This document shows positions 1 through 64,000 of a stretch of DNA of 64,000 nucleotides, piece after piece. This stretch comes from Aldrovandia affinis (Eukaryota; Chordata; Actinopteri; Notacanthiformes; Halosauridae), in assembly GCA_029706075.1 (NCBI GenBank), contig JAINUG010000004.1, positions 1,280,547 through 1,344,546 on the forward strand, written 5' to 3'. Positions within the stretch are counted from its first letter, which is position 1; each line of letters opens with the position of its first letter. The position numbers and the translations under genes are program-made. The notes below the pieces were generated by a model. That model saw only the letters and a program-made list of their open reading frames with translations. It had not been told where the DNA came from and made no database searches.

Positions 1-207
1 GTCACTGTCACAGTGCTGCAGGGAGGCTCTGCATCATTGGAGTGAGAGGGGACATTTATCAGTTAGTCCCATGGTGGCACTTCAGCCAGGGCCCTCACTG
101 TGGCAGTGTCACCCATATCAGCACTCACATCTCCTGTGCCTGCTTCTCCCCATCCAGACACAATCAAGAGTGGTAAGGCCCTCTCTCTCCAGTGTGCAGT
201 CTACTCA
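1..207. other. unique sequence, no feature seen
   Basis: No repeat, RNA gene or convincing coding segment is visible before the CA-rich tract. Open frames running from here into the tract owe their length to the lack of stop codons in CA repeats. Confidence 0.5.
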
Positions 208-342
208 AACACATCCACACAAACGCTCATACACTCACATACTCACACACACACATGCTCATACACTCACACACCCACACACACGCTCACACACCCACAC
301 ACCCCCATACTCACACCCACACACACTCACATACCCACACCT
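208..342. repeat. degenerate CA-rich simple repeat
   Basis: An imperfect array of CACACA, CTCACA and CCCACA units with CATA interruptions. All three forward frames stay open and would encode His/Thr/Ser-rich peptides, as expected of a CA repeat and not of a gene. Confidence 0.85.
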
Positions 343-805
343 ACAACGACTACTTTTACCTTAGCCACGAGAGGAAAAACAGGTTTAATTGTTCCTGTTC
401 ATGTCAAAAACGAAACTCACCCAACAAAAAAGGGTCAAGAACATTGAATTGTTATAATTGGGTTTACTGGCGTTGGAAGTGGTGGGATTAAGCGATTGAT
501 AGTATGATCTGAGCACTTAACCATGAAACTCATAAGCACAGATACATTATGTAGTAGTGTGTAAAGATTCCAGCAAAAGTCAGAGGACCAAAATAAATAA
601 AGAGCTCAATAGTATCGCACAGTTTAGACCAGGACAGAGACTGGAAGGTTTATTTGCAATCTGGTTCTCTTTGGTCATGTGCTATTCATTTAATTGCCAA
701 GTTTAACTGAGTAATATATCAATTTAAAATTATTTTTGAATCAGTCAGTCACTAAAGTTTAACTGTGATGGAATCTGCATCTACGAGCATTGACGACCGT
801 CAGTA
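343..805. other. A+T-rich unique sequence, nothing recognised
   Basis: No coding segment, tandem repeat or element end was seen between the CA-rich tract and the tail of the following SINE. Confidence 0.4.
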
Positions 806-807
806 CA

Positions 808-1170
808 ATAAACCGTAAAGTGTCAGTCAATTACACCCTCTATTTATTTAGATTTACCCTCCCCACATGGGTCCACTCTTCATCTCTACGAGGCAAGCTA
901 ATTCTCAGAGGGCAGCGAACTCCGCTTCCTTCGAGATGGAATTCGCCCACCCACGTTCTGGAGACTCCTTATGTGCTTCGTGGCGGAGCTGATCCGGCTC
1001 ACCCTCCCCCTGCAGCGGACAGCCAAATGCCGCCCCCAATCGGGGCCGACATCCAGGGCCGGACTGGTAGAGACGGGTTTTGAACCGCGTCCCCCTGACA
1101 GGCAGTGCACACCATATTGGACCAGCCAAAATATGGTGCATTAGACCGCTACGCTATCCGTCACCCCGAG
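808..1170 (-). mobile_element. tRNA-related SINE, family B, divergent copy
   Basis: Read on the minus strand, the 5' end has a box A-like TAGCGTAGCGG and a box B-like GGTTCAAAACC, the internal Pol III promoter layout of a tRNA-derived SINE. The body has a G-rich segment ending in TTTGGCTGTCCG and a tail resembling AGGGTGTAATTGACT. Body and tail match the copies at 6.25, 33.2 and 63.5 kb. The distance between boxes A and B is enlarged by a short hairpin (ACCATATT at 1111-1118 pairing with AATATGGT around 1130-1137), absent from the other copies. Limits are approximate; no target duplication was identified. Confidence 0.65.
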
Positions 1171-1225
1171 CGGAGAGGTCTCACGGAGGTTTTGGGCTTG
1201 ACAATAGGCTGCAGATAAGGGGGGG

Positions 1226-1435
1226 TCATTTTTCTTGAACACCAGTAGGCCAGGGCCAGAATTTTGAATATAACTTCAGGCAGGACTGTAAACCATTGGA
1301 GAGACATAAGCAGAGGTGAGGGGTGGATACTGTCGTAGGCTGTAGAGAATTATGGATAAGCTGGAGACGCCTGAGAAAGCCTAAACTGGAGACCACAAGA
1401 GCCTGGGCCAAGCTGAGTCAGGTCAGGCGTGAGAA
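1226..1435 (+). repeat. fragment of an interspersed teleost repeat, class uncertain
   Basis: The run of phrases (an aggcaggactgtaaaccattgg-like segment, then a 'ggataagctggagacgcctgag'-like segment) resembles a repeat common in fish genomes, usually found as decayed non-coding pieces. The resemblance is from memory and was not aligned. The 61-codon minus-strand frame here (1226-1411) has no recognisable domain. Similar pieces may lie at 2990-3170 and about 47520-48000. Confidence 0.35.
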
Positions 1436-1456
1436 ATGAGAGAATCCTTTGTAGAG

Positions 1457-1566
1457 CAGGGGTAGGTAACCCTGGTCTTAGAGTGCCAGAGATGATTCCG
1501 TTTTTTTGCTCTATCCAAAACCCAACCTATGTAATTTGATGACATATTTAATTATAATTGTTAGGC
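1457..1566 (+). mobile_element. hAT-type MITE terminus
   Basis: Begins CAGGGGTAGGTAACCCTGG and continues for about 100 bp with similarity to the reverse complement of the right arm of the hAT element at 54820-54948 (shared 'gccagaga', T-rich stretch, 'cctatgtaat'-like segment). The opposite terminus is not seen; the sequence passes directly into a Harbinger copy. The same hAT-plus-Harbinger arrangement occurs at 53.5-54.9 kb. Confidence 0.55.
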
Positions 1567-2669
1567 TTAATGACCACAGAGAAATGAGACAAAGAAATGA
1601 AACGCCCTAATTCCCAATTTGCAGTAGATAAACTCATAAAAAGGGTCAGAAACAACATGGTATGCTCACATGTCCAGATCACACCAAGAAATGGATATGC
1701 AGCAACCAGGCAGAAGTAACAAGGGAACGAGAAAAATAAAATGTAAATCAGGAAATAGAGGTATTAGTCAACGAGGTACAGCGTCACAACTTACAGCATA
1801 TGAAAAAAAACATCAATGAAGAAGAAAAAAGACATGAATTCATTAGGCATAACAAAGTAGATGAACAGTAGATGATGTAAAGAAAACAAACAATCGATGA
1901 GGTAAAGAAAATATGACATGACCTTAGGCGGCATCCAAAAGAAAAGTTTTCCTACAACATAATGCAATAAAATAAGAATAAGAATAGAGAATAGAAATGA
2001 CTAAACTTGTGATGGGAGAAGGCCACAGAGCATCTGAAAGTAAAAGTGCATTCATGATTCATTCTATGAATCCCTATGAAACTCTATGAAATTCTTCAGA
2101 AACCCTCCTGACCGCATATGCACAATAACATAATAAGATAATTCAGAACTGAGTTTTTATACTGACTGCTATAGCTGATGAAATCCTGTGTCCTTTCATA
2201 TAAGTTTTCTTTCAAGTTCTAGTAAATAATATGTGTGATATATAGAATATATATTTAAAATTCGGACTTGGCTGTCTGTAGATACAGGTATTCCTGAATA
2301 TAAAGCTGTCGTGACATGAACTGGGGTACTTTCCAGCAACATTTGTGATTATTTGTTTTGCATCACTGGGACAGCGACTGGCACCTGGGAAAACGCAATA
2401 CACAACGGGAATTGTGAAATACCTGGAAGATATCAGTGCTCATAAAATACTGCCTGGTTTCAGGAGTTCTTAAAATTCTCATGCAGAGGAGAGTTTCAAT
2501 TAAATCATGTTTTAGTAAATCAGACGGAATACTTACTCGACCTAATTTACAAAATCTCCACCCTGTTTTAGTGTGTTCACCCCATGTATACATATGCATG
2601 AACAGATTCAACTATTCATCTAAAGGAAAGTCACAAAGTGACTTAAATCCCACAAATTACATCATAATG
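1567..2669 (-). mobile_element. PIF/Harbinger element copy 1 (ends missing)
   Basis: About 1.1 kb collinear with the complete element at 53605-54816. Shared landmarks are 'aatgaaacgccct', 'tcacacgtccagatcac', 'tagatgatgtaaagaaaacaaac', 'gggagaaggccacagag' and a minus-strand transposase remnant. The left terminal repeat is missing, and the right end is replaced by an L2 LINE fragment right after 'ttacatcataatgg'. The strand given is that of the transposase. Confidence 0.75.
2212..2403 (-). pseudogene. Harbinger transposase remnant (copy 1)
   Basis: A 63-codon open stretch with the pattern D-A-K-x-I-I-T-N-V, then K-Y-P-S-S-C-H-D-S-F-I-F-R-N. This matches the region around the second catalytic Asp of PIF/Harbinger (HARBI1-like) DDE transposases, where the Asp lies in H-D-S. 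The paralogue at 54202-54453 keeps the same residues. The flanking frame is broken and neither the first Asp region nor the final Glu region can be followed, so this is a dead fragment. Confidence 0.7.
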
Positions 2670-2990
2670 GCCAACCAACCCAAGTTCACGTATGTTACTC
2701 CACTACTCACCACACTTCACTGGCTCCCTATAGCAGCACGACTCAAATTGAAATCACCGGTGCTGGCATATCAGACCACAAGGGGATCTGCTCCTTCCTA
2801 CCTCCAGACACTTATCACACCCTACACCCCAGCCAGACCCCTCCGCAAACTGGCTGTTCCGTCACTTCAGGTGCCCGGCAGCCATTCCCCGTGGTCACGC
2901 CTCTTCTCTGTCCTGACCGCCTGCTGGTAGAATGATCTTCCACACTCGGTCAGGACCACAGAGGGCCTTAGAGAGAACTTAGCTCGGAAA
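2670..2990 (+). pseudogene. L2-type LINE reverse transcriptase C-terminal fragment
   Basis: In one frame the translation contains L-H-W-L-P-I-A-A-R, then L-A-Y-Q, G-S-A-P-S-Y-L-Q, P-Y-T-P-A-R-P-L-R and, after an in-frame stop, N-D-L-P-H-S-V-R-T. This ordered set is typical of the C-terminus of ORF2 of L2/CR1-clade non-LTR retrotransposons in fish. The copy is 5' truncated, its left junction lies inside the Harbinger copy, and no 3' UTR tail is recognised. Confidence 0.75.
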
Positions 2991-3170
2991 TAGAGCAGCT
3001 CAGTTTGGGCAAGATTTAGTTTGAGGTGCTGGTTAGTCATCCGGTTTCAGCTGTCATTCAGCTGTGCCATGACGCACGATGTGGTTTGTTTTTTTGAGGG
3101 TGGAAGAGATGGAAACAGCCAAGGGTCATCAGCACAGTGATGACAAGAACTAGTCATGAAGCAAAGTAAC
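2991..3170 (+). repeat. interspersed repeat fragment, class uncertain
   Basis: The order 'ttagtttgaggtgctgg', 'tcatccggtttcagctgtca', 'gtcatcagcacagtgat' resembles a common non-coding teleost repeat, recalled from general experience and not aligned. It directly follows the L2 fragment and might be a decayed extension of it or a separate insertion. Confidence 0.3.
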
Positions 3171-3711
3171 AGAACAAAGGGATTTTGCATAATTGAGTTT
3201 CTGAACATGGATTCAATTGCATCTCATATCTCAATTGCCATCATAACTTTGATTGCCATGTTTATGATTCCATTACTTTGACACAGCTCCACTCGTGAGC
3301 TCAAGTGAATATCTACAGAAGGCTTAACTTCATCGGTACACCGCTGATGATGTCTCACCTCAAACTTGGAACCCAGCAATTCAAAGAAATCAACCACAAG
3401 GTCTCAGGTGTGCACATTTGCAGAATCGTATCGACCGCAAAGCGATCACATCTCAAAGGCAAGCGCCGGCCATGTACAGAACCACTGAAAGCTGCCAGCC
3501 CTTGTGAAGGAGATCATGTGGAGCTGTAGAAAACAGGGTAAGGCCTATACTTGCGCTAAAGTGTGTGCAATTCTCTTTCGGGGACAAACCCAAAAATAGA
3601 ATCCCAAATCATGGAATGCAGACACCCAAAGTGCACAGGGGACAAGAAAAAGCTGAAGACAATATACCACGAAAGATAGAGATACCTGACAAAATAAAGA
3701 GAACACTTCAA
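3171..3711. other. unique sequence, no gene recognised
   Basis: A 74-codon frame at 3305-3529 shows no domain and no sign of splice-linked neighbours. Nothing else was seen. Confidence 0.4.
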
Positions 3712-3726
3712 AGAAGGTGTTTCCAA

Positions 3727-3857
3727 ACAGGTGTGGTTTCATGCTTAGGGTCATGTATAAAAATGCTGGGCAGGCCCAGTTGCCCATTATTTTGGCTACC
3801 ATGGCTAGAAGAAGAGAACCCAGAAAAGACTTTGAAAGAGGGGTGGTCTTTTGTTTG
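3727..3857 (+). pseudogene. Tc1-like (family Tc1-B) transposase 5' fragment
   Basis: The sequence from CAGGTGTGG to the 'gctaccatggc' start and the codons after it is homologous to the minus strand of the elements at 25388-25895 and 52219-52692. From the ATG at about 3801 the residues include M-A-R-R-R and D-F-E-R-G, resembling the N-terminal helix-turn-helix start of a Tc1-like transposase. Similarity stops where the LTR fragment begins at 3864, so only the 5' end of the element survives. Confidence 0.6.
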
Positions 3858-3863
3858 GATGTG

Positions 3864-4217
3864 TGTGGAGGGCGTCGGTCTCGGCAACATGGGAGTGGCA
3901 GGGTTGCCTTTGTTTTTCCTTGTTGTGGAGGCCTTTGGAGCAGGGAGACTTTCCGGGGGCAGGTTTGGCACTCTCACAGCATGTGAGAGTGAACTGTTGC
4001 CCGGAAGGTTGCTCCAAAGGCCATAATTGATTTAATTATTATTTAATTGATGTTAATTGGTAAGTGATTATTCACTTACCTGTTTGTGTGTGAAAATGCG
4101 AGTGGGTGTGGTCTGTCAATTGTTTGGTGTTTTGTGATTAGGTGTGTGAATGTTGGACCAGTGACCACGAGTCCCACCTGAGCCAGACAGAAAGTAAGCC
4201 TATTTAAGAGCAGGTTA
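3864..4217 (+). mobile_element. truncated LTR, same clade as the 58.65-kb solo LTR
   Basis: Begins TGTGGAGGGCGTCGGTCTC, nearly identical to the 5' end of the LTRs at 32453 and (minus strand) 60689. After about 135 bp not present in the 60-kb copy, similarity resumes at 'ccataattgatttaattatt' and continues through 'gtcccacctgagccagacag' to the TATA-like 'gcctatttaagagcagg' at about 4195-4214. The 3' half and the second target duplication are not found. The extra segment holds a perfect 10-bp hairpin at 3969-3991, and a 9-bp hairpin lies at 4059-4080. Confidence 0.7.
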
Positions 4218-4267
4218 AAATTACTGTGAGTGTGTCTAAGTGTACTGTTGTTCTTTTTTATGTTCTT

Positions 4268-4449
4268 TGAATCATGGATAAAGTATTTTGAGTATTTTGA
4301 AAATACAAAATTACTCCACCCTAAAGTATCTTGTTACAAATTACATTTGAATTTTTTCAGCCCTGTCAAATACAAATTACAAAATACTCAAAAGTAATTG
4401 AATTGCGTATTTCAAATACAAGTAACAGAAATACTGCCCATCTCTGTTT
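4268..4449. mobile_element. hAT-like MITE fragment
   Basis: The right end reads, on the minus strand, CAGAGATGGGCAGTATTTCT, resembling a hAT-type terminus, followed by stretches of 'caagtaattgaattgcg'-like and 'gtattttg' repeats in both orientations. The left terminus is not clear, so limits and class are tentative. Confidence 0.45.
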
Positions 4450-4496
4450 ACTGCAAATGGCAATCTAGGACATGAGCAGACAGTTTCAAGACTCGT

Positions 4497-4552
4497 GGTG
4501 GCCCAATGCTCTATTAAGATGCTGTGTGTTGGTGTTTCCTTAATTTTGGCAT
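4497..4552 (+). mobile_element. Tc1-A 3' end fragment
   Basis: 'ggtggcccaatgctctatta' followed by 'gttggtgtttccttaatttt' matches the 3' end and terminal repeat of the Tc1-A elements at 28.0-28.7 and 46.96-47.29 kb. Only the last 50-60 bp are present. Confidence 0.6.
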
Positions 4553-4719
4553 CTATCCGTGTGAATAAATAATGGAGATGAATAAAACACATATACGACT
4601 GTAAAATGAGAATATCTACAACAAAGGTAGAACCGAAGCAAAATACTGTGCACAGTATCAAGTAGCTATTAGCCAGAGAATAAACTTCAAAAGTTTTATC
4701 TGGGTTTCCTAATGTAATC

Positions 4720-4943
4720 GGGGCAGCAGTGTTAGCATAATGGTTAAGGAACTGGGCTTGTAACGCAATGGTTGCAGGTTCGATCCCAGGTGGGGGCACT
4801 GCCATTGTACCCTTGAGCATGGTACTTAACCTGAATTGCTTCAGTAAAATATCCAGCTGTATAAATGGATATGTAAAGAAATGTGAACTGTGTAAGTCGC
4901 TCTGGATAAGAGCGTCTGCTAAATGCCTAAAATGTAAATGTAA
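4720..4943 (+). mobile_element. tRNA-derived SINE, family A, full length
   Basis: The 5' part is tRNA-like with box A (TAGCATAATGG) and box B (GGTTCGATCCC). It is followed by a body containing 'gtacccttgagcatggtact' and a LINE-type tail 'gtcgctctggataagagcgt' then 'ctgctaaatgcc', ending in ATGTAAA/TGTAA units. The tail stem (gctctggataagagc) is the kind recognised by L2-clade reverse transcriptases. Possible 9-bp target duplications AATGTAATC lie at 4711-4719 and 4944-4952, but the right one merges with the TGTAA tail and is less certain. It is not a tRNA gene because the aminoacyl stem does not close. Confidence 0.85.
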
Positions 4944-4952
4944 AATGTAATC

Positions 4953-5341
4953 TTTACATTTACATCTTTGCTTTCTCAAGAATTCTGCATTATTAACTTC
5001 ATTATTTTATTTAACCAGAGAGGCCACCTGGGGGCTCAATGGCCTTGTACAGGTTTGACCTGGAGAAACACAGCCAATCGGCTGGGGGGGATGATCAGGT
5101 GTGAAAATTGAACCTGACCTGACCCCACGGGGATCTTTAATGACCACAGTGAGTCGGGGCATCAGCTCTGAATCTTGTCTGAAAAGACAGATATTCTCCC
5201 TGCTGAAAATGATTTCATGTCATAACTGTGACCTTGCAGCAGTGTGACGCAGTTAAGCGATGGACACCCAGTAGCTTGATCCTGAAAGATCATTAATCGA
5301 ATCCCTGAGCCTTTATTTGGTCATGGGAATACTACAGAGTG
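4953..5341. other. unique sequence, nothing recognised
   Basis: No coding segment or element end was recognised between the SINE and the CT tract. Confidence 0.4.
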
Positions 5342-5345
5342 AGCA

Positions 5346-5384
<39 letters not shown>

Positions 5385-5551
5385 CTCACTCCCAATTTCT
5401 CTCCCCCACCTCTCTCTCTCTCTCTCTCTCTCAATTTATCTCTTTTTCTCCCCCTCTCTCTCTCTATGTCTCCCCCCTTCCTCTCTATCTCTCCCTCTCA
5501 CTCCATATATCTCCCCCCCCTCTCTCTGTCTTGGTCTCTCTCTCACACTCT
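5342..5551. repeat. CT-rich polypyrimidine tract
   Basis: About 210 bp of imperfect (CT)n with C-rich and TTT interruptions. Long open frames on both strands are compositional artefacts encoding Leu/Ser or Arg/Glu runs. Confidence 0.85.
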
Positions 5552-6247
5552 TATAGATGTATACCTCTAAAGCCCTTTTCTGTGGATTTGTGCAGTTGTT
5601 TTTAAAGAAACAGATGGCACATTCCACTAGTCTTGGTACACAAGTTTGCACTTGGTATCACAGGCTGCTTCTGTTCAGCAAGAGGATAAAAATACAGAGA
5701 CTGCTCTGTTAGCAAGGGAAGGGATAAGGAGGGATAGACCAACACGGTCCAACATGACAAAGATTGATAGAATATTTTATGCTGTTGGAAAATACATCTG
5801 TGATTCTTTGATATGGTGAATGCTTCAGCTGAGAGTTGGAGAAATATTAGAATTTGATGTGTATGTGGTCACAACCCTTAGTACTCATCATTTCAAAAGT
5901 GGAACTGTCAGCGGAGCCTGTTTAAATATTTATTCACCTCAATTCAGGTGTGGGGAGCATGCTGGCACAAAATGGCTGCCATGCATCCCCCAGTTTCCCC
6001 CTACCGACATTCACTACAAAGTAGTACAAAATCCATGACAGGCACTAAATTAAATTAAATATATTACTATTATAGGTTTTTTATTGCTGTAGGATTATTC
6101 AATATCAACTCAATGTCAATTTCATTTCCCTACTATTTTCAAAAGCATAATTTCAGCTGAGTGAAAAAAACTTTATCAATCTGTACACTCATCAATTCTC
6201 CCTCTGTGTGATTTGAGCTTTACTGACCTTTATCACTTCACATCAGG
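5552..6247. other. unique A+T-rich sequence
   Basis: A 72-codon frame at 5820-6038 has no recognisable domain. No element end or tandem repeat was seen. Confidence 0.4.
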
Positions 6248-6640
6248 AAGGGGCCTCCATGGTGGCACAACCAGTAAAGGCACTTGCCTGGAGTGCAGAT
6301 TGCCCACTGTGGCCGGGGTTTGACTCCCCGGCTGTGCTAGCCTGGCTCTGGCCGGGAATCCCATTCAGGGGCGGCGATTGAGTGAGTGGGAGGGGGGAGG
6401 GAAGCCTCATGAGCTTGCCACATGTACAGAAAGCTTTTCTGGACATATCAGAATCAGGGTCGGTGGTTGAGCGAGTGGCATCTCGAGGGAGATGGTTCCC
6501 CTCGAGGAAGGCAGTTCAGAGTAGTGGCTGGTCCTGCAGCTGCAGGTGGCGGGCTTGTTGAAGGGGAAAAGTTTGATCAATAGAGGGTACAATTGATCAC
6601 CAAATTTGAAGAAAAACAGGGGAAAAATCTGAAACTTAAA
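6248..6640 (+). mobile_element. tRNA-related SINE, family B
   Basis: A tRNA-like head (box A-like TGGCACAACCAGT, box B-like GGTTTGACTCC) is followed by a G-rich body ('ctctggccgggaatcccatt', 'ggcggcgattgag') and a tail 'gagggtacaattgatcacca' that ends in 'ggggaaaaa'. Layout and tail match the copy at 33166-33475. A duplicated 'agggtcggtggttgagcgag' segment makes this copy longer. No target duplication was identified. Confidence 0.65.
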
Positions 6641-7475
6641 AAAAAGGAGTATATCATGAGTTTGGAATTCACTGGAGTTTAGGGATTTTTTTTTCTGAAA
6701 AAAAAAGTGTTTGAATCTTTAGGAGGCAAACTGCAGTGTTGGGGAGTTGAATCATACCTTTTTGATTCAGAAAAACTATTAATTGATGCTACAATTACAT
6801 GCTGCTGTTTCTTTCTCCTCAACAATTAGAGTGTAATTCATTATGGTATAATTTTGTGTGATTAAAATGTACATTTTTATAAATGTTAATTTACATTTTT
6901 TCTTGAAAATTAAAACAGCGACTATTATAATTAGGCTAATGAATGAAAATGTTTTCAGTTGAGTTAACAAAATGACATTATTTTATTGGGACCTAGTCCC
7001 AAATGTTTCCTTCATTTTGATCTTAAATTCAGGTACTTGGCACTTAATTGGAAATAATTAAAATAAACATTTAAAAATCTCACAAAAAGCAAAGCACAGC
7101 CAAAAAAATGTAAAAAGAAGTTTGAGAATCCACTTATAATTTCCAAATTATATATAACTCAATAATAGTTGCTGTTTAGGTTTGAAAGGCAAAATAAAAC
7201 TTAGACTTATTCAACCTTGATGAAGTTTACCCACACAAGCTGCAGGTTCATGTGGAAATTAATTAAATTAAAAGCAGCTCTCTCACAATTTAAAGTCACA
7301 TGCTTGATGAGACCACCATTAATCAGAGAACAAAGGCAGCCAGGATGCAGGTGAAATGCATACAGACACAGATCAGAGGTAAATTCTTAAAGTTCTTAAA
7401 TTATTCACACTTACCCTCCCGCATTTTAATTTCCTAATTGCCTTTAATTTAGCTTTAGAATCAAATCATGGATAT
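6641..7475. other. A+T-rich unique sequence
   Basis: No coding potential was seen; a 63-codon minus-strand frame at 6779-6970 is unrecognised. Confidence 0.4.
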
Positions 7476-7564
7476 TCCCTATCAGACTGCAAGTGCCCTA
7501 TCAGACAGACTTCAGGTTCCCTATCGGACAGACCTCAGGTGCCCTATCAGACAGACTGCAGGTG
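7476..7564. repeat. minisatellite, 23-24 bp unit, about 4 copies
   Basis: Tandem units of the type CCCTATCAGACAGACTTCAGG with one or two differences each, joined by GT or GTG. Confidence 0.85.
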
Positions 7565-10500
7565 TCTACATCTGGGGAAGGTGATCCAACATTGGCTTTT
7601 GATACATTCGATACTTTAATAAACAAGGTATATTTAGAAGATATATGAAACAATAATATAATCCACCAGCACTGCTTAGTCAATGCTTCTGTCATTCCCT
7701 GATGGGTACAAAATAAGAGCAGAGGAGCAGTTCTTACTGAGTTAATAAATAAAAATGTCCATCCACTTAGAGTGTGGTTTCCAGTTGTGCACAGAGCTCA
7801 GTTCCACAGCTCCCATTGGAGCATTCAAACAGACAACACAGCAAATAGATGCCCCCCTTCCCCCTCCTGCTCACCCCCCTCCATTTTTAATTTTAGACCG
7901 CAGAGCGACATTTTACAGAGGACTCTCAATGCCCACCTCCCCCCAGCAAAATGTTCCCACTTTGGCCTGCTGGACTCTCAGAAGCAGCTGAAATCTGTGT
8001 GGTGCATTCTGCTGTATGATAGTACAGAGGGACCTGAGGTCAGGCCGGGTAAATTAAGACAGCCTGAAAAGGTGCTTGGAACCTCCTGGCCACAGGCCAG
8101 CGAATAGCATGTCTCTGATGGTGGAAACATGTGACTGGACATGCTCGGCATAACCAGGTTGCACTAAATCATTCATAAAATTGTGATTCCTGAAGCAGAC
8201 ATTTTCTCACAGAGAATAATTGTATAATAAAAATAAAATTAAAGAAACACTTATGGAGAACACCACTAAGGTAGTTCACCCCACCCCATGCTTTGATGCA
8301 ATTGAGGTGCAAAGTTCTTCTTTGACACACCTATGAGTAAAAAAGGTGTTACTGTAGTAACACAAACTAGTATACAATGGTAAAAAGGTATAATGAAAGG
8401 GCATGAGATCAGGTGGGGCTCGCTCCAGTCAGAGTCATGGGTCAGATGGAATTGAAGAGCTGAGATGTTTAAACAGAAGGTGCCAGTCTAATGCCGGGAT
8501 CAGCCTTTTGGGCGATGAGTGCACTGGCGAATCCAGTTCTTTGGACTATGGTCTGGTCTCGCACAGTTCCGGCTCAGTGGTTCTATGGGTTCCGGTCTCA
8601 TGCAGTTCTGATCGTTCACCCCTGCCTGTATGACATCACTGATCCCACGAAGATTCAGAACCTCCAGAGCCCAAAAACTAGCTGGGTTCCATTTCTATGG
8701 TCAATGCAGACGTGTACAGGTGCGTGCGTGGGAACAATGCGGTTTCAGCACATAAGACAGGGCTTCCCACACTCTGGCCCTATGTGCGGTGATAATTACA
8801 CAAGCTGAAATAACAGTTTCCAGCACCTAGTGAGCTGTTTAGTGAGCTATAGTCCACAAAGGGGGCTATATTATGAACACCTGATTGATTGACTGATACA
8901 TTGATTGATTGACTGATTTACAGGCAAAATCACATTGGAGTTCTTCATGCTGAAATTGCAGACAGCTGGTTATGGATGCCAAACATCTGCTTTGCTGGTT
9001 AATGAAGGCTCAAAAATAGCGCATGCCAACAAGCCAAATCTGCATTCTCAGTAAATAAAATCAAAGGCAAAAATTGCGGAAGCACGTAAATGCATGTTCT
9101 GGATTGACTTCACAAATTATGAGCTGGAATGAAACCCAGCACACATAAGAGGCCCCCAGGGGCCCCCATAATTGAGTTTGGGTAGACCAATCATTTTAAG
9201 CCTGAAAGGAGGAGTTATGAGGGTTCAACCAGCCATTGGCCAATCAGGAGCTAAGTCAAGCTGATTTGTAGATGGGGCATGACACAACGGCCAGTGTTGC
9301 TAAGCGACAATATGCGTATGTTCAAGTGTGAAAATTAAAGGCGTTTCATACAGAACCAAATTAACCATATTAAAGAATCATGGTAATCATAATAATAATG
9401 TTTTTCATTGGTAAATTTGGATGAATACATAAAAAAAGGAAAATCATGCTTTGGAATTGTATACAACCATTCCCTCATTATTCACATAAAGTTTAAGATT
9501 AAAGAAAGAAAACTAAAATTGATAAGGCAGCAGACAATTTTTTCTTTGAATAAAAGAGAGTTGTTCAGTCTTTTCCTGTGCTTGAAATGAATCCCAGTAG
9601 CGGAAACAAAACTGCAATGTAAAATTCAATTCTGGAGAATATAACAAGTAGGACAATTATTAAATTTATGCTACCAATATAGAAATTATATTAATCGTCC
9701 AGCCTAAATGATATTTATTATTATCATTTATCTGAAATATGAAAAATATAGACATGTTTCAATATTCAACAATAACAACAACAATAATAATAACATTTTT
9801 TTATTATTATTATTTAAGAATTAATTTCCTTATATTTTTTGGAAGATTGTCCATAATTACTGAATTGTAATCTTCAAAAGAGAATGAAGAAGAGCACACG
9901 TAAGCAAGGAAGGTTTATAATTGGCACGTACAACAAAAACACTTACCCTGCATTTTATCTTTTGACTCAAATTCTCCAACGGTGGTTCTAATCTTTTTAT
10001 TTCCCAGAAGCTAGTACAGCCGGTTCCATTAGACACAAGAAGCCAGAAAGCATTAGACTACCTCAGACGGCGGTACTGACCCATCACGAGCCATTATGAA
10101 GGTATCTTAGGTGTGTCAGAAGGCCCTTTGGTTGCCATTTGTGGCTGTTGAAAGCAACATCAGCTTTTACACTTTATAAGAGACAATGTTTGCCAAGGTG
10201 TATTTAGTGTTTTGTGGAAATGGAGCACAGAAAATTGAGTTTAGCATTAAAAACAAAAACAAAAAAAATCAGCAGTGGTTTCAGGTAGAGCCAGCCATGG
10301 ACATCAGACCATACCAACCATTAGACATTGTGTTTCCCCAACACCCGTTCATGTCAAAGAATCAATAAAAGCCATTCACATCCCTAACCTAACAACAAAG
10401 AAAAAGTGTGACAATAGCTTTGGCACATCCTGCAACAACACAGTAATTGATTATGCCAAGGACAAGATTAATAATATGTCTAGCTATAAGCTAGACTATA

Positions 10501-12588
10501 ATAATAAGTAACAATTAGCTTAACCTATGCATAGCTGGCATATTAGTAAATGGGTCAGGGACTGTGTTGAGTGATCTCAGAGGTTATTAAAGTTTATTAT
10601 GTACAGGGAATATAAAGGCACATTAGATTTCAAAACTTTGAAACATGAACAGAAAACTTGGGTACTGGAACATGTTCTAATTAAAAAGTATCTACTGATG
10701 TGCCAGTAGGGATCTTAAAATGTCTAAGAGGCAACATTTTTCAACCATGTATTTTTAGAACATGAGTCATTTTCTGAATGCATCCAAAAGCCAAATTCAC
10801 CGTGATCCTTTGTGACTTCCACAAAGTCCACCAATTGCTTTTTTTATTTTCTTCTTCTTCTTCTTTAAACGGCTTCTGCAATTGATGGATTTGAACATCT
10901 TGAACATTTTCCTACATGGCCTTGAAATTCTGCATACGGATGTGAACCTAATATTGTGACATGTTTGACAAGGAGGCTGTGAATTTTAAACAGTGGTTGT
11001 CATTGAGTGCTTTTTTAATATATTGTAGACTGGGCATGCGAGATGGAACAGCTGGAGATTATATTACAGACATAATTGTGAAGAAACAAGCTCAGAATGG
11101 AGTCTGAGGTAGCATATCAATTATATGAGTCTTTCAGAGCCCTACTCTCATCATGTGAGGTACAATACATGTGCATTAATAAACCCCAATAAAAATGCAA
11201 CAGAGTTGATATCATATGTCCTGCAGAAACTGTATATTGGTTAAAACTTGACATTTATATTCTTGCCAAAAACTATGCATGTATATGGTTCTTGGGAGCG
11301 GATTCATCATTGCACAAGAGCGACCCGTCTGGTCCATCGAGGGCCTGCAATCCCTGCAGGTGGTGCAGTCCCCTACTGCAATGGCTGCGGTACCGCATTT
11401 GATCTGCGGGACTGCGGAGGGAAAAGAAGCGGAGGTTAGCCACATGCGTGCCCTGCACCACGCCGAATAGACGGATGTTGCGATGTTGGGCTAGGCCTAC
11501 AAAACATGATTACAAATTGGGAGAAAAACTGCGGATAAAAAAAATAATAAAAAATAACTATTGGCGGTATATTTTTACTTTGGGTAATTTCAGACGCTAT
11601 AACTTCCTGGTCCAGGTGCATTATCCCTGCTTGGTGTTTTTTTAACAGGGCCTTGCAGCGTAGCCATTCTCCCAGGTGCCAGCTTTCAGTCAGCAGGCCC
11701 CTCAGCCCAGCACATCTTCTCCCCTCTCCCTGTTGTTTAGTCATATTATGCCTGTCACAGCGTTTTAGCGCATCGCAGCCAGGCTTTGAGGAGGCGTGCT
11801 GCTGTCGTCAGAGGCACAGCTTTTCCCTTGATTAACGCTGCCATCTGAGAGCGGAACGCTTCGGAGGAGGGGAATGTGACAGCGAGGGAACGTTTCACTT
11901 CGTTTCAGGGTTCACGTGATCGGCAGGGGGCCAAACGGCAGGGGAGATGCGTCCGAGGGTGGTTGGGTGAGAGAAAACAGGTTTCCACACTCCCCCGTCT
12001 TTCCATTCTCTCTATCTCTCTCTGTCTTTGTTCCTGGCCTTAGTCACGCTGTGAAGTGCGTTTAAAGATGCAGCAGGGAAGCATTATGAACACACTACAG
12101 GTTTCTCCTGTAACAATGAACCTCCGTACGGCAGCCCGTCATGTCTCCATTTCTGTCCCGGTTAAACATCAGGCTTTTAATGGCAGGCTGGTCGGAGAGG
12201 AGAGTGGTCATTGGGCTGTGTACAACGCGCCCACAGCTCTTGTTCCTGTTTCTGATGGTTCCTGCGATGACGTTAATGCCTTTTTAAAAATGCAATAAAA
12301 AGCAGCGGCCTACGCCGAAACTTACCAGAGTGGAACGTCGATAGCGGTAACAAAGGAAACAAAAAAGCGTCCGTGGAATCCATCAGATGCTTAACCATGC
12401 TAACCTGTTCAACCAGTTGATATCAAAAACTTTGTGTTTGTGAATTGTCGGTTTCTTATTTGGCCTGTTGAAGTAACTTCTAGATAGATTATAAATTACC
12501 ACATTACGAGCCGGATTGCAGTAGATGTTCGGCTGTGATCACGCCCTGTAAAATGTGTTGTGTTACTGTAGGTTACACAAATAATTTA
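7565..12588. other. 5 kb of mostly unique sequence, no gene supported
   Basis: Short open frames (7755-8107, 8403-8808, 9408-9590, 10186-10511, 11212-11744, 12056-12298) occur on both strands, overlap one another and show no domain. Small simple repeats are present: GATTGATTGACT-type units at 8881-8921, AAC/AAT units near 9770-9815 and CTT units near 10849-10866. The segment at 11300-11900 is richer in G+C, which explains the overlapping open frames there. No element ends were recognised. Confidence 0.4.
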
Positions 12589-13000
12589 CGGTAACGCTTT
12601 ACATTAACTCTATATACATAAAGAATTAATAATGTATTTCAAAAATTGTACATTACAATTACATAGGGCATTATGAATGCTTTATGACATGTTTTATGTT
12701 AAATGCTTATGAATGTATTATGTGTGCGCCATTTTTAGGTCTGTGATTCTTGGATTCTGTGACACAATGCATACACATGATTGTAATAAATGCATCATGA
12801 AGAGCTCAGTATGCATTCATAAATAGGCTCTGTTGATTATTACATAACAGCATCACAGCAAGTAAAACATGTCATAAAGCATTCTTAATGCCCTATGTAA
12901 TTGTAATGTACCATTTTTGAATGCTCATTAGACACTATCATTAGTTACCATTTATTAAAAAGTAATTATTTGTTTATAAAACAGAGGGAATATTTACTTA
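12589..13000. mobile_element. palindromic MITE
   Basis: Two arms, 12641-12696 and 12863-12918, are inverted copies differing at about 2 of 56 positions; they include 'acatagggcattatgaatgc'. The outer parts ('ggtaacgctttacatt' on the left, 'acttaatgtgaac' on the right) look like further imperfect inverted ends. There is no coding capacity. The 'ggtaac-cttta' start resembles abundant non-autonomous DNA elements of fish. Outer limits and the target duplication were not determined. Confidence 0.7.
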
Positions 13001-13654
13001 ATGTGAACAATCTAATAGCAAACAATTTATAAATGCTTCCGTGACTGTTGTTAACTGATGTTAGCCAGATCATATGCATTATCTATCAAACTATGGGTTG
13101 TGAGAGGGATTGAGGTCGGTCATGCGATGCATGTGAAATAACACTGTATTATACACTTGAGATACACATTGGCACTAGTAAAGATAAACACTGAACTGAA
13201 ATAGGCACTGCAGTAGTTAAACTGTACAGGTAGTTGTTTTGAAATATGTAAACAAGAAAACTTTTTAACATTAACATTTTAATAAGGGATGGGTCACAGA
13301 AAGTGTATTCGCTCATGAAGTGGGATGTGGGATTGAAACGTTTGGGAACCCCTGCCTTGGATTGTGCATAATATGTAAGTAATTTGAAACGAGGCTACAT
13401 GACTTGCTTCAGGAAACTGGAAACCAGCATCTGGACATCCTGTCCCTGCCCAGACACAATTTCATTCTCTGACTTTAAGCCAGAAGAAGAAGCCTAATTA
13501 CATCACAACCTTTTTTTATTCTGCTTGATCCCGGAGGATGAATATGAATGAATGAAATGGAACAGCAAGAGGACTTGCTGAATAGATATGTTGAAGGCAC
13601 TAATCTCTAAACCAGTGGAATTTTGAATTGCATTCCATGGAGACATTTGGCTCC
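13001..13654. other. unique sequence
   Basis: No element end or coding segment was recognised. Confidence 0.35.
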
Positions 13655-13735
13655 GCTGTCTGCTTGTCTGTCTTTTTGCCTGCCTGCTTGTCTGTCTGTG
13701 TCTGCCTGCTTGCCTGCCTGCCTGTCTGTCTTGAT
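13655..13735. repeat. CTGC/CTGT tetranucleotide repeat
   Basis: An imperfect array of TGCC, TGCT and TGTC units. The minus-strand frame through it encodes Arg/Gln/Ala runs and is not a gene. Confidence 0.85.
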
Positions 13736-13769
13736 GTTGGTGGTGGTTGAGGTGAGTTTCCCCCCCCTT

Positions 13770-13863
13770 CACTGTAAAGTGCTTTGAGATCAAGAGATAT
13801 AAAGTGCTATATAAATGCAATCCATTATTATTATTGTTATTATTATTGTTATTGTTGTTGTTG
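13770..13863 (+). mobile_element. LINE 3' end fragment with (ATT)n tail
   Basis: 'actgtaaagtgctttgagat' then 'gtgctatataaatgcaatcc' and an ATT/GTT-rich tail is the characteristic 3' terminus of several teleost non-LTR retrotransposons. Only the terminus is present; the clade cannot be named from this length. Confidence 0.6.
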
Positions 13864-14720
13864 TCTGTAACAAGGTTTTCTCACTAGGGGCTAAGTTCAG
13901 ATCAACGTCTACTCATCTCCCTTTTTTTGCAAACTATTTTTAGTATTTTTTCCCCATAATGCACAATTATAACCATTGGGGCATACTTTATATTGTTATT
14001 TTGATCACCTGTTAATGTGGTTTGAGTTTCCAGGAACCCAAGAAGTCACTGACCAGGCATTTGTGAAAAGATAAAAACATTGTTTTAATGATCTAGTTAA
14101 ATTCATAGCAGTAAGAAAATTCTGAAGGCCGGCTGACTCACAGATCTGGTAACATGCAGTTTGTCACTCACATTGTAAAGCAATGTCAAACATTGACATA
14201 TATGATATAGTTCAACTTTAAGAGAGATTGTTTGAGGGTGACCGGCTTTCTGACACCATACCCTGTTTTATCTCCAAGGTGGTGCATTGATATATCAGAG
14301 CAGCCTGTGTAACATTGTTGTTCTGTGAAAAAATGGACGGTATGTGAAAAATGCAGAGGCACGTGACTGGTAATACATCTTTACCTGTCACGAGTTCCTG
14401 TTAAGCTCGATGACAACAATGCCAGATAATAAGTCCACAAACAGGGCCTGTTTTGAAATCTAATTAAGACACTTTTACTGGAAATGTGCTGCTAGGCACA
14501 GCCTAAGCTCATAATTACACAAACATTCTCCTCGTCTCCTTTCTCCCACTGAATTGAAAATGGGAAGAAGCATAAATTGGCTAAACTGGTGTAATGATCT
14601 AAGATCCAGACCATATCAGGCTATAAGCAAGCTTTATTCCCCGTTTATAGTTTCTAATCCTTCCTTGGCATTGAGCAAAAACATTTTTTTTTGTCCATCA
14701 AGTCAACCTCATGAATAAGA
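13864..14720. other. unique sequence with conserved-looking A+T blocks
   Basis: Nothing coding. The part around 14390-14530 has balanced composition and TAATTA-type words, and could be a conserved non-coding element; this is a guess from composition only. Confidence 0.25.
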
Positions 14721-14795
14721 GAGATGTGCACCCTAAAACATTACTCTCAACAGAGATGTGCACCCTAAAACCCTATAACATTACTCTCAACAGAT
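14721..14795. repeat. tandem duplicate of a 32-40 bp unit
   Basis: GAGATGTGCACCCTAAAACA followed by TTACTCTCAACA occurs twice in tandem (the second copy with an 8-bp insertion, CCCTATAA). A third, reordered copy follows the Tc1 fragment at 14951-14990. Confidence 0.75.
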
Positions 14796-14796
14796 A

Positions 14797-14948
14797 CAAG
14801 TAACTGCCAAAATAAAGTAAACATATGAGTAAATGAGAGATACTGGCGGCTCTGCTATGGTGTGGGGTGCAGTTTTCCTAGCATGGTTCAGGTCCACTCA
14901 ACCCCTAGGTAAATGCCAATAACTATAAAACCATTTGGAGCTATGAAG
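14797..14948 (+). mobile_element. Tc1-A derivative, internally deleted
   Basis: After a TA at 14795-14796 the element begins CAAGTAACTGCCAAAATAAA, the Tc1-A terminal repeat. It then jumps to transposase-derived sequence ('ggtgtggggtgcagttttcc', 'caggtccactcaacccctag') homologous to 28.2 kb. The right terminal repeat is absent. The element sits inside the 14721-14990 tandem array. Confidence 0.7.
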
Positions 14949-14950
14949 TA

Positions 14951-14990
14951 CCCAAAAACATTACCCTCAGCAGAGATGTGCACCATAAAA
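14951..14990. repeat. third unit of the split tandem array
   Basis: 'aaacattaccctcagcagag' then 'atgtgcaccataaaa' repeats the unit at 14721-14795. It is separated from it by the Tc1-A derivative. Confidence 0.65.
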
Positions 14991-15797
14991 TAGGTCTCTG
15001 TCAAGGGTGGCCTAGTTGCTTGGTGCTGAATATAATGGCATGATTAATTTGCCAGAGAAGCAAAAATAAATGGAGAATTCTATATTTCATCCATTCATAT
15101 TGGGGGATTTACCACATGTGGTGCCTATGTGGCCCTGTGCAGAAGGTGCCCCCAAATACTTGAGGTATAAGGTAGGTTGTGTACCTCAAGGAAGGTACTG
15201 TGTCAGAGATCTAAGTCCCACCCACAATGATGTATCTTCATAACTTTATTTACCTTTACCAATATGCACTTTGCTGAACCCATCTATTTTTTTTTTTTTT
15301 GGGGGGGGGTTCCCACGCCAAAGATAATCATAATTCATGCTCATTCACCATAATTCATACACAGAGGTTGTCATGACTTTTCTGCATTGTAAGTAGCTCA
15401 GCCTGAGGCTTGATGGGCTCTGCTGTCTGTATAATGCCTGAGCCAGGATATTGTTATCTCCACAGTGCCATTTCAAAAGACCTAGATTGAATTTCAATGC
15501 CACTTTGAGAGCTACATTGACATGTACTGACTACCGTACCTGTATTACATCCTTCTAAAAAATGAGCAACACTTGAGCACTGCTGCATGGAATAACACGG
15601 GATAATAACACAGGAGTAAAGTGAGAGGAGGGAGATGCAGGGATAAAAGTACCCCGAGGGGCCAGAGATTTCAAATGAAAAAGTTTTTTTTGTTCCCCAA
15701 TTTGACTGAAATTCGCTGGGATATTAAATAGGCCCATATTAACTACCTGTATGTCCCTCTCCAGCACGTTTGTCACCATGTCCCAAGGCAATCTCAC
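14991..15797. other. unique sequence with a T14G9 homopolymer junction
   Basis: T14 at 15287-15300 is followed directly by G9 at 15301-15309. An 80-codon minus-strand frame at 15555-15797 has no recognised domain. Confidence 0.4.
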
Positions 15798-15799
15798 AG

Positions 15800-16050
15800 T
15801 TTAAGGTACATTTTGTTCGTCAGGCTACAAATGTGGTCGTTGCAGTTCGTTGTACCTTCAAAGGTACACATAAGATCCTTCATTATATGGCTGTGTACCT
15901 TTTCCCATTAAAGAAGGTACAAATTGATGGTACAGATATGGACCAAAATAGGGTAATGAATCCTTACTCACACTGGCAGCCATATTGGAATAAAAATGAG
16001 ACTTGTACTGCAAGGGTACAATTATGTTAATGTAATTGTGTACAGTGTAT
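15800..16050 (-). mobile_element. GTACA-rich interspersed element, copy 1
   Basis: Shares with the reverse complement of 18389-18745 an ordered set of words: 'aaaggtacacataagatc', 'cactggcagccatattggaa', 'aatgaga' and 'ggtacaattatgtt'. Both copies are studded with GGTACA and TGTACC. The ends are less complete than in copy 2. The strand is arbitrary and only records that the two copies are opposed. Confidence 0.7.
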
Positions 16051-17002
16051 GGTGTGCCTAAAGTAATGCCTGTTATCATGGATGAATTGGTTCATTGTTC
16101 TTTATCACCAAAAAAGGTTTGAAATGCTGGGCTTTGTTGTTTTTCTTTTTGGGTGAATGACTCATCTTTTGGGGTTGTGACACAGAAGAGTGTAGTGTCA
16201 CCAGTGTACAGTGTCTACTTATAGGGTAAGCGGGGGGCTATTCCGGTTGTCGCTGGTGTATGGTGAAAACAGAACTCATGGGGTCCCATTGCTGACGTGG
16301 CTATTGTCACCGACAGTAATGATGGCTGCCATTCAAATGAAAATTACTCATAAACCACTTAGCAGCCCCATTGTTCACGGTCACGTTTCCTGCCTCTTTG
16401 TGAATTTTTCTTTGAACACACTGATGATGCTGGCGGCCATGCATGGTCCAATTTAAGGCTGCTGGCGGGCATTCATTACATGCAGCTGGCTATTGATTTT
16501 TGGTGGTGCTAAAGCCACAAGTGCTTCATCAACACATATTCCCACTGTAAAGCGTGTGTATAAATTTCCACAGTCAATTCATCTGTAGTAAATTGTTTGG
16601 TTATAGGCAACCCTCAGCGCTGAAGCTAATTGGAAGAAATCCATGGTGGAAAACACATTGCAAAGTATTGGGAGATATTTTAACTTAAACGCTCTCTCAG
16701 TTAATTGGACTAGCCATTCATCATCACACCATTAAGTGGATGCGTTTGTTTACAAACTGCTGAACGTTCTCTAAAATATGCTAACTTGACTGATAACATA
16801 CATGAGGAATAATCAGAACAAATTATGTCCCTACTGCTCAAACTCTGTATGTAAAGACATGTCAGCTGGAGGCTAGTATTAAAATAATATATGTATGTAC
16901 TGTATATAATATACGTTAAAAGGAGCACATTTCACATTTTATACAGTCTTTAAAGCTTGCACACTCATTGAAGCAGTTGGATTATTTTATGTGGTTGTGT
17001 TG
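16051..17002. other. unique sequence
   Basis: An 81-codon frame at 16211-16456 and a 72-codon minus-strand frame at 16710-16928 are unrecognised. No element end was seen. Confidence 0.4.
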
Positions 17003-17525
17003 GACAGAATACTGAAAGCATGACTCAGCATGGCTTCCCCGTTCATCCTCTTCTGCAAGTTCAAATCACATGTACTCAAATGGCTAAAGTCTGACTTATT
17101 TTCTCCTCAGTGTGAGCAAACAGTTAACTAATCGTGTGCTAGGACAGAATACTGAAAGCATGACTCAGGAAAGCGCTCCAGAGGGTCATCAACACGGCTT
17201 CCCCCTCTCCTCACACTGGAAGAACCTCTTCTGCAAGTTCAAATCCCACCCTGGACACTGTTTGAACAAATGGCTAAAGATCCATCAAAGCTCTTGTTTC
17301 TCAGCTCCTGTGATACATGTCTGAAAGTGCAATACTTATCTTAAAGTGCAATAAGGGAATGTGCAATGACAAATGTTTGAATGTGTGGTTGTGTGCATAA
17401 TTTATCCTAGTTATATTATTCTGTAAATTACTGATATTTTTTTATTCTTACATGTCTTTATATACTGTGTAATTTTGCTGGTTGGCATTTCTAATAATAA
17501 TGACAAATAAAGGATCTATCTATCT
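17003..17525 (+). mobile_element. non-LTR retrotransposon 3' remnant with internal duplication
   Basis: The end 'tgacaaataaaggatctatc' then 'tatcta' is typical of a LINE 3' UTR with an ATCT tail. Upstream, 'ggacagaatactgaaagcat' occurs twice (about 17005 and 17144). The second block continues with 'ttctgcaagttcaaatccca', which can be read as K-F-K-S-H-P-G-H, similar to a region near the end of some fish LINE ORF2 proteins. The first block is a shortened version of the second with three deletions. Frameshifts make it non-functional; the clade was not determined. Confidence 0.5.
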
Positions 17526-18388
17526 ACTAATAATAATATCAATAATAACAATATTAATAATACAGAACACCCTAGCTGGAGCCAGAGCAAGAAGGGCTTC
17601 ATGCAGAATTCAGAGAGCAGTAGAAATAGTATTTCTCTAGCTGGAGAAATAAATAACTACACTGAACACAAGATGTCAAAAAAAGTCCCTGGGAACAAAT
17701 GTTCCCAAAGAGCATTCTGTGTATAGCCTAGAATTATATTATGTCGGGTGGGGATCTGCTGAGAGGTGGGGGTGGATGAAAGGTCCACCCCGTGAAAATA
17801 AAGTTTGGATTTCACGTCAGTCTCCCGGTGGTTTCCAAGTGGCAAAAGTGCCGGCAGTCTGTCCCTCATCCCCGTCATGTTGTTGCCATGGAGACGTGCA
17901 GGAGGGAAGAGGGAAGTGGCACAAACGATGCTGTGCATTTGAGGCGGTGCACTAGAGCTGAGTGCTTTGTGAAAATTAAACCATCAGAAACTGATACAAA
18001 GTGCAATTCTTTATTAGATTTTTTTTTTTTTTACAATTGGCCAAAAGAGGTCAGAGGGGCTTAAAATGGATCAGCCCTTACAAAACATCTGGACAACGTG
18101 CAAGAAAGCCAGTAAATGCAGAAATTGCTGTCCAAAAAAAGGAATAAAACATTTATGTAATCTTTCTAAAGAAATGGGAATACAAAAGACACGCAAATTA
18201 TTTGTATTGAACAGTGTGATTACATTATTATGCCTTATTTTGGACAATTTGTATATTATTTGTGAGTGTATAATACTCAGAATCTAACATCTATATCTAC
18301 AAATATCTACTCAGAATCTAACTGTGCTCATTTCCAGTCCTTGACAGTGCCAGGCCCCCACCAGTGGCGTAATTACAGCATATGCAGG
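17526..18388. other. unique sequence
   Basis: Overlapping short frames on both strands at 17657-18064 have no domain. A T-rich run lies near 18019-18032. Confidence 0.4.
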
Positions 18389-18745
18389 GTACAGTCAGAA
18401 AAAAAGGTACCATGTTGTACCAATTAAAGTACAAATGCTTGTCATTGTGGCAGTACCCCTGTAGGGTATTGAATTGTACCTTTAGTCAGAAGAACATAAT
18501 TGTACCATTGCGAGAAAAAGAATACTGCTATGGAATACAGGCCTCATTTTCATTCCAATATGGCTGCCAGTGTGAATAAGGACCCTACCTTGGTACATAT
18601 CGGTACCTTTTCTCAATTATCACTTCGATAGGGTACAAAACCATACCATGGATGATCTTATGTGTACCTTTGATAGTAAAATGAACACATTTGTACCCTG
18701 TGGAACAAGTGTAACCTAATTGTACCTTTATTTTTGAGAGTGTAC
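18389..18745 (+). mobile_element. GTACA-rich inverted-repeat element, copy 2
   Basis: The left end GTACAGTCAGAAAAAAAGG and the right end, read on the minus strand, GTACACTCTCAAAAATAAAGG form an imperfect terminal inverted repeat of about 25 bp. The interior repeats GGTACA/TGTACC many times, giving a palindrome-prone structure. There is no coding capacity. Copy 1 lies at 15800-16050 in the opposite orientation. This looks like a non-autonomous DNA element; the superfamily was not determined. Confidence 0.65.
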
Positions 18746-19044
18746 ACATTCGTTCCGGGCCCCAACGACCACGCAGCAGAGCACCCCCATAGATGTACTT
18801 TATATTACATTCTGATGTTCAAATGTGACCTTATCACTATGACATACCCAATAATTTTTGCTGCTGAGGTCATATTAGTACATACACAGCATTTACTGCA
18901 CATTGGTTTCAATCATGGGCTTGTATCGCTGAAGTAGGCTTTCATGTTGAGAGGATAATTACGGCCAAATTAAAACAGTTTTAATGCTAACTTTAAGATT
19001 TTTGTTTTTGTATTTTATGATCAAATTAGAAATTTGATAGTTAA

Positions 19045-19081
19045 GCCTGACAACTTACTTAAGTTAAGTAGGTTGTCAGGC
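19045..19081. other. near-perfect 18-bp palindromic hairpin
   Basis: GCCTGACAACTTACTTAA is followed by one base and then its reverse complement with a single mismatch. It lies in unique A+T-rich sequence with no recognised element around it. Confidence 0.8.
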
Positions 19082-19225
19082 ATCTCAAAATGGCTTAACC
19101 ACTGTACAAGCACAAAACCAGCCCACTTAAAATGAAAAAGGATTGCGCTGAAGGATCGGGAAGTTTTTCCGATCACTGGTGCTGCTCATCCACACGTGAT
19201 GATGAAGCTAATCAGACTGCAGAGT

Positions 19226-19461
19226 TTGAAACATTACATTACAGGCATTTAGCATACTCTTATCCAGAGAGACTTACACCGTTCACATTTCTTTACATAA
19301 AATCCATTTGTATACAATCCATACAGCCGGATATTTACTGAAACAGTTCAGGTTAAGTACCTGGCTCGAGGGTACAACAGCAATGCCCCACCTGGGAATC
19401 GAACCTGCAACCTTAGCGTTACAAGCCCAGTCCCCTAACCTTTATATTACACTGCTGCCCC
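19226..19461 (-). mobile_element. tRNA-derived SINE, family A
   Basis: The reverse complement reads, in order, a 'ggggcagcagtgtaatataa' head, box B within 'gcaggttcgattcccaggtg', the body word 'gtaccctcgagccaggtact', and the tail 'ctggataagagtatgctaaa' ending in TGTAATGTAAT. Layout matches the copy at 4720-4943. The internal 'aaatccatttgtatacaatc' segment is slightly longer here. Confidence 0.8.
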
Positions 19462-20097
19462 AAGCTTAATTCCATTGGACATTAGCTCACCACTGCCCAT
19501 GGAGAACGATTCAGAAGGGGAATTAGCTATGCAAACAAACGTAGGACAACCAGACAATGCAGTAAACACATGGGAAGTGGATGAGAGGGGAACCAGCTAC
19601 CTAGCCACAGTCGCGAAAGCAACCATATCAATTGACGATTATCCAACTGACAGAGGACATTTTGCTGAAAATATATCAGATATATATATATAAATAAAAT
19701 GCTACATAATAGCGAGAGGTTCATGTAAACCCCCTGGACATTTTTCTGGGGATATTAATGATGTAATCTGTTTCGCCATAAAAACCAAAACCATGACCTC
19801 ACACAGCCAAAAGAAAAGTCAACCCCCTCTTTTTCGAAAGAACATTTTTAATAATAACAAGACCAAACTACCAACTGGAATTTTAGAACAATCCAGTCAC
19901 TAAGGAGACACAATTTTGGTTATTTCTGCTCAAGCAGATTTAATCTAGCTATTTTAACACAGCCTTTTTTTTAAAAGTGGACAGGATTTTAGGAAAAAGA
20001 TCCAAAATGCCAGTTAGTTTCTCAATCCCAAAGTCAGCACAAAGTCATTGCCAATTCACCCAATGTGCTAGCAACACTGTCAAAAATTGTGATAATA
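19462..20097. other. unique sequence
   Basis: A 72-codon frame at 19475-19693 and its minus-strand counterpart are unrecognised. A short TA repeat lies near 19680-19692. Confidence 0.4.
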
Positions 20098-20561
20098 CAA
20101 TCCTTAAAAAGGGTCCGAAACAATATGGCACGCTTACACATCCAGAACCATAAGAAAAATTAAACTTAAATATGCAGATCAGGAAATAGAGGTGGGTACA
20201 GACCCAAAAAAGTGACATCATAAAAAGACATCATTCATTAGGCATAAGAAAACGAACAGTACATGATGTAAAAAACAACAACAACCGATGTCAAGAAAAT
20301 ATGACATGATATTAGGAAAAACCTTCCTACAACATAATGTGGGAAAAAGACACTGGCTGTGGTACAACTGAGGACAGAATATTAGAATATGAATAAAGAA
20401 TCGAAAAGGCGTGGTGGGAGAAGGCCACAGAGCATCTGAAGGTACAACTGTATTCACGATTCATTCTATACCCTCATGGCCACATATGTACAATAAGATA
20501 ATTGTTCAAATTCAGAACTGCATTTTTAACTGACTGCTAGCCAATGACAAATTGGTCAATA
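20098..20561 (-). mobile_element. PIF/Harbinger element copy 2 (partial)
   Basis: Collinear with 53750-54225: 'aaaaagggtccgaaacaata', 'cattcattaggcata', 'accttcctacaacataatgt', 'ggtgggagaaggccacagag', and 'actgactgctagccaatgac' then 'aaattggtc'. The segment carrying the transposase in the other copies is missing, and neither terminal inverted repeat is present. The right edge passes straight into a minisatellite. Confidence 0.7.
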
Positions 20562-20564
20562 GAA

Positions 20565-20747
20565 CTCAGCTGTGCATGCCTGTAGGTTAAAACCCAGCTG
20601 TGCTTGCCTATAGGTGCAGCCCCAGTTGTGCTGCCTGTAGGTGCAGCCCCAGTTGTGCTGCCTGTAGTTGAAGCCTCAGCTGTGTGCTGCCTGTAGGTTC
20701 AGCCTCAGCTGTGTGCTGCCTGTAGGTTCAACCTCAGCTGTGAGCCT
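20565..20747. repeat. minisatellite, 27-29 bp unit, about 6.5 copies
   Basis: Tandem units of the form CAGCTGTGCTGCCTGTAGG plus TTCAGCCT, with a GTG/G length variant. The last two full units are almost identical; earlier ones are more divergent. Confidence 0.85.
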
Positions 20748-22044
20748 GCACCAGTGTCCATCACCCTGAAGGCCTCCCAGGACAGACAGCATTCAAATGT
20801 CCAGGGGTGCCATTTTGGCTCCCACACCAGCCCTACCACCATCCCAGACAGATTTATTATCAATGTGTTCCTTTTCAAAATGCCTCAAGGTTGTGTTGGG
20901 ATTACTTGATCAATTGAAAACGATCTGCGCTTTTGGGAGTGTCATCGCAGCCTGTGGGTGAATCACCTCTACCTGCACAGGAAAGGGTGTGATGACCAAA
21001 AACATAATAATCAATATTGTCTCATTAATCACTTAACTGCAGTGTATAGGAAATAGTGCATTTAGCAATGCTACATGAATGAGGCCTCAAACTGTTCACT
21101 GAATGCAGGGGGGGGATGTGTCTGGTCCCCAGATGGGAGGCTGAGATTGGTACCATGTCTCCGCAGGGGATGAGCAGAAGGATAACCTGGCAGTGCTGTC
21201 AACGGAGCGCAGATGTACCCACACCTGATCCACTCCACCCCCTTCCACCCCACTCTGCTCCAGCATCAAGCATACAGCATGGAGCAGTCGCCACAGCGAC
21301 AAAGAGACTGGTGTCAAGAGGGTACATAGCCTGTGCTCTCCGGCGGAAAGGCTAAAAGCCCGATGTCGCAGGGATCGCTGTTTACCAAGAAAACCATTGT
21401 TATACCTTTATTACGGCTTTATTACTCCTTAATGACACCTTAATTAAGGCTAGTCACCAAGGCTAGACCTAGAATTGCTCAGGCTGTGCCATGATCTCTA
21501 TTCTACCTGATCCCTGGGCATCCATTCAGCCCAGGTTTTGATGACGAAGGCACGAATGACACAGGCATCCAAACATCATCTTATTTCAATGATATTCCTG
21601 TCAGCTGTGCTGTGCAGACTCTGAAATTAGATGAGTTATGGAAAACAACACAATGCAAACCCTCTGGCTTTGATTGAGCAAAATAAAATAATTTTAAAAA
21701 AAAAGTTTTTCTTTCTTCCATTGATGATCATTTGGTAAGTGTATCGCTCCTATACAGTTAAGCCAATGCAATTAGTTTTTTTATGTTTTTAAAACCATGC
21801 GGCTTAAATGATAATATTTTGGAACAAGCTCAAAGAATAATTTATTGAATTTATCAAATCTCCAGAGAGCGATGAGAATGGTTGCATAACCAAAACATTT
21901 ACTCTTTTTTTCCCCTTTATCTTGCTTTTCAGTCTTTTTGTTTGTTTATCATTAATAAGTTATTGTTTTAACTTTATATTGCCATTTCCCCAGTATTCTG
22001 TGACTTGGTTTGGTGATGCACAGGCACTCACATGTACACTCATG

Positions 22045-22046
<2 letters not shown>
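20748..22046. other. unique sequence
   Basis: Overlapping frames at 21071-21355 on both strands lie in a locally G+C-richer patch and show no domain. No element end was recognised. Confidence 0.4.
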
Positions 22047-22118
<72 letters not shown>

Positions 22119-22143
22119 ACCCACACACACACACACACACACA
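22047..22143. repeat. (CA)n microsatellite
   Basis: About 45 CA units interrupted by CACC and CCCA near 22118. A typical hypervariable vertebrate dinucleotide repeat. Confidence 0.95.
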
Positions 22144-24182
22144 ACAAACGCTGAGAACCACAGAACACTTCCAATTAATGTCCCCTTAACTGACCATTAA
22201 CCGATACAGTACATTATTAAAATATTATTAATGTTTGAGTGCCAGTCCTAAATGTGATATCACATCCCTGACTGTACAAATGATTTTAGGAAAGGCACTG
22301 CAGAAAAGTCAACTAATCCTTTATAGTGTTAATAAGTATTTAATGGGCCTTCATTTGTCATGTGTGAGGGTGGAATACTTTTGTTAAACAATGACCTGGA
22401 TTCAATCAATATGTGTCCTTACCTCGACCTTCTGATTCACACAAACACATTATTGAGATCACTGTACTCCCCAAAACTTTCTGTTGAACAAAACAAGGCT
22501 TGAATTGAATTGAGAATCAAAATGAAGTGCAAATGTTGATTGCATGCAGGCCAATATTAATAAAGAGAGCATTAATTATAAAGAAATATGTAAATGCTTG
22601 TATTAATTATTATATATATTATTATTTTTTCATCAACTCTCTTGTATACTGTAAGTAACTTGGGGAAATTTGGAATTGTAAAACTTGTCAAACTTGGTCC
22701 ATGGGTTAAAACAAGGACAGAGTCATCTGTGAAGGTACTCCTTTCTCTTTCAAATCAATCTGTTTATCCAATCATCCATACATCAAGTTGCCATTGCCCC
22801 TTTTATCAGAAACAAAGCTTTCCTCATTCAGAAAGAACGATGCCTGACTATTATCATTTAAATTTGGGCCAACCGTGTGGAGATGGTTTATTACAGTACA
22901 TACACAATTAATTCTGTCTTTGTGTATGCTATTTGACCCTCCGTAGCTTCCCCTTCTGTATGCACACATTCTGTATGCACCCAAACAACTTCTTAACACA
23001 CGTCTTTCATCTTTTCCCCTCATTGGGTTAACGGTATTCCAGTTATTTTTCTCTCTTGAAAAATTGTTTAGATTTTGTTTGTGCAACCCTAACCTTGAGC
23101 TCTTTGAGGTAGGGAGGGAAACAGTGACCTTTGTTCGTTACTGAAATAAGGTCCATTCACTATTTGCATAAATACCCATACCTGAACATAATTAGTCAAA
23201 TAACCTTGAGTCTCCTGCAGAAGAAAGTTTGACTAATTAGCTGTGCAGAGACCACTGGACCTTTCTGACAGGGGCTGAAGATATGCCAAAAGTACTAAAA
23301 TAACTTGCCAATATTTTACGCGTTCACATCAATTCTCATTGAACAGTGTAATTATTGTTGTATTTTTTTTGCTTATTCGCTGTCTTGTGGAGATTGTGTT
23401 TGTGTGTTTGTGTATCTGTGTGTGTGTGTTGGGAGGGGGGGCGGGGGTGCTGTTCGCTCTACTGCAGGGTAGTGGTGGGCCGAAACGGCAGGCATGGCAC
23501 ATCCACTCTCCTTGGGGGGACGTAGTTAACCTGTCATGCTCCGTTGAAATATTCCACCGCATCAATGACTAGGAGAGCCTGCATGTGTTCGTCTGTCGTG
23601 CGAAAGGACAAAGGCAATGTTTTAACTGTGTTACATTTTATAGGAAGCGTCAAAGGAAATCTGAAAGGAAATATCTTGGTATAGTGTTTTAAAAACAGAA
23701 CAACAGCAACAACAACAAAAAAGAGCCCCAGCTCTGCTGCTGATACTCGCAAAGGGAGCATACCTATTCCCCACAGAATGCAGCGCAGAAACAGAAAAAC
23801 ACATTTAAAAGAAAAATATGATGAATATTTCATAACGTATTAACTTATTTACAGCACTGTGACTATGCTGTTGTATTGTAGATTGCTTTCTCTCTGTGTC
23901 TGACAAGGGGTGTCGGACACTAAACCCGACTCATTCATGAGGTTAATCCAATTTTTGGAGGCCAAGCTCGTCTTCTCCATGTCCTGACATGCTTTTCATC
24001 ATGTATGAAGTAACAGTTTTCTCCCTTTGGACCTAGAAAAACATACATGTATGCTCAACAAGAGGTTGCTGCATATGTCCTCTGTATCCATGCCAATTCA
24101 GTAAGATGCTAGCCATCCAGTAAGATGTTTTAAGTACCTTTTTTTAAAGAAAGGAAAACATATGCAACATTCAGTGTACCTA
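22144..24182. other. unique sequence
   Basis: Contains a short GT/G-rich stretch at 23395-23450. Frames at 22594-22911, 22772-23086 and 23534-23833 are on opposite strands and unrecognised. No element ends were recognised. Confidence 0.4.
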
Positions 24183-24419
24183 GGAGGTAATGCCTAGTGA
24201 GGCCTTGTTTTGAGTACACTTTTAGTAAGGCCTTGTTTTGAGCAAACTCCAAATAAGTATTCATTTTGAGTACGCATTTAACAAGTCCTTATTTTGAGTA
24301 CACTTTTAATAAGTCATTATTTTGAGGACACTTTTAGTAAGGTCTTGTTTTGAGTACACTTTTAATAAGTCCTTATTTTGAGTACACTTTTAGTAAGGCC
24401 TTGTTTTGAGTACACTCTG
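24183..24419. repeat. minisatellite, about 30 bp unit, 8 copies
   Basis: Tandem units of TAAGGCCTTGTTTTGAGTAC plus ACTTTTAG, alternating with a TAAGTCCTTATTTTGAG variant. The alternation suggests a higher-order dimer. Confidence 0.9.
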
Positions 24420-25385
24420 TTTTCCACCCTGACTGCTGACAGTTCTACTCGCTACTCATTCCTGACATCTGGCTCCCTTCTTAACTCCTCCATATCTTGC
24501 CATAGAACATTCATAAGGTTTATATAATGGTTAAGAATGACTTTTGTACTTTTATCTAAACCTTTTCATAGTTAAAAAAGATATATACCTTTGGTTGCCC
24601 TCATGTAATTTATGCTTGTTTGTGTTTTGTTTTATTAATTGCCAGTTTGCTGTATAAAGTGGATATACTTTTTCTGATGTGTGTGTGCATGTATTTTGTT
24701 TTGTTCATTTTTATTTTTCGATGCATACCTTTCTTTTTCAGCAGTTTATCGGGTACAGGTGTTGGAAATTAGTCTTTGGCTAAAAAACTTAATGCAATGC
24801 ATCTGATGCTTCATTTTTTAACATTGTAACAGTGCTTCTTGCTATGTTCCTGACAAATAATCTAACACAGTGTCAGTTTATCCTATACAGCACTGGAAAT
24901 AGGTCCACAAAGCCTACTGCCTCAGGCAACTGTGAACACATTGAACGGGCCATTGTTTCCCACTTATATAAATATAAAGAACAATGTGGAATATCAAGAC
25001 CATTGTTGCTGAATTTCTTATGGACTTATTTACATTTCACCTCTTATTATTCTGCTTAACTGGTGTGAAGCAGCATGACGTTAATCGGCTCGATTGAGTA
25101 AAACATTGCGTATCAAGTACATAATATAAAGTCCAACTCATAACTGGACTGCAGTGACACGACACCTGCCACCAATACGATGAGAGGGTAGAGACATTTG
25201 CGGAAGTGTACTCATAATAAATGTGCGATGGTGAAGAGATTTGTCTTATAAGTGCCAAACCTACACCAGGTCTTGGTTTAGTATTTACAGATGGTACGCA
25301 CCAACTGGAGCACAGGCAACTTTCTGATCTTTGAACAGCTCAGGATTTCAACCTTAGAGTTCCTGCAAACCTCCAATATCAAAGG
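24420..25385. other. unique sequence
   Basis: A 75-codon plus-strand frame at 24832-25059 and a 73-codon minus-strand frame at 25037-25258 are unrecognised. Confidence 0.4.
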
Positions 25386-25387
25386 TA

Positions 25388-25895
25388 CAGTTAGTGGCCA
25401 AAAAGGTGAAAACACTCATATGATACGACAATGGCATCCTGCTCTGTCGAGTTCTCGATAGACTGTTTTTGATTTCATCGCCTGCTCATGCCCTAGATTG
25501 GGATTTGCAGTCAATTGATTTAGAGTTGCTCGCCTGTTTGGCCTTGCCCCTCAAACTAGTGCATGCACGTCACGATCCAGGAGTATGCAATTCCAACCAT
25601 AGTTGCCCTTTGTTGATGATGTCTTTCCCACAGAGTTCTATGACAGCATCACCATAGACACTGTTTATTGTGAGAAATCAGCAAGTTGAGCTGTCTTCAC
25701 CACTGAAGCTCCTGCTTAACATGACCCAACAGTCACTGAGATCTCATCTTCTTGCCATGGTAGCCCTAATTATAGGCAACCAGGCCTGCCCAGCATCTCT
25801 GTACACGACTCTGAGCGTGTTGGAATGTTAATTGCTTATTTAACTCAGAAGCAACACCTGTGAAGAAATGCTGATCAGAGCCTGTTACAAAAGTA
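25388..25895 (-). mobile_element. Tc1-like element, family Tc1-B, decayed
   Basis: Starts after TA with CAGTTAGTGGCCAAAAAGG, the Tc1-B terminal repeat, and is collinear with 52219-52692 over most of its length. On the minus strand an ATG lies in 'gctaccatggc', the start of transposase-derived sequence, but the frame is closed by a stop after four codons. The right terminal repeat is not found. Confidence 0.7.
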
Positions 25896-28017
25896 AATGA
25901 ATTTAGATATTTATTCCATGAATATTTGATATGATTCTAACTTGCATTCCATTGTAGGAAATGAGTGTATTCCACTGGACCAGCTGTAACATTTCCAATA
26001 GAGCCCCAGATTGGTTAGATTTCTATCAAATTGCTTTCTCTTGGACCAATCCATTCTGTAATTGCTTTCGTACAGTATATGAGCACATACAAGAACAACA
26101 CATATGCAATTGAATGTATAAAAAACCCAGATGTTACAAACACACTTTTTGGAGACAAATCTTGGTTTGGGAGAAATGCCTAACAAAGGTTCTGTTTTAA
26201 TTTTTTTACATTTAGGGGAGTAAACTTGATCACAGCCATGGGACCTGATCAGCCTGTCAAATCCCACCCCCTAACTGTTCTCCCTCTCGCCCGTGTTAGC
26301 CACGTGTACCAAACGTAACATCTATCTAACAATTTTCTATCTAACAATAGAAAATGAATGCTTTGTTTGTAGATCATACCTAAAACTTGTTACACTGCCC
26401 TTAGATTAAATCAATCTTTAGCTATTAAGTAGAGCGTAGACTGTCACATTCTGTTCTGTCACATTGTCACACAAATTAATGAATGTAAAAACAAAAACAT
26501 TTCTCACAATAAGACTTATTGTAGTTTATTCATAGTTATTTGTATTATGTTTAAACACATGCTGGAGTGTGAACGTCGTTCCATAGCATCCATGTGTGGA
26601 CCTGTGTGGCTTTGTGCCACGTAAGTGAGGAACCATGTCATTCTGTACTGCCCAAGTGGGAACCACCTTATTAGGGGCAATCACAGATTGTGACCCTGGT
26701 TATGATGTATTGTAGACTTATAGAAGCTTATATAGTGAGGTTATTACAGACATTTTTTGGTCATTTGTCATTTCCTTTTCTGTAAAATATATTTTTTCTG
26801 TAACATGTTTTACAGCTAGTATTTCAGCCACGCTGCCTTCTGCATCTACCTTATTTATTTGTTTACATATATAAACACATAAATGAATGAACAGGTAAAT
26901 GTTCTATATGAGAACAGAAAAGCGCACGCACGCACGCACACACACCGAAAAGGTCTCTCCGACCTTGCCACCCTCTCAGCTATCACAGTATCAAGACTAC
27001 AATCTCAGTAAGGGGTGTAAAAATGACCAGCTTACCAATACTGTGGGGGCTGATTAATGATGAAATGGGTGGGGAGGGTTTGTGGTGTGAAATCGAAGGG
27101 GGTTTAGTGGCTGTAGAGGTCGTTGGGGAGCTGGGTGAGAGTACTGTGTATCCTCTCTGAAAAGCAAGCATTCCCACACCCAGCTGAAGCTGCATAGTAA
27201 CAGCAGCAGAGGCAGAAGGCTGCAGGTCGACGGGGGTTCTGAAGATATAACTGTACTCCTGAGAAGCCAATTGCTTCCTCAAAAGGTCAGGATGGAAGCC
27301 ACATTCCCTTTGTGTCCCTTCTCATAGCTCACTGTGGAGGTAGTGTGTGTTTGTGTGTGTGTGTGTGTCTGTGTGCATGTTGTACGTTCATTTCTGAAAG
27401 AGAGCAAGTGTGTGTGTGAGAAAAAAAAGATAGAGAGAGTATCTGTATTGTGATATATAGATATATATTGAAACAGGACTGATTGAAAACACAGAGCTGA
27501 GCTGTAATTGTATTTCTGACACTCAACAATCACTGGGCTTCCAGAGATACCCTACTGTAATACTCGATTTCCAACATAGACCCGGAGAGCATAATGACAG
27601 GTTCATGGTGGTCTTACATTCCATATGTGTGTATGTGTGTGGAGCCGAATAAGAACTTGGCTTCACAACCAATCAGGTGCTGGCCTGGTTCTGCACAGTG
27701 AGGTTACCAAACTGTGGAATAATGTAATTCAGGTGGGATGAAGTCTTGCAGGGATTCTTTTTTTTTTTGATTTCTTTTTTGAAACTGGGGAGTGGAGTGA
27801 ATATTCTGTGAAGTATAGCAGCCAATTAAACTGTGCGATTAAAACAGTTGACTGCAAACTTTTGGGTCAGCACTTGCTATTTTTACAGAACTGATATATG
27901 CAAAAATGTGTATATGCGTCAGTGAAAATAAAGCTGAAAGAGTCTCTGATGTGTCTCTCCTTTTTAAATTCCTGTTTAAAGTATTCAGTATATATATTAT
28001 ACAAAACTAACCTGATC
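25896..28017. other. unique sequence with short simple repeats
   Basis: Contains (CGCA)n at 26932-26945 and (GT)n near 27342-27375. A 118-codon minus-strand frame at 25911-26267 and a 99-codon one at 26983-27282 show no domain I recognise. No splice-linked exon pattern was seen. Confidence 0.4.
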
Positions 28018-28696
28018 CTGCCCAACCAACATGGACGTTTGCAAGTAAAGTGGCGCAAAGAACATAGGCAGTGGTCTACTGAGCAGTGGAAAAAAGTATT
28101 ATGGTGAAATGAGTCATCCTTCAACCTGTTCTGAACAATCAGACAAGTGCATGTGTGGCAAACGCCAAAAGAAACCTAATGGACCGAATTCTTGTTTCCC
28201 ACAGTGAAGGGTTCTGGCAGCTCTGTTCTGGTTTGGGGTGAATTTTCCTGGCATGGTGTAGATCCACTCAACCCCTTAGAGGGCAAGGTAATTACCCATA
28301 AATACAAAGCAATTCTGAGTGGTCACCTTCATCCTATGGTGAAGCATTCCTATCCTAATGGGAGTGGTTTCTTCCAGGATGAGAGTGCCCCCATCCACAG
28401 GGCACAAGTGGTCACTGAATATTTGGAAGAAAATTACATAAATCATATGCCATGGCCGTCACCAGATCTCTACCCAATTGAACATTTATGGGAGATACTG
28501 GAGCAGCGCCTAAGCCGGCATTTTACACAATCATCAAATGATGGAATTTCTCATAGAAGAATGGTGCTGCATCCCTCCAATAGTTCCACACACTAGTATA
28601 ACCTATGCCAAGACACATTGAAGCTGTTTTGGTGGCTTGTGGTGGCCCTATTAAGAAACTTTATGTTGGTGTTTCCTATATTTTGGAAGTTACCTG
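28018..28696 (+). pseudogene. Tc1-A (Tc1/mariner) transposase pseudogene and 3' end
   Basis: The translation follows a Tc1-like transposase: E-H-R-Q-W-S-T-E-Q-W-K-K-V, then the first catalytic region with Asn in place of Asp and stop codons on either side. Next is an open stretch (28192-28596) with V-W-G-E-F-S-W-H-G, F-Q-D-E-S-A-P-I-H (second catalytic Asp) and P-D-L-Y-P-I-E-H-L-W (catalytic Glu, 34 residues after the Asp). The 3' terminal repeat ends in 'ttggaagttacctg' at 28696. Stops and the lost first Asp show it is inactive. Related deleted copies lie at 4497, 14797 and 46960. Confidence 0.85.
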
Positions 28697-31121
28697 TTTC
28701 TGTTGATCTATATTTTAAACTTCATATTGGCATATAGGCATATTGTACACTGCTTTTGAAACATGGGCTTGGTGTCTGGGGTTGGGAACACACCAAGCTC
28801 TGGGGGCAGGGTTGTTGCCCCTCCATTTGTACATTCAACAGCAAAGGGAGAGAATAAATCATTTTAATGTAAAAATTGAAAGTAGGTTGGAGGTGGAGAA
28901 GTTCGGTGATATTTATACTGAGAAGCTGAGAAAACAGCTTTAGTAAGTTGAGGTAACAGTGTGAAGGGTTGTCTGAATATTTCCCTCCCGAGTCTTCATT
29001 TAAAAGTTAATTTGCCAGCAGGACTCAAAAGGTATTCAGCATGCTTCCATACCGTGCATCTCTAATGCAGTGCAGAGATCTTCTCATCCCCCCCGGTATA
29101 AATAAACAGAAATATGCCGGTCATGTGAGTTAACTCCACCTTACAGATAAATAATGTAAGACCAGCCTTCTGACTCCTTCAAGTGGTCTTACGGTCAGAA
29201 TGCTAATGGTTCACTCAACTCTTTGGTGATGTACAGACACCCCTTTCTTATCTTTTAAATGTTTTTTTTTATTACATTCTGTAACCTGATCACATTTGAC
29301 ATTTACAGCCATGTACCCAGCTTGATGCTTCTCTCATTCAAATGATTAAATATTGTTTGGGACATAAATCTCTCCATGTTCTGGCTGTCTGATGTCTTGT
29401 AATTCAGGTATCTTTACAACAGGGGCAAGCTGTTTGTGTGCTACAGATAATTTACTCCCTAGGGGAAACCGTGTCACATCTTTAATGGTCCTAGGTCTTG
29501 AGTATCTGAAGCAGTTCATCCTGCCTTCTTCTACCCTAATGATCACCGAAACGCATTTCCAAGGTGCACGACACTGTATGCATAATGGTAACCATTTAAA
29601 ATCAATACGAGAGGAATCCCTGCGCTCCACTGACAGATCACATTCACTTCGCCTTGATGCGAAACATGCTTGCAAAAACATTTAACATTAGCGAAGCATT
29701 GCATGAAATATTAACCTTTTTTGTGAATGTGACATGTTTAAACATGCCAGCTCGATATTACAATGAATGAATTAGTCTCCCCAAAGAGAAGAACACACTT
29801 CTGCAATATTTGTGATCATTCAAAATACATTGATTGCTTTTAGGGTAGCAGAGTGCAAACATCTTCTGAAACCATCATGCGCCTGACCTCTCTGAGAGAC
29901 ACCAGGGAGAAACCATACTGCCCCAGAGATACACCAAGGAAAAGTCATACTGGCCCTGGCCTCTAGCAGAAACACCAGTGACAGCCCTGTCTTAATGTCA
30001 TAAAGACATACTTAATCAAAGATAGGCATGTCAAAGATGAGCATAGCTAGAGATGTTTTTCACATGCCAGGCATCTCCCAACATGCCATGGCTGGGGGTT
30101 AGTGACCTTAAAAGAGGACTAAAGACGTCATCGAGTGACCGGAGTGAATGGCACAAACCTCTACATACGCTCACACAATGAAAAAAAAAAAACTTTAGAA
30201 ACATAAATTGTCTGAGTGACAACATCTCTACCCTATAAAATCGTGAAATCAGTAGGGAGTGTTCACAAAATGTGTCACAATATTTCCACTAGCTCTTAGA
30301 GGACAAGTTTAACAATGGACTTCAGGCTAGGGGGCGTATCCAAGCAACAAGCCTGTTTAACAAACAATGGCACAGGAGCTATAATGCCCTGTTGATTAAA
30401 TGCATTCACAAGTATTTTATACAACATCCTAGAGCAAGGAACACAAATACTGTTCATTCATTCATTATTATTCCCTTAATATTCCCATTTATGCTTTATA
30501 GTCCTCACTACCATACGAGAGCCTGTCCTCCAGTATAGCTGCACAATAAAGAAATTAAATGTTTATACGTATAAATAAATAAAATACAGGCCCACTCACA
30601 CATCTTTTTTCATGCATCTCCCAGCAGAATCGCAATCCATAAATCAATAGCTTCATAAATGGCCGAACAATCAAAGGCAATTATTTCCAATATATTTGTC
30701 CAGAAATTACACACCATGGTGGGAAAAAATAGCAGTGGCATGTAAAAAAACCCCAACAACAACAAAAACAAACAAACAAACAAAATATCCAGTAAGCAAA
30801 ATTAAGCCAGTCCCTATAGTCAGAGGTCCACTGCATTGAGCAGCCTGTGATCTGGACTGGCCTCACCTCGCCAGGGGTAGGGCAGGTTTAATACGGCCTG
30901 CGTTCCTGGGGATACCACTGCATTGGTTCTTCTAACGACACACCACCCAGCGTCCACAGCCTAGAATAGAATATTCTTTATTTGCCAAACCTCCCCTCTG
31001 ATCAGCGTTAGCTCTCTTTTAGCACTGTTTGGCCCGAGTGTGGACTATAGTGACTGGCTTGCAGATGCATTGCAGCGGACCCACCCAACCAACATGAGAC
31101 TCAGGAACCCTGCCGTGACGA
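28697..31121. other. unique sequence
   Basis: Opposite-strand frames at 29346-29685 overlap almost completely (111 and 97 codons) and neither has a recognisable domain. AAC/AAAC simple repeats lie at 30752-30784. Confidence 0.4.
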
Positions 31122-31274
31122 CCTGCCCAATGTACATGAACCCGCCCAATTAACATGAACCAGCCAAACTAACACAAACCTGCCTAACTAATATGAACCA
31201 GCCTAACTCATATGAACCAGCCAAACTAACACAAACCTGCCTAAATGATACAGACCTGCCTAACTAATATGAAA
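31122..31274. repeat. minisatellite, 20-bp unit, about 7-8 copies
   Basis: Units of CCTGCCTAACTAATATGAAC with variants (CCAGCCAAACTAACACAAAC), partly alternating. Confidence 0.85.
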
Positions 31275-32447
31275 GAAGAAGAAACACAAGGTAAAAAGGG
31301 TTCCACACAGCCAAGTACAGCCAAATTTAATACAGGGAGATGTCCATCTCCACTCTCACCAGACATGACTAAGAGGACATCATGAAATGTATAAATAATG
31401 CATTTCATTATGTTAACATCCTTTTAGTTGATTGTGGGTTTCTTAGTAAAAACAACATCCCTTGTCAGCCTTGTGTTTGACAACCGTGCTCTTAACAGAG
31501 ATAATGTATGCACAAAGGCCAGCCAATCAACACACCCACTCAATCAGCACACAGTGGGCCTTTCTCATTAAGGGATGAGTGGGCAACACACCTCTCTGTA
31601 ATTAGGGGGGGTCCGCACACCTTTGTCATCGGGCCTATGCAAAGCCACAGAGGCAGGCCTGACACACATCTAATAATTAAATCGGCCAAAATAAAAAGCC
31701 TCCTTGTTTTGGACAACCTGGCGAGGGGAAAACATTATTCCTGGAAATTAGGTAGACAGACGTAAACGGACCAGGACTCTTTATGGGAAAGAGTGGTTTG
31801 TAAGCCCAGTGTTTTAATAGAGCATTTGGCAGTGAGCTCTGTCAAGGCATTGGTTTGCATTACACACCCATATCATACAGGGCAGCACTTCCGGCTGGTG
31901 TCCTGTTTCCATCCATCACCTCTGCTACTGCTGAGCACAATGCCAGGCCCTGTTAGAGAAAGGCAATGGGTTATTTACCCCAGAATTAACTTAACTTGCA
32001 CTCAACACACACTTTAGGAATGTGGCACCTGGTAATTTCTCAAAAATTACGAACAAAAAGGTAATTACTCAGTTACTGAGAAAATTTTTAAATGTGTCAA
32101 ATCAGTAATTATTTAGTCATGTCAGCACTGTTACCAGTAATTACTGTCTGCTTTCACAAAAGGCTGTATAATTAGTCCAATAACTTTGGGTTTTTAATGC
32201 ATTCTTACCACGTCCCTACCCTCAGTTTAGCAGGTAATATATTTTTAGCCAACAGGTAGTTCCTGTATATGATAGATAATATTGATTATATGTAGGCCAA
32301 GTTACATACCCAGGGCCATTGACTGCTGGGCTATGTGGGGTTCAGTCCTCAGATGGGACCAGTTAAAGAATAGAGTCATGCTTTTGAATACAGAAACAGA
32401 TTAACAATTATTTTGATTTTGTTCAGTTTATGGTCATATCACAAGAC
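31275..32447. other. unique sequence
   Basis: An 85-codon frame at 31508-31765 and a 74-codon frame at 31793-32017 are unrecognised. The stretch 32030-32160 has several 'taattact' words in both orientations and may be a decayed MITE. Confidence 0.35.
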
Positions 32448-32452
32448 AATAT

Positions 32453-32733
32453 TGTGGAAGGCGTCGGTCTCAGCAGCGGATCAGGGCGATTAGCGGCCAC
32501 GCCTACTGGCAGAGCAGCCAGCGCACGCACCGGTCTGGTGTTGCTAATCACATCGGTGTGCTTTAAAACTGCTCTGCTCTCTTCAGTAGGTGGCTGGAAC
32601 AAGAAAGAAAAGGCGTGGGAGACCGAGGAGAAAGAAAGAAAGAAAGCAAAGCAAAGCAAAGCAAAGCAAAGCAAAGCTTCCGGTTATGGTTTAAATGGTT
32701 GTTGTGTTTATTTTGTTTATTTGGTTTGTGACA
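32453..32733 (+). mobile_element. 281-bp solo LTR with AATAT target duplication
   Basis: Begins TGTGGAAGGCGTCGGTCTC and ends TTTGTGACA, i.e. TG...CA. It is flanked by a perfect 5-bp duplication AATAT (32448-32452 and 32734-32738), as LTR retrotransposon integration leaves. A TATA-like 'gctttaaaact' lies at about 32560-32570. A GAAA and then GCAAA/AGCAA simple repeat occupies 32625-32676. The first 19 bp and the GTGACA end match the much longer LTR at 58651-60689. No second LTR or internal region is nearby, so this is a solo LTR. Confidence 0.8.
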
Positions 32734-32738
32734 AATAT

Positions 32739-33165
32739 ATTTTATGGAAAGAAAAAAATTTGGTTATTTGATGGTTAAGTGAATATACTGGCTCCACATG
32801 GCTCCACATGTACCTTTGGGGTATAGACAATGCAGGCAATCTGTGATGAAAAATTTAATGAGTATGTTGTACCTTCTGATTATTATTCATTTTTGTCAGA
32901 AATCGTTTTTTTTTTCATCCTTCTTTTTTAAGGCCAATTCATCAACCATTTTACTTTGGGGATGTATGAATTATAGTTGTACACAAAAGGAATAACAGCT
33001 CAAATAAACAGCACACATGCAGTTCATGCAGCAGGCAGAGTAAATAAGTGAAGTGAGGGAAGGGAGTTATTAATGACTAAACTACACACCGAATGACAGC
33101 ACGGCACACCGACATTAAAAGCTAGGAGGCGTGCCTCCATTACGCTATCAAAATGAGGAGCAGGC
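32739..33165. other. unique sequence
   Basis: T-rich stretches only; no coding segment recognised. Confidence 0.4.
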
Positions 33166-33475
33166 CCCTAGGTGGCGCAGCCGGGAAAGGCACTTGTTTT
33201 AAATGCAGGTGGCCCACTGCAGCCTGGGTTCGGGCCCAGCTCTGGCTGGGAGTCGCATTTGGGGGTGGTGATTGGCTGTCCGCCCCCAGGGGAGGGAGGA
33301 GGGAAGTTGACCGACGTGTCGGAGTTATGGTCGATGGCTTAGCAAGTTCCGTCTTAGAGGAGGCAGATCATTTAGTCTTTGACACTGCTGGTCCCAGAGT
33401 AGTGTTTGAGGGAGGAGGATGAGTTGAACTCGAAGAGGGTTCAATTGGCCACAAAAATGGGGAAAAATAAAAAAC
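33166..33475 (+). mobile_element. tRNA-related SINE, family B
   Basis: The head has box A-like TGGCGCAGCCGGG and box B-like GGTTCGGGCCC. The body has 'agctctggctgggagtcgca' and 'ggtggtgattggctgtccgc'. The 3' part has 'gttccgtcttagaggaggca' then 'gatc', and the tail is 'gagggttcaattggccacaa', ending 'ggggaaaaataaaaa'. It is the best-preserved family B copy. An 89-codon frame across it is incidental. Confidence 0.75.
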
Positions 33476-34140
33476 TAAATATACCAATGACACGCTTCGG
33501 ACAATGTTCCGCTGGTTTAGGGTTTCAAATTAAATGGCCAATCTTCTCGTAGACAAGCAGGGCAGGGAGCGTCACATAGCATGCAAATTCATCTCTTTCC
33601 CAGTACTTATTTGATTGTTGGTGGTTTTCTTGTCATTCCTGCAAGGAATGTGCTAAAATTATATTTTTGAGGAATATAATAAGTATTTTCATTCTCTTCA
33701 AGCATTTGTCTGTTCATTCATGTCTTAAACCACTTTGCCCCCCCCCCCCCTCCATTTTCGCTGCCAATTTTTTTATTTATTGATCCATTATCCTCTCTGT
33801 ACAAGTGCAAGTACTGTCCCGTTTCCCCTCTAATATTTCTGTGTAAATCCTTAAGGAGACGGATTACAGCCGGCTCTCAGCCAGTTCTTGGCTGCCCTCT
33901 CAGATTGCCTTTCCAAGTTGGCTTAAGGGTGGTGTGCTCACCTGAATCCTCCACTCTCCACTCTCCCCTTCCCCTCCGATTTATTGGTTGTGAATCCGGC
34001 TTCTTCATCCCACTCCTCAGTGATAATCCTCTCTGCCCTCTCAATGTGTTGGTTTGGAGGACTAGCTTTAACCGCCTCTTCCTTTCCCCCGAACTGTCCA
34101 GCCCGACGTGTGTATCCTGCACCCCCTCCCTCCCCCCACT
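33476..34140. other. unique sequence with a C13 run
   Basis: C13 lies at 33738-33750. Frames at 33877-34122 and 33905-34183 are opposite-strand overlaps without a domain. The C-rich stretch at 33950-34140 resembles the pyrimidine-rich part before the second block copy at 36.9 kb. Confidence 0.4.
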
Positions 34141-34400
34141 GTGTCCGATGTGTCGACCCCGCCGTTACATTACATGTATTTAGCAGATGCTCCTATCCAG
34201 AGCGACTTACACAGTTTACATTTCTTTATATACATATTCGTTTATACAGCTGGATAAGCGATAACCCCCCTCTCTCCATAGCTTTTTTTCCCGTTATCCT
34301 GAGTCCTGAGTTTGGTCTCAGGTTTCTTTGCATTTTCGGGGACAGGATGGTACAGTAAGCTGAAGAGCTACATGTTCCCACTTTGAGGCCAGTGCAGTGA
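34141..34400. repeat. duplicated block of unknown nature, copy 1
   Basis: Starts 'gtgtccgatgtgtcgacccc' and ends 'ctttgaggccagtgcagtga'. The last 90 bp (34311-34400) align without gaps to 37012-37101 with about 9 differences. This copy is interrupted by a SINE A tail at 34165-34258. No terminal repeats, coding frame or known family was recognised. Confidence 0.7.
34165..34258 (-). mobile_element. tRNA SINE family A, 3' part only
   Basis: The reverse complement gives a 'tccagctgtataaacgaata'-like segment, then 'gtaagtcgctctggatagga' and 'gcatctgctaaatacatgta' ending in TGTAA. It matches the last 95 bp of the copy at 4720-4943. The tRNA head is missing (5' truncation). Confidence 0.75.
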
Positions 34401-36907
34401 TTTTTCTTTTTGCACAGAAGACTGGCCTCTTGTTCTCTCACGTGAACAAGTACGCACACACACGCCCACAAATAAACACGCAGATGCTCATTATCGATTC
34501 CGCACCGCCTCGGAGCGTAGCTCACATTCTGCTCACCATTTGTTTTTTTTTCTCTTGGTCCCCATTTGGTGCGCCGAACATTCACAGCAGGCCAATGCCT
34601 ATCATTTGTTGTTGCTGTTCCTCATGCGGTCTCTGGGCTGTTGACTCGCACAACTAGCAGCTCATTTCCTGAGGGGCCATTCAACAAGCGAGGCAGCTAA
34701 AGCAGATCGCCGTTTGTCGTCTTAGAGTGAAACCCTCTCAAGAAATCACTCTACAAAATATGATCAGAAATCAGAACATAATGAAAAACTGAAAATTACA
34801 CAATGTGTGCCATACTGTGCTGCCATTGTCTATACAAGAAAGGGCGTAAATTGACAACAGAATTAACGATTCAAATATTCTTAGACATTGTAATATTATG
34901 CTTAAGCAGTGCAATGAATGAAATTACCTCCACAGAGGCATGGCCTACAGACAATGGAGACTGGCAGGTGATCTTTGGCAGCGGAAAACTGTTGGTCTCA
35001 CTCCAGAATGTATTTTCCTTTCTCTGAATTGATTCTCTCCCTCAAAGCGATTGGTCTAAAACAAGCCCTGCTTTGGGTCCACAGAGAGTAACCGCAGAGA
35101 TACTATGCGTGCCTGTGTGCCCCTTTCCCAGGCTGATGTGCAAAGAGGTCTATATCCTTATCCGTAGGAGTGCAGTGCATGATAGTGTGCATCTGCAAAT
35201 AGAGGAAGGGCACGGCTCCAGCTAATCGTGTCCTCTTATTTTAACTTGCGCTGCATTTAGCCTCTCTATGCACGATGCCAGGGGAAAATAACAACAACAC
35301 TTGGTAATATCACCCAAACATTGTACTATATGATAGTTGCATGAATTAAAACCAACCACCTCATGAATTTTACCTGTTTTTGACACAAAAACAGGTCAGG
35401 TGCACAGGACTAGAACCTGACTGATACCTGATTGTTTATTTATTAATTTATTTCTTTATTTTCCCGATGCCGACACAGATTTTTGGTGTACCCTGGCCCG
35501 CCAATTTCCGATAAATAGACCAGTATCTTTAAAGGAAAAAAAAGATTTTATTATATGTTCAACACCAGAACATTTACTTTTACAGTCTCTCAAAAAGTCC
35601 TTATCAGAGCAATTTGGGGCTGTGAACTCCAATACCAATACCGATAGAAACCGCAATATAGCGCAATAGAAAAGCGCTATATGATATTGTGAGACGCATT
35701 CATGTAGGTCCAAGCACTCACGAGTCAGGGGGCCTCCAGCTGGCTATGTGTAAAATATCCATAATGAGCCAATGACTGCATTTAATCCTTAATTTCACCA
35801 AATAATAAACCATACCACCAACCATAAAATGACTCTGGTTGTAATGTACCCATGGCCTGATTATTCCTTCTACTCTAGGAGTTACTCTAGTCCCAGATCA
35901 GAATAAAACCAGGATCTAATTAAGAGGTGGGCTCTGCAAAGTCTCTAAAAATGATAGTGCAGAGTATTTAATTAAAAACTCATAGCTCAGTTACACTCCA
36001 ATATCACTTGTCAGCTCTAGAGGACACCAATTACAACTCTGCCTCATAATAAACTCAAGATAAAGTCAAATGCATTTTTTTAAATAGATCCCAAGGTTAG
36101 CCATTTCAAGGGAATCTAAAATGATTAAACAAACAATGGCACAGAATGGACAAAGAACATCCTTTCCCAAGCGTGTAAAATGAGGAATATGGAAATGATC
36201 CAGTTTCTAGAAGGTTCTCAGCCCTTTCTCCAGGTGACTTGCGCCTCCTCCTCCTCATCGGAAGGAGTGGCAGGTCTTTTCCCAGGTGAAAACGCTCACT
36301 GCAGGCTTTTCTAACTCAAAATCAGACAGCACTTTACTTTTTATTTGATTGTTTTTCCCTTTTTTGGTGCGCAGTGGGGGTGTTTCTGCGCGCTATTCTC
36401 AGATCTGTGATGGCGGGGTTGTGCAGGGCTGATTGGAAGGCCTTGGCAGTACACTCAGTTACAGCGATGTGGGCAGGATCTGTCTGAGACGCACAGGCAT
36501 CATCGTCATTCTCTCACCCGCCTTCTTCGTTAAGACCCTTATTGCCCTTGTAGAGGGAGTACGCAAATGGGCGTTGTCACCACGTCACATCACATCGCCC
36601 CACAACTCTATGTCCTTGATTGTCCATGCCCATTTTTGGGGAAGAATAAAAGTCATAACATGGACACAGTGACAACACTGTGTAACACACATTTCAAGAG
36701 TGTGTATTTGGCTAAAAAGCAGGCAGCACCTGTGTCTGACTTTCATGTTAATGTTATGAGCCATGAAGGAATACAGAAAGCTGGAGAGAGGGGGGAAAGC
36801 AGAGGAAAAGGCAGCAAAGAAATCCTTTTGAGCAGGGAACGTGGCCTCAGCGTGGAAAACACGGCAGCTTCCTGAATTCAACCGCGAGAAACAAGATGGA
36901 GAGCTCC
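34401..36907. other. unique sequence
   Basis: Contains a perfect 11-bp-stem hairpin at 35372-35396 (ACCTGTTTTTG, loop ACA). An 85-codon minus-strand frame at 35456-35713 and a 79-codon frame at 36433-36672 are unrecognised. Confidence 0.4.
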
Positions 36908-37101
36908 GTGTCCGACATGTTGATCCCGCCCTCCGCCCCCCCTCCCATCTACGCTCCATGTCTGATGTCTCGATCCTCCCCCCCCACCCTGCTCTGCTGC
37001 CATCCTCCTGGTCTGGTCTCAGGTTTCTCTGCGTTTTCAGGGACAGGATGAGACTGTAAGCTGAAGAGCTGCATGTTCCCGCTTTGAGGCCAGTGCAGTG
37101 A
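36908..37101. repeat. duplicated block of unknown nature, copy 2
   Basis: Starts 'gtgtccgacatgttgatccc', followed by a C-rich segment where copy 1 has the SINE insertion. It ends with the same 90-bp core (37012-37101) as copy 1, about 90% identical. The core includes 'gtaagctgaagagctgcatg'. Confidence 0.7.
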
Positions 37102-37344
37102 CAGTCTTTTCAGCGTCTCTGCAAATGCAGCAGGGTTTTGTCCAGACAGCAGAATTTCTCTTTAAAAAAAAAAAAAAACCTTAGCAAAGCAAGGAATATA
37201 ATTTCTGACTTGGGAGGATTGGTGTGACTGAATTATAACGAGCCTAGATTTTCAGGGTCCATGTTCCCCTCCATGAAACTTTGGAATAGGTAGGCTACAT
37301 GTCGGTCGCTGAAATACTGCATATACGGGCGGGGGGGCACTCAA

Positions 37345-37405
37345 ACGGCCCTGGCCTGGGTTAGGTCCCAGCCTGGCTTTTTGGAAGGGGGGTGGCTGGG
37401 GCTAT
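37345..37405 (+). mobile_element. SINE family B fragment
   Basis: 'ggcctgggttaggtcccagc' then 'ctggctttttggaagggggg' and 'tggctgg' parallels the box B and adjacent body of the SINE at 33166-33475. Head and tail are absent. Confidence 0.4.
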
Positions 37406-38465
37406 CCACTGGGCCTATGGCTGGGCCTATCCACTGCATCTGTTTGGATCCCTCATTTACTCAAGTGTTGCCATTATTTTGACAGTTAAATGTACCATTC
37501 GATGACACGTCTGTGGGAATATCTGCTCATCATTCATGCCTGACTCATATTAAATCCTTGCCATAACATAACTACAACTAGCGCTAAATGTCATTTCTCT
37601 ATTTAAAACTTACATTGCAACCTCTGTATAAACGTATTACAAACTCAGTCGATATTTCAGCTGAGTGACAGCTGAGTGATTCCAGGCAGGTCTTACATGA
37701 ATGCGAGTGTGCATGCATGCATTTGTTGATGACACAATACTTTCCTTTTCTCACAATAGAACATTTTTTGAGAGGCGTGTAATTGTACCAAAGCTCCAAG
37801 GACATCCAAGGGCACAGGCTTATATAAATAGGTCATGGGAGTGTTTGTGCGGATTCTGATGGCTCCTGTCATGTTTAATCTTGTGTGTAACACCATCAAA
37901 AGATGAGGGCATTACCTTGATGGCACATTCTCCTTCAGGTAATAGAAGGAGCTTTTCGACTGTAACGGCGGCGCTTACATAACCATTACCCCAGCGCACG
38001 AGTTGCTCTTCTCGCTGAGGGCAAGTTAGGAGGCAATTAAATTCCTGTGAGGAAGAGAAGTGGGAAATTGATGTTCACTTTGAGGGTTACTCTGTTCAAT
38101 AATGTTAAATAATGGGGCAATTAATTCCCCACCGTGATGGTGACACACGAAGCTGACTGGCAGCAGCATCTGATATGCCACGACTCGTGCAGTCCCAAAT
38201 CGACCCCCATGCAATTTCAGAGCAAATGGGGCCATGAGACTGCGGTCCATTCAGAAGCTGAGTCTTGATCATGGCGGCGGATCAGTCAAACAGCAGGTGA
38301 GAGGAGGAGGCTTGGTCTGGCAGAGTACCAGAGGCCCATCTGAACGCGTGTGGCCCGGTGGGGTATGAACATGTGACCGTCACATGGTGACTCTTTACAA
38401 AGGGCGTCAGTGGAAATATAGAGCGTCACCTTCCAACTGCATCCAGTCAGCTGGTGCTCCAGGGA
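37406..38465. other. unique sequence, possibly containing conserved non-coding DNA
   Basis: Nothing coding. The stretch 37905-38270 has even base composition, no simple repeats and homeodomain-type TAATTA/AATTAA words. That is suggestive of a conserved non-coding element, but cannot be shown from a single sequence. Confidence 0.25.
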
Positions 38466-38640
38466 GGTATGTTTGTGTGTGTGTCTGTGTGTGTATATGT
38501 GTGTTTGGATATGTGTGATTGTATATATGAGGATGTGATTTGTGTGTGTGTTTGGGTATGTGTGGTTGCATATATGAGCATGTGAGTTTGTATGTGTGTA
38601 TGTGTGTGTGTGGGATGAAGGGGTTAGGGGGCTTGGGGGG
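38466..38640. repeat. degenerate (GT)n / TGTGTATG repeat
   Basis: An imperfect GT array with GTATAT, GGTTGCATAT and GGGG interruptions. Confidence 0.85.
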
Positions 38641-40463
38641 TGTGTGTTAGAATAAAAATCAGACAGGTACAGAACACATCCATAATACTGCTAAAGTGAT
38701 GTGACCCCAGTGATAGATGGTGAACTCATTTGGGAAAGAATAATAATTACGCAGACAAAAAATGGTCAAATGAAAATGACAAAAATAATTAAGCCTAAAA
38801 ATGGTCAGAAAATGACAAAAAGGCCTGAAATGTTTCTAAAGGCTCTAAAGGCAAACAGCACACTTATTTGGATTCATTAGTGCCGATAAGCTAATGTAAT
38901 ATAATGTTTTTCTCTTTTCTCTCCTTTTTTTTTTAACATCGCGAAAGCCAATGACTGTTTTTCTATCAGAGCTGATCGAATGATGCTCCTTGGCGTTCCG
39001 GCTTGTCTGGAAATCAGACCGAACTCAAATGCCGCTCAAGCCGGTGTGGGCGAAAAGGAAAATCATCATAAATCACCGGACAGGACACGGGATCGGCAAG
39101 GCGGGCACAACCGCCAGCTGTCTGATGGGCCTCTGATGTCAATGCTGGTAATTGGCCTGGAAGCCAAACTGCGGCGAACAGGCCTTTAGCACACATCAAA
39201 CGCCAATGCGGCGGGCAGCGATGCCAGTAGGATGTCCCTTGGGCGCAACAGGCACTGGCGGTGCTTCTTCGCTTAGTGATGCGAGCCGTTATGCAAATCT
39301 GTAATCGGCAAACCAATTATGGTGGAGGAGACGACAACGGGTGCTGAGGGGTTTGGGGGTGAAGAAAAACACAGTTTTGAATTGGAGTTTTATCTGGACT
39401 GTATAGGTGGTTTGGAGCTTCCTGAGGAGATGTCCTGTTTGGAGAAACCATGCCATCGAAGAGCTGCTCCATTATATGGGCATAACATACCTGAGCTGCC
39501 TGCCAATGCTAAACACGTGATTGCATAATCACTTTCCCTGGCTTGTAATCCCCACTGGGGTGAAATTAATCAGATATTTTTAGATCGAAATTATGAAGCT
39601 GTTACAGGGTATGAATTGTCCCCCACCCCTTCTCCCCCATACTTATGACAAAACCACATCTGCTTGATAATTGGCTGCCGAGAATTCCACAGGAGTCCAA
39701 TTTCAAACTGTGGGCTGTCATTTTAAATAAATCCTGTAACCAATGAGCAATCTCATGTCCTGTGACCTCACAAAAACGGTTACCATAGCCTGTTCTGCCA
39801 ATCAGCCCGGCCACAAAGATTGAATGGCCTCGCCAACCAAGATAGAAAAAAAAGGAAAGAAATGCCACAGCAATCTCTTACTCTGTGTACCCGTGTTGAT
39901 CAACTGGAGCTAAATGCAGTGATGTGGGTGTGAATACAATCTACTGACTCTACAAAACTACTTAACACCATTCTTCTATCCTCAACTACCACTTCACACG
40001 GGCACCATGAGAGTGGTCGAGCATGTCAGAGGAGGGTTTTATATTTAATTTAAAAGCCATCAGAGAAAGAGTATGTTTAAATATTGGAGGCCTGCTGAAC
40101 TGAATTAAACTGATTTGGAAAAGTTCTCAGGGCACTGAGGCGAGAAGACAAACTTAGAAGTAAAAGATGGCTCCCAATTATGGCAACGCTAGTTCAATAT
40201 ACTTGCTCTGCATATTGTTTTTTAAAATGTATTCCATGTATTTATTTAAATATTGACCTTTGTCCACATCTGCATTCTCCAAGTTTCTTGACACCAAGAA
40301 CATCTGAGAGCCTGTCACGGAGTGTTCCTTCTCTGTGCTTGGTTTTACCTGCTGGACCTAGCAAGAGTGGTTAAAGAAAGGGAAAATGTGCCCATTTCTT
40401 GGCAATTTGATTTATCTTGTATTATTTTTACAGCATAAAGTATATTACTGTGGTATAAATGTG
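38641..40463. other. unique sequence; 38900-39320 conserved-looking
   Basis: 38940-39310 is richer in G+C than its surroundings, with CpG-containing words and overlapping frames on both strands (38980-39189 plus, 39014-39316 minus), none with a domain. It could be a conserved regulatory element or an unrecognised exon; neither is supported. 39530-40460 shows nothing recognisable. Confidence 0.3.
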
Positions 40464-40690
40464 TGTTTCACACACTCACACACACTCCCTATCTGTGTGT
40501 GTGTGTGTGTGTGTGACATGGTATGTGTTTGTGTATGTGTGTGTGTGTGTGTGTGTATGGGTGTTTGTGTCCATATGTGTTTGTGTATGAGTGTGTGTGT
40601 GTGTGTCTGGGTGTGGTGTGGCATGTGTGTGTTTGTGTATGTTTATGTGTGTGTGTGTGTGTTTATGAGTATATGTGTGTGTATGAATAT
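40464..40690. repeat. (CA)/(GT)n microsatellite
   Basis: A short CACACTCA stretch precedes a long interrupted GT array with TATG, TTTG and CCAT interruptions. Confidence 0.9.
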
Positions 40691-41029
40691 GTTTTTTTAT
40701 TTTATTTAACCTTTCTTTAACCAGGTTAGTCTCATTGAGATTAGAAATCTATTTTTCAAGAGAAACCTGGCCAAGAAAGCAGCAATAGAATGTGGACACT
40801 ACAAAAATGATAACATTTAAGATCAAAGCAGTTCAAAGTTTCACATCTGGTTACACAAGAGCAGTCTAAATATGTGGTGCAACTAAGGGTCAAAGCATTT
40901 ACAAATTCCACTTTCCTCCATAGCTTTAACCCTTGCTTCAGTGAGACAAGCTCCTTTAGGTTAAGCTATTTCTGGAGCTCATGCTTTTTTACCTGTACAA
41001 GCCTTTGGTACAGACAATAAAACACTGTG
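40691..41029. other. unique sequence between two GT arrays
   Basis: No coding segment or element end was recognised. Confidence 0.4.
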
Positions 41030-41091
41030 CGTGTGCGCGTGTGTGTATGAGTACGTGTGTGTGTGGGTATGTGTGTGTGTGTATATGAGTA

Positions 41092-41139
<48 letters not shown>

Positions 41140-41163
41140 TATGTGTGCGTGTGCGTGTGCATA
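41030..41163. repeat. (GT)n microsatellite
   Basis: GT array with GTATGAGTAC-type interruptions and a pure GT core at about 41098-41136. Long minus-strand frames through it encode His/Thr runs only. Confidence 0.95.
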
Positions 41164-42314
41164 CAGCCTGTGTATCTTCCCAAACTGTCCCCCACTGTGT
41201 AAAATATCTGATTTCTGTCTGGAGCTGAAAGAGGGGAAAGCTGTAGCTCTGTGTGATATAACCATGCAGTTACTGAGGAACGCAGCCAGAGCATAAACAA
41301 GACGACAGCAGCTGAAAGATGAAAGGATGAGACTCATTTAACGGCCACAAGAAATCTGTCTGAAAGCAGCCCAGACACACACAAATCCATAACACACAGC
41401 CACCTCCAACATTAGAGGTACTAAAATACAAACACACATATTCTGCAGCTCTCAACACTAGATGTGAGGACCCCAAAACCCGTAGCACCCAGGAGCCAGC
41501 AACGAGGAGGGGGCGGGGTAGGGGGTCAGAGAGAACGCACCAAAATTCTGTGCCCTGTGACAAGGCGAGTGAACCTGGTGACATATGGCATTTTTGCTGC
41601 CTCAGCAGCTGCACGTTGTTCTGGAAAGGATTAGAGTTTCTAATAAGCGGAATGTAGAGCCAATCACACACACACACACACACACACACACAAGGTTTAC
41701 ACCCCCCCCCCCAGCCCACCACAGTCCAGTCTGGCTGCAACACAGAAACCTTCTCCAAATGCCAATTTAGCAACCCCATGCCCTCACCGCCCGGGCTGGA
41801 GCGAGACTGTAGAGATTGTCTCTGGGACTGAAGAGAAGATAATTAGAGGATCGATATTGGAAGGCAATGAGGGGGTGGTTGCTTGTTTTTTTTCCAGCTC
41901 TAACAATCTGGGTCTCAGTAACCAAACAAACGCGGGTGCATTTCTCTCTCTTTCTCTCTCTCCCCCTCTTTATATATTCCTCTCTTTCTCCTCCTGTCCT
42001 GCACATTCACCTCTTTTTGCTTCACAATATTTCAGCCCCCATCCACCAAAGCACCTCACATATCTCCACCCCCCCACTCACTCATCAAAAGTCCAGAGCA
42101 GAGAGAGCCCTTACCAGAATCGCCGGACGTAGAATTCCCAAAAATCGCTTATTTCATTCCACTGGGCTAGACGTTAAATCCTGAATGCCTGAGCGGCGAG
42201 GAGAGAGACTGAAGATGCCATCGAGGAGACAGGAAACGTTGGGGGGGGGGGGGATAAACAATGTGTTTCTGAATATCGATCAAAACAAGGTGGAAAATGT
42301 TGTAAGAAATGCAG
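41164..42314. other. unique sequence with small simple repeats
   Basis: Contains (CA)n at 41664-41692, a C run at 41702-41712, CT-rich DNA at 41942-42000 and G13 at 42241-42253. The 169-codon minus-strand frame at 41270-41779 crosses the CA tract and has no domain. Confidence 0.45.
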
Positions 42315-42680
42315 ACAGAGAGAGAGAGAGAGAAAGAGAGAAAGAGAGAGCTGTGGGAGCCGTTGCAGGAGAAGAGATATCCAGGGTAGCGCTCGGGCTC
42401 AGAGTATGCAGGCACATGCAGTCCACGCACATTCAGCCTGTACCTAGCTGACAGAGAGGCAGTGGGAGAGAGGGAGCGAGAGAGGGAAAGGGAGGGAGAG
42501 CGAGAGATGGGGTGGGAAGGAGGGAGATGAGGTGGGGGAGGAGGGAGAAGGGAGGGGGGGGGGGAGGACAGTGCAAGGTGGAAGGAGGGACTGCAGAGCG
42601 TTGAAAGATGGAAAAGAGGGAGGGAGGGAGTGAAAGGAAGAGTATGCATGAGAGAAAAGGAGGGATGGAGAGAGAGAACA
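42315..42680. repeat. long polypurine (GA-rich) region
   Basis: Two purine-rich stretches, 42315-42350 (GAGA/AAGA) and 42449-42680 (GGGA, GAGA, GGGGG), each nearly free of pyrimidines. Minus-strand frames of 200-plus codons here are Ser/Leu/Pro artefacts of the composition. Confidence 0.85.
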
Positions 42681-42718
42681 CTGATGCTGCATGCTTTGCA
42701 CAAACAGGAAGCAAAGGA

Positions 42719-42785
42719 TGTGAGTGTGTGTGTGCATGTGTGTGTGTGAGTGAGTGTGTAGACATGCGAGTGTGTGGGTGGGTGA

Positions 42786-42851
<66 letters not shown>
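42719..42851. repeat. (GT)n microsatellite
   Basis: An interrupted GT/GAGT array followed by about 30 pure GT units at 42789-42850, directly downstream of the polypurine region. Confidence 0.95.
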
Positions 42852-42852
<1 letters not shown>

Positions 42853-43673
42853 TACGAATGGTGGAAGAGGCATCCGACACATGGGGGGAAGGGGGGAGGG
42901 GGAGTTGGTGACAGTCACACAGGGGGAGACGTGGGGTAGTTTGTTTTCCTGCTTAATCAGCTTTTTCAGATATCTGCCCGAGACGTTGATGCTGAGCAGA
43001 GATGGGCAGGGATTGGTCTGTTTCACACACACAAGACTGCAGAGAGCGCCCACAGCACCACACCTGGTAGAGGGCACACACCGGGTGGGGGGGAACCACC
43101 TCTAACTGCTCGTAGGGGGACTCTCCTGTTCTGGCAACCCAGTAGGTCATTGACCCCAGTGCCTGTTCCCTGCATGGTTCACAGAGATCACCACACCACA
43201 GATCACCCGCCAACGCCATCACATCAGGACCACCCATTAAATTATCTACAAGATCAAGTGCACCAAGTGCACATTATATTCGGCAAAGAAAAATACAATA
43301 AAGATACATTTAATATCTACCTCTCATTGTGGCGTTATAAACCTCAGACACAGATAAACAAGACTTAAATGAAGATTAACACTAAACATTACACCAAACA
43401 TTGCACATATTGATCCACTCATATCTGCCCCTCCAATTTACCATAATTCTACTAAATATAATCATTCCAAGAACATTGTCCTGTAACTTGATGCTTTTAA
43501 AATTGTTATTATTCCTAGAGGCAGTATTATTAGATTATTATTTTTTCTATTAGATTTTTTAGATTTTGTTCATTCAGCCAATTTTTTTGACCCATTATCA
43601 TCAATGCATTCAGATTCCCATTTCCTGTTCATTCATTTTATCAAAAAAATCTATTTTTATATATGTACAGTAT
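42852..43673. other. unique sequence
   Basis: G-rich near 42880-42930, then A+T-rich. A 94-codon minus-strand frame at 42953-43237 is unrecognised. Confidence 0.4.
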
Positions 43674-43677
43674 GTAT

Positions 43678-44265
43678 TGTGGTGTCCCCAGGGGTTGGGC
43701 GAAACTCACGGACCTTGCAGAAGGCGTAGGCAAGTTCAAGAACCCAGAGGAGGCAGTATTCAAAAACAAAACAATGATTTATTATCCGAATAATCTTGAC
43801 AAACGCTACACAAAACAAAGGGCGGGGTATTTCGGGGAATACAAACACAAAGTCCACAATCCTACTCGTTGTCAATGCCCAATCCAATTCCAAAATCCAA
43901 GTCAGTTCCGCAATCCAGTCCGTAGTCAAAATCCAAAGGGGGGTCCTCAAATAATCCAAGTTCAAACAAAACAATCAAAAAAACACTCTCTCCTCAAATA
44001 CTGGCTGGTCAATAGACTTCACAGTACTCACTCTCCAAACACACTCAGCAACTCCTTCCCAAACACGTTCCTACTCCTCTCCATGTGTGTCACATGAATC
44101 AGCCCTTTAAATAGGCCTCAAAATGGCTTTCAGCTGGTCCTTAGTCCCCATTGCTTGACTCGGCTCAGGTGTAACTGTGGCCTGCTGGGAAATGTAGTGT
44201 TTCCTGACTCCCATGTGTTGTAGGCCAGGCAGCCATTTCCTTGTGCAGCCCCTTGTGCTGCCACA
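43678..44265 (-). mobile_element. 588-bp solo LTR with GTAT target duplication
   Basis: The plus strand runs TGTGGTGTCCCC...TGCTGCCACA (TG...CA) between 4-bp duplications GTAT at 43674-43677 and 44266-44269. On the minus strand a TATA-like 'cctatttaaagggct' lies at about 44103-44116 and an AATAAA signal at 43778-43783, giving the U3-R-U5 order of an LTR read from 44265 down. Open frames of 105 and 144 codons across it are incidental. No internal region or partner LTR is present. The retrotransposon superfamily is not determined; a Ty3/Gypsy-like origin is possible. Confidence 0.8.
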
Positions 44266-44269
44266 GTAT

Positions 44270-44727
44270 ACAGTACACCCACCTTATGCACAGTTCGGTT
44301 GGATGGTTGGATGCGCTGTGCATGACATCTCCTGTGGCTTATCGCTTAGAAAGCATCCAGGCGGGCAGCTGGTATGACACGCGTCCCCTGTCGCCATGCC
44401 GATGGATATGATTTAGAGTGAGCGATAGGGGGTGCACGTTAAACTGAACTTCACCACAGTCCTGTCACACTTCTTTCCACAGGCAAAAAAACACCTGGGT
44501 AAGCCTTACTTCTGTGGTTTGTGGTTACATTTATTTTTATTTTCCCACCACTTTATCTAAATAATGTTGTAAAAAAAAAAACTGGGAACATTAATACTGA
44601 GTCATAAAAAGACTAATTTAAGAAATGACATGAAAAATCATGTCACATCCCAGGTGTATATGAGAAGAAGCGTACTGTACCCAAGCCATGATTAGGACAG
44701 GGCTGCGCATCGCTTCCACAGAGCACC
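44270..44727. other. unique sequence
   Basis: No coding segment or element end was recognised. Confidence 0.35.
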
Positions 44728-44846
44728 GAAATAACACTCATTTTAACATAAACACATTTTAACATCCTTCAAAAATAACACTTTACCATCCTGAGAGAAT
44801 AGCATTTCAACATTCTCCAAGAATAACATTTCAACATCCTTGGAGA
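44728..44846. repeat. minisatellite, 24-25 bp unit, about 5 copies
   Basis: Units of the form AATAACATTTCAACATCCT plus TGGAG, progressively diverging toward the left end. Confidence 0.8.
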
Positions 44847-46957
44847 TGACAGAAGAGATGCCAGGGGGTCAAGAAACTTGTGGTCCAGCCTTGGGGGAAA
44901 ATCAATTTTGCAAATCAGTGATGATTTCGTCCTTTAAATGATTTGCAGCATTACGTTTTCCCCTCGTTGCTGCTGGGGCAGACTGTATGTTGTGAATTCA
45001 GGTGGAACGCAGATGCACGTCAGAATTTGTTGCGCTTCACTTTCTGCAAAATGCACACTGTTCAAAGAAAGTAAGACTAACACACCAAGGGGGAATAAAT
45101 AAACCACAGGATGTATATTACAAATATATAGGATCTCCCAAAGCCATTCTGGCCCCTGTCTTAAACCATTTGATACACATTGGAATCTAGGCAGGAAGAA
45201 ACAAATCTCTTGCAGTAAATACACAGGAAGTTGTCATCTATGCCAGACTCAGTTTCTTTCCACTCGTAAATGGGTCAGTGTTGTAATTGTGCCCAGCCCT
45301 GTGGAGTGTCACTTACATTCTTCACAAATTCCAATCAGTGTGGGGGAGTGTCTCTCTGCACCTCAAAGTATGACCAATCACACTGCAGAGCCGGTTGTTT
45401 CCAGGGGGAGAGGAGGCGGCAACAGTCCTCATTTCTTCTGTCACGTGACCAGGTCTTGCAAAAAATATATATTGTTTAAATGAAAGAAAAGGGACTAAAA
45501 ATATCCTCATCACCTGCCAGACGGGCGGAAGACAGACACTTTCTCGGCAGCTTGGCGGAGAGCTGCGATGGCTGTGTATCTGGAACGGCACTGAATTATT
45601 CAACCTCCAGCAAACGCTGGTCTTTTGCCTGTCGACCTGGGAGATTCCAACATCACTGGATTCAGGCCTTCACGTGTCTTTATTTAGAAACGCTTTCTAC
45701 TCTGCGCACTGGGGAAAACCACGGCTCGGATGCAGGCCCAACCAAACACACACACACATGGCACTGTTCCTTTACTGCAAGCGGTCTGACCCTCTGAGCA
45801 AACATGTCTGTCATTATTCCCAAACACCACCCCCAACCCCCCTCGTTTCCCCCTTAAAACGTATGTACGGGCGGCTGTCAGGGGACCTCGGAGCAGGTCC
45901 CTGAGGGCCTGCCGATTACTTCCTGTTACCCCCCAGTGCAAACAGCTCACGCATGGCAGAATGATATCGTTTTCACATCCGGGCGCAGAGCACTAAGAAA
46001 TATGTAATGTGGATGACACAAGCTGATGGATAAGCCTGAGACATCATTTTTCAAACGGCTGAGCCTGGGTCTCAAGAACGATTTCTGCACCTCAGGCCCC
46101 ATTTAAGACGTTTATCATTGCAAAAGCATTTGTTAGTGATGAGGGGGGGGCATTGTGAACAGGTGCATGAATGGGTGCATGTACCATGAGCTGTCAATTG
46201 CTGACTGGAATGAAGCAATCAAAACGCTTTGCCGCGTGTTCAGATCAGTGATTCAAAGACAACACAATGGCGGCTGCGAATTCTGGAGTTCATGAAACAT
46301 CACTCTGCTTTAGTCTCTTCTAGTCTTCAGCCTTCATTGGAATGTATTCAGTCACACTAACAGAACAATTAAGTCCAAACAACTGGCACACCGATGTGTT
46401 ATTTTGTCACATCAATGAAATTAAATGGTCCATGATTCAAGCAGACGTGTGCTTTTAGTATGTCCTTGTACGTACATAAAAAATAAAATAAATTCTGTTG
46501 GATTGTACCGCATGTTTTTACCTTGTGAATTGATGGTTGCAGACCACGTGGTTAGATAATGGCCATTGAAATATGCACCAGAGACAGGTCTCCCTCCATG
46601 TCTACCCTGTGGTTTTCCAATTATCGCTGAGAGTCCCGTCCATCGGCCTGGGCCTGTTCAGCGTTTGCAGGCATCAGACAGGAAGTGATGTAATGTCTAC
46701 CATTTGTTAGTGTGGAGAACGCCATGTGAGAATTATCTGCCCTCATCTCATTGCAGGTGGATGAAATCCTGAATACCACATCTCCATTCAATCACACTGG
46801 GAACTCAAAAACTGCCACTACTGAGAAAGGGGTTAAAGATCAAAGATTCAGTGTATCCACACATAGCACAAATCTGTAATTATGCCAGGCAGAGGTGTTT
46901 GATTATAAGGTTTCTCTGAGTGACACTTAGGAAGTAAGAGACCACGCAGTTTGAATA
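44847..46957. other. unique sequence
   Basis: Short overlapping frames at 44934-45224, 45270-45603 and 45480-45950 on both strands lack domains. 46600-46800 has the even composition of possible conserved non-coding DNA, but nothing definite can be said. Confidence 0.35.
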
Positions 46958-46959
46958 TA

Positions 46960-47293
46960 CAGGTATCTGCAGTAAATGGGGGATACTGGTGGCTCTGTGT
47001 GGGGTGAATTTTCCTGGCATGGTTTAGGCCCACTCAACCCCTTAGAGGGCAAGGTACATGCCAATAAATACAAAGACAATCTGAGTGATCACCTTAATCC
47101 TTCATTTATCACAATCAACAAAACACAAGATGGAATTTATTGTGGAAGAATGGTGTTGCATCCCTCCAATAGAGTTCCATGTACTTGTATAATCTATTCC
47201 AAGGTGCACTGAAGCTGTTCTGGTGGCTTGTGGTGGCCCAACGCATATTAAATCACTTTATGTTTGTGTTTCCTTTATTTTGCCAGTTACCTG
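46960..47293 (+). mobile_element. Tc1-A MITE, 334 bp, both ends intact
   Basis: Flanked by TA at 46958-46959 and 47294-47295. It begins CAGGTATCTGCAGTAAATGG and ends with TTTCCTTTATTTTGCCAGTT then ACCTG, the Tc1-A terminal repeat. The interior keeps transposase-derived pieces ('gtgtggggtgaattttcctg', 'ggcccactcaaccccttaga') and the 3' segment 'tggtggcttgtggtggccca'. The region encoding the second Asp and the Glu is deleted. Non-autonomous. Confidence 0.85.
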
Positions 47294-47519
47294 TATATGA
47301 GTAGTTCTCTCCCAAGGGGAGGCTGCAGAAGAAAAAAGTCAAGAAGATGGAAGAGACATTCTTCCAGAAGATGAAGACTCTGGGGGAAAGGTGGGAAATG
47401 ACAGATTGAAAAAGAGGTCCTGAATGTGAGCAGCAGGACAAAAGGTAACTCAGTGAGGAAAGTGAGGGAGAGAGAGAGAGAGAGGACAAGTCAAGTGGAA
47501 TAGTTTGGCATTAGGTCAA

Positions 47520-48000
47520 GAGTATGCCAGGAGCATAAGGAAGGCTAATGAAGAGAGAATTACAGCAATCCTTGTGCTAAAACGACCATCAGCTGGGGGA
47601 AAATAGTGCTAGGTTGAAAATTGATTACATTTGATTAAATTGACCAATTCAACACATCTCGAAATAAATAGAAGCATCTAGAGGGACCTGGATTTTTAGA
47701 AGGAATGGAGAGTGAGAGAATCCAGAAAGATGGAAACTTGAACAGAAGAGGATTATTGAGCAATGAATGTTTTTGAAGGTTCAGATTGAAATGGGAAGGA
47801 ATTCAGAAGGGGATTCTATTAGACTCTAGAATTTTAACCACACCTGAGAATGAGATGAACAGGAAGCTGTGAATGTGCCTCGTGAGAGGAGAATCACAAC
47901 ATGACTCAGACAGTGGGTATAAAGAAAAAAACGAAATACACCTAAAACAGACCCTTGGGGGCATTCCAGTGGATGTTAGGAAATGAACAAAGAAATGGAG
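47520..48000 (+). repeat. possible decayed interspersed repeat
   Basis: 'attacagcaatccttgtgct' and, 380 bp later, 'cagacccttgggggcattcc' then 'agtgg' resemble parts of a common teleost repeat, possibly the one seen at 1226-1435. This is recalled, not aligned. No frame is open over it. Confidence 0.3.
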
Positions 48001-48680
48001 ACAAAGGAACAATGACATGCATTCCTGTTTGCTACCATAAAGGCTATAAACACAATAACACTGTCATTACACACAGTTTTTATAAGCACCATTTGCTTCT
48101 TGGGCTGATAAAATGTGTTGAGTGCAATGTGTATCTCTGAATACACGGGTACCCTCCCACACAACCCTGCTTGTAAATGAGGATCACTGTGGTGCTGAGA
48201 TCAGGCACAGAAGCTCATTTCAGTTGAAAAAAAGATAAAAATAATAGCTTACTATGGGAGTATGATCCACAGATAACCCACAGCAGGTTTCTGCAATGTG
48301 TGAAAAATAAATGAGCACATGGGGGAGCTGTATTTGAACTGCACTGGTTAAAGTGTCAACATTCACAAACAATAAGAGCATTAAAACAGAAAAAAACTCA
48401 ACTCACAAAAAGTGTTAATTTGCTAAGACTTTGAAATATAAAACACACATTGTTGTTTTTCCTTGAATGGAGATGTAACGTACACTCGTTACACTCATTG
48501 CTGATGAGTTCTTACATCACCTTCCAAAGGAAAGGAATGTCTCACCTAGGGGGTAGGGAATACAATACCAGCATCTCCCCAAAAGAGCGGGAAAGAAAGG
48601 TGGAGCAAACCCCCACCTCACTGAAGAGACTCAAACTCTTTTGAGTGCTGTTAGCTCTGGATGTGGGGTTGACTTCCCGT
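48001..48680. other. unique sequence
   Basis: Short frames at 47955-48164 and 48450-48644 are unrecognised; no element end was seen. Confidence 0.35.
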
Positions 48681-48726
48681 TGAATTCATGTTAAGCACCT
48701 TGTTCAAGGGTACAATGGCAGTGCCA
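48681..48726 (-). mobile_element. SINE family A internal fragment
   Basis: The reverse complement 'ggcactgccattgtaccctt' then 'gaacaaggtgcttaacatga' matches the middle of the SINE at 4720-4943. No head or tail. Confidence 0.6.
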
Positions 48727-49710
48727 TTCCTCCAAAGAGCACCAAACATGGATGGGGGATGCAGAGAGAGAGAAAGAGAGACTGTCATGTAGGCTGGGTT
48801 TCGTACTTTGGAACGAGGCAAAACTCCAACTTGTGAACAGTGGTGTGACAACGCAAGTTTCCCAACATGATTGTCACCCAGCGTAAACACAATGCACTTT
48901 GGGAAACATAGTCAATAACGTGTGTAAACAATGGAACAGTGAGAATGCTAACTCAAGGCTGTTAGCTTGAATTTGCAACAGTGGAGTTCCATGTATTTCA
49001 ACTTTCAAAACAGAGACAATTGAGAACCAGTCATCATTTTCAATAAGGGCCTGAAACGACCTTCTTCGTGTTATTTTATACCAATACAACCAGGCACCAC
49101 CAATCACAAAGTTTTAGGTGTGTCGTTTTCAAGAGGACAGCTCGGTGAAAAGGCTCTTTGGGAGCACTGAGATTCCTTGATCAGCTTACAAAGCAACACA
49201 AATTTGTGAAATATTAATAGTTTCTGTAAAATCCCCAAAATTTGTAGCTTGAACTTTAATAAAAATAGAATAATATAAATTTGAGAATGTTGAACATGGG
49301 GCAAATTTTTCTCCAGAGGCAGTCAAACCTTTTGTTCAATTACATTTTCATGCTGCCGAACAAAATGAAACATCCTTGAAGATGGCTTCCGTATTTGCAG
49401 AAACTAATTTTGTGAGCATTGATTTTTTTGGGGTCTATTTCATTGAGAGTGTCTCTAGGTAGGACACCATGGCACTACCTTTCAGGCCATTACGTGCTCA
49501 GGTGGCAGGCTTTTGAATCTGGCTGCATTAAATTAGATCATCCTGGATGTGTATCCATTGATTGCTTAAATGGCAGATGAGATCAAATCTCTGTATAGGA
49601 ATTTAAACCTTGTTCCCTCACTTTCATCATGGTTTTCTTAATCATTGTTATTTTTTTTATAGATTTTTTTATTTTTAAAAAATCTATGTGTATGCTTATA
49701 TATTGTAGAA
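48727..49710. other. unique sequence
   Basis: Minus-strand frames at 48651-48890, 48874-49107 and 49104-49304 are unrecognised. A+T-rich toward 49640-49690. Confidence 0.4.
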
Positions 49711-49839
49711 CAGAGGTCCCCAAACCTGGTCCTAGAGAGGGTCTACTGGTGGCCCTGACCCTGTGACTCTCCAGGGCCAGGTTTGGGGATCCCAGCAGAC
49801 CCTATGGCTTTCTTGGGCCAGGTTTGGGGACCCCCCCTG
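49711..49839. mobile_element. small hAT-like MITE, 129 bp
   Basis: The left end CAGAGGTCCCCAAACCTGG and the right end, read in reverse, CAGGGGGGGTCCCCAAACCTGG form inverted termini of the hAT type. The flanking 8-mers TTGTAGAA (49703-49710) and CTGTATAA (49840-49847) agree at 6 of 8 positions, a plausible decayed target duplication. An internal 'gggccaggtttggggatccc' repeats the terminus. Confidence 0.65.
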
Positions 49840-52216
49840 CTGTATAAAGTGCCACTGACTCCGTCTCAGCACTGTTTGTTTCCACAAGTGAGAAAATCCA
49901 TCAGATCGTGCTGGACCACACACAGGGCATCCGTATCCTGGTGTTGGAAGGAACCACCTGCACTTTCCATTGAAGAATTGAATCCCTCACCATAACTTTT
50001 AGCTATAATGTCCTTTATCTGTGTCTGTGACTGAATGTGGCTTCAAACAGCGGCAAACAAATTTCTCCTACCTGCTTCTTCCTTTTTTAATCTGCTCTCT
50101 GGGGTTCTGTAAAAATCCATAGGGATCCGTTCCATGCGAATTAAGTTATTTGCATTTTGTAATTGAATGAAGTTAGGTCTATTCTTCCGGTATTCATCAG
50201 CAGCAGCTGTGAGGGATGCTGGATTGCTGAAAGCAGTGGGTCTTTTTCACAGCTAACCTTGTTTGTTTCAGTTATTTCTCAATTTTAAAAAAGTGAAGAT
50301 AAAGTATGATTAAAAGGTTGTTGACCATATCTTGGATGACTGGGAGAAGAAAACAGCTTTCATTTTTTAATGGTATTGGTCTTTGGATAATGCGTATCTC
50401 ATTTACAGCAGAAATTCACTAATAATATACACAGCCAAAATATAGCTGCACATCCCCTAGCCCCCATTGCCATGTCCTAGTTAGTAACAGGCTCGATTAC
50501 ATAAACAGCCTCCAGATTTTGCAGAGGGACCACGGAGAGGTTTGCTTGGCTCTTTCTGTGGGCACTTGATATGCACTTATAGATTTATGGCCCTGGTTCT
50601 TTCAGAATGAAAAAGGCTCATTTCAAAATGTGTCTGGGTGTTCAAAGCTTGGCTGGGAGTAGCAGAATTCTGCTGTTACAAGAGGGCCTGTCTAGAGGTC
50701 ACAGCCTGTTTTAGTATTAAACCATAAATCTGCTTAAAATAATGTTCAACATGGAAATGTCAACGAGCAGAGGCAAAACAAATAAATAAATAAATAAATA
50801 AATGTTTTTAAAAAATGAAAGCAAATCGTGCTACTAGATATTCCTCTAAATGACAGGAGCAAGTAATTGGTTCAGGCTCGACTGAGCAGTGAATTTGTAT
50901 AATTCCACAATGCCTTGCTTGCAAAATTGTGAACATAAGTTATGATCAGCAAAAGCATACGCTTGTTATGAAAACTGTAGACATGCTGAAATACAATGTT
51001 ACAATGAATGCAATTGTAGACAATGAGGCAAACCGAATTTCTGAAATGGTTTTGCAGAACTCATGAGCCTATGACCTATGTAATTACAGCGTAATAACAT
51101 TGCTGTTTTTACTGCAGACGTTTCCTGGGAATAGATTGGTGTCAATGTGGTTACTGCTGAAACATACAATCTGCTCAGATTCTGTGTAATGGGAATGCTA
51201 TAGCCGCTTTATTGTATATTCTGTGTATAGAGCTAACACATTTCTGTTCCCAACGGTATACATGACCAGTTTCCTGGATGTTCCTGGAACATTATTTTCA
51301 CAGCAACAGGATCGGTGTTAGAGGGCTATTCAGTTTTGTCATTCCAGTTAAAAAATGATTTGTATTTTGGCCATTTATGTTCATTTTATTAGGAAAGTTT
51401 ATTAGGAAAGAGGAGCGACTCATAGGAACTATGCGTTGCCCCTCGGGGCTGCTGGCCACAGTCAGCACTGGCATGGTTTGGATTCAGCACCAGGAACTCT
51501 GATATACTCTATGTACTCTACTTTCAAAGGATTTCAAGACATATATGAGATTAAACAGTGTTGTTCTTTGTAGTACACAGGATCAAAGTGATTAGCCAGT
51601 TGATTATAAACATTTATTATTGGTTTAAACATGAAATGTTAATGACTTTTTTGATCATCAAACAATGCACAAAATAAATATGGACACAATGACTATGAGA
51701 GGTGGTGATACGCCAATGCTGGTGTGCTGGTGAGGTGAAATCAGGCCACCGCAGCGTCTAACTTTTTGGTTTGTGTCACAAACTTCACAATGTGTGAAAA
51801 AAACCCTTTTCTGGTGGTTAAGTACCATGTGTCACCACTTGTTAAGCAATCATATGTCAGAAGAGGCTAAATAAACCAGGGTTTTATGAGCTATGAAAAC
51901 TAAAAGCTTTTTTAAATTCAGCTTTTTGAAAAAGAACCAAAACCATGGGCTTGATTCAGCCAAACGCACCTACGGCTCTATTTTGAGGAAGCAAGTCAGT
52001 GGCAAGTCAAGCCAATCAAAGGAAGGTGAAGGCAAGCACTGCATTGACCTGCATTGAATCAACTCAAGTACTTTATTTTACGGAAAAAATGGAAAAACAA
52101 CATCTGCTATTTGAACCCACAACCTCCTGCAAGTGCACAGAACAAGCACAGATATGTGCATGCAACAGCAAATGGAATATGAATTAGTAACATGTACTAT
52201 AATTAACATACACGTG
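49840..52216. other. 2.4 kb of unique sequence, conserved-looking in part
   Basis: No open frame over 62 codons. 50050-50760 has few simple repeats, balanced A+T-rich composition and homeodomain-like words, so it is a candidate for conserved non-coding DNA. An AAAT tetranucleotide run lies at 50781-50803. Confidence 0.25.
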
Positions 52217-52218
52217 TA

Positions 52219-52692
52219 CAGGTAGAGGCCAAAAATGTGGAAATGCCAATATAATACTACTATGGTATCCTGCTCTGTATAGTTCTCGACCGTTGACCTG
52301 CCTGCTAATGCCCTAGATTGCAATTTGTAGATTGATTGAGTTGCTCGCCTGTTTAGCCTTGCACCTCGAACTAATGCACAGACATCATGATTTAGGAGTA
52401 TGAACTTCCGATCACAGTTGCCCTTTGTTCCAATGCTGTTGAGCAGTCTTCATCACTGAAGTTCCTGCCAAACATATCCCAACAATCATCCCTCTTTCAA
52501 AGTCACTGAGGTCTTGTCTTATAGCCATGATAAATGCAATTATAGGCAAGGAGGCCCGCTGGGTATTTTTGTACACAACCCTGAGAATGTTGGGATGCTA
52601 ATTGCTTAAATAACTCGGGAACAACACATGTGTGGAAGCACCTGCTTTCGATATTCTCTGTGCCCCTCATTTACCCAGGTGGCCACTACCTG
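52219..52692 (-). mobile_element. Tc1-like MITE, family Tc1-B, 474 bp, both ends intact
   Basis: The plus strand begins CAGGTAGAGGCCAAAAATG after TA (52217-52218) and ends GGTGGCCACTACCTG before TA (52693-52694), so termini CAGGTAG(A/T)GGCC are inverted. On the minus strand an ATG near 52529 opens M-A-I-R-Q-D-L-S-D-F-E-R-G-M-I-V-G, resembling the N-terminus of a Tc1-like transposase. The frame is soon lost and no catalytic domain remains. Homologous to 25388-25895 and 3727-3857. Confidence 0.8.
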
Positions 52693-52694
52693 TA

Positions 52695-53459
52695 GTTAGG
52701 TCAAGCATGATATCAAGACACTCTCTGCACTTTCAGCCTATGGCCTGACACCCCTCTGGGGAAGGGTGGGGGGTGAGTTTGGCCAGACTGCTCTGGTAGA
52801 AACTGCCAGAAAGCCCTCCCTCTCCACTTCCTGACAGGGCTCTGAGCTCATTGAACCTTTCATTACAGTCCATTTTACAGGGAGGGAAAACAGGGGGGAA
52901 ACATTTAATTGCTAAATCCCCATCGGCCCAAGATCCCACAAACGTCTATTAACCAGTCCACCAGCCTGTTCCATCTCAGCTCAACAAGTCAGGAAAGTGT
53001 GGCCGTAAATTACGCAAAATGGAATGGAAAATTACTGATTTGAAAAACTGCTAAGAACACGAGGCTGAAAAACGCCAAAGCGATAAATGAAAGGTGGGGA
53101 AACGGGGAGGTAAACAAATGACGCTCACAGAGCATGAACAATAACTCTACGAATCTAGGTTCTGGCATTCTTTACTTTGGTTTAGTTTTTTTCTCTGCCC
53201 ATTTGTGGTTTCAATTGTTTGATAACCTTCAAAAAAAAATAACGGTCATGGCAAATTTTACTGTCAGACACACTTGATAGATATGTATAATCTCTCCTTC
53301 GTGGCTGCAAAGCTATGCAATGCCTCTTGTTCTACACTTTCCAAAATCATTTGACTGAAGTCTAATACTAATTATTCCATTATATAAGGCTTTTATATAC
53401 TTATTATTATGCATCTTAGTCTATGTGATCCCTCATATTTAATTTATATTCTTGCAATA
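52695..53459. other. unique sequence
   Basis: A 68-codon minus-strand frame at 52733-52939 is unrecognised. Confidence 0.4.
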
Positions 53460-53604
53460 GTGTAGCACATGGGTAGGCAATCCGGGTCCTGGAGAGCGGG
53501 GTACGTTTCTGGTTTTAGTTCCATCTGAGCTGGACTACACAGTTTGATCCATTATTAGTAGTCCGAGCAACTGAATATTCAGAGTCTGAATGGTGAAACA
53601 CTGA

Positions 53605-54816
53605 GGGCCAGATTTACTAAGATAGTCGCAGCACAAAGACAGTCACTATTTTGTTGAGACACTTTAATGACCAATTTACTCAAATTGGTTCTAATTAGGC
53701 AATCAAAAAATGAAACGCCCTCATTCGCAATTTGCGGTAGGATACACCCATAAAAAGGATCCGAAACAAAATGGCATGCTCACACGTCCAGATCACGCCA
53801 AGAAATTGATGCGCAGGCACAAGTAGCGAGGGAACAACGAGAAAGATAAATTCTTTTAACATCACAACAACAAAAAAATCATTAGGCATAAAAAAACAAA
53901 CAGTAGATGATGTAAAGAAAACAAACAACCGATGGTGTAAAGAAAATATGCAATGACCTTAGGCGGAATCCAAAAGAAAAAACCTTCCTACAACATAATG
54001 TGGGAAAAAAGACACCGGCGGTGGTCCAACTGAGGAGAGAATATCAGAATAAGAATAAAGAATATAAACAGCTAAACTTGTTATGGGAGAAGGCCACAGA
54101 GTGTCTGAAAGTAAAACTGAGACACTTTCTATACCGTCCTGTCCACATACAGCACAATAAGATAATTGTTCAAATTCAGAACTGCATTTTTATACTGACT
54201 GCTAGCTGATGACAAATTGGTCTAGAGAAATCCTGCAACCTTTCATATAATTTGTATTTAAAGTTTTAATAAATAATGGGTACGCTATATAGAATATATG
54301 TTTAATACAATTCTGACTTTGCTCTCTGCAGATACAGGTATTCCTGAAAATTAAGCTGTCATGACATGACCCGAGGTACTTTGCAACAAAATTTGTGATT
54401 ATTTGTTTTGCATCGCTGGGACAGTGGCTAGCACCTCCGAAAGCACAGTACAATCCGTGAATTGTGAAATATTCATAAAATACCGCCTGGTTTCAAGACT
54501 CCTTAACATTCTCACACAAAAAGGAGAGTCGCAATTAAGGTGTGCTTTAGTAAATCAGATGGAATACTTAATCAACTTAATTGACTAAATCTCCACTTAT
54601 CCACATAGCACGTTATCCCCAGGTATACATGTATGCAGGAACAGATTTAACTATGCATCTAAAGGAAAGTTGCAGAGTGACTTAACCCCTGCAAATTACA
54701 CCATAATAGCGATTTGACTCTGCAACCGTTCAGTAAATCCTACATAGAAATTGTGATCTTGTAGTGACTGCTTTTGCGTTGGAACAGCAGTCGCAGTCCT
54801 TTAGTAAATATGGCCC
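53605..54816 (-). mobile_element. PIF/Harbinger element copy 3, 1212 bp, both ends present
   Basis: The left terminus GGGCCAGATTTACTAA and the right terminus in reverse GGGCCATATTTACTAA are inverted repeats with one difference. A 3-bp duplication TGA flanks it (53602-53604 and 54817-54819), fitting the 3-bp TWA-type duplications of the superfamily. It carries a minus-strand transposase remnant at 54202-54453. Partial copies lie at 1567-2669 and 20098-20561. It is inserted in the hAT MITE and is therefore younger. Confidence 0.85.
54202..54453 (-). pseudogene. Harbinger transposase remnant (copy 3)
   Basis: An 83-codon open stretch with D-A-K-Q-I-I-T-N, A-K-Y-L-G-S-C-H-D-S-L-I-F-R-N, matching the second catalytic Asp region (H-D-S) of HARBI1-like DDE transposases. 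It agrees closely with 2212-2403. The upstream first-Asp region and the downstream Glu region are not in a continuous frame, so no active enzyme is encoded. Confidence 0.7.
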
Positions 54817-54956
54817 TGAATGCCTGCAGAACATGCTCACCTGTGTTAATTAATCTGAATAATTAATCCAGTTATGTAGTTAGGGGTCCTGCTGGAACAA
54901 AAAACAGAAATGTCTCTGGCATTCCAGGGCCAGAGCTGCCTACCCCTGGTATAGCA

Positions 54957-55130
54957 GTACCACTAGTAGTAGTAGTAGTAGTAGTAGTAACCGTAGAAGT
55001 TGTAGCAGTAGTAGCTACCAAAAGCAGTACCACTACTAGTAGTATTTGTAGTAATAGTAGAAGTTGTAGTAGTAGTAGTAGTAGCTGCTAGAAGCACTAG
55101 CAGTAGCAGTACCACTAGCAGTAGTTATAA
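54957..55130. repeat. AGT/GTA trinucleotide-rich repeat
   Basis: Blocks of GTA/AGT units separated by 'accactactag', 'gttgtagcag' and 'agctgctagaagc'-type spacers. The array begins at the edge of the hAT target duplication. Confidence 0.85.
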
Positions 55131-56688
55131 TGGATAAAGTTAGGTTATGGACCAGGGAAACCTGATCCTAGACCAGCACTCCTACTCCCAGACACTTTAT
55201 AAATATGGGCTCTGATTTAGGATCAGTATTGACTTTCAGCTCATAATGGACATGGATCGGGAAACCTGATCCTAGATCAGTACTCTGAGATGCTTCACAT
55301 ACGCAGCTGTTACTACTGCACTAGTTCCGTGGGGGAGGGCATCTCAAGGTTACGTTCACAAATCACAGGAGAGGCAAATTTGCAGAGGTGTGAGTTTGGT
55401 GTGAATTTGGAGCCATGCCCATGCAGTCTTTTCTCTCCCCCACGAAAACGGCACACAGGAGCCGCAGAGAAGCCAAAGTCGTGCCGAAAAGACAAGGCTG
55501 GGGGGGCTACAATGGCTACACCAACCTTCAGCCCTCGCTCATTAGCACCGACCTTTGACCCCCACAGCTTTAATAACCCACAGTATTGGTAGCCTCAGTG
55601 ACCTATGCATATTTATAAAGCCTTCATTATGACATCACTCAAAGTAATCACCATCCAGTGGCTTATTAGAACTGAAATTTGGCACCGTTCTCTGTTGGGG
55701 CCGTTTTAGATGGATGCTGAAAAAAGACACTTGGCAGAGATTCACTTGAGGCAAACATCCTCGTCTTTTTAAAAGGCATAAAATATTGACTAAAAGACAA
55801 AAACTGCACCCCGCTACGCTTTTCTGCTGGCAAGAGCTGGGCCCACTTCCTTTATGTTTTAACAGCTCAAAAGTGTAACGACAGCTCCATAATGGGAAAA
55901 TTGCACCCTTACTGAGATTAACTTTCAATTCCCAAAGCGTAATTCAATAAATATACAGTTCATGAATTTTTTTTGGGAAAAAGAACAAACAAACAAAAAA
56001 AGTAACAAACCTGGAAAGAGGGAGCAAAAAAAAAAGAAAAAGGACAAAAATAATTTTCAAAACATGAGATGCACTCAGGCACCTCGGAGAGATTCATTCG
56101 TTGATGCCGTCCCTGGCTGATGACTCATTGAGATACAGTACTTTCTCATTTTATTTTCACTTTATTATCAGGAGGGTTCATTATTGCTGCCATCTCCTGC
56201 ATGCTCACTGTCATCCAGCTTTCAAAGGTGGAAAAAGGCCATGTAATCCCATTCAGCCGACCCTTCACATCTAAAACTCAAATGCACCACTCTGCCACAA
56301 GTATGGCTTGGATGGTATTTGTGCTTTCTTTTCCAGGGAATTGTCTATCAGAGGCTAACCAGACTTCAGACAGGCAAGCTTACAGAAGCAGCATCTACCT
56401 CAGACTCGGGAGCCAAACCTAATCCAAAGTTTGGCCCTCCCCGCTAATCGCAAATTGCACATTCCTTCAAGGGTGTCTGGCTGGGTGGAGGGGGGGTGGG
56501 AACAGAAGCCCTCTGATAACAGGCTTTTGGACGTCATGGAAACGTGCCGGCCAATACCTGTATTGTACCGCATGATTAATGGGGCTGTCTACGTGTTGGG
56601 TTGATAAAAGCTCAGGTGATTACCCAGACTGCTTTTCAGCTGTGTTCTCTTCCAGTTCTTCATTGGACATTCAGAAAACCCATTACAG
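55131..56688. other. unique sequence, conserved-looking in part
   Basis: 'ggaaacctgatcctaga' occurs twice (55158 and 55261), a short local duplication. 55600-55960 has the composition of possible conserved non-coding DNA. Frames at 55290-55592 (plus) and 55635-55928 (minus) have no recognised domain. Confidence 0.3.
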
Positions 56689-56692
56689 TTAA

Positions 56693-58041
56693 CCCCCTGA
56701 GGTCGGCTGGATCGGCGCCGATCCAAGCAGCAATACAAGTATATTACTATTTCTAACTTCGCGATATTTTATCATACACACGCAAAAAACATTGACAGAA
56801 ACCTTAGAATCGCGACTTTCCGATTTGAGCACTGGCAAATCAAATGGGATTTTTAAAATTAGCTTAATTAGACCAAAAGTAAACCTTGCTTTTTACTCTG
56901 TTTTTACCTTTTAGTAACGTCCCCCTTCTATTGACATGTTAACGAGGTGCTAATTTCGGGAGGTGCGTCGGGCCATGTGTGAAAACGCCGGCATAAACAA
57001 CACAAACTGAAGAGGACAGTCTATGCTGATATTTATTTTATTTCGCTTGTTTTCAAATACTCGTGAAAATATATATAAATTCCGCGTCTTGTGACTACAT
57101 ATTCCGCATGTCGCAATGTAACAAATTGCAATAGGCACAGAAAATACTTTTCAAACAGCCTAAAATGTTATAAAATATATCGTATGTCTGTGTTTACGCT
57201 TGCAATCTGCCAGCAACAGTATATTCACAGTATATTTTCAAATACTCGTGAAAATATATGAATTCCGCGCCTTGTGACTACATATTCCGCATGTCGCAAT
57301 GTAACAAATTGCAATAGGCACACAAAATACTTTTCAAACAGCGTAAAATGTTATAAAATATATCGTATGTCTGTGTTTACGCTTGCAATCTGCCAGCAAC
57401 AGTCTATGCTATTGATTTTATTTCGCTTGTTTTTTTTATTTTTTTTCATCTTGTCTGTGTTTACGCTTGCAATCTGCCAGCAACAGTCTATGCTGATATT
57501 AATTTTATTTCGCTTGTTTTCAAATACTCGTGAAAATATAGCCTATGAATATCGCGTGTTGTGACGCCAAACATTCCGCGTGTTGCAACGTAACAAAGAG
57601 CCAAAATGAATATTCAGGTATTTAGCATTTAGCCCTCCCACAGCCTGAAATAAATGTGACCAGTTCTGATAAAAACAGGTTTTTAGCTATTTAGATCTCA
57701 GATGTGCTAAACTATTTTCACACCCTTACATAACCAAGACCTTGGTGAACAAACGCACATTGGCAAAACAATTCGTCACTATAGTTTAGTGTGTGCTTTC
57801 ACATCTTTTGTGACAGCAGAAAAATTTACTATTTTTAACTTGTGTGTTTGTAGATCTATTTACAAGCTGCATATGATACTGACCAAACTATTGATGGCAT
57901 ACAAATGTAGCTGTGATTGTCCTTCAAATAAAAATATCAAACACTTTGGAGTAAGTGTGTGTTAAATTGATGAAATTGAGATAAATATCAGACCATGCCA
58001 AAATCTAAAAACATTAAAAGCTTAGCACGGACCTCAGGGGG
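56693..58041. mobile_element. piggyBac-like non-autonomous element, 1349 bp
   Basis: Flanked by TTAA at 56689-56692 and 58042-58045, with perfect inverted ends CCCCCTGAGGTC on both sides. The TTAA target and C-rich ends fit piggyBac-like elements, though other TTAA-targeting superfamilies such as Kolobok are not excluded. The interior holds a 16-bp perfect palindrome at 56709-56724 and repeats of about 185 bp. The 96-codon frame at 57274-57564 lies in the repeats and is not a transposase. Confidence 0.75.
57030..57560. repeat. internal 185-bp tandem repeats of the TTAA element
   Basis: 'tttcaaatactcgtgaaaat' recurs at about 57051, 57236 and 57518. The first two units are nearly identical, including 'ttccgcatgtcgcaatgtaa' and 'gtttacgcttgcaatctgcc'. 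The third is shortened and rearranged, with an additional partial copy at about 57455. Confidence 0.85.
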
Positions 58042-58045
58042 TTAA

Positions 58046-58645
58046 TGAGCTTCTGGAGGAAGTCTGACACACTTTTTTTTATAAACACCACAGAGGCCTA
58101 GATTCAATCTAACCTCAATGCACTTTGTCCTGGATTGTATGTTCCGAACTTAAAGGGCTATTTTTCTTGTTACCTACATGATGTTTAATTAATTTTTGGT
58201 GACAACCAGACTGTAGTACTTTAAACAGATTGAAGTTTGAGTACTGCATTATACTAACGTTTGTTAGCTTTCCGACACACACCAGTCTACCAGTCTACAT
58301 GTGACTGGTGTGTGTAGTAGCCAAGAGTCCTCTTTATTACAATAGATTAAATGCTATGTGCAACATTGGCCAGCTTACCATTACTTGCTACCTAAATTGT
58401 CTCAGTCTTGGGCTCTTTGTTTCCAGGGTTTTGTTCCAACAGCAGATGCAATTCCCCAGGTGTCATGAGCTTGCTAACTAGCTTGATCACTGGTCTCTGA
58501 GATCACAGAACCTAACAATCATTTGAGTGAGAATTGAAAAATGAAAATCTGACATAGCCATTCTTGCCTGTTAGTCACATTCAGCTATTCAGTGGATACT
58601 GACCCTAAGCACCTGCATGCACAAAAGTGTTTAGAGTAAAAGAAC
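58046..58645. other. unique sequence with a 13-bp inverted repeat
   Basis: ACACACACCAGTC at 58275-58287 and its perfect complement at 58303-58315 form a hairpin with a 15-nt loop. Nothing else was recognised. Confidence 0.5.
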
Positions 58646-59653
58646 AGAGGTGTCACACGCCACGTGACAATCCCTGGATGGGAACAGAGCAGTCTGGAGA
58701 TGGAGTGGAGTATGCCGGTCTACGGACCGGATTTTTATTTTTTTCTGTCTCTCCCCCAGACATGGGAGAGAGACAGTGGGAGAGCAGGTTAACATAAAAC
58801 AAATACAAACACAACCACAAACACAAAATCTTCACCCTACTCGCCGCGAAGCTTTCGGGTAAAAACAGCAAACTAAAATAACAAGCTAAAATAATCAAAA
58901 CTTACGGGACACCGCACCTCTTCATCCAGAGTTCCCCAGGAACCTCCCCAGGCACACACATATCCAGTGACCTTTCAAGTGCTTCCCAAACCCATGCACA
59001 CAGAGACACTCGAACTTTCCAGTCCGAGTTCTCTTTTACCCCAAACATACCGAGACCCTCGCTGGCAACCAGCCCCGAGACACTCTCCACTCTTTCAGTG
59101 AGAGTTGTTGGGCCGTTGTCCAGAGACACTCTCTTCCACTCACACCGAGGGCAAGAGACTCTCTTTCCCACTCACACAGGAAGCACTCTACTCAGTCACT
59201 TTCGACAAACGCACAGAAAACTCAACACACATCCAACATCAAACCATCAAACACTCCACAATACAACATGATACAACATGATACCATACGCGTGCACGCA
59301 CACACTCACGACACAGACAAAAGACAAAAGACAAACTCTCTTGATACATACACATGAATGACACGACAAGACTAACTGATTCCCCACTCGCCACACCTGC
59401 TCTTAAATAGGCTTATTTTCTGCCTGGCTCAGGTGGGACTTGTGACCCAATTCACATTCTCACACACAAACCCAATCAGTCAATTGACCCTTCGCTAAAC
59501 CACGCCCCGAAACGCAGACTGGCCAATCACAGTGCAGCATTTGACAGGCTCCGACAGAGGTCCGACAGTTTATGGCGGAATTCCGTTGACTTTGACGGAA
59601 AAGTTTGAGATTTTCTTCATTTTCGAGCTGGTTTTGTGGATTTTTTGCTAGTT

Positions 59654-59773
59654 ATGGTTAAACGTTGTGCCTGGGGCACTTGTAACAGTGACACTCGTTA
59701 CCCGGAGAGGTTGGAAGGAGATATACGTTTTTTTCCCTTTCCAAAACCTAAATCAAATTCTGAAAAGTGTTAG
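59654..59773 (+). pseudogene. THAP-domain first exon (39 codons to a stop)
   Basis: From ATG the residues run M-V-K-R-C, four residues, C-N-S-D-T-R-Y-P, and then R-F-F-P-F-P-K-P-K. This fits the N-terminus of a THAP (C2CH zinc-finger) DNA-binding domain: the first zinc pair is C5-x4-C10 and the conserved F-P-x-P follows. A stop comes right after S-E-K-C. Either a splice donor (GTGTTAG after S-E-K) was used, or the middle of the domain, including the invariant Trp, has been deleted. A later segment (59973-60060) follows a 'ttactatttcag' acceptor-like sequence and reads H-F-V-N-G-K-P, the usual end of a THAP zinc finger. Confidence 0.7.
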
Positions 59774-59972
59774 CCAGCTAAGCTAACGTGGCTACGGTCT
59801 GGATATACAGCTCCGGGTTGCAACGTTGGTAAAGTTAGACTACATGTTAGCTTTGTTATTCGTGATCCAGCCAGCTTGCTAACGTTAAGATGTTACAGTC
59901 AAGCTCTAGAAAACCAAGTGGGTAACGTTACCTTGATGTCAAAATGTAATACTATTTTTTCATTACTATTTC

Positions 59973-60060
59973 AGCACTTTGTCAATGGGAAGCCCAGTCC
60001 CGAGTACCCAAATCTTGTGGAGGACTGGGCTGACACACTGCTATTTTTTGCTTTACAGAG
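59973..60060 (+). pseudogene. THAP-domain C-terminal exon piece
   Basis: Immediately after 'ttactatttcag' the frame reads H-F-V-N-G-K-P-S-P-E-Y-P-N, the H-F motif that supplies the fourth zinc ligand and closes a THAP domain. The preceding Cys-x2 of the C-x2-H pair is not present, so it would have to come from a missing exon. It belongs with 59654-59773. Confidence 0.6.
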
Positions 60061-60254
60061 GTCCAGGGTATGGATAAGTCTGATGAGATGGGCGCAGAAA
60101 CCTGTGGAGATAACCAGAGTAATGTCGTTACAGCACACTATAGGCTACTAATGTTACGTTAGTTAGCTAATGCTAGCTAACTTACTACTGAATGTAACGT
60201 TATATAGGCCTACTGCTTTTGCTTTTTAATGATTGTAATAGTGAATAGAGACCT

Positions 60255-60540
60255 ACCCAGCTTTACAGGAACAGTGTTGCTCCTTAATGTCGTTGTCCTC
60301 TGTCTCAATCTCCAGGTGATGCGGTGGTTCACTTTTACTCTGTGATCTGTAGGCTTTCGCTTCTATCTTAATTTTTTTTATGTCATTTTGTTGCTGAGTC
60401 AGTATGATATCTTGAATATAACCTTCAAATGCATATTGTAAACCTTTCTGTCTGCTTCTATCTGAAATCGCTTTTTCTATTTTCAAAAAATTGGACAATA
60501 TTTCTCCAGGGAGTGCAGTTAGCGACAGTGGGAGCGCCAT
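60255..60540 (-). pseudogene. 5' exon of a SWIM-motif transposon ORF
   Basis: An open 95-codon stretch starts at an ATG 67 bp inside the right terminus and runs toward the THAP exons. Near its end are Y-R-S-Q-S-K-S-E-P-P-H-H-L and C-S-C-K-A-G, the pattern found before and at the first half of a SWIM-type zinc finger (C-x-C...C-x-H). It ends at a good splice donor, GG|GTAGGT, and the second half of the motif would lie in a missing exon. Similar openings occur in fish proteins carrying SWIM plus YqaJ-exonuclease domains, some transposon-borne; this relation is from memory and needs a search. Confidence 0.55.
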
Positions 60541-60694
60541 GCTGGCTCTGAAAGCTTGACGGACTTAGTAACAGTAACTAAGGGGGGCGTGGTTTAGCAA
60601 AGGGTCAATTGACTTCCACATCAATTGCCTGATTGACACCAATTAAATAATAATTAAATCAATTATGGCCGAGACCGACGCCTTCCACAAGAGG

Positions 60695-63464
60695 TAATGA
60701 ACGAAATCTCAATTCTGCTAAATTCAGGTTGAGTGATTTTGAGCTCAATGGCACTGATTAGGAGACTGGCCAGGATAGAGTCCACCACACAAGCCCAGCC
60801 AGCTCAACCAGCCCTACCTCCCTGAAGCACACAATATAATCCTGGAGAGGGCAGCGAGGCAAGCTCAGAAGGACGCAAGTGCAAAGATTTCCAGCTGCTG
60901 AAGAGCAAACTGGGCTTTCTATCTAACCACTGCAGCACTTCTGTACGTTAATTAGTGTAATGAATTTCAGTAAGTGTTAACACGGTCCTGCTGCAGTGGC
61001 TGATTAATGTGGCCTTGCTATAAGGCAACTGTATGTTTTATCTTTGTGGTTTGAGTGGGATTCAAACTTGCAATTCTCAACCAGCGGGCAAAGCCACGGA
61101 CAACACAATTTGCTGACTGCGTCAGACCCAGGTACTTCCTACCGGGGGGCGGTGGAGGGGGGTGGGGCGGGGCAGTGGGGGTGACTTTGCTCTATCTCTC
61201 AGGGTCCATTGGGAGGGGGGCAACACACTGAGCACTCGGACAACAATGAAGGTGGCATAAATCCGATGAGATGCTGAAAACGATCAAGGTGACGCGGGCA
61301 CCATCATTGCCGAATTGGAACGAGGGTTGCGGCGCGGGTGAGCTTTGGGGGCTTGGGCGAGCGCACGGGAAGAGGTGTGGAGGATAAGCCGCCATCAAAG
61401 CGGCTCTGGAGCTGAGGGGGAAGCGGGGAAAATTATTTAGCCACGCAGAGGCAGAGTAAAACAAAACAGACAGAGAAATCACACCTCGCCACTTTGTGTG
61501 AAACCGCGATCATCAGCAACCCTGTGCCTGTCCACCTCAAGGGGACCTTATCAGGATCATACTACTGCTTCAAAGTGGGTCATTAACAATGAACCAAACT
61601 ACACTCTGTGCTTGAAGGTGCTATACAATATGACTCATTAGGTTAATTTGAATACATCTTTTTTGTGGTATGACTGCTGTGGAAAAAGCATATTCCCCTT
61701 GCACAAATTACACGTTGAGATTAGGTATAGTATGAATAAACATATCTCACTTCCAATTTCAGCAGTGCTACAAATGATCCACGCATCAGCCAACCTCTGA
61801 TAACATACTGATTTTAGAAAAATACTAATAAAAAGAAAAAACGATCCATGTATCAGACGATGTATCACAACAACCTTGATTCGCCCATACCGTGAAAGGC
61901 ATATATAACTAAATTGTCAAGGTTTGTTATTTGTTTGTTTTCTGGCCCTCAAGGCACGCCTTGAAAAACTGAAATGACAAATGACTGAAATATAACTGAA
62001 CGGAAGAGAAAAAGGAGGAAAGCGGTACTGTGTGCAGCCAAGGCTAAATGGATTCAATTTTATAAAAATGCTATTCTTTATTTACTCATTTATTTGAGAA
62101 GTTACAATCTTTTTGTTTGTTTTCATCTACAGGCAGTGAAGTGTCCAAGATATGCCTCAACTGTCACACACTAGGAAGAGCTTGTTTATGCAGCAAACCG
62201 AAAAGGCTTTCTATTTTAATATAAAATCCTCTCATTGGAAATGATAACTTCACTATTTGATTTTTTTGTCAAAACATGGAAATAAAGTTTTCAGGCAAAG
62301 AAAATACCCTGTACATTTTCTAACTTTCACAGGTCAAATTTCAATCTGCTTTCATCACAAAATAAAATAAAAAAACATTTCTCAAAATTTCACAACAATT
62401 TCACTTGTGTCCCTTTGTGTGAGGAAGCCCTGAGGTGTCGGTTACCTGAGCGAGCATTCACCCTGTTCCTGTACATCCTGTCTGTGCGATACTCTCTCCT
62501 GTGTCACTTCACTTAGCCTACCAGAGTTGCTAAACTCCCTGCGACAATAACCTCATAATTTCTCTCATTGGCTCAGACATGGGCATCAAATATCACCTTC
62601 CCCATCTTGACTGGCTTATCAAACAAACTGATCCTGTCCACTGGATTTCTGTGCCCCTGCCCAGCTGTCATACTGGGTATGAGCGTGTTGAGGGGACGTA
62701 GGGAAAACCTGGGAGAACTGTGCCTCAAAGGGCCCATTTGGGGCACCCTGCTGCTGACACTTCAGACTGCAGAACTTGCATTAGAAGGGTGATCACGGCA
62801 GGGGAGGCTCCGGACTCTGTCCGTCCCACAGCCAACCATCACAGACCACTGCACTGTGAGACCTGCACTATTAAACCCTACAGCTGTGGTGTTCTATATA
62901 TAATTTGAACCTGCAATTTGGTCATATGGCCTCATGCTATTTACTATTTACTATTTACATTGCTAGTGTTATCACTGATACTCTGATTTGGTAAGAAATG
63001 TCCTCTTTTAGAGAACAAAAGAAATACAAAAAAACCTTAAATCACGTATGTAGTGATTACAGCTATATATCTTTTCTACATCACAGCAGATTATTATTTT
63101 ATTTTTTTATTATGGGTTGAAGACATAATCATTGTATTTATAACAATCTGCAGGTGCCACCTAATTGCATTCTGGGAAAAAGTCTATTGGGATAAGATGG
63201 TTATTGTAATTTAATATGACGGACATTCTCAGGATATTGCTATTCTTTAAAAACATATTTGATGCATAATTAGGCCTTTTAATCAGTTAAATATCAGTGA
63301 AAATGATTAGGTATTCAGAATAACTCCATAAAAGACTGATTTTAACATGGAGCATTTGGGTAATTCGCACAGCATGGCTGGGAATGGTTTCGGCAAGCTT
63401 TTTAATTCAATTATTTATTTATTTTGCATTTTTGTTTCAGATTTCTTTCCCGGTTTTTTTTCTC
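60695..63464. other. 2.8 kb of unique sequence
   Basis: A G-rich run at 61144-61181 has five G4-G6 tracts. 61250-61500 is G+C-richer with unrecognised frames on the minus strand (61192-61482). A 76-codon minus-strand frame at 61638-61868 and a 74-codon frame at 62568-62792 are also unrecognised. No element end was seen. Confidence 0.4.
61144..61181 (+). other. G-quadruplex-prone G-rich run
   Basis: Five runs of four to six G are separated by loops of one to seven bases, meeting the usual G4 pattern several times over. Confidence 0.7.
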
Positions 63465-63625
63465 CCAATTTGGTAGCCAATTATACTCTCTATTTTATTT
63501 TGATTCTCCCTCCCCAAGCTGATTCCCAGACTTGCCACCCAGAACACTACAGGGCACCCTTCGCGCTGATTCCCAGAGGCCGGCGATCTGCCTCCTCCGA
63601 GACAGAACTCATGCACCCTAAATAA
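63465..63625 (-). mobile_element. SINE family B, 3' part
   Basis: The reverse complement gives 'gttctgtctcggaggaggca' then 'gatc', a body segment, 'agagtataattggctaccaa' and 'attgggagaaaa', in the same order as 33330-33475. The tRNA-like head is absent. Confidence 0.65.
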
Positions 63626-64000
63626 TCTAAACCAAATAAGTGAATGATCTTGTGTTTTTTATATCTTCACTGGGGGAAATTGAAAGCAGACATAACAATG
63701 GTAGAGCTGCCAGCCAGGTATGCCAAGTCTGGAAAGCCTTGTTTTCTGCTAAATTTGGAAGCAACTGGCGAGCAAGCAAGCTAATGAGTCGCTCTACACG
63801 CAGCCTGGTTCTAGCCCTCACACTCTTGCGTATGAATGAATACTTAAAATGTCAGCATACATGACAGCTGATCCTGCCTGAAATTAATTAGCTCCAGGTT
63901 AGAGGAACACAGTGAAGGGGAAGAAATCCTGCCACACAAACCTCCAACCCCCCTTCGCCTTGAAGAATGAAATGCATTATTGGGAAATCTGAAATGTTCC
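63626..64000. other. unique sequence to the window end
   Basis: Opposite-strand frames at 63627-63864 are unrecognised and overlap each other. Confidence 0.4.

Follow-up and report, generated by a model that had tools for sequence, protein, structure and literature searches.

Near one end of the DNA stretch analyzed here, a compact element from the fish Aldrovandia affinis carries the starts of two genes that face each other. This raises the questions of where the rest of these genes is to be found and how they were arranged in the element from which the short one came. By "the window" we mean the whole stretch of 64,000 nucleotides, which belongs to contig C1911 of a genome of 1.22 Gb. On the basis of sequence comparison, we consider it very probable that internal deletion of an ISL2EU-type cut-and-paste transposon gave rise to the short element, which is non-autonomous, and that in its parent the convergent THAP-HTH-DDE and SWIM-like-YqaJ genes are interlocked. 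There is nothing special in the short element itself, a deletion product within an established group of animal DNA transposons; the unexpected and unusual part is the layout of the parent, where each gene seems to pass through introns of the other.

The short element in the window

The short element occupies positions 59486-60606 of the window (1,121 bp), with 23-bp inverted ends and the sequence AATT on both flanks. Matching inverted termini had been claimed here in an earlier note made from the letters alone, and an inverted repeat search confirmed them, with arms at 59478-59508 and 60584-60614 that are 31 nt long and 97% complementary. The left terminal inverted repeat (GACCCTTCGCTAAACCACGCCCC, plus strand, 59486-59508) and the right one (minus strand, 60584-60606) were defined by this search together with a scan for the 23-mer end, which occurs at only two sites in the window with up to three mismatches allowed (0 expected from 100 shuffles). 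The left copy of the target, AATT, lies at 59482-59485 and is recognized from the genome-wide ends and the empty sites described below; the right copy, at 60607-60610, is recognized from the flank sequence and the comparison of copies.

On the plus strand, 59654-59770 reads M-V-K-R-C(5)-A-W-G-T-C(10)...F-F-P-F-P-K-P and matches the parental THAP exon 1, of which 39 codons are left (M-V-K-R-C...S-N-S-E-K-C); the second half of the exon and its splice donor are deleted. At this first deletion junction (59770/59771, element position 293), the blastn match jumps from 6015 to 5818 in the long copy L029 and from 3297 to 3521 in another, L038. The start of THAP exon 2 (H-F-V-N-G-K-P-S-P-E-Y-P-N, plus strand, 59975-60013) stands behind a TTTCAG acceptor that is also found in the parents. 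The plus-strand THAP start had been recognized from F-P-F-P-K and H-F-V-N-G-K-P, and both are present. The second junction (60010-60014, the exact base being ambiguous) fuses THAP exon 2 to the antisense SWIM exon 2; here, at element positions 537/534, the match passes from 3768 to 6532 in L038 and from 5635 to 1987 in L029, a loss of 2.8 kb relative to L038, where most of the DDE exon is already gone, and of 3.6 kb relative to L029. In sum, the short element lacks ~200-225 bp of the parent downstream of codon 39 in THAP exon 1, and a further 2.8-3.6 kb that reach from THAP exon 2 into SWIM exon 2. The interior was indeed lost, as the earlier note had proposed; the loss took place in two separate deletions. 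We make no claim of microhomology at the junctions; the 4-base BLAST overlap at the second includes a mismatch when inspected by eye.

On the minus strand, exon 1 of the SWIM gene (60540-60257; M-A-L-P-L-S...H-C-S-C-K-A-G) is an open frame of 95 aa that runs from the ATG at 60540 to H-C-S-C-K-A-G. Both this C-S-C-K-A-G and the GG|GTAGGT donor at which the exon ends are present as first described, and the donor is conserved in L029, L030, L031, L038, and L047. A truncated second SWIM exon, which the first reading had overlooked, lies on the minus strand at 60108-60016 (S-T-G-F-C-A-H-L-I-R-L-I-H...); it is 84% identical to exon 2 of L029 over 32 aligned columns and provides the C-x-H half of the SWIM motif. 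The acceptor ahead of it is AT in the window copy and AG in the other seven of the eight copies compared.

The short copies and their target site

The exact 22-base end occurs 1,535 times in the genome (757 + 778), the reversed control giving 0, and AATT stands ahead of 1,486 of these ends (736 + 750). At least 42 matches to the short element were obtained. Forty of them are long, one being the element itself (100%) and the others 93-98% identical to it, and two are short pieces of an end (95% and 85%); this number is a lower bound, since scoring covered 40 of the 1,420 candidates from a first look. When 96 of 100 listed ends were paired, after omission of the four contigs for which just one end was listed, 36 adjacent plus-minus pairs closer than 15 kb were found, of which 34 span 884-1,320 bp including AATT and the others 605 and 11,063 bp. 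The two exact ends that lie 11 kb from each other, at C1:8547059-8558121, could belong to one long parent that has received insertions or to two separate broken copies.

Eight short copies (L001-L008, the window copy included) differ from one another by 2.5% on average and from their majority sequence by 0.6-1.9%, and both deletion junctions are common to all eight. Because they share both junctions and differ so little, the copies probably descend from one deleted master. The short elements make up a large young family.

AATT is found on both flanks of seven of the eight short copies, L007 being without it on one side; among the long copies, L029 has it on both sides and L030 and L031 on one. 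Comparison of the joined flanks of 11 insertions with all loci gave four spanning matches, two of which are clear paralogous empty sites, that of L003 in L056 (89%) and that of L029 in L031 (95%, no gaps), with a single AATT in each; the two others were poor (75-77%) and were left out. Variants of the target take the forms B-ATT (10 cases) and AAT-V (6 cases). It should be mentioned that a target AT in A/T context and a 4-bp duplication of AATT leave identical sequence, and that the variants favor neither. The main text of PMC4482050 gives the target of ISL2EU as A|AT|T, in which a 2-bp AT would be duplicated, and the AATT target and the empty sites fit this, as they would a duplication of all four bases.

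Both 5' exons are still present in the short copies, along with one donor and two acceptors (one of them mutated in the window copy), and the frame of SWIM exon 1 is unbroken in four of the eight, one of which is without the ATG. Such features would suit an active regulator that had kept both promoter regions and whose truncated THAP or SWIM peptides repressed the full element, but we regard such a role as extremely improbable from the way in which the copies have changed. Among the eight, SWIM exon 1 has accumulated 20 non-synonymous versus 10 synonymous changes (expected non-synonymous share 0.76) and the THAP piece nine versus three (expected share 0.77); the exon changes include two new stops, two of the eight copies carry frameshifts, and variation in the exon pieces (30/2280 and 12/936 sites) exceeds that in two non-coding stretches (8/1504 and 4/888). 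In this substitution comparison, no constraint was seen on the leftover exons of the eight copies. What the short elements do show is the pattern of deletion derivatives, with the ends of the parent kept, the interior missing, and many near-identical copies.

Longer parents and the proteins they encode

Across the genome, 28 matches were obtained with a YqaJ profile, and ten regions of 9.9 kb around the ten best were examined. Both ends of the short element are present in three of them, L029 (4,921 bp), L030 (5,181 bp), and L031 (7,025 bp). The earlier note had predicted a longer parent with both genes, to be found by searching the genome with the termini, and L029 is such a parent, in which, between the same ends, the THAP and SWIM-like exons set out from opposite sides and point inward. 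In a fourth region, L038, the ends are damaged; of the three blocks matched to the window element, two find their best match in this copy, at 91.8% and 93.6%, and the third matches at 82.2%. Positions 420-482 of the element, ~63 bp, fall inside the L038 match and are absent from L029-L031, so that the short element likely derives from an L038-like subfamily. The remaining six regions have no ends with up to five mismatches and no blastn match to the short element. Another deletion copy, L047 (on C2052), keeps THAP exons 1-3, SWIM exon 1, and one good end.

Divergence of the window element from L029 and L031 is uneven: blocks 4-293 and 534 onward of the element are 85-87% identical, and blocks 293-419 and 483-537 are 95-100% identical. 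This looks like a mosaic, in which the ends and 5' exons evolve or exchange apart from the interior.

The parent carries THAP exons 1-3 followed by an exon with HTH_Tnp_4 and DDE_Tnp_4 and, on the opposite strand, SWIM-like exons 1-3 followed by a YqaJ exon. Parental THAP exons 1 and 2, when joined, match PF05485 above its cut-off (1.3e-9), HTH_Tnp_4 is found in the parent by Pfam (5.8e-14), DDE_Tnp_4 is found in three pieces of L029 (2.1e-6, 1.9e-9, and 3e-11), and YqaJ (PF09588) is found in L029 at 1e-21. The DNA-binding THAP protein that had been proposed is borne out in the parent, with the refinement that the same protein would be the DDE transposase. Its postulated SWIM/YqaJ-like partner has the YqaJ domain; the SWIM profile (PF04434) scores 13.1 bits in L029 (0.07) and 17.0 bits in the sister element L032 (0.0043), both below the curated cut-off of 19.6. 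The protein does contain C-x-C-x7-C-x-H, which we take to be the SWIM motif, and the name SWIM-like is based on this motif and on the sub-threshold scores, so that the SWIM half of the earlier proposal is borne out in part. The fragments in the window, single or joined, gave no THAP or SWIM profile match. A further small exon may lie between SWIM exons 2 and 3.

The YqaJ frame (4327-4992 in L029, and likewise in L030 and L031) stops after a common C-G-F-C-E-V, and that of L032 runs ~40 residues further; the early end is perhaps a common truncation that predates the spread of the three copies. A search of viral contigs for relatives of the YqaJ exon gave two stretches that matched a pattern, and none was confirmed.

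Judged by its domains, the gene set of the parent is that of ISL2EU in the PHIS superfamily: both have a DDE transposase with HTH and THAP and a second open reading frame with a YqaJ exonuclease domain. According to the main text of PMC4482050, autonomous ISL2EU elements are ~4.8 kb long, compared with 4.9 kb for L029, and their terminal inverted repeats measure 6-259 bp and usually start with GG. The 23-bp repeat of the focal family (that of the window element) falls within this range of lengths but starts with GA, or with TG if the duplication is AT; since the GG start is described there as usual, we did not take it as defining. The role of the extra open reading frame in these transposons is stated as open by Han et al. 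in the same text.

Interlocked and tail-to-tail gene order

In the focal family, the exons read along the THAP strand are THAP1 >, THAP2 >, THAP3 >, < YqaJ, DDE >, < SWIM3, < SWIM2, < SWIM1, which would place the catalytic exon of each gene within an intron of the other. The two genes had been called convergent; they do lie inward on opposite strands and, beyond being merely convergent, appear interlocked. This order is seen in L029/L039, L030/L041, L031/L040, L042, and L038/L043, that is, in all five focal places with YqaJ and DDE pieces (C1136, C1799 twice, C127, and C1884), the stretch examined at C127 ending short of the SWIM exons. As members of a single family, these five places attest to one rearrangement event and not five.

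When the focal YqaJ exon was the query, 29 matches were obtained in the genome, at 26 merged places, six of which are focal (the five above and L047, which has no DDE match). Among the other 20, with ~1.5 kb examined on each side, 11 have no DDE match, and the nine that have one are all tail-to-tail. The DDE match is strong in seven (L044, L045, L048, L050, L051, L063, and L066) and weak in two (L049, 8.6e-4; L058, 1.2e-7), and the nine are not independent, L044 and L045 being near copies and L048, L050, and L051 agreeing at 93-100% over the DDE piece used for comparison. Five ISL2EU-like elements of this genome (L032, L033, L037, L050, and L051) resemble the focal family in that the YqaJ and DDE_Tnp_4-like proteins are convergent on opposite strands; unlike it, they are tail-to-tail, and their YqaJ is 31-57% identical to the focal one. 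The full order is seen in L032, at the place of L045, with THAP (5.2e-9) and DDE on one strand and YqaJ and SWIM on the other, where SWIM and YqaJ share a single uninterrupted open frame of 428 aa. The exon-joined SWIM-YqaJ protein of L029 aligns to this frame with 162 of 395 columns identical (41%), across the exon boundary and with gaps near it.

In L029, L030, L031, and L038, GT/AG stands at every one of the 12 boundaries inspected; L042 and L047 have it at the six that were found in each. Read by eye, the phases agree throughout the THAP gene (THAP1-THAP2 0/0, THAP2-THAP3 2/2, THAP3-DDE 1/1) and the SWIM gene (SWIM1-SWIM2 2/2, SWIM2-SWIM3 2/2, SWIM3-YqaJ 0/0). These splice sites and phases suggest that THAP and DDE form one protein; unlike SWIM-YqaJ, with its unbroken homologue in L032, the THAP3-DDE join has no such homologue. 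An ATG lies eight codons downstream of the DDE acceptor, as it might if the parent consisted of four separate genes (THAP-only, DDE-only, SWIM-only, and YqaJ-only), each with its own promoter. This arrangement is very unlikely, because conserved splice signals start or end all the inner exons, the phases suit the interlocked pairing, L032 has SWIM and YqaJ in one frame, and THAP with DDE in a single ISL2EU protein is the arrangement published in the main text of PMC4482050.

All the focal parents seen are damaged: the DDE exon has frame breaks in L029, one stop in L030, and a deletion and stops in L031, most of it is lost in L038 and all of it in L047, and L042 has several gaps. With every copy broken, a weak signal of selection, and tail-to-tail relatives in the same genome, the interlocked order could belong to a scrambled, dead lineage that was copied in trans by relatives of ordinary order and never made working proteins. 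Compared with L029, the non-synonymous and synonymous changes number 25 and 14 in L030 (ratio to neutral expectation 0.57, one-sided p 0.07), 25 and 13 in L031 (0.62, p 0.11), 68 and 34 in L038 (0.64, p 0.026), 11 and 8 in the C127 copy (0.44, p 0.07), and 5 and 5 in L047 (0.33, p 0.07), the expected non-synonymous share being ~0.76. These five tests have L029 as a common reference and include changes made after the death of the copies. The non-synonymous share is under expectation in all five comparisons and no p value survives correction, so that purifying selection on the interlocked copies since the rearrangement is weakly indicated. We consider the dead lineage rather unlikely, not only from the direction of these ratios but also because what appear to be two subfamilies (L038 versus L029-L031) have the same order and all 12 splice signals, and because L032-L037, three of which are tail-to-tail, are all without these ends with up to five mismatches allowed.

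As for how the element probably works, the promoters of both genes would lie just inside its ends. Recognition of these ends would fall to the THAP domain of the transposase and cutting to its DDE domain, with insertion by cut-and-paste at AATT, and the short copies, having kept the ends, would be mobilized in trans. The pre-mRNA of the transposase would be spliced across the antisense YqaJ exon and that of the nuclease across the antisense DDE exon. With each catalytic exon inside an opposite-strand intron of the other gene, the two pre-mRNAs would necessarily overlap, by ~1.8 kb in L029, both catalytic exons included. It is conceivable, though quite unlikely, that the interlock has a function, the two transcriptions interfering with each other and limiting the activity of the element; this could operate through double-stranded RNA, premature polyadenylation, or collision.

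The interlocked order may have arisen from the tail-to-tail order by tandem duplication of a DDE-YqaJ block followed by complementary loss. No remnants of such a duplication (DDE between THAP3 and YqaJ, or YqaJ between DDE and SWIM3) were found at E <= 1 in five intervals of three loci, and therefore this route remains a guess. Inversion of the DDE-YqaJ block was rejected, as the strands would swap.

The main text of PMC4482050 makes no mention of orientation, convergent, intron, overlap, or antisense, and gene order was not found there; nor does the main text of a paper on teleost ISL2EU (PMC9179366) describe gene order or mention orientation, convergent, overlap, antisense, or SWIM. In the main texts of the open-licence papers searched, we found no report of a transposon with interleaved genes or with convergent genes in each other's introns. 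The present comparison ties an abundant repeat, with its 1,535 exact ends, to longer source elements in the same genome, and it suggests that both genes of a transposon family can be threaded through each other's introns. If the parents are expressed, they would provide an example from nature of two genes in one mobile element whose antisense overlap is mutual and obligate, and the tail-to-tail sisters in the same genome make the effect of the overlap testable by comparison.

Some further features of these loci should be mentioned. L035 and L036, 13.6 kb apart on C1668, are YqaJ loci with no match to the focal DDE queries within 9.9 kb, and possibly represent other transposon families that use YqaJ. 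L031 has ~2.2 kb more than L029 between THAP exons 2 and 3 (5700-8220), apparently a later insertion. Between the end of the DDE exon and SWIM exon 3, L029 contains a stretch at 2890-3100 that is SINE-like by eye ('gtcgctctggataagagcgtctgctaaatg'), and similar text occurs in L038 near 4270-4480.
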